Of a DNA stretch of 64,000 nt, positions 1-64,000 are shown in pieces. Source of the DNA: Utricularia gibba (lineage: Eukaryota > Streptophyta > Magnoliopsida > Lamiales > Lentibulariaceae). Every line of letters starts with the position of its first letter. Position 1 is the stretch's first letter. The stretch lies in contig NEEC01000002.1 in assembly GCA_002189035.1 (NCBI GenBank), positions 5,417,001-5,481,000 on the forward strand, read 5' to 3'. A program made the position numbers and the translations under genes. The notes under the pieces were generated by a model. The model was not told the origin of the DNA, ran no database searches, and saw only the letters and a program-made list of their open reading frames with translations.

Positions 1-2801
1 GGACTATACTTGAAGGACGCTTCTGGGGGAGACAGTTTGGTTTCTCTATTCGTTAAGCCTTTATTAGAGGCTATGAGTGAGAACAACAAAGCCGCTCAAG
101 GTGGGGCGGCTTTGGGTTTAGCTAAATTGGTTGAATGTGCTGCCGACCCTCCCTTGCATACTTTTCAGAAGCTTCTTCCGAGGGTATGCAAGTACTTGAA
201 TAGTCCCAATTACATGGCCAAGGCTTCGCTTTTGCAAGTTGTATCGAGCTTGTCACAGGTTGGGTTCAAACACTTCTTTGGATATCACGTTATTTTCAAT
301 GGATATCTAAAGGCCATTGTGGTTTTTTTAAATCTCTTTCCAAATGGTTTAATTTGACTCCTGGTTTTAGTACCTTTGGAATCAGTGTTAATTTCAGCTG
401 AATGCTTGAGGATTGCTATGCAGTATGGTGACCAAACGAGATTTAGGTTTTACACGAGGGATATATTTTTCTTCCTGTGCCTTTTCGTATGGTTGATTGG
501 ATTTAAGTGAGTTGTTGAACTGACGCAGGTAGGAGCAGTCACACCCCAAAGCTTTGAACCGCTGCAGCAGAGTATCCATGCGTGTCTTAATAGTTCAGAT
601 TGGGCAACTCGAAAGGCAGCAGCTGAGACACTAATTGTTTTAGGATTAAAAACAACCACCATAACTGAAGAAGCAGCTGCTTCCACTTTGAAAGTTCTTG
701 AGGCGTGCCGCTTTGACAAGGTAGCATCCAAAATCAAGTTTTATATGTGATTCCCATGATATTGACCTATGTTGTTGAATTAAGGAGCTTTATGTCAACA
801 TGCATTTTTCTAGATAAAACCCGTTCGGGATGCTATGTGTGAAGCTTTGCATCTCTGGAAGAAAATTGCTGGAAAGGCAGAAGGTTCTTCTGATGAACAT
901 AAATGTTCTTCTCGAGGTGGGTTTAATCGAAATATTTATCATTTCAATTCCAAACTACAGTTTTTCAATGCTCTGTTAACTCCCTCATCTGACATCAACC
1001 GCACCCCCTTTTGAAGATGGCAATACTTCTGTGTCTGCTGATTCATCATATAGAAAGGATCTTCCAAATTTTTGTGATGGAGAAAATGACAAGCATATGA
1101 AGAGTTCAGCTTGTGCACTCTCACCTTCAGATCCCTGCTTTAGTGGCAAGGGTAACAATATTTTGGACAAGGCTTTTGGGATACTAAAGAAGAAAGCACC
1201 CACTTTAAGTGACAGAGAATTGAACCCCGAGTTTTTTCAAAAACTAGAAACTAGAGTTTCAGATGATTTGCCCGTTGAAGTGATTCTTCCCCGTCGAGGG
1301 GCAAATGCCTTGAGTTCTGAAGTGCTGAAAGGGTCAGGATCCAGTGCAGCTCAAAATGAGAGTACTAGCTTTAGCGCCGATGCTTTTGATGAACCCCATA
1401 AAACAGGACATGACAGCACCAATACAAGAACTTCTGGTGATCATGCTGATTATGGTAATAAGGAGCCAGCAACTGTTTATAAAGATTTTTCTAGAAGCAC
1501 AAGTCAGTCTGAAGAATATGTGAATAACAAAGGATATGGCTTAGCCATCCAGAGACAATTATCTCTACTTGAGAGACAACAGGCTCATCTCATGAATATG
1601 CTGCAGGTGACCATTGCTATTTTCTTACACTGCTTCTTGATACTTGAATCTTTTTAATTGATGGATTGGTTCATTTTTCAGGACTATATGGGTGGGTCTC
1701 ATGATAGTATGGTGACCTTAGAAAACCGAGTGCGTGGGCTTGAGAGAGTTGTCGAAGAGATGGTACGAGATTTATCTGTCTCATCTAGTAAGAGAGGTGG
1801 CAGCTGTTCTTTGGCTGGTGTTGATGGATCTTCTAGTAGGTACCACGGCAGGTATAATTGCTTTCCTGATTTTCCCAGTTCCAAGTTCGGAAGAGGCAGT
1901 GATACCCGCATCAACTTTGGTGAGAGGTTCCCTAGGGGACCTTGTTGGAGGCCTGATGCATCGAACTCTTGGAATTTCCATGCATATGGTAGAAATGGAA
2001 CTACAGGCTCAAGGAGAGATGGTGCTCTTGTAGATATCAGGTCTGGCGACCCAGAGAATGAGGCTGACCATGCTGGCAGCAAAAGAGCATGTGAAAAGGG
2101 AGGAGGGCCAATCAGGTTTGGCGAGGGACCTTCTGCAAGAAGCGTATGGCAAGCGTCTAAAGATGAAGCAACCTTGGAAGCCATCCGAGTTGCTGGTGAA
2201 GAAAATGGCGTAAGTCGAGGTGCACGTGTGGGGATCCCTGAAATGACAGCTGAAGCACTAGGGGATGATGGATCCATTCAAGATCGGAACCCAGTTTGGA
2301 ATGCTTGGAGCAATGCTATGGACGCACTACATGCTGGTGATCTTGATGCTGCTTTTGCTGAGGTCTTGTCAACTGGAGATGATGCACTGCTTGTAAAACT
2401 TATGGACAGATCAGGACCTGTTATGGATCAGCTCTCGCATGAGATAGCAAGTGAAGTGGTGGGTGCTATTTCACAATTACTCATGGACCAGAATTTCTTT
2501 GATACATGTCTGAGTTGGGCCCAACAGGTATGTGATGCAGTTCTTTTCAATGTGCTTGCATGTTACCTTTTGACATTCTGTTTATTTTGTTCATTTCTCT
2601 CAGCTTGCGGATATTGCGATTGAAAATGGCCCTGATGCATTTGGCATCCCCATGGAAATCAAAAGGGACATTTTGCTGAATTTGCATGATTCATCTTCTT
2701 CAGTTGAGCTTCCTGAGGACTGGGAAGGACCAGCTTCAGATCAAGTGCTGGTTCAGCTAGCATCTGCATGGGAAATTAATCTGCAAGAGCTTTTGACATA
2801 A
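1..2801 (+). CDS. TORTIFOLIA1/SPIRAL2-like microtubule-associated protein (5' truncated by window edge)
   Basis: Plant-specific cortical microtubule-binding protein of the TOR1/SPR2 family, which controls microtubule dynamics and directional cell growth. Six exons are visible: 1-258, 529-720, 814-916, 1017-1606, 1682-2527 and 2604-2801, all joining in phase, giving 728 codons; the true N terminus lies outside the window. The first two exons encode alpha-helical HEAT-type repeats. The middle is Ser-rich and presumably disordered. A short coiled coil (LENRVRGLERVVEEMV) opens exon 5 at about residue 388. The C-terminal 145 residues, from NPVWNAWSNAMDALHAGD onward, include LLVKLMDRSGPVMDQL and are the family's conserved C-terminal domain. 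It resembles the TORTIFOLIA1-like paralogues more than I can assign to one number. The frame is intact throughout. Confidence 0.88.
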
Positions 2802-3410
2802 CAATCTAGATTTCCTTTGGGCTTTATACTCGTTGCACTCTCTTCTAGTTCCAGTCACTGCTGCGCTTGATGATTGAAGAGAATTTTCATTTCCCTGAAT
2901 TTAATGGAACCCCGTGAATTGATTTTGCACTTCCTTTGGCTGTCACCTTGATTATGTTTCACTTGTGAATTTACATTATCTTTGGTATTCGATAATTGTA
3001 AGGATTTTAGAGAAATGTTTTATAGGCAATTTCAAGTATGAAATATATTATTTATTGTTGGATTAAATTATCAGAGATCTGATATTGTTGAAATATCATG
3101 CTAAGTAATTATTTTTCCATATTTTTAGTAAAATATCAAATCACATTCGTTTAAATAATTTTAAATCAAACATATAATTTAAAAATCAAGCCTTATTTTA
3201 TTTATAAATAACAATTAAATCAATTTTTTTTCTATTTTTCATTTGAAATTGAACATACCTTTACCAGATTTGACTTCTACAACACGCAAAGTATCTCAAT
3301 TTTCACATTTTCAGGAATATCTTTTTTTGTATAGCTATTAATGTTTGTTTGATTTAAGAAAAGACAATTCTGTCCAAACCGAACTCTTGTTTTTTTAGTT
3401 AAATTTTCCC
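2802..3410. other. Intergenic, TORL 3' flank
   Basis: Holds the 3' untranslated region of the TORL gene (first 150-200 bases, T-rich) and then AT-rich spacer without a supportable ORF. It ends where the duplicated leader block begins. Confidence 0.5.
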
Positions 3411-3835
3411 GCACTGCACACCGTTCAAAAAACAAAACCCCGCGTGTTAGTTTTTATGAGGAACAACCCTAGACCGGTATGTGAGGAATCCGACTCGCAG
3501 CACGTAAGTTTTCTCGTCTCTCTTCCATCTGTAATTTGCAGCGTTGTTTCCTTGCCATTTTCCATTATTCCTACAGTGATTCTTTGCCATTTTCTCTTAA
3601 ATCTCTAAATTTGGTCCTGCTTTTAGTGTCAAGTTTCGATTGAGATGTTGGGTACCTCTAGAAATCATTGTTGGAATCAGATTTCTGCTTAATCTCATCC
3701 ATTCTGCTTTTGGTTTTTCAAGCGTTTATGATTGAGCTGTTATCTATTTATTGTCTGGATGCGCGTTGCAAGAGTATAGGTTCAATTTTTTTTTATCTTT
3801 CGAATGGAAATGGATGCACGTTTAATTTTTATGTT
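3411..3835 (+). repeat. Duplicated 5' leader block, copy A
   Basis: About 400 bp similar to 6611-7030 in the same orientation. Shared landmarks in the same order are CCGTTCAAAA.ACAAAACC, GAGGAACAACCCTAGAC, CACGTAAGTTTTCTCGTCTC (a good splice donor), TGGGTACCTCTAGAA, TTGTTGGAATCAGATTTCTG and GAGTATAGGTTCAAT. Identity falls in stretches, with small indels. Copy B lies upstream of the RNA helicase, so this copy is probably a duplicate of the helicase promoter, 5' UTR exon and first-intron start, now placed before the HARBI1-like gene. Confidence 0.85.
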
Positions 3836-3925
3836 ATCTTGATGGGAGTGGTTATTGGATCAATTTTGTTTTTCTTAATCCTGCTTATGAATTGTTTATT
3901 TGTACAGTCTCTTACAACTTCTGAT

Positions 3926-5194
3926 ATGGAGGAAAAAAGCGCGTTTGTATTTGAGGTTGCACGTATTGTTGCAGAGTACATGTATTCGATGAATCGCCTA
4001 TGCTTTTTGTTTTGGAAGCACCATGATAGACGTTGTAAGAGTAAACTCAAGTACTCTACGAGAGCAAAACTGCCGATGCAAGTAGAACATATTTCGCGTA
4101 CAGTAAGTGATGTTAAGAGTGTTGCACTGGAAAATCTTGGGTTGAGCAGAGATGCCTTCGGGCTTCTGTGCAAAATTCTTGTGGACTATTCGGGACTAAG
4201 ACCTAGCAAGTATGTTGGAGTGAGTGAAATGGTTGCAATGTTTCTAGGCATTTTGAGTCATGAAAAAAGAACGAGAGTGCAGAAACTTGACATTAGAAGG
4301 TCAAAGAAGATAATTTCAAGGCACTTTGAATCAGTTCTCAATGCCGTTCTTGCTCTACATGAAATTCTATTAGCGAAAGCTGTGCCTTCTACTTGTGGAG
4401 ATACTTCCTCTAGGTTCAGCTTTTTTAAAAATTGTGTGGGAGCCTTGGATGGAACATACATTGATGCTCGAGTAAAAGCATGTGATAGAGCCAGGTACAG
4501 AAATCGCAAAGGTAACCTTTCAACAAATGTACTAGGTGTCTGTGACAAAGATATGAAATTCATTTATGTTCTTGCTGGATGGGAGGGATCCGCTGAAGAC
4601 AGTAGGGTGCTTCAAAGTGCACTAACTCGAGCAGACGGCCTTCATGTACAGAGAGGTACATCTTAACATTCAGCATCTTTATATATGCGATGTCAAATTA
4701 ACAAAGGGTTGACATGTAGGTCAATATTATTTGTGTGATAATGGATATGCCAACTGTGAAGGTTTCTTGACACCCTACCATGGTATTCGTTATCAGTTGA
4801 AAGAGTGGGATGTAGATCCTCAAAAATGCTAAAGAATATTTTAACATGCGTCATGCTTTTGCTAGAAATATTATTGAGCGAGCATGGGGTATAATGAAAG
4901 GAAGATGGGGCCATCTTGTAACATGCTTCTTTTGATTCTGTGAAAACACAGAATCGAATAGTTTTAGCCTGTGGCTTGCTCCATAATTTTATTCGCAACG
5001 AGATGCCTATCGATCCTATTGAAGAAGATCTGCCAGAGGGTTATCAGAATGAGGATGCTGACCCAGACATCCTCAAAGAGGATATTTCAAGGGTGCAAAG
5101 CTCCACGACTTGGGATGCTTGGCGTGACAATTATGCTGAGGCAATGTACACAGCATGGTTGAACTCGAAGGAGGAGGTAGTAGAGTCCTCATGA
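3926..5194 (+). CDS. HARBI1-like PIF/Harbinger transposase-derived nuclease, frame broken twice
   Basis: DDE-superfamily nuclease of the PIF/Harbinger class. Exon 1 is 3926-4655 and exon 2 is 4720-5194, with a 64-bp intron. The ATG at 3926 follows a splice acceptor ending at 3907. Family landmarks are GALDGTYID, TNVLGVCDKDMKFIYVLAGWE, EGSAEDSRVL, YYLCDNGYANCEGFL, ARNIIERAWGIMKGRW and LACGLLHNFIRNEM. The catalytic triad is present: Asp at 4448, Asp at 4737 and Glu at 4876. The frame is lost at an A5 run (4823-4827) and again at 4920-4921; ignoring one A at each place gives 1203 nt, exactly 401 codons. I see no terminal inverted repeats and no partner Myb-like ORF. It could be a decayed element, or a domesticated gene with sequencing errors. 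Confidence 0.8.
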
Positions 5195-6610
5195 TTTGAA
5201 GACATGCAAACTACGTCTATTATGCTCTATTTTGAAGTGTGTTGGCTCTCTTAGCAGTAGATTGTCATCTACTTTTGGATCAAAACCCATCTTATTCGGA
5301 AATAGTTTTATGTAGGATTTGTAAATTATAAGTTTGCTAGGTGGGAAACAACTGCAGTATAAGGAATATGTGTTTGTTTTTTAATGTAAATTCAGCATTT
5401 GGATGGAAACACAATGTATTAAATTACATATCATTTTCTTCTTTAAAAAACTGTGTGCCATTATTACCGATATCTCTTGTTTTGTTTTCAAGCATCACTA
5501 ACGATCATTGGTTGTGCCTGAAAATTATATTTAAAAAAATTGCAAGTTTTAGACATTGCTAATTGTCGTTAGTGGTACTAGAAAATTGTATTTAAAAATT
5601 TTGTATGTTCTAATCATCGTTAACAGGTACAGCAATGTTTGGGAATTATATTTTTTAAAAAAAATACATAATTTCCAATTGATTGTTAGCAATGCCTAAA
5701 AAATATATTTTAAAAATCCATAATTAATTTTTATGGGCATTGAGGGAGCTTGGAAACTACATTTTTTTTAAAAAAAAATGCATAATTAATTTTTCAGTCA
5801 TTTTGATATGCTTGTTATGTTGCATTAATTAAAGCCCATGCTTCATGAAGATTTGAGTATTGTTTATTGCTTTTAGGGTTTGCATCCGATGAAAAAAAAA
5901 TCAGTATGAACAACAAATGATATTTTGCATGCTAAAAAATTTGATATCCATAAAAAAGGAAACATTTTGAATGTGGAAAAATAAAATAAAAAAGTGAAAA
6001 GAAAATAAAATATAATAGAAAAGAGCATGAACAAGATGGAGACATTCAGGTACAACAAGAAACCTCTAATTTCATTTTATCATCTAACCCCAAATTATGT
6101 GTTTAGTAGGGTGAATAATTCTAATTTTCTTGGGAGTGGAAATATTATTTAATTGTTTGATACTTAGGAAATACTTAATTATTTCATACACCTCTTTTTA
6201 GGTTATACTTGAATATAAAACACATCATATACATAAACTTCAGAATAACTTGATCTTTTTATTTTTTATCTTGATAATTAAATATTTCTTTTGAAATAAT
6301 TTATTATTGTTTATCTTTTTCAATTTCTTTTCGCATTCTTCTTAAAAAAATGTCATGGGTTTTTTTAGTTATTAAGTTTATTTTCGTACTATTAAATATA
6401 AATAAAGAAAAAAAGACAAATAAAAGTGATAATTTAAAAATTACAATAAATTCCTTTCCTTGGTATGTCAGATTTAATAAATTTAATAATATTAAAATTA
6501 ATTTCAGAATTAGAATATACAAAAATTAAATAAAATTAATTTCAGAAATTTATAAAACATAGCACGGCCCTAATAAGACATCTCGTGAGTCCATGGTATG
6601 CCATCCTCCC
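5195..6610. other. AT-rich spacer between HARBI1-like gene and leader copy B
   Basis: Contains the presumptive 3' UTR of the HARBI1-like gene, then strongly AT-rich DNA with many A and T runs. A loose motif, AATTATATTTAAAAA followed by a GATTGTTAGC-like core, recurs around 5520-5800, but no clean repeat unit could be defined. No gene is supportable. Confidence 0.45.
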
Positions 6611-7030
6611 CATCAAACGCACTACACCCCGTTCAAAACAAAACCCGCCTGTAATTTTTTGTGAGGAACAACCCTAGACTGGCCTCTGAGGAACGGCACT
6701 CGGAACACGTAAGTTTTCTCGTCTCTTTTCCATCTGTAATTTGGCGCTGGCCGTGGTGCCTTGATTTCCGCCTTCATTTTTCCAGCGCCGATTCTTTGCC
6801 ATTTGCTGTTTTGAGTGTCGGGTTTCGATTGAGATGCTGGGTACCTCTAGAATTTATTGTTGGAATCAGATTTCTGCTTAATCCTAATCCATTCGACTTC
6901 TGGTTAGAATATCATGCGCTAATTTTTAGGTTATGATTAGGTTGTTATTTATATATTGCCCGGATGCACGTTTAATGCGAGAGTATAGGTTCAATGTTTT
7001 ATCTTTCGGATGGAATTGGATGTAGAAGTT
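6611..7030 (+). repeat. Duplicated 5' leader block, copy B (helicase side)
   Basis: Second copy of the block at 3411-3835. It contains the telo-box-like AACCCTA (6670-6676) and the conserved donor ACGTAAGTTTTCTCGTCTC, so it is probably the transcription start region, untranslated exon 1 and start of intron 1 of the RH32-like helicase, whose ATG is at 7391. Confidence 0.8.
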
Positions 7031-7357
7031 GGTTTCGATGGTTATGGACCTCGTTTACGCTTAACGGGTGACAATACTGCAATTTCTTTTTTTTTTTTTT
7101 TTTTGTAAAGTAAACTGGTTAGTGGAAAAATGGCGTCGAGAAGTTATTATCTGAATTACACACTTTGAATTCCCTTATTTTTCATCTTTTAATTGCAATG
7201 TTGTTTTGTCTTTCTGGTGGCTTGGTTCTTATATTCATATTCTTTGTAAATGCCATTTACTAAATGGGACCTTTGGGGTTGTCTTGGCTGTTTGGTCATT
7301 TCTGAGGGATTTTTTTTCCATTATATAGATTGTTCCTAAAACCAACTCCATCCAAGC

Positions 7358-7366
7358 AAACCCTAA
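7358..7366 (+). promoter_or_regulatory. telo-box AAACCCTAA
   Basis: AAACCCTAA lies 25 bases before the helicase start codon, in the 5' leader. Telo-boxes are common in plant genes for ribosome biogenesis and translation, which fits the predicted role of the gene. The function here is inferred. Confidence 0.5.
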
Positions 7367-7390
7367 GCGCTGGCCTGACCAAATTTCAGA

Positions 7391-10300
7391 ATGAAGAGGC
7401 CAATATCTAAGAAGCAGAAACTTCAGCATCGCGACTCAGAGGTCCGGGAGATTGAACTGCTGGAATCATGGATTAATTCAGGGAAGCCCAGCCCGGGCTC
7501 AAATCCCCTGTTGTTTCCCTCATTGCCAGAGAAGTCACCGGTTGGCTTGTTGCCCAGCGGATCCTTCTCACAATATGCTGGTGCCGACAGATTCCAGCAG
7601 TTACCACTGTCTATTAAGACAAAAAAAGGTTTAACCTCCGAGAAGTATGTAAAAATGACAGATATACAGAGGGCCTCCCTGCCACATGCTCTTTGCGGCC
7701 GTGATGTGCTTGGTGCTGCTAAAACCGGCTCTGGGAAGACACTTGCTTTTATTTTACCGGTTAGTTTACAATTTAGTACGCTTTGCTCATCTTTATGCAT
7801 CATATCCGATAGGTTTCTTGGAAGTGTAGTTATTGGTCTGGTCGAAGAAAAAATACTTTGCTCTTTTGAGCTGCAATGAATTAATTACTTATGAAATGAT
7901 AAATTTAGGTTCCACATGCACTTATACATCTATTGATTCTCGTGGGATTTTAGAAATGTTAACTGAAGAGGTTTTCAGGTTTTGGAGAAGCTTTATCGTG
8001 CTAGATGGGGCCCTGAGGACGGGGTTGGTTGTATCATATTGTCTCCCACTCGGGAACTTGCAAGCCAGCTTTTTGGAGTATTAAAAGGTGTTGGGAAGTA
8101 CCATGGTTTTAGTGCTGGACTTATGATAGGTGGTCGAAAAGGCGTTGACACTGAGAAAGAGCATGTGAATCATTTGAATATTTTAGTCAGTACTCCTGGA
8201 AGGCTTCTTCAGCACATGGATGAGACACCGAATTTTGACTGTTCGCAGCTTCAGGTGTGATTGTTTGCTTCTGTGTCTAGTTATTTGATGCCTAACTGTT
8301 TCATAGTGCGGCATTTTTAAGATCCACGTGGTTTCTTGCACTTCAGTAGTTTGTTTTTTAAGGATTTTCGTTCTCCAAATATCATGTATGATTCATTAAT
8401 TCTGTTGTTTTCTTAGCTTTTCTGGTAAGCTCTGACTACAAAGGATCTTCACATATACAAGTTCTTATTTACGTTCAGTTTATTATTTTAATAGTTATCC
8501 ACATAGTCATGTCTATATATTGTTTGAGAATTTTGGTTGATCTTGGATTCCATGATGAAATGGCTAGTCACTTTTTTTCATTTTGGGAAGCGAGCAGATA
8601 CTAGTTCTTGATGAGGCAGATCGTCTCCTTGATTTAGGATTCAAGGACACATTAAATGCCATCATCTCTCAACTTCCAAAGAGACGACAGACCCTTTTAT
8701 TCTCTGCCACCCAAACAAAGTCGATTGAAGATCTTGCAAGGCTGGGCTTGAAGGACCAAGAATATATCAGTGTGCACGAGGAGGCACCCACTGCCACTCC
8801 AGACCATTTGGAGCAGAAAGCTTTGATTGTTCCTCTGGATCAAAAGCTAGATATTTTGTGGAGTTTCATTAAGAAAAACCTCAGTTCAAGAATTTTGGTG
8901 TTCCTTTCAACCTGTAAACAGGTGTTTTTTTTTTTGGGTCACGGCCATATGAACTATAATTTTCCTTAAGTTTAATTTTCATGAAAAACTTTGCTTGGTG
9001 TGCCTCTTGCTGCCCCTCTTTACATTATTTCCATGCTTCTTTAGTCATTGCTATTTCATGTATCTATTGTGGTCATATGGTCCAATTGGGTCAATTCGCC
9101 TTGTGGTCATTTACTCTACTATTTTCTAGTATTCACTTTCTGCTGTACCCCCATCATTTATTTGCTTTAGTGCTTACAGGTATGCAGTAATTGACCTACG
9201 ATTTGATATCTGCACATGACAGGTAAAATATGTGTTTGAAGCTTTCAAGAAACTACATCCTGGAATTCCATTGAAATGCCTGCATGGCCGGATGAATCAA
9301 GAGAAGCGTTTGGTAATATATGAACAATTCTGTGACACTGTGTCTGTCCTATTTTCAACTGATGTTGCATCTCGAGGGCTTGATTTCAAAAGGCAGTGGA
9401 TTGGGTAGTCCAGGTTACCATCTGTTTCATTTTATCAAATGCTTAACTTCGATCCTTCTTTCTCAAGTTATGGATTCTGATTTATTCATTTTCGTTCTTG
9501 TGGTATTTCAGGTGGATTGCCCTGATGATGTTGCTTCTTATATACACAGAGTTGGGCGTACTGCTCGTTACTATTCCGGTGGAAAATCTATTTTATTCCT
9601 TGCTCCCTCAGAGGAAAAGATGCTTGAGAGGTTGCAAGAAAGGAAGATTCCTATTCGTCTTTCAAAGGTATGACTTTCAATGGATTTCTGGACGCAGCTC
9701 TTTGTGTATGCATATTAAAAATAATAATTGATCTTGCTTTACAAGTAGTCATGTTAGGGAGCTACTAAGTTGATGACGTTTTGCAGGCAAATCAAACGCG
9801 ATTGCAACCTGTCTCAAGACTGTTGGCCGATCTGCTAGTGAAGTACCCTGACCTACAAGCTCTGGCCCAGAGAGCTTTTATCACTTACTTGAAGTCAATT
9901 CACAAGCAGCGTGACAAAGACGTTTTTGATGTCACAAAACTTCCAATTGAGAAGTTTTCTGAGTCATTGGGCCTTCCTTTGATTCCCAAAATCCGGTTCC
10001 TTAAGCATAAAGTTATGGCGAAAAAAACATTGGAAGACTCACTAAAACGTAATGCTGATCAGATGCCTTTTGAATCATCGAGGGAGAATCTTGAAAATGG
10101 AATGCACGAGGAAGCCGGATTGGAAGTGGATGATGTTTTCCGGAGGAAGGATGATCAGCATGATGACTCATTCTTTCAGGAAAAAGCCTGTGACTATGCC
10201 GAGACAGAAGAAGCAAATCACCGAGGAGATAATTTGTACGTATATTTCTGTTCTCTTTTTCCAGTTACGTGTGTCATGATGCTGCAAAATTGTTTTTAAC

Positions 10301-11164
10301 TAATTTTCTAAGTATATGGTCTTTTGGGCAGGACAACCACCAGAATTGGGAAGAAGAAAAAGTTGAAGATAAACGTAAATAGGCCTGCTGGCACACGAGT
10401 TGTATTTGATGATGAGGGCAATACCTTGAACCCTCTTGCAAGGCTATCTGAAGTGAATTCTGATCCAGATACAGTGAAGCTGGATATGGAGAAGGGTAAG
10501 CTTCTGTTGATTCCTCACTTAATTTTTTCTGGTGGTTGGTCCCGAATGTGAAGTATAAATCATAAGCTCAAGATTCCATTCATTATAGGAACTAATTTTC
10601 ACAATTAAAGAAAGCGAGTTCTGAAACAAAAGTAAAAACAGATACTCTTGCAAATGAGTAATTCGAAAGTCTTTCTTTCAATAGAGATGTGGAATCACCT
10701 TCCTGTTGATTAAATTCAAGAAAAGTTTACTCTGCATGTTTTGGATTGATTTTGAGTACACAAGTAGTTTTTTTCTTCCTTAAATTTTGGTTAGTTGTCT
10801 TCCAACTTAGATACAGTTTCATGTCTGCTATGCTGTGAGGTGGTTGTGTCTCATCTCTGACTTTTGGTTTCCAGTGAGCGAAAGGTACTCTAAACTGAGG
10901 GAAGAGATGAAGCTCATTGACAAGGAGGATAAAGCATTGGACCGGCAGCGCATGAGGGAGAAGCGCATCAAACAGAAGATAAAGCTGAAGAAGAGGAGGG
11001 GTGACGATACGGCGGAGCCGGAAACCGTACGCGAATTGGCTCATGAGAAGAAGAAACCAAAGATCAACGAAGATGCCAACAACCAGATTCTTCGTCATGA
11101 TCTGATTACAGTTGCAGAGCAAGAAGAACTCGCCCTTAAGCTACTCAGTTCAATGCATTCGTAG
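7391..11164 (+). CDS. RH32: DEAD-box ATP-dependent RNA helicase 32-like (DDX10/Dbp4 family)
   Basis: Nucleolar RNA helicase of the Dbp4/DDX10 type, expected in 18S pre-rRNA processing and release of U14 snoRNA. Exons: 7391-7759, 7979-8254, 8598-8921, 9223-9413, 9512-9667, 9787-10235, 10332-10495 and 10875-11164. Motifs in order: Q motif (FQQLP...KMTDIQ), Walker [10 protein letters not shown] near residue 110, PTRELA, DEAD box VLDEADR near 218, [14 protein letters not shown] near 368 and HRVGRTAR near 400, then the family's [16 protein letters not shown] block. The C terminus is Lys/Arg-rich, as usual for this family. Exon 4 is one base short: at the A run 9388-9391 the frame shifts just after motif V, and one added base restores KAVDWVVQ and the splice phase, giving 739 residues. 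Confidence 0.92.
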
Positions 11165-11361
11165 ACTGACATTTTTGAAGCTCATGCTTTTCTTATAAAA
11201 GAAATATTTATTTATTTTTTGTAGTAATACAAAATATTTCATCAATGTTGCTTTCTTTTCGCCCTTCAAATTTCAAAAGTTTTTTTTTTTTTTTTTGTTG
11301 TATTTGTACCACAAACAAAAAGAAGGTCTTGCGCTCTTTTTTCAATGAATACACCAAAAAC

Positions 11362-12849
11362 TCAATCCTCGGGCTCGGAGGAAGCCTTGGGCTGCTTGGG
11401 TGATGCAAATTGTCTGGTGAGGCGCGATCTGGCCCAGGGATCTAAAGGGACTCTTTGAGGTGGTTGTGGGACCGCTGGCTTGGATTGCCTGAGTTCATTC
11501 TCCCTGTCAATGAACCTGCAGCGTGAGGCAATCTATGGTGAGTGAGCGCTAGGGGAATTCGGACTAATTCTACTTCAATGTATCCATACTCAATGTATGC
11601 CAAGGGGGCAGCATCACCGACTCGGAATCGGGTTCTTAGCAACCTGGTGTATCCCCCAGCTCTATCTCTGGTATCAACAAAATTATGCAGAAGCATACCG
11701 TCAACAACAGTCACACCTATATAAGAATCTTATAAATTCAGGTGTTCTGGTTTTTTACTTGTATCTATATGCCAGTTCGGTGAATAATTTGTGAAGTACA
11801 TCATCCCCACGAACAAAAGCAGCAGCTTGCCTTGCAGCACATAGGGTGCCCTGCAGGGTGGAACCAAAAATCCATTCATACCCTTTGCTATATTGCAATC
11901 TCTAGGCTTAAAACAATGCCTCATACAGAAATTGCACAGTAAAACGAATACCAACAAATGGCTACATAAATGCAGATTTCAGGTACATACCTACAGTTGA
12001 CTAGCTCAAACCTCAGGTCATGGATGAAGTTTAGAAATATGGCAATCACAGATTACACATACCTAAAAAAGATGGGGACAGGAATCTAGTGAACGTACAT
12101 ACCTCTTTACCAAGTTGCACCATATTATCTGCAAGTCTACGAACTTCCTTGGCCTTAAAAATCACCAGAGAACAATAGAACAAACCAAACTTCAGCACAT
12201 CAGAAAGACAGGAGGAAGTTAGATGTCCTACAAGAATGTGAACTTTAATTTTCACCGGAAGTAAATGGACCATCACAAGGACTATTCCTAGTCATGTAAT
12301 GCTAAAGATGAAATATAACAAAATAAGAACCACTCAGTCTTTGAAGTTGCTACTTCCATGCACTGGCTCATGAAACACAGTACAAGAGTAGTATCATAGA
12401 CAACGTGCAAAGAACAATATGCATATGGAAAAGCAGCAAATCCACTATGAATTTACTCAAGCCCATGCACATCGCCACATATCAGGAAGTTGTGATACAC
12501 AACACGCTTTCAAATAACGTGGAACAGACATAACCCATTCAGAAAACAGCGAATTCGTAGCACAGATAATCGACCAAAGTAAACACAGGAACGCTATGAT
12601 CAAGAAAAAACCCCTAAAACCCTAGACAAATGTGAAAAAATTGATGGCGACGAACTCACCTTGGCAACGGTGGTTTCGACACGCTCGTGTTTCACCAATT
12701 GAGAAACCAGGGTCCTGTACATACAGTAGTCGGATATCTATGAACATATTCTGAACAAGGAAAACTATTTCTTGGATAACAAAATTCCGTTACCTAAGCA
12801 TGGAAATTCTGTGGGCAGTATGCCGATTCAGCTTCCTGAACTTCGTCAT
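11362..12849 (-). CDS. Ribosomal protein bL17, organellar type
   Basis: Large-subunit ribosomal protein L17 of bacterial type; in plants this version serves the mitochondrial ribosome. Six exons on the minus strand: 12794-12849, 12660-12714, 12103-12153, 11759-11850, 11590-11667 and 11362-11515, all in phase, giving 161 residues. Landmarks are MTKFRKLNRHTAHRISMLR at the start, LVKHERVETTVAKAKEVRRLAD, FVRGDDVLHKLFTELA, DRAGGYTRLLRTRFRVGDAA and PPQRVPLDPW near the end. There is no N-terminal extension, so import would depend on an internal or cryptic signal, as known for such mitochondrial L17 proteins. It is divergently arranged with the OTC gene. Exons 2 and 3 are very short, so gene finders may miss them. 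Confidence 0.9.
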
Positions 12850-13100
12850 CTAGCGAGCTCGAGGAGACGAGCGATCCGGCAGCGGCGGAGTTTGCAGTTG
12901 AAAAGGTTAAAAGATCCTTTCACTTGTGTGTGTTCACTGGAGTGGAGGAAAAAAAGAGCCAAATGAGCCATTTCGGCCCATAAAAAGCCCAGCGGAGGAG
13001 GCCCATGAAGCGTGAAAAAAGGGCGTTGCAGTTTCCAGTTCCAGGTAAGGACAACTATTTTGGTCGCTTGACACAGTCGTCGAGTACAGAATTCGAATCC
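12850..13100. promoter_or_regulatory. Bidirectional promoter between bL17 and OTC, with two site II elements
   Basis: Only 251 bp separate the two start codons. It contains two GGCCCA motifs (12975-12980 and 13000-13005), which match site II/TCP-binding elements typical of plant genes for organellar and ribosomal proteins. Shared control of the two genes is inferred. Confidence 0.55.
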
Positions 13101-14910
<1,810 letters not shown>

Positions 14911-16375
14911 TCCTTCTGTAGATATCATCATCCTTTGGGCTGCGGGATGGGGCGTGGTCTATTTCTCCGGTGACCATGATGCCCTTTCCTCCAGGAACTG
15001 AAAGAGTTTCCCGATGGTCAGTCAAATATTGAAGTTGTGTTTCTGAAACCTGCACAATCAGGGGGGCTGTTGAGGCAATAAAACATTTTGCTCCTAATCA
15101 TTGAGGAAGGCATGCCATTGTGTTTGTCTGCCCAGAGCGGGGTTGGCGGCTCATTTATTTGGAGGTGTGGTGAGGGGAGAGGTAACTGGTAACTGGTAAC
15201 TGGTATGACGTGGAGGTGGACTGGGACTGGACAGTACGAGCGTTAGGTGGGTGGGCGAGGACAAGTCATTATGAGGCATGACCGCTGCGGGTGGGCTTCT
15301 TTAACTGCCGCTGCACTTTCAACGTCGCGCCTCCCCCTCCCTGTCTGGGAATCAATCGCAAAACTCCTCTTCATTTTTTAGTCATGCCACTAAATCCCGT
15401 TGTTTACAAAACTACCCCTACACAAAACCTATTTTACAAAAGTGCCCATCGTTTTTTTAATTTCTAGATATTTATTTAGTATTTTATTCAATTAATTTTT
15501 GTAAATTAAAATATTTTTTTTAAAAAAAAAGGAGAAGGGCGATATGTTAGGAAGGAAGTTACCTGTTTTACTCTTTACTGCACTGCAGCTCGTCCCTGTG
15601 ACTTCACTTTTGTGATTCCCGCCCCCACCACGTTGCTAATTGCATCTGCTTTCGGTCAGTTTAATTACCGCTGCAGTGCTGCTGCTGCAGCTCTGGTCCT
15701 GCTCCCCACCTACGCCTCAGACCCGGGAATCTCTCTCTGCCTTCGTGTTCTCGTTTTGTTTTGCTTCCTTGCTGAAACCCACGAAATAACTTCCTTCCGG
15801 TGACGTGCTTGCTTCACTTGTTATACATTGTTTGCAGTGGGCTGTATTTTACTGCTGAAGTTACTCAGTGGGTTTGCTTTACTGGGGGGTGATTTTTCTG
15901 GGATTTGGTTTTGCAGAGGTTACTTGCTAGTCACCTTATATGGATTTCCTTTTATTCCACTCTTGATGGATTGCAGTTGCCTTTTCTTTTGATAGCGGGT
16001 AGCCGTGAATTTAGTCATTTTCATGAGATATGTTGGCAGATTTGTCGAATTATTTAATCAGATTTGGTATGTCTTGATTCCTGAGATGTAATGAGCGGCC
16101 TGCCCTTTTCTTTATTACACAAACGAACAGATAGAGACTCTCCTATCAGCTCCGTTGTCACTGCCCCAAGTCTGTAAAGCGGCATTCTCGTAAGGTTAGT
16201 AGTGTGCATTTCTGAATACTTGTGTAAGATTGAAATGTATCATGTATTTCTTGTTTTTCTCCATGATTGGATTGGCTGTTTTGATTGCACTCTCAGGGTG
16301 TCCATTTTTATCTGTTAGTTTGCTGTTCAATCCCTCTAGGAAGTGAAGCACAAACTTTAAGGTCTCAACTTCGAT
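14911..16375. other. OTC 3' flank and DUF688 promoter/5' leader
   Basis: Begins with the OTC 3' UTR. A short tandem repeat of TAACTGG units lies at about 15183-15204. Around 15560-16370 the base composition becomes transcript-like (pyrimidine-rich, several GT/AG pairs), so one or more untranslated exons of the DUF688 gene are likely. No other coding region is supportable. Confidence 0.45.
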
Positions 16376-18212
16376 ATGGAGAAAAGGAAACTAAATCTGC
16401 ATGCCCCATTGATGTCTGTAAGGAGATACGCATCGCCTTTGAAATCCTCTGAGAATCTGAAAGGGAATGTGGTTCAGAAGAACCTAGATATGAAGCAGCA
16501 ATCTTGCAAATCCAATGGATCCGGACGGCGATCAGAGATGGTGATTAAACCAGATGGCATACCATTTCACTGGGAACATAGCCCTGGAAGGCCCAAGGAT
16601 GATTTTGGTAGCCAAGAGCAACGCAATTCTAGACTTTCTCTAGCTAGATCATTGGATGCCTTTAGGCGTCATCGCTCAGGAGAACTTCCAAGGCCTACCT
16701 CTGCTAGCAGAATAGGTCGATTCACTTCTGGTGAAGGTGTTCCTGATTATAATATTTACAAGCCCCAGATTGAAGCCTTTTCCTTTAGTGAACATGCTAT
16801 GCTTGTAGAGAAGTTAAATGAGAGCTTGAATTGTCCTGAAGAAAATGGTTCCCAAAGCGGAGATGCATACTCTGATGCTCTGGATGAGCTATCTTCTCTA
16901 GAATCAGGGCTCCTAGGTGACAATGCGGATCATGGTTTCTCTGTTATGCCATCTGAGCCTTGTAGTGTTGACACACAAACGAGAAGCATTATGATGAAAA
17001 GGTTTCTTCGAGAGGCCAAGGCAGCTGTAGTGGAAGCACAGGATCCAGTAAAGAAGAGTGTTTCTAGGGCCATAGCACCCTTGCCAAATGCCTCAGCATC
17101 TTTACCACATCTTAATCCATATGCAGATGATGGAGAAAGTGAAGATGAAATCCCATCAAAAAAATCTGGAAGATCAGCTTGGGGATTCCTTCCACGGTTT
17201 TGTGTGAAGAACAGCTTCTGCCTCATGAATCCTCTTCCAGCACTGAGATCAAAAAAACGCTCAACATCTGTTCCCAAAGCTGTTGAATCTCGGAAAATTA
17301 CAAGAAAAGCAACCAGTGGGCCACTTGAGCGGGTAATTTTTTTTATATCACATCCTTAGCTTGTGTTTGCAATGTTTTAGCAGTATCAGCAACAGCAGAG
17401 CTTCCTCTTTTAAAACTTGCCTATTTTCCTTTGGATCATTTCAGAGTGCAAGCCCTGTGCCCGTTCTTCAAAAGAAGAAATACCATTCTGGTTTGCTCTC
17501 CCGAGATATGCCAGTGATCGACAGTAGATTAAACTCCAACTCCAGTGATTCATATAAATCAGGATTGGCACAGTTGAGGCGTTATCGAAGTGGCAGCGAA
17601 TCGCCTTATCGAACTGAATCAGCAAAGTCACCTTTTCGTGAAGGTGTGGGATCAATTGCTCATGAAGTTGAGGGCTTGAATGGTAACAAGCTTGCTTCCT
17701 CACGTAAGCTGTTTAATGCATTGCACGACGTATCAAGGAGTCATGTGAATGCCAGAGGATCAGTTCCAACCAGAGAAACAGTGGAGAAAACAGTGTACAT
17801 AGATGTATCATCTTACAAAAAAGATGGTCATCCGGATATCTCCAGTGGGAATTTGAAGGCTGATCAGGGACGAGGGGAGATCCAAGACGTGAACCTTGGA
17901 TACAAACAGATGCCTCTGTTCACGAAAGAAGGGAAACCTACACAAGAAATTGGGAAAAAACCATTTCCCTTAGCTCCACCATTACCAGATTCACCATCTG
18001 AGTCATGGCTACGGATGACTACCGCCCGGAAAACTTTTCCTCCTCGCCTCCCTCCGAAGAAACAGAGTTCACAATGTCAGAGGCTCGTCAGCAAAGAGCA
18101 CAAACAACATTCACAGGTGCTAACTTCATTCAACATCCTGTTCATCTTTCTCCTTGCCCTTCCATGTTCATGGTTTTCATTCTTGCAGGATGTTGCACCT
18201 TGTTATCGTTGA
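16376..18212 (+). CDS. DUF688 family protein
   Basis: Plant-specific family of unknown molecular function. Exons 16376-17332, 17445-18116 and 18189-18212 give 550 residues in phase; the last exon encodes only seven residues. The N terminus (MEKRKLNLHAPLMSVRRY) and the following GIPFHWEHSPGRPKD block are the family hallmark. The protein is rich in Ser, Arg and Lys, without membrane segments, and probably largely disordered and nuclear or cytoplasmic. A basic, aromatic stretch (SGRSAWGFLPRFCVKNSF) near residue 270 is also conserved. The start was chosen because it begins the hallmark motif. The tiny last exon could be replaced by read-through of the intron in another isoform. Confidence 0.85.
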
Positions 18213-18369
18213 ACGAGCAAATCAATGGCGTCCCGCTCGTCGTTGGGTGATGCCACGCGTAGGTTTCGGAATATCAGTAGACTAAAGATGTGCGCGTCTT
18301 TGGCCTTGGAGAAGCCTTTCTTCCTGTATCCTTGCAACTTTTACTGTAGGGATGGATTGAACTGTGGAG

Positions 18370-18408
18370 TGGGCCCAAATTGGATTGGGCCCAAATTGGA
18401 TTGGGCCC
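18370..18408. repeat. Three 16-bp repeats carrying TGGGCCC
   Basis: TGGGCCC occurs at 18370, 18386 and 18402 within an ATTGGATTGGGCCCAA unit. Each copy is palindromic and contains a TCP site II core in both orientations. It lies downstream of the DUF688 stop codon. Confidence 0.7.
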
Positions 18409-18639
18409 AAGTCGGTATCGGGCCGGCGCTCGAATGATGTTCTAGAACGACTTCATAACCCATACCAACGTTCGTAATGTAATGAATGATGTATAATGTT
18501 TTTAAATTTCAGGGTTTTTTTAATTTTTCATAAAAACTATTGAATCAAAACAAAAAAAAATCAACAAGTTCGGATTGAACCAAATATATCCTCGGGTTCA
18601 ATCTCAAATTTTAAAACACTAACCCCAAATACGTGCGTG

Positions 18640-18955
18640 AAATCTAGGTATAGTATACTACAACTTTTAGCATATTTTGTATCAAATTAATATAAAAGGA
18701 AACACAAAATCGAGGGTAATACTTGAAAAGCAATATAAGTTGTACGACATATCTTGTATCAAATTAATATAAAACATATGCAAAATCAACTTTTAGCAAA
18801 TCTTGTACCAAATTAATATAAAACATATGCAAAATCGAACGTAATTGTAGAAAAGCTATATAAGTTGTATACTACAACTTTTAGCATATCTTATATCAAA
18901 TTAATATGAAACACAAAATTGAGCGTAATAGCAGAAAAGCTATATGAGTTGTTGG
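18640..18955. repeat. Degenerate minisatellite array
   Basis: The phrase TACAACTTTTAGCA, then TATC/TTGTATCAAATTAATATAAAA, then CAAAATCGA.CGTAAT, then GAAAAGC.ATATAAGTTGT recurs about three to four times with internal deletions. Units differ in length (about 55-125 bp), so the array is imperfect and old. Confidence 0.75.
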
Positions 18956-20413
18956 TATTCCACTTAATTTGAACCCAAAGATAGAGAGGGAGTAGAAAGA
19001 CTTGGGTAATGAGAATAAAAGGGAAACTCAAATTAGGGTTTGTGAGGTATGGAGGAGGAGGAGGTTTGGAATTTGTACACGACTTTTTAGGGTAGGCGTT
19101 GGAGATGGAGGTAGGGGCCGACTCCCCCCTTTCGCACATACGAATTCCAATTACATTTATTATAATAATGATTATAATTATCATATCCAAGTAGCCAAAA
19201 CTATTTCATAAATAGTATAAGGACCTACGCACACTCTCCAACCACGCGCTCACGCCACCCCCTAAATAAAGTAATTTTTTTTTATAAAATACAAGTCGGA
19301 TTAAAAATATATTATTTTAAAACAGAGTTAATCAAAAAATATTTTTAATTAAAATTTATTCCAAAGAAAACTCTATGGTTTTGTTTGGTTAGTTGATTTA
19401 GTTTTTTATAGATTTAAATTATTTAGATTTAGAAAAATTCAAATATGTAGATATAAAAATAATATATTCACCCTTAGTATACATATACAGGATAATATAT
19501 GGATATCCTATATATCAAACAACATAATTTTATTAAACTCATTATAAATCATATTTTGGTTGATACCAAATTGGTAATATTTTGGATATGTTAATGAACT
19601 GCAGAGGGGCAAACATGGAAACTTTCAAGGGTAAGAAATTGTTTCAAAGAATTAATTAATTTATATTGTATATAAAAGAATAAAAAACTTTCAGAAAAAA
19701 AAGAAAAAATGGATGGATAATGTACCAACCCTACAAGGCTTTTTTTTTTCTCAACAATGAGACCTGAACTGCTACTATTAATATTAAAATAATAACATAA
19801 ATAGACATGGAAAGAAATATAAGGGAGTTGAGATGGGTCCCACTCCCACAGAAAGGTTGAAGACGGCATTAATTAGGCAACCGCAGGTTAATGCATGGAT
19901 TCCGATATTCCAACGACTCCCACCTAAAGACAAGGAAAAATGCAACACCAATTCTTTCTTTTCTTCACTTACGTGTGTCCTTGGCCTTGCTTCTTACCCA
20001 CTTACGCCGCCCCTTTCTGGAGTAAAGAATGGATTTTGATCAACTGTGCATCTGGGATGAAGACACCCCTTTTTTTGAGGTTGTGTCGTGTCGATTGATG
20101 CCATCGCATGATGCAGTAATCAGTTCTGATGAGCCTAATTGCGCCCTTCAGAGTACGAGGGAGAGGCGCGAGCTTGAGAAAAATGGAAGAGTGGAGTAGT
20201 AACTTATGAAACGGAAGGCTGAGTACTCGCATCATCTGATTGCGATGATCCCAAGCGGACATACGGGATCAGATCTGGAGTACTGAGCCTTTTGTCTAGA
20301 AGTTTCTAGAAGTCAGAGTAAGTGTATGTGATGATGCTATGTATGTAGTGTGATGAGTGTCTGCTATGAGGTCAAGATTAAGGGGTCTTCGCGCATGATC
20401 CAATCGCCGCCGC

Positions 20414-21926
20414 CTAAGCAAGAGAAAGCTTCGTGTTAATCTCTGAATGATTGTTGCGTTTGCTCAAATCCTTCGTCTCGTTGTTGTTGCAAGGGCCGAG
20501 GCTCAAGGTGAGTTGCAAATCGCCTTCCTCCTTCCCTTGGTTTGCCTGCGGGGGACGACAGTGAGACGATCCAGTGAATCCGGAGCTGGGGTTTGTTCCT
20601 GAAGTAGAAAATGTTACCTTTAATGAATTGGATGGGTCCTTATCTATGGAGTGACTTGAGATCAGTTCCCTTGGCGGCCATACTCTTCCTTGATGGAACT
20701 GGTTTGGTCTTAGTGGAGCAGTGCTCTTGTTATCTATCATTCCAATATCGGATCCCACCCTTGAGTTGAGACGATTCCGGAGCTCGTGCTGAGAGGAATG
20801 CCATTGCTGATACCTGCAAGTTCATGATTGGCCAATGTGATACATAAATTGCAAGTACACTGCTCCACATTTGGGTTTGGGCAAGTGTTGATCTTACCTA
20901 GAAGATAAAGACTTGAAGTCGTAGGGATAACGGATATCAGGGTTTTGTGAGAAGCTCCGGAGGCGCTCGACGTAGCGATTCGGGTCGGGGTTCCTGACCA
21001 AGACGATGCCGCCGTTCTCGAACTTCAGTTGGTGCAGAGGGCTGCTGCTGCTGCACCTCATGTAAGGCGAGCCGAGAAATTGGTTCCGGCCATGAATGCC
21101 GTAAAGCCTACCCGCTTGACCTAGCACTGCATCATCATCATCATCATCTCTAGTTGTTACTCCCTCCCAATAATAACTCGGATGCAAAAACAGATGAAAA
21201 TCACCATTATCGACGAGACCCTAAATCTCTAATCATCGTAATGTAAATGTGTACCTTTTCCTGATTCATCCAGCTTCTTGCTTCTGTACATCTGGAAAAA
21301 GAAATTGTTTCACAAGATCATCAGGTGTTGTAAATTGTTTTGGTGCAAACCTAGCTGTCTGACAAGTACCTTATTTACTGGATTTGTAATAACTTAGTCC
21401 TTTTGTTGTTATAAAAGTGATTAGGATGTGTGTGCAATGTGAGACATGTACCTGTAAGTGACTTTTAACGTGGGAGATGCTGAGTCCTCTGACATTCATC
21501 AGCTGAAGCACAGCTTTCGGAGTTGCTCCTGTGCAGCAAATTGACATGAGATTCACAATTGATAACGGGAACAAACAAATGAAACTGACTTTCTTGGCCT
21601 CCCAATCTCTCAATTGCACCAACGAAGGAGAGATGCAATTCAGGAGTCCAACGCAGCCTAGGCAGTTTTGATCGGATATACTGACGAACAGTAGACTTCC
21701 GCTCGCTCCCTTCCCCACCGGATTTTGAGCTGACGTCCACCGATCTGTCGTCTCCGGCGGCCGCTTGCTGGCCCCCGATCACATTGCTCCCGGCCTTTTC
21801 ATTCAAGTTTATGGAAGATGCAGCGTCATCATCTTGGTTTACTTCTTCTTCTACTTCCCTCGAATTTGATCTCAAGTTTTCAGCTTCCTCTTCATCTGTC
21901 CCTCTAGTTTTACTCTCTTCAGCCAT
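20414..21926 (-). CDS. GARP (G2-like) MYB-type transcription factor with EAR-like C terminus
   Basis: DNA-binding regulator of the single-repeat GARP class, closest in motif content to the putative Myb group of Arabidopsis At1g14600. Exons on the minus strand: 21590-21926, 21452-21528, 21255-21291, about 21147 to 20898, and 20414-20813. The DNA-binding domain reads PRLRWTPELHLSFVGAIERLGG, then ATPKAVLQLMNVRGLSISHVKSHLQ across the exon 1/2 junction. The N terminus is acidic and Ser-rich. Near the C terminus LQLTLSLG matches an LxLxL EAR repression motif, so it is likely a repressor. The acceptor of exon 4 is uncertain because it sits in a GAT repeat; the length is 366-370 residues. An upstream untranslated exon is likely. 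Confidence 0.85.
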
Positions 21927-23772
21927 GGATGATTCAAGGACTCATCTAACCCAGCCCTGCACAAACAAAAAAAGAATCTTTGTTTCACTTTCTTTTCTGG
22001 GGTGCTAGAAACCACATAAATTTCCCATTAAAGAATTTTCAAATGGTTCCGATGTGGGACAGGGGTATTGAAAGTAGAGACGACGACGATTCACAAGAAG
22101 ATTAATTGGGTTCACTGGGAAAGAAACCAAAGGAGAAAACTTCTTTTGAAATAGTCATCAAAAGATGATCATGAGAACACGGAAAAGTGAAGTCAAACAA
22201 AACCCTAAAGAGATCGAAGAACACTACCCGGTTTAACCTTGAGAAGTGTATCAATCAATCATCCAACTGACACCGGTTTGTTACTCCTCTGCGGTTTCTG
22301 TTGAGACAAAGACTTAGCCGAGATCAGAGAAGAAAGCTGTTGAATCGTGACAGTTGTCTTCAAGAAAGAGCAGAAAGAAGGGTTGGTTCTGTTCAGATGA
22401 TAAAGGAAACCTTATGGTGGGATTTGACAGCGACGCGGTTCCCCGTCTCCCGCGAAGCTCGGCGCCTGTTTCCTGTGAAGAATGAAAATGGTGGAGTGGA
22501 GGGGAAGAGAAGGGGAAGGCAACGGGAGGGAGGTGTGAGTCCACCTGCTCCCGCGGGTTGCTGTTTATGGGATGTTGAAAGGCAACTATCTCTGGCGTTT
22601 CATTCAACTATGGAATTAAATTGAATGGTGGGAATAATTTAATAGCCACATCTCTCAACTACACTTTCATGCAAACACACACAACACCAGTATCCTCCAC
22701 AGGTCTCTCTTTTATACACCCTTCCTCTCCTCCATCTCCTCATCCCCATTTACAAGTGATGCATGCTTTCAGATCAACGCCCTAGTGATCTTTTTTTTTT
22801 TTTTGTTTTGAGTTGGGAGGTACGGGAGCCACCCCAACTCATGTAAAGAGATCTGCAGATGTTTAAGCCAAATGGGTGCCATTTTGTCAACTGATGGGCA
22901 AAGAATCATAAACCCAAAAGTTGTAATTTTGTCCACATGATGAGTATTGGCCGTTTTTTGTGACTTTCGATGGGAGATTAGAGGGAAAAGACACTGAATT
23001 CGCCATTGCAGAAAGCAAACTGCGCTCAAGGGTTTAACCTCCTCCACTGTTTGGAATCTAAAAAAAAAGTGTCAGCCAGCATCAGTCTATGCCCGAATCA
23101 GGAGTGGCTTGGTTTGTTGATTGGATAGTTTATGCAAATACATTTCCTTATAATCACCCCCCATTTTCTTGTTTTTCGATTCAAACCACACTTTGATTTT
23201 TCTATAATTGCTGGAAATGGACATGTTCACCCGGTTTTGGATGCCGATTTCCCATGTGGATGAGGGGTGTGGGACACCACATATTTAGCACCCCTCTAAT
23301 CCTCTAAAGTATCTTCATAGTCTTGAATTCATACATACACACGACTTTTATTTCTATAAAAAAAAACATTGTACAATCAAATTTTGTTACGATTTCTATT
23401 TCAAAAATAACATAAATTTAAATGGGTATTTCTTGAAAAGTGTTTTTCAAAAGGGTATTGTAAAAAAAATAGGGTTTTAAATTGAAGATCACTTGTAGAT
23501 GTAACTTCATGCGTCCCATACAAAATTCCGAACGGGTGATGTCTTGATACAAGATGGAGGGAAACTCACATTGGCAATACGGTGTGTACGCAACCCATTC
23601 TGTCTTTCTTGTTGAGTTGAATCATCGGAATGTTGGGTTTCAACAAATAAGTCATAAGACAGCAGTTGTGAAGGAAAAATCAATCCCTTATCTCGTTCTG
23701 TGTGGGTGTGGGTCTGGGGCATTAAATGCCTTGTTGCAAACGTCATTTTCTGAGAATATGTCGCCCAGTATC

Positions 23773-23792
23773 CATCTATCTATCTATCTATC
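23773..23792. repeat. (TCTA)n microsatellite
   Basis: Four to five ATCT units in a row, flanked by ATCC variants. Confidence 0.8.
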
Positions 23793-24228
23793 CATCAATC
23801 ACATGTGGAATTGTTCAATGAAGCAACGGGCGGCCGGATCTCGCAGCAAACAAAAAAAACAATTCCCATCTCAGAGCTTCATTATCGCCGTCTAGTTACT
23901 GCAACTGCTGCAGCCCCCACAGCATTGACTTGCTGCTCCTCCATCAATATCAATATCACACGGTGCGCTGTTATTGTTGTCCAAATTCATGATCTCAGGG
24001 GTGAAATGAGTATAATGAAGTCAAAACACACAAGAAACATGAATTATATTAAAAAAAGTTAGATCCAATCAATTCATAATATCTTATATACATAATTATT
24101 TCATTTTCAAATTTTAATATGGAATCGTTTGTTCTAATACTTATAACGGGTTTTTTCTGCTGCTGCTCTAAGGGCTGAAAAATGGACACACATGCATGTT
24201 GATAGCCACAAACCAGACTCATTTCCGA

Positions 24229-24256
24229 CGTGGAGTGGAGTGGAGTGGAGTGGATC
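24229..24256. repeat. (GGAGT)n microsatellite
   Basis: About five GGAGT units in a row. Confidence 0.8.
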
Positions 24257-27200
24257 ATTCTCTGCACAGCTTGAGTTTAACAGTTAGGGCTGAGAAGAAG
24301 GAGAGTTTGTATCAGATTCAGGTCACAGGTATCTGTCACCCAATTAATTCCTGAAAGCAACCGAAGCTGCGTTACTGAAAGGGGTTTGGGGCCAACTACC
24401 AGAACTGCAGCACCCCTCTGCTGGGTCTTGTTTATAAATAATCTCCAAAACTATGGTTGGTGGTGCCTAAATCAATGTCTGCTCCATGCTCGCACAAACT
24501 CTCCCATCCACTACCTTCACAATATATCATTCTGGAATATTTTTATTTATTTGTACATATCATTTAGATATTAATACCGATCTAAATTGAAAAAAATATT
24601 TTTTTAGTATAACATTTTAATTTGTTGGGAGGGAAATTCTTAGGCATATAAATAAAAGATTTGATTTGATATAAAGTTTTACAATCGAATTTACATATAA
24701 AATTATTAAAATTTTGTCCATGAAAATTACAATATTTTCTAAATAAAAGTGGCGCAGCGATGAATGTTTTGTCATTTGTGACTTGTGAGATTAATAAAAT
24801 CCACTTAAATAATTATCTAATAAAAAGTTGGCATGTATTTCGTTATGGATTTTAAAATTAGGTTGAATTTATTCTCCATTTCAGTTATGGATTTCGTTTG
24901 TTGCAATGTTTTTTTAATTATATTTAAAATTTTATGAAGGTAAAAATGATTATTGAAACGAATTAAAACCATTTTTTATACGCAAGGTGAATATTTCGTT
25001 TGTGATGGATTGCAATAGGCTAATGTATTAGGCCCAAAGATTAGGGCTTTGCATTAGCCGCAATGCACACGTGGGTTCGAATAAGGACAAATTTTAGACC
25101 CTTTGTTTTTTTTTTTTTTTACTTAAAACAGATATGGAATACAATATCTCCAAAATGTTTCTAGAAATTAAAAGAGAGAGAGGGTGGAGCCCTAATTGCA
25201 TCATCACATTTACTGGGTCGGGGTCAAGATTTGGTTAGACTTGGAGGGCGTCATTAATTATTGTATTGGAATAGTGATTAATTAGATGATCTAATCTGAT
25301 CATGCTTCAATTAAACGTGCATTTCATATTTGCAATCTCCAACAACTATAGACGAGTTTTTTTTTTCCATGCTGTGTATACCAATTAATGAAGATCACGT
25401 AAGTTTGTTTGGTATAATATTTTAGTTAATGATAGATTATTTTTTATATGTATGTAGACACGTGTTATTGGTTTAAATTCAAAGTACATTTTTTAACGCA
25501 AATTGAGATAATTATGTTTAATAGATATATTTAGAATAAATGAAAGCTGGTTTTATTAAGAAAAATCATCTAAAAACTATTGATTAATAAAAAGACTGTG
25601 TTGGGAAACTAACAATAGGATAGGATTTAGCAATCTTTTGAAGTTCTTGTGGGTGTGGCAAATGTACACAGTAACACAACCAAAGTATATAAAAAAATGT
25701 AAATTATGATAGAAAAGATTAAGTTCAATTAATTATTAATGATTTATAATTTTTTATATACTTGATTATTTTACTTTAAAATATTGATATTAAATTGATT
25801 ATTCTAAGAGATGAGGACTAAAAAGTTAGCCAAGCCGAGGCGGGAGAGTGCTACTGGACTGCTACGTTCCTCGCCCCCTCCAACTGACTGACTCTCTATT
25901 CGGCCCGATGAGGAGTCCTCTTCCTTTCCATCTACAGTGTGGCCCGCTAGAGAGCCCATGCGCATTCCATTGCAAAATAAAAACAATATGTTAAAAAAAG
26001 TGATAAATGCGCATTTTTTAAATTTATTTTATATAATAAAATATTCAGAAATCAAATGTGGCTTTATTAGAATGGTCATTTTCAAAAAGTCAAGTGAAGT
26101 CAAATACAACAAAACGAGAAGCACAATTGGCTGCCGACCTGCACATAAAAAAACTTGAACTGCAGCAACACATGGGGCACGGGGCCATTCAATTTTTCTG
26201 CCCAGCCTTTCGACACCGTTTTGTTTTGGGATCCGCTTCAGTAATTATTTTTCAAAAATATGATTAAACTTACAGAAAAAATTATTAAATAGTTACAAAT
26301 ACATGACTAAAAAAGGGAACAAAAAGCATGCATTAGGAATATAAATGGTCACCCAATTTGATAAAAATACAATTTAATTTGAACCTAAATAGGCACAATC
26401 CAAGTCATCCTCCCTACTTTATCTATTTATTCTGTTATCATAATATCTTAAAATGATTACATTTAATTTTTGAAGATTCTGATATTTAGTTATTAGATAG
26501 TATAATCAGAAATTCAATTCTTTGATTAATTTCAGAAATTATTAAATTTCTATTTTAATAGTTAAAATAAAATATGAATTAAAAAATATATTATAATTTT
26601 TTATCTACTTTAAAAATATAATTATATCATAATATTAAATTATATAATAATTTAATATATGAAAATCTATAATATATATTTTATTTTATAAATTTTTATA
26701 ATATAATTTTATGTTAAACTGATTCTATTTTACATAATTTGAAGTATAATTTCAAATTACACAACATTCACATACATTAATTTGAATTTTTTTTATCAAG
26801 TAAGAGTTAAAAAATTGATATTTAAGTGACCAATTTTTAAATTCTCCAAAGTAGTGGTTTAGGTGATGCCATTCATTCTCGTTGGAGTGGTTCAATAAAG
26901 GTTAGGTGATAAGAGCAACGTGGGTCCCGCAACTTGGACTACCGCTTTGTATGTGTTGGTAGTATGTGCACGCACGTTCCCTTCTTTTCACTCAACCCAA
27001 ACGCAAACCAAAAAAGAAAATAAAAAAAAAATCATCATTTTCTTTATAAAAAATAAAGAAAAAAAACAAGCTTTTCCCTTTATGACTTTTCCCTTTGGGA
27101 ACTTAGTTGTGAATTTTCTCTCCGATTGGGACAAAATTACCATAAAAATTTTAATCATACAAAAACTTAGCAGGGGTTAATCCCATAAAACTAGTTTTTG

Positions 27201-27645
27201 AAAACTGGCTCATTATTGATGTGCAAATTTTTTGAAGTGTAAAATTAAAAACATCTTTTAATATTTTTTATTTTTCTCTAATTTTAATATTATAAACAAA
27301 TAGCCATCATATTACACGGAAAGAAGCATGTGGATACTTGATGGCCTCAAGTCTGTGAGTGCATTTAATAGACATGGGGCTCTTTGTTTTCTAGAAATCG
27401 AATTTATTTCCATTAAAATAACTCAAAATCGGACAAAAAGAAAGTTATTTATTTTTTAAAAGAAGAAAATGCTCATCAAATGGAGATAGAAATTTATGGA
27501 GCCAGTGCCAGTGGTCTGGTTATTCCAATTCCACTTCATTTTCAACTTCTCCGGCGGCCTAAAAAAATGTCTCATCACGAAACCCTTCTCCTCCTCCTCC
27601 TCCACCACTACAACATCAACTCTTTTCAATCATCCCTCTGACGCC

Positions 27646-30239
27646 ATGAAGCTTCTCAAGCTACTCTTCTTTCTCCCCTTCCTTTTCGTTTCCTCTTCCG
27701 CCCCCACCTGCTCTGATTCCGACCAGGGCCGTCTTCTGACCCGGGCCTTCGCCGCTGTTCCAAAGTTCAACGCTTTGTGGGTTTTCAACTCCACCCGCGA
27801 CTGCCGCCGAGTCTTCATCACTGATATAAGAGTGCCGGCGAGAAATCTCACCGGAACTGTGGACTGGAAATCCCTCGCAAACATCACGACGCTGAGGGTT
27901 CTCGATCTTTCCGGCAACTCCCTGACGGGAACTCTTCCATCTTACGTTTGGTTACTCCCGGCGCTGGTTGAGCTCAACGTCGCCAATAACCGCCTTGGCG
28001 GCAAAGTTGGCGCTCCTTCGAATCTGAGGGACTCGCTTATCCAAAGAGTCGATGTTTCGTTTAATCGATTCAAGGTTTTGGGGGATTTAACGAATCTTGC
28101 TACTCACCTCACTTCTTTGAATGTCTCTGGTAACAATTTCAATTCCCCGTTTCCCCTGTGGCTTGCAAACTTGTCGAACCTTCAATTTCTTGATGTCTCG
28201 GGTGTAACTTTTCTGGGAATGTGAACCCAGTTGCTGGTCTCAGATCATTGACACATCTCGATGTTTCGAGAAACCATTTAACCGGTAATTTCTCCGGCGA
28301 CTTCCCGCCATTGGAGCATCTGCAGAGGCTGAATGTTTCCTTCAATAATTTCTCCGGGGTTGTTGCATCTAATCAGATTCGCAGATTTGGCACTTCCGCG
28401 TTCCTTCATGGTGGAAATCATCTCATAATTGAGAGACAGAACCGACCTCCCGTCGTCACCACATCTCCCGATTTACATCAGAGTCCCCATAACCCAATAG
28501 ACACAGTTCCCGTGCCCCAGACTGAGAACCGGAACAGGGAACGGGGTGGAGGCGTGAATCGAAGAACGTTGATAGCAATCGTGAGCGCGGTTTCGTCGCT
28601 GGTGCTGCTAACGGGGTGCTGTGTTTCACGGCGATATACAAACGGAAACAGAGGAATCGAGAAGCCGAAAAATGGTCGATTTCGATGCCCATACAAATCC
28701 CCCCATTCCGAATCGAGAACGAGAAATCGGGGCCGTTTTCATTCGAAACAGAATCCGGGTCATCGTGGGTCGCGGATATCCGGGAACCCACTTCCGCTCC
28801 GGTTATCCTGTTCGAGAAGCCGTTGATGAGCCACCTGAGCTTCAAGGATCTGATGGTGGCCACCTCGCATTTCGGGAAGGAGTCGCTGATGGCGGAAGGG
28901 AGATCGGGGCCGGTCTACAGAGCGGTCCTACCCGGCGAGCTCCACGTCGTCATTAAAGTACTGGAGAATGTACGGCACGTCCCCGACGCGGAGGAATTGT
29001 TTCGACACCTCTCGATGCTCCGGCACCCGAACCTGTTGCCGATTTGCGGGTACTGCATTGCAGGTAAACTTAAATGCTCATATTCCCTCTCATTGCATCG
29101 CGTGTCCCCCGATCCCATTCAATTCCTCTCTTCCTTTCACATTTTACATTGAATTGCCTGCTCCCCCTTCCCTTTCAAGTGGGTTGTATCAATTAATTTT
29201 ACCCTGCCGTCTTTCACCACCCCCTCCAAATAACCTCGACGGGCCACCGCCTCTGTCACTAAACTCCGATATAGAGCCCGGCGGTACTTAAGCTTGCTTA
29301 GATGTTTGTGGGAAATGTAGCACAAGAGTGAGCAGACATCCAGTTAGTTTAGTTTTAGGGTGCGGAGGTGGGGATGCCGTGTGCCCTGTAGGAGGAGACT
29401 GACTGAGAGGTCAGACCGTGGGGGTGGGTGGGTGGGGGATTGATAGGAAACGTGGGAGGTTGTGTGTGGTGTCTGGCACTTGGCAGTTGGAGGATTTATT
29501 TCTTCACCAGGGAAGCTCCAGTCTGTAGACTGTGGCATGGCAGTGGAGTAGAGGAGCAGGCATTCATCACTCATGGGGTTGCTTTCTTTTCTTTCTCTTC
29601 ATTTAGATCAGATCGATGATGATTATATGGTTTGCAGGGACGGAGAAGCTGGTGTTGACGGCGTTTATGGGCAACGGCGACCTCCGCCGCTGGTTGCGCG
29701 AGCTTCCGACGGGGGCAGCCAACGTGGAGGACTGGAGCGGCGACACGTGGGAGATTCCTCAAGACAACTCACCCGATAAACTAGCATGGCGTACGCGGTA
29801 CCGCATCGCCGTCGGGGTGGCGCGTGGCGTCGCGTATCTCCACCACGCGGGTTCGAAGCCGGTGGTTCACGGCCATCTGGTGCCTTCCAACGTCCTTCTG
29901 GACGACGACCTGGTGCCCCGAGTCACCGATTTCGGGCTCAATTCCGGGGGCTCCACGGCGGAAGACGTGTACCATTTTGGCATCATTTTGATGGAGCTCT
30001 TGACGTACGACTTCAAACTGGGGTCCGTGGATAAGATACGGAGATTGGTGAAGGACAGACGTGGCATGGAGGCCCTCGACCAGCGGCTCCGGGACGGCGA
30101 GGGATCGGCGAGCAGTGAGATGGTGAAGTGCCTGCAAGTCGCCTACTTGTGCACCGCGGACGCCCCGGAGAAGCGCCCCTCTATGCAGCAAGTCGTGGGT
30201 CTGCTCAAAGATATACATCCTTCGTCCTCCTCTGCTTAG
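27646..30239 (+). CDS. LRR receptor-like pseudokinase, CaMRLK (MEE62)-like
   Basis: Plasma-membrane receptor kinase of the family that includes Arabidopsis calmodulin-binding CaMRLK. Two exons: 27646-29063 and 29638-30239. A signal peptide ([18 protein letters not shown]) supports this ATG, although an in-frame ATG lies 50 codons upstream at 27496. LRRs follow ([27 protein letters not shown]), then a transmembrane segment ([17 protein letters not shown]) and a kinase-like domain. The ATP-site Lys is kept (VVIKVL), but HRD is HGH (29868-29876), and after DFG (29928) only about ten residues lie before EDVYHFG, so the activation segment and APE are missing: a pseudokinase by sequence. Two one-base losses break the frame, near 28203 and in the G run 28613-28616; adding both gives exactly 674 codons. 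Confidence 0.88.
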
Positions 30240-33200
30240 TGTCGTTTCTGCACAACGTAGGAAAACAACAACACTCCCTTCCTCCCTCCCTTAGTTGTTA
30301 AATACAATCATCTTTTACGTCCTGATGTACAAGTAGATCCTGGGAGCATTGGGCCTCAAAGGGCAGCACAAGAAGAGCAATGGACAGAGGGAGGCCCAGC
30401 GCAGACACACGTGATAACTCAAAGGCAGACAGTCTTTCTTTCTTGTCCCGAGTTGGGGAAATGATTATGCTGGCGCTTGGATGATAAAAGACACTACATG
30501 GTGGTTTCAGAAGAACTTTCTAATTCTTCTTAACACATCTCTCTTATGTTGACAGTGGATAAGGACTGTGCCATGTTTTTTTTTGCATCAAGCGTTTATA
30601 TGTTATATGTTGGAACATTGAAGCCATCACATCACGCACATGAGCCACGCCATCAAATTTGTTAATATTTAAGAAAATTACAATATAAAACCCAAAGTTT
30701 AATATCTTAACAAAATTAATTTTCCCTTTTTAATATAAATTACGCAACTTATTTTCATCGACAAAATCAATCTCCAAAGTTTCATGTATTGACATAATTA
30801 ATCTTTAAAATTTGATGTACCAGATATAATTAATCTGTAAAATATTTATGTTATTTTTTATTCTCCAAAGTTTGGAAATCGATCATATTTAGTTTTCTAC
30901 TATTAAAAAAACTAATTACAATTAGATGAAGATTAATTTTATAAAATTTTTAAATAATTAAAAATTAATAATATCAATTATTTCAAATAATGTGAACTAC
31001 TTATCTCAAATTGATAGGTACCAAGATATTGGAGATCAATTTTTGATAAATTAGAAACGAATTTTAAAATTTTATGCACACAGTATGGATCAATTTTACT
31101 ATTATTTTAAAATAATGGGAAAAAATTAAAATAGTGAGAACTAGTTTTCTAATTTTTACAGGTATTTGAGATTAATGATACCAAGGGCCCTATTTGATTT
31201 GAACATTCATGATTAGTCACGATTCATGATTATTTTAATATTTCTTTTTTATATTTAGTTTACTAAAGTTATTTTTTGATATTTAAATGAATCATTGGAG
31301 GTTGGTTATGATCTTGTAAACAATCTTATTTTTTCTTCTTTCTTTTAAATTTGCGTACAATTGTGCTTTTCTAGTACTCTCATCTTTTCTAAAACACATA
31401 CTTTTATTACATGGTGTTCCGCTTACTCACGATTAGATCCTCTAATCATCAAAAGATTCATTGCAATCAATCACGGAAGGAGTCACATGGCATCTTTAAT
31501 GATTTCCAGAAATCTATAAATCCAAGTTACATTACTAATTTTTCAGAAATCCAATAAATGACTTTTCACCATTTTACATATGTATCTCAGAAAATTGGTT
31601 TAATTATAAATAAAATTAGAAAATTTAAATTTTATCCATGATTAAAATTATTAAAAACTTTAAATATTATACATAAAATAAATTGAAATAAATATAATTA
31701 GAACATTTAATTAAAATTTGATCAAATATATTCGATCAAATCATTTTTAAATGTTTAAATATTAACATCATATGAATTGAGTATTCTATCAATTTACTTA
31801 TAGTGTATAGTCTTAAGAACCAAAAGTCATTACAAAAGAAGTGAAAAAAAAGGGTTAAACTTGATGTTATTGGAAGTTTACATTTGGAAACTATGTTTTC
31901 ATAAATTGCATTTTTAGGAATTCAAAACATTAGCATAGCTTGAAAATTTAATAAATAAATATGTACAAACATGTAACTATTTCCGAAAATAAATAAAGAT
32001 GTTCTAACCATGGCCTTGTTTTCAACACTTGGGGTATTTCCCATTAGACACAAAAATGATGGCATATTGAGATGGTGCTATAAAAAAAGCAAATAAACAA
32101 TTCTCACTATATCAATTTCAAATATTTGCATTTTGAGTGAATTGGTAAAATAGCCCATTACAAAAACTTTAATACAACATTAGTCATATTTGGTAAACTT
32201 GGCTAAATAATTCCTCTTTTTAAAAAATAATTATTTTTATTAATATATATATTACGGTCGTAAATTGGTTTCATTAAGGAAACTTGATTTTTGAATGATG
32301 GGATCAAGTTGTTTAGTTCCGACTTAAGGTTAGTCAGTTTTTTTGGGTTGATGTTTGAGTGAAAACATTAATGACTGACTAGAATTTTTACATAGAAACT
32401 ATCGGAACGGAAAAATTATGAAACTAAATAATACAAGTCAAAATGTAGAGAGTTCAATCTTTTATTCTTTAAATTTCCTTATATTTATATGGAGAACCGA
32501 TCCAACTGAATTTTACAGATATTGGCTACTTTTTGCATTTGATAGCCATACACGTGGTACTGTTGAAAGATAACTACCGATTGCTATGATATTCATTTAA
32601 TTCGATTATTTTTCAGACTTTGCCAAAAATGATCACCATAACTTAGTTTTGAGATTTATCAGTCTACCTACCTATAACAGGTTGTCAGGACACACTAACG
32701 ACCTCCTTCTAGTTGATTTCGTCAAGGAGAGACCGATTTTGCTATCTTATGGTTCGTTGATTTATAAGTGTCTCCTCCACTTGCTTCCCCTTGGCACTTG
32801 CCGATTTCAAATTACATCAATGTATTTCATTTAATGTATAAAAAATATATTTCTTAAATACAATGTATCATTTATTTGATAAAAATTATCTTTTTAAAGG
32901 AATTTTTTATAAATAAAAAATATAGATTCTGCAAAAATTATATTTTATCCTAATGCAATTAGCTATATTTATAATTTAACATATAAAAAACTTATATAAT
33001 TTTTCCAATGTCATAAATCATAGTATTTTTTTATATAAATAATAGTGTAACACATTTTAATGTAACTAATATTCATTATCATAACTTTTTTCAATATTTA
33101 ATAAGTTTACATATTAAAAAATGGATTATATCACAATCTACATTGATATTGACTTGGTGCAATTCCATTACATTGGGGAAATTGCGTTTTTAAACTACAA

Positions 33201-33610
33201 AAATGGGATTTGATAGGTATATAGTAAAAATTTAGAATTAATAAAACAATAAGTTAATCAGATTTAAGATTGATTTAGATAATGCGTCATCCACACGCAA
33301 TATGTTAGTGGAGTTATATTTGCTCTCAAATATTTTATTTTCCCAAATAAATGGTAAGAGTTTGCACTTTTTGGTATCTATGGGTTGTCAATATATTTAC
33401 CAGAATTGACAATGTAATTGATTTAATCTCATAAAAAAAACTCAAGTTGTGTGTGACACTATTCATGATAATGTACTCAATCAATGATTTGACCATATTT
33501 ATACCATTGAAAATAGTATTAGAACGGAAACTCATTCAAAACACAAACATGTATCAAATAAACCTTCAATTTTTGAATCACTTTTATGAAGAATGTATTA
33601 ATTGAGAATT
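30240..33610. other. AT-rich gene desert upstream of copia remnant
   Basis: The first 250 bp are the CaMRLK-like 3' flank. Beyond that the DNA is strongly AT-rich and no coding region is supportable. CAAGGGCCCTATTTGATTTG at about 31182 looks like the end of a plant hAT or MITE element, but no matching opposite end was found. Confidence 0.45.
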
Positions 33611-33830
33611 ATAGTATTACACTATCGGGAGACGCATAAAAAATCATTGGATGATGACTATTATTTTACTTCCACTTTATTTTATTTGTACTTTAAATAT
33701 ATGCATATGTTAAAAACACTGTAAGAAAATTGAAGTGGATTTTCTTTTTCTTCTTTGTATCAATCCCTTCCTTCGCTTCCTTCCAGCTCGAGTGTTTGAT
33801 TTCTCACATCTCTAAAGACATGCTTGTTCA
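33611..33830 (+). repeat. Left LTR of copia remnant
   Basis: Matches 36264-36495 through TATTACACTAT, TTTTATTTGTA.TTTAAATAT, TTCCTTC.CTTCCTTCCA and CTTGTTC. It ends in CA and is followed at 33831 by TGGTGCGGTGAG, which starts with the TGG expected of a tRNA primer site, though I cannot name the tRNA. Confidence 0.75.
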
Positions 33831-36263
33831 TGGTGCGGTGAGTATGGATCTGAGAAAAATGACAACTCTGAAACTATAGGAAAAAAATTAGTAGACTCTC
33901 CTAAGTTAGATATTCTTTATTTGAGAAGACTACTCCAACTTCTTCAATCTTCAAGAGTTGATGTATCAGATCCATTATATATATGTGGATTTGAAAACCT
34001 TGATCTCATTCTTATTCAACCTGCACTTACAACAAGAAATTATCTATCTTGGCAGCGAAATATGACCATGGCTTTAGAAGCTCATAGCAAGTTAGGTTTT
34101 GTGAATGGAGTATTGCCAGACCCACTACCATCTAAGGTATCTTAAGTTTTCTGTAATAGGATGGACGTCATGGTGAGGTGGTGGTTCATTAATTCCATTT
34201 AAAAAGAATTAGAAAATAATTTCAATTCCAAAGATACAGGTATGGAACTTGGGATACGATAAAGAAACAACTTGGACAAATGAATTTAGTTGTAATTTAC
34301 CATATACAACATGAGTTGTATCATTTTTCTCAAAGAGCAATGATAGTTAGTGATTATTATGCAAAAATGAAAAATTTATGGGCATACTTAGAGGGTTTGA
34401 TGCCATTCAATCAATGTGATTTGCAAGGATACCAAAGGAGCGCATACGACCAAATTGATTAAGCTCGTGAATGGCTTGAATGAACATTTTACCCCACAAA
34501 GAATCAAGTGATCATCATTAGGCCAGAGCTTTATTTAGATCAAGCATATGTAATGATTGTAGCAGTGGAAGTTGAAACGAAAATGAGGTTAGTTTCATTG
34601 GTTCTAGAAAGTGCTTGAATGAGTAATCAATATGTGAGCTACAATCAGTAATAGTTGAGGGCAACAATGCAATTTGTAGTCTCATCTGCTCAAATAATAG
34701 ATCCTAAAAGTCGAGTGTGTAGTTATTGTAAAAGCGAAGGTCACGTAAAAGACACTTGCTACAAACTACATGACTATCCTGCTAACCAAAGAAAAAGAAA
34801 AATCAAAATCAAATATCTTTTGTGAAAATAGTATAAGCTAGCCTGCTAAAGTTCCCTAGTTATTGAGAAAATGAAATACATATTAGTGAATAAAAAAAAA
34901 CAATTCATGGAAGATTATTCAGCAAGAGCTGCTCAATCTGGTTTCTCCATAGTCACAATTTAGTGCAATTGAGTAGACTCATTATGTTTTCAAGAATTAT
35001 GCAACTACATCTGTTAGTTTGAATGTTATTTTATCTTTGATGGGTAATAGAGACTAGATAATTGACACTAAAGCCACTATTCATTTATGTACCAAAAAAT
35101 CAATGTTTTCCTATCTAAGTTCTTTATCTAAACTTGTGACCATTTTATTTCTTGATGGTTTTAATCAACTTGCCACACATAGCTATTTTGTTATGTTGTT
35201 ATATGTATTAACACTTCAAGACGTCATTTATGTTCCCACTTTCAAACATAATTTACTTTTCATTTCCAGACTTGCGAGCTTCATCTCATTCTTCATAACT
35301 AATACTACTCTATTTTGCAAGATCATGTATCCAGCAATATCATAGCAGTTGATATCCAACGTCATGGGCTATTTATGTTGAAACATCGTTCTGTTTTACC
35401 ACATACCATTCAATTGTACATCTTTGATTTGCAAGACAAATTGTCTTTAGAACAAAAACATCTTTTGTTACATTCAGGTGGTCTCTTTTTGACTTCCATG
35501 GCTATGTATTGTGCACATGTCAATTCTACTTATTCACATTTATTGTGGCATAATAGATTGGGTCATGTCTCAAATCAACATTTTCTATTAGACTGCTTCA
35601 CTCATAACAATCCATGTGATGTTTGTGAGTATGCTTAATTCTATAGGTTACTATTCACCCCAAATGAAAATTGATTATCCCATCCATTATTTTTATTATA
35701 TTGTGACACTTGGGAGCCTTACTTCACAACCATTGTTATTGGTCAAAATGTGTTTATAAAGAAAATTTGAAAGCCGATATGACTTTCGAGAAGGTAAAGC
35801 ATGATTGGTTTCTAAGGGTTATACCCAAATCGAAAGATCAGATTATTTTGATATTTATGCTAACCAAAAAACAACACATAGTGTCATGCTACTCTACAGA
35901 GGCAAAATATCAATGTCTTGGATCAACCTCTCTTGAATTATTATGGGTCTTTTATTTGGCACATGACCTTGGCATTGTTTTTCCCAAATCGATTTCTTTT
36001 TTGTGTGATAGTCAATATGCTTTACATATTACAAAGAATCCGGTTTTTCATGAGAAAACTAAGCATTTAGATATAGATTGGCATTTGGTTCATGACTTCT
36101 TTAAGATTGATTTTTTACTTCATCAGTTTGTTTCTTCATGGTCACAAATAGCCGATTGCTTCATAAAAGCCCTTGTTGCTCCTGCATTTCAACATCTCTT
36201 GTCCAAGTTGCGCGTTCGTGCTTTCCGAGTACCCAACTTGAGTACCCAACTTGAGGGGGGGAG

Positions 36264-36495
36264 GATATTACACTATTAGGAGACACAAATGCATATGGAT
36301 ACAAAAGAAATTATTGAAAGATAACTCTTATTTTATTTTTATTATATTTTATTTGTATTTTAAATATAAACATACATTAAGAATACTGTAATAAGATTGA
36401 AATAGATTTTCTCTTTCTTATCTTCATCTCCTTTCCTTCACTTCCTTCCAATTTGAGTATTTGGCTTCTCACATTTCCAAAGACACGCTTGTTCT
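36264..36495 (+). repeat. Right LTR of copia remnant
   Basis: Preceded by a purine tract (GAGGGGGGGAGGAT, about 36253-36265) that serves as polypurine tract. Divergence from the left LTR is clear by eye, so the insertion is old. Confidence 0.75.
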
Positions 36496-39112
36496 TGTAG
36501 GTTATATTGCAAATATTTCTTAATGACACCAAATTCACAATATTTGATTCTATATGAAATCTATGATTTCATCACCATCAATTTTTTTCATTAAAATATA
36601 ATATTATGTAACAATATAATAGATACAATTTTTTTCATAATTTCACTTCTACCTATGAAAAGAATTTGACCAATACATATATTGAGGATTACAACTAGAT
36701 AGTTTATATATAATTTTCACTGATATTATGTATAATGTGTGGATTTTTGCTCATGTACATTCTAACTAACTTATAAATAATATGAGCAAAAATCCACAAA
36801 TTAGTGTGGGGTTGTATCAACATCACGTGTCAAAAATTACAACCATTTGATGGAAATGATCTATTGCATATATGTGAAAACTCATTAGTGTCTAATAAAC
36901 ATATTACTTGGATAATATTCCATGACAGAGTACAATATAAGATAAATTTATTTTTCACATACTCAATGAATTTTAAATTCTACCATCATATATGACTTAA
37001 TCCATTTAATTTTCAAATTTGGTGGTATGACTACAAAATATGCTAAGATGAACAAAGGAGGTGTTATTTGTCACTTATATACATTGTCAAAGTATAGTGC
37101 TCACATACCTTAATCATCATAGCATACCTTAGTTAACCATACTTTAAATAACTATAGTCAACATTTAATAAAAAAATACTTTGTAGATAGGGCAATCATT
37201 GCTCATGGGATAGTTCTACATCAAATAAAGTTTACATAAACAATTAAAGAACTCATTTTGATGGACTCTAATAACATTAGTAGCATATGAGTTAGAGATC
37301 ACAATAAAGACATGACGACAACCTCTATATCATTTAAGTATAAGTGGCATATACATTTTTCAAGTGTGTTGTTTATATATGAATAGAACCTATATATATT
37401 TGTATATTTTTTTATATAACAAGTGTTGATACAAAATCAATGTAAAATTATATTTTTTTTATTAAAAATAAAAAATTCATGCTTTTGAAATGGACATTGT
37501 TTATGTAATTCACATCAGTTTATAATTTTTTTGTTAATATTATTTATAAATATGTTAAATGATTAATAAATTTATTATAAAATTAAAATTTTACAATATT
37601 AAATACAATGATTTTGAAATTTTATATATTTATAACATTATTGTAGATTCAATATGTATAAAATTATATTAATTTAATGAATGAAAGTATTTTAAATTTT
37701 TATTTATTGGCATCTTTTGTAAAGTTATATATTTAAACTTGTATTTGAATTTTTTTGTAAATATAATTATTTATTTTTTATTATATGAAATATAGTAATA
37801 TATATTATATAAAAAATATTACAAGTATTTAATAAATAAATAGATAAAATAGGGTTATTTTGTTAATGATTATATAATACGATTTTTTGACTAATAAAAT
37901 TTTATTTTTGTAAAAAGTTCCTTGCATTCTTGACAAAGATAGCAATAGATGATGTTGATACTCTCTTTGTGTAGTTATTTGAACAATGGATGAGAAGTTG
38001 GGTAAAAAAAGAAAATGAAATATAATGTTTTAGTAATGAACTATTTTTAATTAAATAAATTAAAATTTAAAATATTTATAAACTAAAATATTATTTAAAG
38101 AAATTTAACTCATTATTCAATGTAATCATGAATTTAAGAATCAATCTAACCTCATTTTGAATCTATAATTTTAAAACATTGGTATAAATATTAGTGATTG
38201 AATAATCGACATAAATTAATAATTTTAAAAAAATTAACATATTTTTTCATATTTCACGACATAAATGTAATGTAATTAATGATCAAATATATATTAACTA
38301 ATTTGTCCTAAAGTTGCGTACCCTATAAATTGAACTGTCGCATTTAACTTCTATCATTCGTTCCTTTTGCATCTTCCTGCCTGGCCCAACCTATGATGAC
38401 GTTAGGTGGGTCCGAGTCCACGTCACACTTCAGTTTGTCATAGGGACCCACCTGTACGGGCACACACACCCCCCCCCCCCCCCCCCCCTCTACGATTTGC
38501 CATTTGCTATGAAATGAAAACAAAATCGGTTTATTTTATTCTTTTTAAACACAAAAAAATCCCAATGAATTTGAAATGTTTAACATCAACTTGAAATTAA
38601 TATTTTTTAAAAAAAATTATTCAAATTATTTGTGTGTGAAATTGCAAAAAATTTATATATATTTAGGAGGGCGTCGGGGGCGGTATGGTTTTGGGGGATC
38701 CCCAACGGTAACATGTGATTTTGGCAGCTTCTACAGGGGCATTTTGGAGATACCATTGAAAATCCAACGGTCCAAATATCAATTTCTCATTACATGTTAA
38801 AAAGCGAATCCCCCCTGGGAAAGCTCTCCAACACAAATCTTTCTTCTCCTCTTTCACTTTTTGTTGTTCTGGGTTCAACCTTCACTTGCTTTTCTACTCT
38901 TCTTTCACAACTCTGAGTTGTTTACACGTCATTCAGGTGAAGAAAGCAATAGTTGCTGTCCCCCTGTTTTTTTTTTTCCTTTTCTTGACTTTTGCTTTGT
39001 TGTTAAGGCAGGGGAAGTGGGGGTTCTTGACTTTTTATCCCCATGGATTTGCTTTTGCTGATTTAATGTTTCTTTTGAATGAGAATTTCGGGGAATGTGT
39101 GTAGATTGAGTG
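36496..39112. other. AT-rich desert and NAT promoter/5' leader
   Basis: 36500-38330 is very AT-rich without supportable genes. 38340-39112 is the likely promoter and leader of the transporter gene; an untranslated exon with donor CAGGTGAAG near 38934 is possible. Confidence 0.45.
38469..38488. repeat. Run of 20 C
   Basis: An uninterrupted poly-C run preceded by CACACACA, about 620 bp upstream of the transporter start codon. Confidence 0.9.
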
Positions 39113-42088
39113 ATGGCTGCACCAGCACCTAAACCGGAGGAAGTAAGCCACCCACCAATGGAACAGCTTCAAGGATTAGAATATTGCATTAATTCAAATC
39201 CTTCTTGGGGTACGTATGATAATTGTGGCGTTTATTGTATTTTTTTTGGTGCAGTGGATTCATTAGTTCTGTTTTAATGGTTCCTGAATGTGGCACAGCT
39301 GAGGCAGTGGCGCTTGGATTTCAGCATTATGTGTTAGCACTGGGAACTGCGGTGATGATTCCTTCGTTTTTAGTCCCGTTAATGGGTGGGAATGATGTAA
39401 GATAGCTCGACTTTTGGTCTTTTATTTTTTTGTGGGGGTGCTTCACGTTGATGAACATTATTCTTTATTAATCTTTGGATAATGGAGTTTGTGTTGTTTG
39501 TTATCAGAAAGACAAGGCCAGAGTAGTGCAGACTTTGTTATTTGTTGAAGGGATAAATACACTTGTCCAGACATTGTTTGGCAGCAGATTGCCTACTGTT
39601 ATTGGAGGATCATGGGCATTCGTAATTCCGATAATTTCGATCATCCATGACCCATCCTTTCAGGGAATCACCGACCCTCAGACGGTATGGAGCGTCTGTA
39701 CATGGTCCCTCTTATTACTTTTCATCAGCTCGCTAAATGGATTCTGCATTGATTAAAAAAGAATAAAAGGTGATATGAGCAGCATTTGTAGTATATTCGT
39801 TCCCATATTTCTTGTTTTTATGTAGAGGTTTCGAAGCACAATGCAAGCAATACAAGGTGCACTTATAGTGGCTTCAAGTCTTCAAATAATATTGGGTTAC
39901 AGCCAGATATGGGCCATATGTTCCAGGTATGGACAGCTTTTCGGTGGGATAAGGCCGATATATCATGATGATGATCAGAGTGAATCAATAGGTGATACTG
40001 TAGCTTTCATGTATATCTCACAGGTTTTTCAGCCCACTGGGAATGGTTCCAGTGATTTCTTTGGTAGGACTTGGCCTTTTTGATAGGGGCTTCCCCGTGG
40101 TAAGTGGAAAATTGCGTGCATAAGTTAATAAATAGATTGGATACTAACAGAAAAAGTGTATTTTTTTTTTCTGCTGTGGATCATCATCAGGTTGGACGAT
40201 GCGTGGAAACCGGTGTTCCAATGCTTATCGTGTTCGTTGTATTGTCCCAGGTGGTATCAGTGAACCTAGATGCTTTATATAAACAGCATGGAACTAAGCC
40301 CTACTGTTGTTTTGCAGTATCTGAAGTTTACCCAGTTGAGAAAAGTCCCCATCCTTCAGAGATTCGCCCTTCTCATCTCTGTTGCTATTATATGGACTTA
40401 TGCAGAGATCTTAACATCAAGTGGGGCGTACAAGCACCGCCCCGAGCTAACACAGAGAAACTGCTGCACAAATAAAGCTCATCTCATTTCAGCTGCACCA
40501 TGGTGAACTAATCTTTCGATTTTCTGTCCTTATGTGGATGATTATAACCAAATATAATCCTCTCCTCTCCTCTTGAAACAGGATAAGAGTCCCGTATCCA
40601 CTTCAGTGGGGTGCACCTAAATTTGATGGCGGCCATGCATTTGGAATGATGTCTGCTGTGATAGTATCAATGATTGAGGTAAAAAAAGATGATGAAAATC
40701 CCAATTCCAAGTTAGCTTGTCATGTTTTTGGAGTGAATATTTCAATGAAGTTCTGCCTTCTGCAGTCAACGGGAGCATATAATGCTGCAGCTCGTTTTGC
40801 AAGTGCCACGCCACCACCTGCTCATGTTCTTAGCCGTGGAATCGGGTGGCAGGTTCGGAATTGATAGGAGGAATAAAGCATCAGTTTCTGTTCAAGTGAA
40901 GGCTTTTTATCTAATAAGTTCAACATATTTCTGTGTTTGGACAGGGCATTGGCATCCTTTTGGATGGACTATTTGGAACCTCTACAGGGTCTACTGTCTC
41001 AGTGTAAGTTCTGGTTTATAATCTGCTTGATAAGTTGGATAGTAAAATGAGGCATGATAAAATACATTTTCTATATATAACTATTTTCATTAAAAAAATG
41101 TTTACTCATATTTCTAGCCTAAAACAAGGTATAGGAAAAAACAATACTTTTTCCATGTTCAGTTTGGTTGGTATAGTTTTGTAGGACAATAGAAGCATAA
41201 AATTCTATTTGTTCAATTCAAAATTAGAACTTCTTGTAAAAACCATTTTTTTATGTGTTTGGTTGGTATAGTTTTATGCCTGGGAATGCATTAACTTAAT
41301 GCAAAGGCATGTTCTTGTGTTAAGCAGGGAAAATATTGGTCTGCTTGGAAGCACTAGTGTTGGCAGTCGTCGAGTGATTCAAATTTCTGCCGGTTTTATG
41401 ATCTTCTTCTCAATCTTAGGTAAATCAGTTTGAAAGAAAGCATGCATTTTACCAGCATGCTACTAACCTGTGTTTATATCCCACTTCGTAGGAAAATTTG
41501 GAGCATTGTTTGCATCCATTCCCTTCACTGTATTCGCTGCTGTATACTGTGTGATGTTCGGCCTAGTTGGTATGCGCTGTTGCTGGTTACTCAGTGATCA
41601 TCTCTTTCTGTTGATGCTAAGATACTTTAGTGGTTTTTCCAGCTTCCCTGGGGCTTTCATTTCTACAGTTCACAAACATGAACTCAATGAGAAACCTCTT
41701 CATCACGGGTGTCTCTCTTTTCCTCGGTTTGTCAATTCCTCAGTACTTCAGGGAGTACACGATGACTGCTTTTCATGGCCCGGCACATACAGCAGCTGGA
41801 TGGGTGAGCCTATCCAATGCAGTGAAATAACCAACATAAGTGAAATGTTAACTTACAAGTTTTCTTCTTGTGCAGTTTAATGACTTCTTAAACACTGTAT
41901 TTACCTCCTCCCCAACTGTCGCGTTGATCGTTGCCGTGATCCTTGATAACACGCTCGATGTTAAGGAGAGTGCCAATGATCGGGGAATGCCATGGTGGGC
42001 CAAGTTCAGATCTTTCAAAGCAGACAGCCGAAATGATGAATTCTACTCCCTCCCATTCAACCTTGATAGATTCTTCCCTCCATCATAA
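39113..42088 (+). CDS. Nucleobase-ascorbate transporter (NAT1/2/3-like)
   Basis: Membrane transporter of the NAT/NCS2 family; plant members are taken to move nucleobases such as xanthine and uric acid with protons. Fourteen exons: 39113-39209, 39299-39396, 39508-39684, 39826-39926, 40024-40099, 40191-40250, 40318-40502, 40582-40678, 40766-40852, 40945-41003, 41328-41419, 41492-41569, 41643-41803 and 41876-42088. All phases close, giving 526 residues, the usual size. Hallmarks are the QH pair in TM1 (GFQHY, residues 39-43) and the NAT signature ENIGLLGST (347-355). The N terminus PKPEEVSHPPMEQLQG and the end LPFNLDRFFPPS place it in the NAT1-3 clade rather than the NAT5-8 clade. About 12-14 hydrophobic segments. 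No damage seen. Confidence 0.93.
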
Positions 42089-42416
42089 TCACCTCGTGGA
42101 AGGTACACAATGAAGGTACTTTTTACTTAATGATTGTAAAAATCAACCTGGGCCATGCTCCCTGGTCCAAGTAAAAAAAAGATGTACTAATTTTTATGAT
42201 CCATGGTTTCAATTAGACCGCTTGTCTCCCTGAGAGTTATTATTGTGATCTTTGAAACTTTCATATTTGTTCATGTTTGGCTTCTGCTGATCAGTAAATT
42301 TAGATGAAAGCCTCCTCTTTAGTAGTTGGTTCATATGGTGGGTGCACTTGGATCTGAGTTTTTGACAGAGATGCAAAAATATAACATTGAAACAAAGCAT
42401 GAGCTGCAGTAGATGC

Positions 42417-44770
42417 CTATTGATTCTTGCACATGCACTCGTTGCAATGTGGGTGTCGATATATGCTTTTTCCTAATGCTCTTTTATGTGGTCTTTGGTC
42501 TTCGTCTATCATTTTTCTTGTTCTTTCTTGAAATGTATGCCAACTGATGCTATTACTTTCTTGCAAGATTGCAGCCAGCCTCCTCTTGTTTGGCCTCACT
42601 GTCGGAGCATTACCTCCTCCATAATATGTCCGAAAACCAGAAACCAAGGATGAGAGTTGGCTTCCCGAGTCTGTTATGGCGAATACATCAGAAGCAGCAC
42701 AAGCTATGAAGTCCAATGCTGCAAGCTGCATCAGAACATTCTTTAATCTTTAGATATCTGATGAGCTGAGAATCATATCCTGTACCTTTTATATTTTTCC
42801 ATAGTGAAGTTTCTTTCTTTTTTGTAAGTTTCGCTATGGTCATGCACATGAGACCTCTATCTAGAATGCAGATTAAATACCTGAGATGAAAAATTTCTGA
42901 ATGGAGCAAGTTCACTTCTGGAGAGGAGATTCTCTTTTGTTATAAGATTGGGGTAAATGCTAATGAGAGGTTGCATCCTCAGTTGTCCGCCGTAGATTTC
43001 AGAACCAGCAAGATAGATGTTTGTCTTGCCATCAAATCCAAGGGCAGCAAGAACTAGAGCTGCTTCTTCTGGTGTCAAGGGGCATCTTCCCATTCTTCTG
43101 AGTTCTGTAGGAGAAAGAAGCCTGGTTTTCTTCAAGCGCTCAAGAAGCAAAGGAAAATGCTCTTTCCTGTAAGCTTGGAGTTCCATTTTCTCTGTCTCAC
43201 CACCTCCGAAATCACACATTGAATACGCCACCATATCGATTTCGAATCTTAGGTGCAATGCTATGTATGTTGAGGGGCTTGTTTCATTAAGGTTTCCAAG
43301 AGGAATATCCTGCATAATGTAGCTCCCAAGTAGCTGCTCTTCCACCATGCTTCTACTTTTGCTGTATTTTCTCAACCTTCCCAGCAACAGAGAACCTCCT
43401 TTCTGGATTTTTTCTGAAAACTTCAATGCATGGAAGTTGCATTTACATCTTAGTTTCTGAAGTTCATTTGGCAGGGGATCGAATCCTAGGCGATTCCCAT
43501 ATCCAAGAAAGTGAACTATTCCATTACGTGATAAAACAGGAAGTACTTTGTTCATGTACTCATCCGGAGTTGCCTCTTTTGAAAGATCTGCATCAGTTAT
43601 CTGAGAAAAAAACACACACACATCATTCAGTCTCTTTGATGCACTTGTTCACCAGACACTGTATGCAACAAAAAGAGTCTTGTTTCAAGAGGAGGACCTA
43701 CTAAACTCCCAATGGCTTCCAGATCTAACGATCTCAGATGTACAGGAAGCTCCCTAACAACATGTACATCGTCCCTTAGCACTTCGATAAATGTTTCCTC
43801 TTGATAAATGTCGTTGAATTGGCTGTGATATGGATTGTAATTCCAGTTACAGAGACGAGCCTGCACAATAGGAGAAGTAACAATGCACATTACCTTGGAT
43901 CCCTCCATACATTGCTGTAAAGAAACCTTGGAGTCACTAATGTAGCATTCAGCAAAGCAGCAACAGCAACTGCATTGCAGACCTGCACATCACATGAACA
44001 ACTTCCAAAACAAGTGCTCTCAGGTGGCGGCTATGGAATGAGAAAGCCTACTACTTACAGCAACTCTCTGCTGGTTTAATCCTCCATTTGCACTCACCAC
44101 AATGTACCTTGTTTCATTGTTGTTAGATACCTGATTGGAACTTTTTCTACAAAAGAAGGCACAAACTGCAATGAGAATGCTCTGAGTAGGAAGAAGGTGG
44201 TTGTTTGTTTACCTTTTGGCAATATTTGGTGAACAAGGCTTCCAGATGGATGAAGCCTTAAATGATTCCTTCCAGAAGAGCACATTCTGTTCTGACCCTC
44301 TCTGTATTTGCAGACAACAAACATAGCATCAATCTTGTTAACTGTCCAAACTGATGCATGGTATGTGCAACATCATCATACCTTTTGCCGAGCTAGAGAC
44401 AGCGAAGCCATGCGCAGCAGTGAAGGATACAACACGATGTTGTTCCTCACTTCATGATTATGCGTTGCTTCTACATCCTACAGACACTTCCGGGGAAATA
44501 GTGAGCCAGGAAATACAGAGGATTACAGAGATGACACGTCAAGATTAGTACCCTTTGGGAGGGAACGATCTTCTGATCAAAATGGGAATACACTAAATGA
44601 TCTAAAACCAGAAAGCATCCCATCAACAAGAGTGCCAACATGGAAGTTCTGATGTTCCTTAGAAGCCACCCTGGTACTCCACTTTTATCAGCACAAGCTC
44701 CTTTTCGACTCTTGATGTGGTTTCGAGTGCACGAATCCACTTTTGACTTTGGAGATGGAAGCTTTTTCAT
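42417..44770 (-). CDS. O-fucosyltransferase family protein (GT106-like, plant)
   Basis: Predicted Golgi glycosyltransferase of the plant O-fucosyltransferase-like family (formerly DUF246). Seven exons on the minus strand: 44552-44770, 44213-44301, 44059-44140, 43894-43982, 43702-43822, 42881-43600 and 42417-42725; phases close to 542 residues. A type II membrane anchor (TSMLALLLMGCFLVLDHLVY) follows a basic cytosolic N terminus starting MKKLPSPKSK. Family blocks: ANGGLNQQRVAVCNAVAVA (GDP-fucose site), ALHLRFEIDMVAYSMC, YLAGSEIYGG and LAALDFIACAASDVFAIT with the acidic pair typical of the C-terminal donor site. The substrate is unknown. The short exons 2 and 3 are the least certain part. Confidence 0.9.
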
Positions 44771-46868
44771 TTCTCCTCCCACAACTAGCTTGGCTTTGCA
44801 ATTGACGAATATGAGAACAGGCACGAGGGAGTGGTTCGGATATCAGAAAGGAAAAATATGTAGATAGTGGTGCTGCGAAGAGGCCATCAAGCAATCAGGA
44901 AGCTTCATAAGAAAGGCAAGCAACTTCTTTGATTATGTTGAACAAGATGCTGCAACCAGAAACGGCCTTCTTTTCACCTACTCTGCCACCAAAATTCGAG
45001 AAAGAAAGGACAACCATAAGCACATAGGAAGCAAGAATCTGTGAACCTGCCCATTCTGATCGAACCAACTGATGTTCATTTGGTGAAAACTTTTTCCGTT
45101 TTTTCTGGTCAACCATAGGGTAGTTACAAAAATTAATACATCTAATTCGAAACCCAACAACAAGACAAAACGTTGACATTCTCTTCTCTGTTCTCTGTTT
45201 TTTTTTTTTTTTTGTTTATTTTGTACTCTAACTGGTAGTTCATGAATTGCAGTATAAGACCACTGCAGTTAGATTTGAATCAAGAAATATCTCACATTTA
45301 CAGTGCGGTAAAAATGAATCAAGTTTATGGGTAGGTAAACACAAGAACACACAGGCAAATAGAAATTTTTAAGGCCAAATTTGATAGGATTGTTTACACA
45401 TTGTCTAATACATGTTTTATTTGGTTTATTAAAAATTTCTATCAATATTTTAAATATATCTATTAAATATGATAATATTTTTAACAAATATTTATAAAAT
45501 CTATTTATGGCATATATTTTGAATTATAATCACATAACACATCTTTATTTAATAAAAATAATGTAAATACAATGTTAATTAACATATCTTACCAATGGCA
45601 TGCTGAATAATTAGTCAATTGATGTAACATAGAGAGCAATGTCACACAAAAGATCATCTATTTTTCAAAATTAGACTAGTTATATGTCAAGTACTGTGGC
45701 ATTCCTTGCTGTTTACAAAAATGACACAATTAATCTCCATTAACATAATTGGTTTATACTATTTGACATATTTGATAAAATTAATTCACAATATTTTTAA
45801 TCCTTACTCTTTGAATATTACGTATAACTGATCCCGCTATTTTAAAACGGACATATTAATTTATCATTGTTTTATTATATGATAAAATTGATTCTTAAAT
45901 TAAATTCACATCATACATCCTTATAGATAATAAATTGATCTTTATAATCAAATCTTAATTTTCATATTAAATATTATTGCACAACTGTCATGGACCATCA
46001 CCGACCACCATCCACCCGCTACGTGTCACCCCGCCCGTGCACGCGGTGGGCACGCGACGAGGGTGGGTGGTGATCAACGGCGTGGTTGATGATCATATTT
46101 AGGAAAAAAAATTAAAATTTAATTATAGATATCAAATTTATCATTATTATAATAATGAATATTATTTATAGGTTGGGGGTTTTTTAAGTTCACTCTAAAT
46201 TATACTTTGTAATTAAATCCTCAAATTTCAAAATTATGTTATCAAAACTAATTAATTTTTATTCTAACCTCATTATAATGATGCATCATATAAGATGTGA
46301 ATATGAATATCATATAACCATTATCATTTTAAATCATTGGAGATGCAAACACGATATAACATTAATAAAGATATCATTCGATTTATCAAATTTCAAAAGT
46401 CGTATCACAAAATTTTGTTAAGTTCAAAATCAGAACAAATTCATAGTGCTATAAACTGGTTTACTTTTTAAAAATTTTAAAAAATGTTTGAATCTTTATT
46501 GTAGTTTTTAATAGCTTGAAATATTTTTTTAATTTTAAAACTTGAGGTTAAACTATTGAAATTTGAAGTGTTTTTCTTATAATTTTTTAATTATTTATGT
46601 TAAATTATTTATCCAAATATCAAATTTTAAAATTGTGAAAAAATGATTTTGCATGATTTTGAAATAATGAAAATGAATTATAAATATTTTGTTAAATAGT
46701 AATGATGATCATTAATATTTTTAGGAACTAATTATGTTATTTTGATAAAAATTAAAGAGTATTCATGCAACTGTTTTTTTAGTTATTTAAAAAAACAAAA
46801 AAATCTGTAAAATTGTATTAATTGTTATATTGTAAGTAAGATTTGGGGTTGTGAGGATGAAAGGAGGA
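44771..46868. other. OFUT 5' leader and AT-rich spacer
   Basis: 44771-45230 is probably the promoter and 5' leader of the O-fucosyltransferase gene; a T15-T16 run sits near 45199. From 45270 to 46868 the DNA is AT-rich except for one GC-rich island near 45985-46090. No gene is supportable. Confidence 0.45.
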
Positions 46869-48091
46869 TTATTTGCAGCATTTGGACAAACAAACCAAGA
46901 AAACAATCAGAAACGCTATAACTGAAAGTCCAATTGCAACCCCAACGACAACCTTTCTCTGCCCACTCGCGTGCTTCTTCTGCTCTACGCTGCCATCCTC
47001 ATCCGCGTCTAACTCATCGTAAGCCGGCGAGGGCGACGGCGGCGGCGAACGAGGCATCCCGTTCTCGTCGCAGGGGGCGATTCCCAGCTTCCCATTTGGC
47101 CCCAGAATCGAGACGTTGTAGCAGAGATTAGAGTTTTCACCAACTCTCAGAACTTGCAGCTGTTTTATAAACGTGGGGTTGAACGGCAAGATCCCCTGGA
47201 AATTGTTCCTCTCCAGATTCAGATATCTCAGTTTCTTCATATTGCTTATGAAGTTGGGGACCTTCCCGTCGAGCTGATTGGAGCCCAGATCAAGACGGGT
47301 TAGCTGCGACAGGGAAGATAGAGAATCTGGGATAGGCCCTGAAAGCCTGTTCGAAGCTAAGGAGAGATTCTGCAGTGACACCAAGTCTCCGATTGTAACG
47401 GGAATGGTGTCATTGAAGGAATTGGACGAGAGGTTCAGGTGAAGGAGATTCGTGAGACGGTTCATAGTGTACGGGATCTTCCCCGTCAACCGATTCCCGA
47501 CAAATCGATGAACTTGAGGTTGGGGCTCAGGTTTCTGGGGATGGCGCCTCTGAGATCGCACTGAGAGAGAGTCAGGGACTGCAGGGATTTCATTCCCTCG
47601 AGAATGATCTTGGGGCTGGAGGCGTTTACAGGGACTCCGGCGACGGTTAAATTGACGAGATTGATGAGTCTGCTTAACCAAACTCCGGTGAGCCTACGGA
47701 GGCCGCGGATGCAGGTGAAGGATTTGAGATTTTGGGTGAGCTGAAGAGGGAATCTGATGGGAGAGATGGGGGAGCTTATGAGGGCGAGTGAGGTGAGAGA
47801 TGAGAGGGACTCAAGGGCAGTGAAGGAGAGCACGACGTCCTCGGAGCAGTTGGCGAGTGTGAGGGAGAGGAGGTGGCGAAAAGGCTGGCCGTCGTCGCAG
47901 ATTTCAGGGGGAATGCAGAGGCTGCTGTTGCCGGAGATGGGGACGTTGATGGAGCGAAGAGCTTCGAGCTGATTGGGGTCCAGCGGAGAAGGAGGAGGCG
48001 GCGGTGAGGAAACGGTTGACGCCGAGGGGAAGAAGAAGAAGAAGCAGAGGGAGAGGAGAATGTCGAATACCAGGAAAGGTGATGGCGGCAT
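46869..48091 (-). CDS. Receptor-like LRR protein, RLP55-like, one frame break
   Basis: Kinase-less LRR cell-surface protein, closest in motif order to Arabidopsis RLP55. Single exon. It has a signal peptide (residues 1-25, very hydrophobic), a Ser/Pro stretch with SPLDPNQLEALRS, a Cys-containing cap, about seven LRRs (for example LRYLNLERNNFQGILP), a Cys pair capping region (NSNLCYNVSILG, then GIAPCDENG), an acidic juxtamembrane stretch, a C-terminal transmembrane helix (VGVAIGLSVIAFLIVFLVCL) and a short tail SKCCK. The frame breaks at 47493-47495: DLSGN should continue to NRLTGKIP. One added base gives 1224 nt, exactly 408 codons. It has no kinase and probably acts with co-receptors. Confidence 0.88.
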
Positions 48092-48713
48092 TGCAGGGGA
48101 AAGGGGCTTCCGAGTCAGAAGAACTAACCGCCAGAGGCTGTCCAGTTAAGAAGCAGAATTGGGAGCGGGAGCTCCAGGTCCAGGTGGGGATATGTTGGCC
48201 TGAGGTGACAGGTGAAGAAGGCAACGCATTTTTATATTTCAGGCTCAATAAATAACCGCCTTCTTCCATCTCCATCGGAATCCTCCTCCATTAAAAGGAA
48301 TATCACGTTGTTTAACGCTTCTTCACCAACCTCACTGTTTCCGGCGACTTGAACGGCTGAGCTCCGGTGGCATTTCTCACGGACAAGTCACGTGATCCCT
48401 CACCAAATTCGCCGTCGATTCCCAAATTTCCCTGCGGATCAAATCACTGTAAAAACGAAAAGAAAGACAGAAAGCAATTGCAGTGAATGGATCCTTACTC
48501 TTTTTTGTGGAATACGCAGCGAGAAGTGAAAACGCAGCGAGCAGTGGCCCCACACGTGCAACGGAAGACGGCCGGCGTTTTCATCTGCCGGTAGCATCAA
48601 TCACGTCCGTCGCTCCCGGCGATTTTATTTTCACAAGAACGGAGTACACATGATTAGAGTTGAAGGCAGTAAAGAATATAGTAGTCATGGACAAGCAAGA
48701 CGGATTCATCTTG
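48092..48713. other. RLP55-like promoter and GIL1-like 3' flank
   Basis: Relatively GC-rich. It carries the 5' leader of the RLP55-like gene and the 3' end of the GIL1-like gene, both transcribed leftwards. No further gene seen. Confidence 0.45.
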
Positions 48714-49952
48714 CTAAAGGCGGCCGTCGTCGAGTAGATACACCTTGCTCTGCACCACCGTGTTGCCCATCTCAAACCCGGGAACCACCGTGAACGCCAC
48801 CTTCGAACCGGCGCCCACGACCTCGCCGGCAGCGCTCTCCATGTATACCTCCGAAAATCTGGAGTTTCTTGGAACTTGAAATGCGCTGATTCGGTAGTCA
48901 GAGGTGAAGGCCAGACAATTCAGAAGCCAAACGCGTCTCGCCATTTCGTAGAACGCCTTGTAAAACTCTGTTTGCGGGAACTCCCCTGAATCCACCATTT
49001 TCCTCTGGTTCAAGTTACCGAAGAAGGAGTATTCCATCTTGGGATGAACCAAAGCTAAGTACTTGCATTTCACCAACTTCCCAAATGAAGACGATGATGA
49101 CGAACGTGGATCCCTGTTCAGAAATTCGATCAAATTTTCATCCCTTTCCTCGGATGGAGAATCGTATCCAAACAGAGGACTGTTGAAGCCAGAGAACATT
49201 TCTCTGCAAACAAATGATTCGAAAGCGAAAACCAAATGCGTTCGTTTCAAGAAAACGGTATCTGGGTGTACCAGATTGGCCGCGCATTCAATATCCCAAT
49301 CGGCCTTCTCCATTTCTCGAATCAGTAGCTTCGCAAAACATCGAACAGATCGCAGGCAGTAGTTTAAAGCGAAGATGAACCCCTTGGGATCCGATATGGG
49401 AGGATACTTTTTGAAAGATCCAGCCGCAACACCTTTCACTTTCCGATTCTCCTCATCTAGGCGTTGCCTGAGAGATGATACTGCGGCATCCATGTTCTCA
49501 AGCTCCGCCCTCATTTTCCTAATCGCAATTTCGTACATTTTCATCAGCGACTGCTGTTCCTGAATCTCGGCGAGCATCATCGTGACATGGGGTGGAGAGG
49601 AATCACTCTTCTTCTTAACGAAGCCCTGTTTCATCTCCGAGATAGATTTGAGCTCCTGAACGAGTAGTTCGTCACAGAAATGGACGGCGTTGACGTCGTA
49701 AGGGAACTGGGCGAGTTGGAGTTCGGCGTAGGCAGCTTTAAAAGCCGAAACGGAAGCGAAAAGCTTCGCGATGAAAGCGGTGGCGGCGGAAGCCTCATGG
49801 GTATGCCTCTGCATTTCGGAAAACCGGAGCCTTTCCTTGTCCGGCGGAGGAATGAAGAGGCAGAAGCCGGGATGGCGCGCCGCCCTCACTCTGTGGAGCG
49901 TTTTCTCGAAGATAGTTGATCGAGGATGAGATTTGGAGGCACGAGGATCCAT
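48714..49952 (-). CDS. GIL1-like DUF641 protein
   Basis: Member of the plant DUF641/GIL1-IRKI family; GIL1 (GRAVITROPIC IN THE LIGHT 1) is needed for light-dependent loss of gravitropism. Single exon, 412 residues, intact. N-terminal DUF641 part (about residues 50-130) with AATAFIAKLFASVSAFKAAY and FCDELLVQELKSISEMK, followed by a coiled coil (about 120-170: QEQQSLMKMYEIAIRKMRAE, SSLRQRLDEENRKV). The C-terminal half has CLRSVRCFAKLLIREMEKA and FSEVYMES, seen across GIL1-like proteins. Cytoplasmic or nuclear; no membrane segment. Molecular function is unknown. Confidence 0.9.
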   Translation of the reverse strand: MDPRASKSHPRSTIFEKTLHRVRAARHPGFCLFIPPPDKERLRFSEMQRHTHEASAATAFIAKLFASVSAFKAAYAELQLAQFPYDVNAVHFCDELLVQELKSISEMKQGFVKKKSDSSPPHVTMMLAEIQEQQSLMKMYEIAIRKMRAELENMDAAVSSLRQRLDEENRKVKGVAAGSFKKYPPISDPKGFIFALNYCLRSVRCFAKLLIREMEKADWDIECAANLVHPDTVFLKRTHLVFAFESFVCREMFSGFNSPLFGYDSPSEERDENLIEFLNRDPRSSSSSSFGKLVKCKYLALVHPKMEYSFFGNLNQRKMVDSGEFPQTEFYKAFYEMARRVWLLNCLAFTSDYRISAFQVPRNSRFSEVYMESAAGEVVGAGSKVAFTVVPGFEMGNTVVQSKVYLLDDGRL

Positions 49953-51717
49953 GAAACCGAAACTTCTCCTCTTGTAAAGCTCAGGCCGCGGTCCTGGACG
50001 TCCATTAAATCCTGAAAATCGCGGCGGGCCACAATTAAGAATAAGCAGAAATCAGGGGCGTGAATGATAATAATAATAAATAATAATTGCCGATGGTGCA
50101 CGTCCGATCTCGTGCGTCCCTCTCATCATTTTTCATTTTTAAAATAATTTTTGGATTATTTGAAAATGCTGAATTTAAAAGGTTTGACCGGCTTCCGGGT
50201 CAGAGCCCAAGCCCGGTTCAATCAATTCCCAAACCTTGTCAGCGAGAGGGATTTGCAGCACCAGACAAAAATATCAATTCATTTGACCACCGCTTTTCAC
50301 ATGGGAGCTGTACGGAAGGCCAAAACACCTTATGAAAATAAATTTTGGAAAAATTTAGGAGAGAATAAAAATGAGAAATAAAATAAATTAATATTGTATG
50401 ACTTTAAAAATAAATTGTAAAATAAAAAAATATGTTTTATTATAGAATAAGAAATTAATTTGGAGAAATGAATTGGAATAGAAGATTTTTGTATTTTTAT
50501 TAACAAAATGGTTCATTTTGCATTATGATGTTATTTTTAATAATAAAAATAACATTGATAATAAATTGGAACGATAATATGTTCCCAACATTGATTTATT
50601 TTCTTTTCCACAATAAAATTTAACATTATAAATTACTAATTTTGATACACATGTCACAATATCTAAATTTTCTAATTTACGCATCCACGACCAGAATTGA
50701 CGGAATTCAGACTCGAGTTGGTAAGGATTTTAGGATTATTTTTTTAATTTCAAATTTTCTGAACTAAACCCTAATCCATAAATAGTTTTTGCCATTTGGT
50801 TAATATCATTTTTTCCAAATAAAATTGGTAAGTATAGTATCATAGTTAATTTATTACAATAACCATCAATTAATTACTCATACTTCTTTTGCAATTTTAG
50901 ACACCCAAATCAAGAAACACCTAAACGGTGTCATGTATTGCATTTTATTAATCAATATTAGACCTAAAATTTACAATTAAATTATTTTAAATCATAAATA
51001 ATTCATATTCGATCAAATTGATCGAGAATTAGTTCACCATTATTTTGACCATTAAACCTACTGAATTGCGAAAGATCGTCGGCTTCTGCTTTCCCTTTGA
51101 GAGTGGTATCAGATGACAAGGAGCGAGACACCAAACGTGATGTTTTGGTGCTGATGGACTGCTTCGTTTCACCTGCTTTTGTGAGAATCAAGCAAACCTC
51201 TCCATGCCAGATGCTTACTTTCCACACATTCGGATCCGAAGCCTTTAGGCTCCCCAGGGATCCAACAGCCCCATCCTTTTTTGACTTGGATTCTACGTCA
51301 AGGGAAGCAACTAGCAGGCAACCCTGTTTTTCAATGCTGTCGTCTGATGTTGAGCAAGAAAACCATGCTGCTCTGTGAAAACATGTAAATTTTCATCCAT
51401 TCGAAACAATGAACGCATGGAGTGTGTCCAAAAGTGACTTGAAGATGGTAATCAAGAGATGCTGGTCTGATTAGTGAGCACGATTCCCATCCCCACAGAC
51501 AAATTACAGCAAATACAGTCTTGGGATATGTCCACCATGAGGACGAGGTTTCGGGCATGTCCTCACGTATGCAGTGATAAGATAGGTGTGCCGCTATAGA
51601 TATCTCCCTCTGGACTATGAAAATGACGGTATCCACTGTTAGAAAACTTCGAGGGAATCCAACTAAACAGTCATGTATACATGTCTCATGTATTTGCAGC
51701 ATCATTGCACATGTACC
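49953..51717. other. Spacer between GIL1-like gene and ERD2
   Basis: 49953-50100 is the GIL1-like leader. 50340-51000 is AT-rich. 51003-51717, read on the minus strand, follows the ERD2 stop codon and contains a possible additional exon, reported separately. Confidence 0.4.
51003..51378 (-). other. Possible extra exon or small ORF downstream of ERD2
   Basis: On the minus strand, TGTTTTCACAG at about 51375-51385 looks like a splice acceptor, and the sequence after it stays open for about 110 codons in one frame, including NVWKVSIWHGEVCLILTKAG and ending in LDQFDRI. It is Ser/Lys-rich at first. I do not recognise it. It could be a non-coding 3' exon or an alternative last exon of the ERD2 transcription unit. 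Confidence 0.3.
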
Positions 51718-53907
51718 TCAAGAGGGCAACTTCAGCTTTGAATTGTTTTTCCAACTGCAGGAAAACACAGCTCATTAGAGCTCAAAAGAATTTATTGAAA
51801 AAGAAACAGGAGGAAACGGTTGGCTTATGGCTTTCAAGGTACCTGATAAAGTAATAGTAAAAAAAGTCTGCATATAGAGCTGTCTGTACAAGCCCAGACA
51901 CAACAGCTGAGAGAGAGAGAAAAAAACAGAAGTGGGGTAAGACATACAAGTTAGCAGCATATGAGTTGAATCACATAATTCCATCACTTACGAATCCATC
52001 GGCCAAAATGTGTTTCAGTGAAATATCGATATATCCAGTTCAGGATGTAAAATCCACGGTATGCTCTGCAATATATTTTATTAGGTGAACAGAGAGACCA
52101 ATAATACGGAACATAATATTTTCATCATACTTCTTTTTGTAGAATGCAGTGATCTGTAGTGGTTTTCCTAACACAATATGGAGGACATTTTTTTGCATTC
52201 CGATTAAGATACTGGAAACCCATTATTTGTTGGAAAATTTTCTAAAAAGTACAATTTTTCATGGATAAGAACATGTATAAAATATACTTTAAATACTGGA
52301 ATCCACATTCAAAAAGTGAAAAGCTTTATCTCAACCGTCATACCCCTTTCCTATTTTCAAGGACACGGATTCTTTGAATTTGGGAAAAATTCGAAAAATT
52401 TCAATTGCGGAAACCCTACATTGCATCAATACCTCAGAACAGGAATAATCTTCAAGCAATCGCAGATTTACATTTATTTGCAAATTTCAGCTTGAAAAAA
52501 AGAAGGAAGTGCCTTAAATAATAATCATTACACAGAAGCACTATAACACACAAAAAAGGAAATCTTAATACCAAAAATAATATGCATTAATGGGAGGAAT
52601 CAGTAAACAAAAGAAACTGTTTCGAACAAGCCACATATTCCAAAAAAGTAGGAAAAAGATTCCATCAGCTTACACTATTCAAAAAACCAATTGTTACGAA
52701 GAGCAACTTACCCTAGGAAGAAAACGTATTTTCCAGTCAAATTATCCACATTTCCACTTCTTTGCAATAGGATTAGCTGCGGTAAAATTGCAACTGCTTC
52801 CAAGTATATTGAAAGCGTCCAAAGTATCTGAAACATAATCGGACTATGTTAACCAGGCATATCTAACCCCCAAAAAAAACTACATATATTGAATACGAAA
52901 TCCAGCTGTGTCCACAGTTCACGAATAGGGCAATAAAGAATCACACCACGTATGAACACCAATAAAGAATGATAAAATGCATCCATTTGACGCTGGGTGA
53001 TTGACAGATCCTTACCTTGATAGCAACACCGGTGGAATATTAAGAATTAATCTTACAAGAAAATTCTAGCATTCAGTCAAAACAAGCTCTTCCTAGAAAA
53101 AATAATATAAATGGAACTTATTATATCTTGGGAAGACAAAACTGACCTCCTGAAATGAGAACTTCTCATGAACAAGAAGGGCTAAAAGCAAACTAGCTCC
53201 CACAAGAAAATAATGCCTAAATGTGTCAAGTTCACGGTCATAGGACCGTTTGACAATACGATGAAACCTCATGCAGCACACAATTGCCAGAGAACTTCCA
53301 ATGAATACAAGCTTCATCACAGTATTATAGACTGAGATGAAGTCTGTCAACAAATCAAGGTAACGAGCCAGGAATACAATTGCATACAACTCTTGAGTCT
53401 TCAATGAAATACCTGAAAAAATTTAAAAGTTATAAAAAAGAGAAACAATTACAATTGATATGAAACATACGTTAAAATTAAAGAACCTTGCAATGCGTAA
53501 AAAAACCAAGATAGCTAATCATGATCAAATTGCAACCTTAAAAAATCTACCATACCCCTAGTCAGCAATCTGAATATTCTTGAAAATAAAAAAATCAATA
53601 TATTTAAGTTCAGATCACCAGGTAAACAGTGTCAGCAACTGCAGTGGAATAGACAAAATGAATTCCTAGGCAAAAGAAGCACGATCACACGGAAATGAAA
53701 TCCGCCTCCAGTAACCGAATCGCAACGCAGAAGAGCATCAGAAAGCATAATGTACTCTAAATATTAGGAACAAATATGAAATAACAGACATGGAGGATAC
53801 AGAAAAAACCCCTAACCTGAGCAAGATTTCGTGGCGTAAATTTTGAGAAGCAGCACTAAAATGCTGATCAAATGTGTCATATCGCCAGCAAATCTAAAGA
53901 TATTCAT
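51718..53907 (-). CDS. ERD2: ER lumen protein-retaining (KDEL/HDEL) receptor
   Basis: Golgi/ER receptor that returns K/HDEL-tagged proteins to the ER. Six exons on the minus strand: 53817-53907, 53147-53412, 52712-52827, 51992-52065, 51843-51906 and 51718-51754, closing exactly to 215 residues, the standard size. The N terminus [20 protein letters not shown] is canonical; other blocks are [66 protein letters not shown] and [10 protein letters not shown]. Seven membrane helices expected. It ends [12 protein letters not shown], matching the usual cytosolic tail needed for COPI recycling. The ORF is split by introns as short as 85 bp. Divergent from ARP8 across 820 bp. Confidence 0.95.
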
Positions 53908-54053
53908 AGCTGCAAGCCAAGCTTCTGCCCTCCAGGGAACAATTCCAGAAAATCAGGATGTAGAGGGATACTGCTCTTCCTGATTTCCGCTCTCCCCAAA
54001 GCGGAAGGCCAGGGGGAGGAAAAAAAAAAAAGGAAGGCAAAATCTCAAATTTA

Positions 54054-54112
54054 CCCCACATTACTTCGAAATCGCATTTTGCCCCCCACATTACTTCGAA
54101 ATCGCATTTGGT
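54054..54112. repeat. 30-bp tandem duplication
   Basis: CCCCACATTACTTCGAAATCGCATTT occurs at about 54054 and again 30 bases later, between the ERD2 and ARP8 start codons. The copies are almost identical. Confidence 0.85.
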
Positions 54113-54727
54113 GAAGATTCATCACAGACTCTGTATCGCCGGTACGGGGAGGGACTTGGCTCTGGTTGGGCGCCTGGTAGATAGAAATGGAGAACAGAAG
54201 GAGTGGTAGAGGTGCTGCTTTTTTCTGGATTTATGGCGTAGTTTTATCATCTTCAAGGCAGTCGGAACTCTCGAATCTAACCTCAACGATGATTTTGGTG
54301 GGCTTAGTCCAAGTCAAAAGGAGTACATCGGCCACTGTAGCCGAGAATTTCAGACGGTTTCTGGGTGGGACGAGGGTGAAGACGGTGACCTCCATGGAAT
54401 GGCCTGGAGTGCTCCAGGTTCACTTCTCCTGGAGTACAAAACTACAAAGAGCCATCAAGGGACAAGGCTATGCTGTGTCTTCGTTTTCGTACCGCACTCA
54501 CCTAACTGCCCCAATAAATTCGATTTAATCGCCCCCAAAAAATACCTGCACAACTCCATCTTCAAGGACCGCCACACTGCCAATATCCTGTGGCCTCGCT
54601 GTCCTCTGCGAAACTATTGGCCGACGGGGCTACACGTGTGACGCCGTCCATCCATCTCATCCACCTCTCCAGTCTTCTCTTGTCTGATGGTTTCAGTCTC
54701 GCGCAAGTGAAATTGGGTGCAATCACC

Positions 54728-57700
54728 ATGAACTCTTTGATTCGAAAGGTCTGGGAATCGGTATCCAACCGATCGGCTTCGTCCTCTCTTATGGGAGCAA
54801 GTTATTGGCGCGCCCCGAATCCGATCTCCGATGACGACCGTTTACTGCAGATGATGTCTCTGCAGTGTTCTTCCACTGGACATTTCGATCTTATTCCGGT
54901 TGATATTTTCATGCGGATAGTCAAATTCTTGGGTCCCAAGGAAGCCGCCAGGCTTAGAGCCGTGTGCAAAACTTGGAAGCTTTTGGTATCTGATAATCGG
55001 CTCTGGATTTACTTTCTGCAGAACCAGGGGGAGCCATGGGATTCAATTTTCTTTGCCGAAACCCACCTCCGATCCGGCTATCCCTTTCCGTAAGTCTGCT
55101 TCTGTTTGTTTTCTTTTGATTCTGTGATATCGGTTGAAAACCCCTGATAGATGTTTTAAGCTAGGGCTTTACAGATTTATGATTCTAGTTCGTTCAGACC
55201 TTTATGAGCAGTGACTATAATGAGGATGTTAGCGAGGTCGGTGTTGTTTATGCGTTGAACTGATTCCTCATTTTTTTTACTTTTGCCTTGAGATCGTTTC
55301 ATCAACCAATTCAATGCTGTTGCTGATTGCTTATGGCTAATTATAAAACTCCTTTAGTGAGGAGGTAGCTTTTGTTTTGTTTGTTCGCCATGGATATTTT
55401 ATTTGCAACTGCTGTCTTATCCTGTCTACTTTGATTGGGTCGGCTATTCTTTACCTTAATAGTAGAGAAAAAATAATATTTATTTTGTTTTCTGTTTCCA
55501 GTGCTTTTCCCACCCAGATGCATGAACTTTCATTTATGCATATATATGGTCAGCGTGTTGAGGCTCCTGGCGCTATTATTATTGACGGTATGCTTTTCAT
55601 ATATTTCCATTTTTTCCCATGGGTTGTTGACCCTTTATCCCATTGCTGGCTCTTCTTATACTAAGTTGCATGAGAGAAATAAACACCAAACTGCAGTTCG
55701 CTATTGTTTGGTTGACCAGCTGTTCTTGTGTGGTTGCATTTTTTCCCATGGGTTGTTGACCCTTTATCCCATTGCTGGCTCTTCTTATACTAAGTTGCAT
55801 GAGAGAAATATACACCAAACTGCAGTTCGCTATTGTTTAGTTGACCAGCTGTTCTTGTGTCGTTGCATTTACCTTATAGGTGGCTCAGGATATTGTAAAT
55901 ATGGGTGGAGCAAATATCCTTCTCCATCTGGGTTGTCAGCGACATTTTTGGTCAGCTTTTGGATTTTGTTTCTAGTTTGTTCTTTCTTTCCTCTGAATTT
56001 AAGTATTATGCTGACACCACTTGAGTTCCTAGGAATTTGGGAACATTGAGTCACCTATGTCATCTCGGCTTCGGCATTTCTTTTCAACAATTTGCAGTAG
56101 GTGTGATGTAATTCTTGCTTTCAACTGTGTGTTTTATTTTTCGTTCTGGGATGTCTCAGAGCCTTTTTGTTGTCTACATTTAAAACCCATTTTTTTAACA
56201 CCCATGGTAGTTTCTTGGTGCTTTAGTTCAGTACCTGGCGTTCCAACTGTTTTTTTTTTTATTTTGATTTTGTGTTACCATGCCTGCATCTAGGATGCAG
56301 GTGAGAACATCAGCACATCCAATTGTTCTTTCGCTTCCCCTCTGCAATTATGATGGTTAGATACCACTGTTTTTGGGCTTGTCTTGGCACTGCTTTTGTT
56401 TAGCTAATACTCGTGTTTCTTTTCCTTATTTTCACTATAAGCCAGATACTGAGTCTGCAAAAAGCTCCAGAAGACAACTAAGGGAAGCTATTTATTCAAC
56501 ATTATTTGACATGAATGTGCCTGCTGTATGTGCAATCAGTCAGGTACCTCATTCTTGAACTAAACATATGCCAGCGTGGAAATGGGCTACTTCCTCTAGA
56601 ATGAATCTAACCAAGTATCCATGGCAATCTTTTCTTTTACTGTAGGCAACTTTGGCTTTGTTTGCGGCAAAACGCACATCAGGAATTGTAGTGAATGTGG
56701 GTTTCCATCAGACAACTGTTGTTCCAAGTATGTTTCTCATTCATGCGTGGAAGTATTTCATTTATTTGCATTCAGTTTCTTATCTTATCAAATGAGCAAA
56801 TGTTCCCTCATTGGAATTTGATTATTTTCTAGAAAACATCTGAATGTGATGTTTTCCATGTCATTGCATAGTCTTACGTGGAAAAGTAATGAGGAAGATT
56901 GGAGTGGAAGTTGTGGGAATGGGTGCCTTGAAGCTCACATCATATCTCCGGGACAGGTTACAAAGGAACAATGTAGTAGTTGACTCACTTTATACCGTCC
57001 GCACATTGAAGGAGGTGCAAATCATTCTCAATTTCTCTGCCTTGTGTGTTCTTGTTTTCAAGATTATCACTATCACCAAGCTACTGAACACATAATGACA
57101 TGTTCTTTGAGCCACGCTGTAATATGAGTATCAACGCCAATATTGCAGCTGCTTTTTTTTTCTGCCCGGCACTTTTAGGCTGTCCTTAAGGAAGCCTTCC
57201 TGATAGAACCACATGCCCAATGCCAACATTTTTGTTTGTGGTTGGACCTGCAGAAGCTATGCTATGTTGCTTTTGATTATGAAGCTGAATTAAAGAAAGA
57301 CACAAAAGCTTACTTCTCTATAACGCCTGGTACCTGCATCAAACTTTCAGAGGAACGGTTTCAGACTGGGGAAATACTATTTCAACCTCGTCTTGCTGGC
57401 ATGTATGTATATCTTCTTTGTACATGTTATATGGTATTTGATGTATCATGTGTACTTCTGCATTGTCCAATCTTTAAAGTTAGAGATAACAGCACTAAAG
57501 CCTTATTCGCTGTAAAGAGTGTTGAATATACGAATCTTATACCCAAGTTTTCAATTATGGTAGTGGACCTTTTAACTGTATTATACTTATATTTCTTTGT
57601 TTCTCTGACTACCTATTTAAACTGGCTTCGCAGGCAGGCAATGGGTCTGCATAACGCTGTTGCACTTTGCATGGAGCATTGCCGTGATGCTGATTTAACT

Positions 57701-58413
57701 GGTGAGGATAACTGGTACAGAACTGTAGTACTTGCTGGAGGCACTGCATGTTTGCCTGGGTTAGCAGGTAACCAGATAAACTTTCTTGTTTTTGAAGGGG
57801 AAGGCACCTAAGCTTTCCTTTAAATGGTAATCCTAGCTTGCTTTCATTTAGCTTAAAAGTTCCAGTGCCTTAATATCGAACTACAGATGCTTTTTAAGAT
57901 ACTCCTTGAAAAAAGAGTAATGGGATTGATTTGGGCTGTTTCTAAACTGTGGTTTCCTACCACAGAAATGCAATTTTCTTGCGACTTTGTTAATGTGTGC
58001 TAGACAAGTCAGTGATATATATTTGTATGTCTTTCGTTTGTTTTCCTCCAGAAAGGCTTGAAAAAGAATTGAATGAACTCCTACCACAAACGCCTATGAG
58101 TTGTGGTATCTGCGTCCTTCCGCCCCCTCACGGCCCAAATTCTGCATGGTTTGGAGCGAAACTTGTCAGCAATGTAATGAAGATGACTTCTGTTTTCAAT
58201 GTTTTTGTAACCGCGCAATCCATTTTTGGTCTTGAGGCATCAAAATTTTGCTGATCAGATACGTTAGAACAATTATATTGCAGGTAGCTTTATCAATACA
58301 AAAATCACTGATTCTTCATTTTGCCCTTGATGCAGCTAAGTAGCTTCCCCAATGCTTGGTGTGTGACCAAAAAGCAGTTCCGAAGTTCGTCGAAGCGCAA
58401 GCTACTCTGGTGA
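54728..58413 (+). CDS. ARP8: Actin-related protein 8, F-box ARP
   Basis: Plant-specific actin-related protein that carries an F-box and is nucleolar in Arabidopsis; the F-box suggests an SCF link. Twelve exons: 54728-55089, 55502-55587, 55880-55950, 56033-56100, 56294-56355, 56446-56543, 56646-56727, 56872-57014, 57254-57402, 57634-57767, 58052-58173 and 58336-58413; all phases close, 484 residues. The N terminus MNSLIRKVWESV is followed by the F-box near residues 53-97 (DLIPVDIFMRIVKFLGPKEA), EPWDSIFFAETHLRSGYP, then the actin fold: GSGYCKYGWSK, LFDMNVPAVCAI, GFHQTTVVP, LAGGTACLPGLA and the C-terminal WCVTKKQFR. The start was chosen by similarity to ARP8; an earlier in-frame start is possible but less typical. 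Confidence 0.94.
55608..55866 (+). repeat. 129-bp tandem duplication in ARP8 intron 2
   Basis: The block from CCCATGGGTTGTTGACCC to GACCAGCTGTTCTTGTGT occurs twice, period 129, with only a few differences. It lies wholly inside the intron between exons 55502-55587 and 55880-55950. Confidence 0.92.
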
Positions 58414-58792
58414 AGGGCGCATATTATTTTCACGGTGTTTCAAAATCAAGTAAGCTATATGGTCCTCGATCAATATTGGTATACATGTAATCTGGGTGTA
58501 TAATATATCATTCATTTCAGCTGAAACATAACTAGAGTTCCTCGAGAACTGCAAATTCAATGAACTGTGAAAATCACCATCAGATTGATGAAAAAAAAAA
58601 GGAATACATGTTCAGGTATCGAGAGAAATCCATTCATAGCGAAAGAAGATTTCATTCAAATGACTCGTGAAATGCTGACAGAGGCAGTATCTTTCCTGTT
58701 TCTGAGTTGGTCATTTTCCAAAGTAACTGGCATAATCTACAACGGCAGTTGGCCTAGTCGGATTCTTCTGAAATCCCAAGCAACTGTGATTC
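58414..58792. other. Convergent 3' flanks of ARP8 and LLG-like gene
   Basis: The two genes end tail to tail 380 bp apart. Only 3' untranslated sequence is expected. Confidence 0.5.
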
Positions 58793-59972
58793 TTAGGAGT
58801 TTGACACTAGAAAGCAGAGTGGTGCGAGTGAGAGAGTCAGTGCCTGCAGCAAATGAGACGACAGTATCCACCGGTTACTGCTGCTGCTGCTGGTTGCCGC
58901 TGCTGAATGATCCAAGTGCGCACGTGAGGGAGGCCCTGGGGGACACTCCAGCCCCAGTGGCCCTTCACGGCATACGCTTGAAAAGAGCCCCGGTGGGTAC
59001 TTCCCGTAGAGGTTGATGTAGCTGAACATTGTGGAAGCACAGTCATTGCTCAAGTCGTTCAAGTACTCCGCATTTGGACAAGCGAACTGTTTGAGAGCTG
59101 AGCAACACAGCTTCGGTGGGTAGTCTGGCCCTTTGCATTGGCTCGTGATGATCGTGTAGTTCTCGAACTCAAAGCTCACGGGGCATGCTGCGAACACAGG
59201 ACAAGAAAAAAGCTCAGAAATTGGGCACTGCTACTACCCTGCAGCATGCATCAGAATTGATACTCCCAATTCGATGGAAAAACAGGGATAAGTCACATTA
59301 CTCCTCCTCATGCTCCCCAGGACTGTTTATGTTCACACACCGCTTACAGTAACCCAGACCAAGGATCAGCTCATAGTGACTCAACATTTCAAAGTGCTTG
59401 TCTGAAGACACGGTGCATTGTAAAGCAACACAATACTAGTACAATGAAACGCCTCGCCACTGGACGATCGCATGCAAATGTGTTTAGATTTTCAAAGACG
59501 AAGCGTATAGCCCCTAAAACGTGTGACTGCATTCTCTAATGGATTTTCAAAATCACTTTCCACTCTCTAACATGCATTCTCCTACAGACATAATTTCTGA
59601 AATGGAAAGACAGCACTAGAATCAAGGAAGGGACAACATGAGAAGCAAGGACAGTACAGCAGAAAATCTATCAACAGATTCATAAACTGCTACTGGGAAA
59701 AAAATCCCATATGCGGAATTGGAGGAATCATTTCATTGTTATGTTAGAGAATGTATGAAAACTCCAACATACGTGTTTTGGCTTGAAGGAGTCGCCTTTC
59801 GCCCAAAAGGGAGGGGCCAATTGCATCATCTGCACAAATCAAACTAGGTATAAGAATCACATAGCTGAAAGGAACATGGATCAGGGCAAGTCCACGCACC
59901 AAAACTGAAAGCCGAAGCCGAAACAGCTGAAAAAACCAAAATGGTTAGAATGAAATAGCCGCCACGCTTCAT
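58793..59972 (-). CDS. LORELEI-like GPI-anchored protein (LLG1-type)
   Basis: Cell-surface co-receptor and chaperone for FERONIA-type receptor kinases in the LORELEI family, which bind RALF peptides. Three exons on the minus strand: 59900-59972, 59773-59829 and 58793-59187, closing to 174 residues. A signal peptide (MKRGGYFILTILVFSAVSAS) is followed by the 8-cysteine domain: CPVSFEFENYTIITSQC, KGPDYPPKLCC, FACPN, NDLSNDCASTMFSYINLYGK and YPPGLFSSVC. A Ser/Ala-rich linker and hydrophobic C-terminal tail (LLQALTLSLAPLCFLV) form the GPI-attachment signal. The first two exons are only 73 and 57 bp. LLG1 versus LLG2/3 cannot be decided from motifs alone. Confidence 0.9.
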
Positions 59973-61366
59973 CTGATACAAACCCATCAGTAGCAAAAGC
60001 CCGATCTCGTTGAGAGCATCAAAGCCAAAACCCCAATGGGTATGGAAATAGGGTAGATCTGGGGCCGAGGCTCCAATTCCAACAATTTATTGAGGATTAC
60101 CCGCCAGACACATCGGTATTTGTTTTCGTTGCACATCCCAATCAGACAGTGAATTGGGGCACAGCTGGGTATTAGCTACTTTGGACAATGGCGCCACGAA
60201 AAGAACAGAAATACTGAAAACTAGCTCCTCGCCCGAGGACCAGATTAACTCCCAAACAGCCCGCCCCGCCGTCCACCCATTGGCTTTTGTGAGATTTTGA
60301 AAGTATCACACCAAGCAAGGGCCTGCTCTGAAATCAACCGTAGAAAAAAGTATCACCAACATTCCAGGTGGATGCAGGAGTATAGCTACTGGTCTGCTCG
60401 TTGTTGTTGATCCGTCTCCTTCACCTCATCAGTGCAGACAGCAGAGCATCCGTCCCACCAAATTATTTGAATCATATATGAATCTGGAAACTTGTGATTT
60501 GTGACACTTTCCTCCCAAGAAAACAGCATATTGTATTGCACTACGAGGGAATGAAACTCGCTCTGATTTCGAGATATTTTGGGGTTTTAAGGAATACACA
60601 GAGAAAATAGGGGTTAAAACGTAAATTATAGAAAGTATGGCACCAACTTCATAATTAACGCCTACCTCTCTAACTATAAACACGTATTCGCGCGCCCATT
60701 CTTGATTCCTTCATCCTTTTTCTTTTCTTCCCGATTCCGATAATTCTGTTCCATTCTCGTGAATCTCCTCTGGCGTTGATCTACGGTGGGTTATTTGCGG
60801 TTTCTGTCTTGTTCTTCATTTTATCTCCTGAAATCCCTGAATTTTCTGTTTTGGGAAATTCTTGATCGATATTCGAGTTTCTTAGTCTTGCGGCGAGGTT
60901 TCCAGGTGAAGGTTTTGGGAGTTCATTGTAGAGTGGGGTTTTATGTTTGTTGATATCATTCGCAGACGCACGGGATGGCAGGGGATGCTTCCGTCTAGAT
61001 TCATCCTTGAGTTTTGTAATGGATTCATTATCAGTTCTTGAGGATCTTCTGCGGATTTCTGTGTTTCTTGGTTGAGGAAGCGCTTCTGGGTTGAACTATT
61101 CGTGGTTGATACTCATTCTCTTTTGATTTTTCGCATGGTAGAATGTGGGTTCCGGATTAGTTGATAGATTTTGAATTTCCTTGTAATGGAGTCAAATGGA
61201 ATGATCACGATTCAAGGCTGCAAGGGGATCGTAGCGGATTCGCAGACTTCCGGATTATTTGTTTTTCGTATCTGGCCGCCATGGATCTTCGTGGAGTTTA
61301 CAGAGGATCGATGTGTTCGAGTTTGTACTTACATGTTGCCCTTATTTCTTGGTATAGTAGTCTGCG
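59973..61366. other. Divergent upstream regions of LLG-like and ZFWD genes
   Basis: Both genes are transcribed away from this 1.4 kb. 60680-61360 looks like the ZFWD leader: pyrimidine-rich start near 60690, possible donor AGGTGAAG at about 60904, and short upstream ATGs before 61367. No other gene seen. Confidence 0.45.
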
Positions 61367-63438
61367 ATGGCCACTTTGAAGAGAGCATTGGCCCGGAATG
61401 AGAATGAAGTTTGCGTGTTTTGGCTCAAAGGGAGGTGCAACAGGAACCCCTGTAGGTTCATTCATGGTAACGTCCCTGCACCAGGGAATTTGCAGAAAAA
61501 GAGGAGACTATATGCTTCAGTTGGTGCAAGGCAAACTTTGGAGAGTCGCGTTCCTGAGAAAACAAATGCCCGAAGATTTGTTTATCGTAGATCTCCTAGT
61601 CCTCAGAAGAATAGCGCTCCTCAAATATCTTCTGTGGTTAGGAAGATGAATGTTGGGGACGACACGCCAGTAGCTACTAAATGTATTGAAGGTCCCAAGG
61701 ATCATAATAATGCCCCAGTTCCTGAAAAAGTTGATGCTCATGAAGATGAATCAGTGCTGGAGAGAGATCCTTGTTCTGAAATGGCTGTTTCAGACAAGCC
61801 AAAACAATGTGAATACTGGGTTACTGGAAATTGCGTCCATGGGGAGAAATGCAAGAATCTGCACTCTTGGTTCTGTGGTTCTGGATTTCAGATGTTGGCG
61901 AAACTAGAAGGGCATTCAAAGGTAAACTTGTGAATAAATTTTTCTCTCTTTTTTTTTTTAAATTTCTTCATATTAATAGAGTTTCTGGAAAATGTTCAGG
62001 CTGTTTCAGGAATAGCCTTACCATGTGGCTCTGATAAGTTGTATTCTGTGAGCTTTGATAATTGTATTCGAGTTTGGGACTGCAACAGTGGAAAGGTAAG
62101 AACATGGGTCAATTTAGTGAGACAGAACGATAATATGACGCACTGTATATTGATTTGAACTTCCTACTCATTGTATGCACAGTGTGTTGGTTGCATTGAT
62201 ACAAGCGTGGAAGTGCGGTGCGTAGTCACTGAAGGCCCTATGCTCTTTGTGGGGCTTCGGAACGGTGTGAAGGTATATTTTTGAGGGAAAACAACTCATT
62301 ATTTGTATGTACACTACTTGTTTTGTCTTATATTATATCAAGTGTTTGATGTTCAACAGGCATGGAATTCACAAAACCAACTTGAGTTTTCTTTGTGCAT
62401 CGATGCTTGCGTAGTATCTAGCATGGAGACGGATGATGATAAGCTGTTTGTGGGAATGGAGGTAGGCTGAATGGTGTTGGTTTTTATAGTGGCTTTGTGT
62501 GTCCGAAAACTAGCTGCTTATGCATGGTTATGGGCTCCCGGAAATCATGCCTTAGAAGTATGTTTGCATAAACTTTTCGCATCTCTTAGTTTTGAATCCG
62601 TTCCAGGATGGTTCCATTTATGTGTGGAAGTGGAGCGCGGAGAAGATTGACTCTGATCCAGTTGCAGTCTTGAAGGGGCATACTGGAGCAGTATGTTCAA
62701 TTGTTGTTGCTGCTTTTAGGCGACTTTATACGGGATCAAAAGACTGCACGATAAAGGTATCCGTTTTTGAATGGTCTCTCCTTGCTTGCTGAATCTCCTC
62801 ACTTTCGGTTTTGATGTTCAGGCATGGGATCGAGATAGTTTGCAGTGTGTGCAGACACTGTGTGGGCACAAGGGTGATGTGACGTCCTTATTATGCTGGC
62901 GATATTTTCTATTATCTGCTTCCTTGGACAAGACAGTGAAGGTTTAGCTCTCTCCATCTTTGTATTTCGCACGTTTTCAACTGTAACGGTCGGCCTCCGG
63001 TGCTTTAGGCCTGGGGACAAACCGAAAAGGGCATCATAGAGGTCCTCCATGAGAAGCAGGAAGACAATGTAAGTGCATGCAATAGCTCCTCCTACTAGTT
63101 GGCTGGCTTTACAATCCATCAATCATAAATCAATTTTGTAGGGCGTGCTTGCTCTCTGCGGCGTATATGATTCGGAGAGGAAGCCTGTTTTGCTGTGCTC
63201 ATGCAGCGACCACACCGTTCGCTTATACGACCTGCCATCGTGAGAATCCGTCTCCCTCATCGTATGGTGTTTTTCATTATGTGTTGTGATTGGAAAGCTG
63301 CGTTTGCATCTCAGGTTCATCGAGAGAGGCAGGATATTTTCTAGAGGAGAAGTCCGCACCATTCACGCAGAACCTCCGATGGGGCTGTTCTTCACTGGTG
63401 ATGCAGCCGGAGACGTCTGTGCCTGGAAGATGATGTAG
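61367..63438 (+). CDS. CCCH zinc-finger and WD40-repeat protein (ZFWD family)
   Basis: Plant ZFWD-type protein combining two CCCH fingers, likely RNA-binding, with a WD40 propeller. Nine exons: 61367-61921, 62000-62095, 62183-62272, 62360-62461, 62607-62756, 62822-62941, 63009-63068, 63142-63239 and 63315-63438; all in phase, 464 residues. Finger 1 is at residues 16-33 (CVFWLKGRCNRNPCRFIH); finger 2 at 148-166 (CEYWVTGNC, then C and H). WD repeats follow from about 180 to the C terminus: KLYSVSFDNCIRVWD, GSIYVWKW, RLYTGSKDCTIKAWD, LLSASLDKTVKAWG and DHTVRLYDLPS. The intact frame and intron after nearly every blade are typical of the family. Confidence 0.92.
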
Positions 63439-64000
63439 AAGGCTGCTGATAGGTTACAACATTCTTCGAGTCCTTTTTCAAATTTAGATAACATCCATGA
63501 TTAGGCATAGCTTATAATTGATCATGATTAAGTGCTTAGACTATCTTACCGTTGGTAATTCTTCTAGATTTTTCATTACTTTGGATATCAAGCTATAACA
63601 ACATGCATTAGAAATGAGATATATGTTAGGATCACTTTTGAATTTTTAATTGTTCTTTTTTTATCTTTTTAATTCTAGATTGAGTGACATTCAACTTCAA
63701 AAAAAAAAATAAAAGAGGAGTGCAAAAGTAAGATATGCTTGGCGAAGCTGTGGGTAGTAATGATCTTACTATAAACCACAAATAAAGTTTCGTAATCCAA
63801 GTATATCTTCTTAAAAGCGGGCTCCATTTCAAAAAAAAAAAAAGCAAAAAAAAAGGCAAAAAAGAAAAAAAAAGAAAAAGAAGAATAGAATAGTCACTTC
63901 AATCTAGAATTCTTCTCTTCTTAATCTAGCAATTAATATCAAGAGTGATTCTGCATTATTTTGTTTCTGATCTTGTTGTTTACGTAGTATACTTTAAATT
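63439..64000. other. ZFWD 3' flank and A-rich spacer
   Basis: 3' UTR followed by AT-rich sequence. 63825-63890 is an A-rich, low-complexity tract broken by single G and C bases. No gene. Confidence 0.5.

Follow-up and report, generated by a model that had tools for sequence, protein, structure and literature searches.

A duplicated segment of a helicase gene precedes a disrupted Harbinger transposase gene in Utricularia gibba

Genes and features of the locus

The window, i.e., the whole stretch of 64,000 nucleotides of Utricularia gibba DNA that was analyzed, contains a DEAD-box helicase gene and, upstream of it on the same strand, a transposase gene. A block of about 400 bp lies in front of both genes, and the two copies are designated block A (transposase side) and block B (helicase side). 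The features are the following:

3410–3503, + strand: leader part of block A, a copy of helicase exon 1 (86.5% identical to 6618–6708), with an ATG at 3456
3504–3816, + strand: intron part of block A, which starts with the donor GTAAGT (86.6% identical to 6709–7022)
3908–4655, + strand: first coding exon of the transposase gene; the putative acceptor AG ends at 3907, the ATG is at 3926, and the exon matches DDE_Tnp_4 (3.8e-07)
4656–4719, + strand: GT-AG intron of the transposase gene, 64 bp, at a position common to its relatives
4720–5194, + strand: last exon of the transposase gene, with the DDE glutamate codon at 4876, frameshifts near 4822 and 4907, and a TAA at 4919–4921
5195–6617, no strand: AT-rich spacer in which no transposon end, Myb-like ORF or helicase remnant was found
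6618–6708, + strand: leader of block B, i.e., helicase exon 1, with GTG where block A has ATG
6709–7022, + strand: remainder of block B, the start of helicase intron 1, the acceptor of which ends at 7389
7391–11160, + strand: coding exons of an RH32/DBP4-like DEAD-box helicase, found as a single copy in the genome (G000), with a frameshift near 9387

The DEAD-box motifs could be read directly from the translations of the helicase exons, and by recognition we take the gene to be of the RH32/DBP4 type. The C-terminal exon has one match in the genome, and the gene is single-copy as far as found. The assignment of the second block copy to an RH32-like helicase in the initial annotation is supported. 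Within an A run near 9387 (9379–9418, GLDF..VDWVVQ motif) the helicase frame is shifted by a single base, probably through an assembly error. A homopolymer frameshift in a single-copy helicase gene makes short indel errors of the assembly plausible, and thus the frameshifts of the transposase gene are uncertain. A gene for a chloroplast ornithine transcarbamylase at 13445–14907, in which no frameshift was seen, was used informally to gauge the level of assembly errors; its closest relative of solved structure is 8qeu.

The gene behind block A had been described as HARBI1-like, and its identity as a PIF/Harbinger transposase is supported by the match of exon 1 to DDE_Tnp_4 (PF13359; E 3.8e-07, 30.3 bits at a cut-off of 24.8). 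All three residues of the DDE triad are encoded (Asp codons at 4448 and 4598, Glu codon at 4876), whereby the positions were set by family motifs and not by a solved structure, and the E codon lies beyond the first frameshift. For its family, the genome contains at least 181 exon matches. A search of viral contigs yielded no relatives of the transposase.

Two further features of the window were recognized by eye. The gene at 1–2800, upstream of the locus, is presumably TORTIFOLIA1/SPIRAL2-like, and the ORF fragments at 33816–36276 are taken to be a decayed Ty1/copia element, represented by gag and protease-like pieces.

A duplicated leader and intron start

The two blocks (3410–3816 and 6618–7022) were found as a same-strand match of about 400 bp with blastn (264 bits, E 5e-74). 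In the pairwise alignment they are identical at 322 of 372 ungapped positions (86.6%; K2P distance 0.149) with 14 gap events, and the score of 364.5 is far beyond the maximum of 33.5 that was reached by 100 dinucleotide shuffles. The donor context, CAC at the exon end followed by GTAAGTTTTCTCGTCTC, is the same in both blocks. It had been claimed that a block of this size is present twice in the same orientation and shares leader sequence, an AACCCTA motif and an identical donor region, and the alignment verified all of this. The boundaries had to be adjusted: the block has a length of about 407 bp instead of 425 bp, the earlier coordinates being slightly too long at the 3′-end, where the similarity of block A to block B peters out at around 3816–3870, and the putative first exon of copy A ends at 3503 (donor GT at 3504) and not at 3502. 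The AACCCTA motif is located at 3465–3471 in block A and at 6670 in block B. This telo-box-like motif was dropped as evidence, because by itself it is frequent by chance and therefore uninformative (12 occurrences in the window versus 7.1 expected). In the 100-Mb genome the block was found at these two places only. The helicase leader is thus truly duplicated, together with its donor site and the beginning of intron 1.

The initial annotation had gone further and proposed that a housekeeping promoter was duplicated. This was not upheld. The two blocks have in common the leader, a perfect donor site and the first part of intron 1, and the sequences 5′ of block A and block B are unrelated. The sole TATA-like string (6551) and the sole GGCCC (6566) in front of the helicase gene both lie upstream of the start of block B, and therefore the block is a leader plus intron and not demonstrably a promoter. 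Pieces of AT-rich dispersed repeats precede both leaders, at about 3083–3257 (A) and at 6470–6565 (B).

A rival reading is that copy A is used by the helicase gene itself, as an alternative first exon that is spliced from 3503 to 7390, with the transposase gene residing as a relic inside a long intron. Both copies have the same donor context on the same strand, and the acceptor at 7389 would be usable by both. Against this, leader and intron sequence of block A show equal divergence outside gaps (86.5 and 86.6% identity), which gives no sign of special upkeep of the exon, and an intron of 3.9 kb as well as a promoter outside the copied block would be required. An alternative helicase exon is thus regarded as unlikely.

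The sequence between the two blocks (3817–6617) was searched for similarity to the helicase gene with blastn and tblastx, and none was found. The suggestion that the arrangement arose by tandem duplication followed by insertion, or by unequal crossing over, is therefore not supported, because a surviving duplicate of 3.2 kb should have left helicase exons behind. A tandem duplication of the whole helicase gene, with reduction of the upstream copy to its leader and insertion of the Harbinger element there, predicts two leaders in the same orientation, as they are observed. However, blastn and tblastx revealed neither helicase exons nor the rest of intron 1 between the copies, despite the 86.6% identity that the leader has kept, and an additional large deletion would be needed, so that this scenario is rated as slightly less probable still than the alternative exon. 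A short direct duplication plus an insert therefore fits better than a tandem duplication of 3.2 kb.

State of the transposase gene

Exon 1 of the transposase gene contains 243 codons without stops or frameshifts. The reading frame of the whole gene is not intact: two frameshifts disrupt the last exon, the first within an A run near 4822 and the second between about 4907 and 4934, and the same exon also contains the TAA at 4919–4921. Scored against a profile derived from its relatives (RW[GA]ILR..SFY.VKTQN), the frame RWAIL*HASFDSVKTQN (asterisk: stop) obtained 106.6 bits versus 95.3 bits for the stop-free reading, and in this best-matching frame a near-invariant Arg is represented by the TAA. 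Two other readings were considered and rejected. A position of the second frameshift in a T run, which would avoid the stop, was discarded because the profile prefers an upstream G/C run by 11 bits; a missed intron was discarded because the sole GT-AG stretch seen has about 42 bp and would delete conserved residues. Errors of the assembly could account for the frameshifts, but a homopolymer effect does not produce such a nonsense codon.

Relatives in the genome have a TTA/TAA followed by a GGGCGCGTTTGG-like terminal repeat at about 510–600 bp 5′ of the aligned ORF start. In the nearest relative, L060 (C1:4088140), which has 55% protein identity and carries three stops, the end TTA-GGGCATGTTTGATAC is located about 660 bp upstream. 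For the window copy, the terminal repeat was sought by pattern on both sides, and the matches did not exceed chance and none flanked the gene. A search for inverted repeats around the gene yielded AT-rich chance arms only, and no ORF of more than 73 amino acids that could represent the second, Myb-like ORF was present at 5195–6617. Between the transposase ATG and the helicase-derived block there are about 90–110 bp. The transposase's own 5′-region is gone or unrecognizable, and the copied leader occupies its place.

Selection was gauged by counting the changes per codon position on the branches of a family tree. In the nucleotide tree the window copy groups with L060 (support 0.92); the protein tree lacks resolution at this point. 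The changes at codon positions 1, 2 and 3 amount to 23, 20 and 33 on the branch of the window copy and to 28, 24 and 34 on the branch of L060, and by this measure the window transposase shows no more constraint than this dead sister. The divergence of the blocks corresponds to about 0.075 substitutions per site in each copy. Under neutrality since the duplication, the indel rate of the block predicts about 14 indels for exon 1 and about 23 for the whole coding sequence. Two frameshifts were seen overall, and exon 1 has no frame-breaking indel. Given this shortage of indels, the insert must postdate the duplication, or else the gene was shielded for some of this period.

Origin of the arrangement and comparison with known systems

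A splice acceptor had been predicted directly in front of the transposase start codon; a usable acceptor sequence indeed ends at 3907, and the ATG was placed at 3926. With the predicted splice from 3503 to 3908, the ATG at 3456 in the copied leader, which is a GTG in copy B, runs for 16 codons in phase into the transposase. The odds of such a phase agreement by chance alone are 1/3, and the putative in-frame fusion ORF is thus a coincidence that is suggestive of a fusion only. The copied leader may be transcribed, and it may give rise to a fusion transcript.

It is tempting to speculate that the leader has captured the transposase, i.e., that it drives the ORF and is spliced onto it, which would yield a stable and selected chimera, possibly truncated, that starts with MRNNPRPVCEESDSQH. 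Such a capture would account for the perfect donor, the acceptor at 3907 and the ATG at 3456 in phase through the splice, for the replacement of the transposase 5′-region and terminal repeat by the leader, and for indels that are far below the block-based neutral expectation; the homopolymer frameshift in the helicase gene adds that local indels may be sequencing errors. In contrast, a homopolymer effect does not explain the TAA at a near-invariant Arg, no extra constraint shows relative to the dead L060, and the catalytic residues are unaltered, as in a transposon relic. Capture is therefore judged to be as doubtful as an alternative helicase exon. The most far-reaching version, in which leader and donor were duplicated in front of a transposase devoid of its 5′-region and a transcribed, selected in-frame chimera resulted, with the frameshifts being assembly errors and the stop defining a shortened functional protein, is very improbable. 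Domestication, for which the initial annotation had seen a route here, is not supported by the gene as it reads: its frame is shifted twice and, in the best-matching reading, is stopped within a conserved motif, the DDE triad is retained, and there is no sign of constraint beyond that of the dead sister.

The preferred reading, to which we assign a probability of roughly 0.6, is that a helicase segment of about 0.4 kb forms a direct repeat around an insert of 2.8 kb that holds a degenerate Harbinger transposase relic without recognizable ends. The locus has the look of a common genomic scar and not of a gene that was recently co-opted. The direct repeat would have arisen as a short duplication, before or together with the insertion (fill-in repair of a staggered break being one example), and what remains of the transposase gene would by now be a relic in decay. 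By chance, the copied leader could be spliced onto this relic (donor at 3503, acceptor at 3907), and the transcript would then be non-functional or truncated. The repair of staggered breaks is one known way to generate short direct duplications, and in plants short direct duplications flank inserts that were formed by break repair. Like these cases, the locus has foreign DNA bracketed by direct repeats that are a few hundred bp long.

Compared with other PIF/Harbinger (HARBI1/ALP1-like) plant transposons, the window copy has the same DDE_Tnp_4 domain and DDE triad, and it shares its intron with dozens of copies in the same genome. Complete family members in this genome carry TWA target duplications along with GGGC...TTTGG ends, whereas the window copy has no recognizable ends and no Myb-like partner ORF, is frameshifted, has a nonsense codon and lies behind a copied host leader. 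ALP1, ALP2 and PANDA are functional domesticated Harbinger transposases that have been studied (PMC4671723; PMC7282668; PMC9129072), and like the window gene they belong to this nuclease family and reside in the gene space of plants. ALP1 is conserved across land plants, and two of the three residues of its triad have changed, yielding DGA (PMC4671723). The window gene, in contrast, retains the DDE triad, and its frame is broken, unlike those of the functional ALP1, ALP2 and PANDA.

A further comparison concerns host-transposase fusions by exon capture, such as KRABINER, SETMAR and CSB-PGBD3. Under the model of Cosby et al. 2021, as cited in PMC12062965, the likeness consists of a host 5′-exon with a donor and a transposase exon with an acceptor, which are in phase. 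In contrast to these fusions, the host part at the present locus is a copy of an untranslated leader, the transposase frame is disrupted, and the fusion transcript is a predicted one. An expressed fusion would document, in a physically traceable way, how a plant transposase gains host expression signals. On present evidence, the locus mainly illustrates that duplication of a leader beside a transposon relic can mimic domestication.

Two observations were made on the wider family in the same genome. L013 and its relatives are Harbinger elements with TTA/TAA target duplications and GGGCGCGTTTGG ends. Many members of the L013 family have a frame break near residue 167, which is absent from the window copy and from L060, and this break is probably an extra intron.
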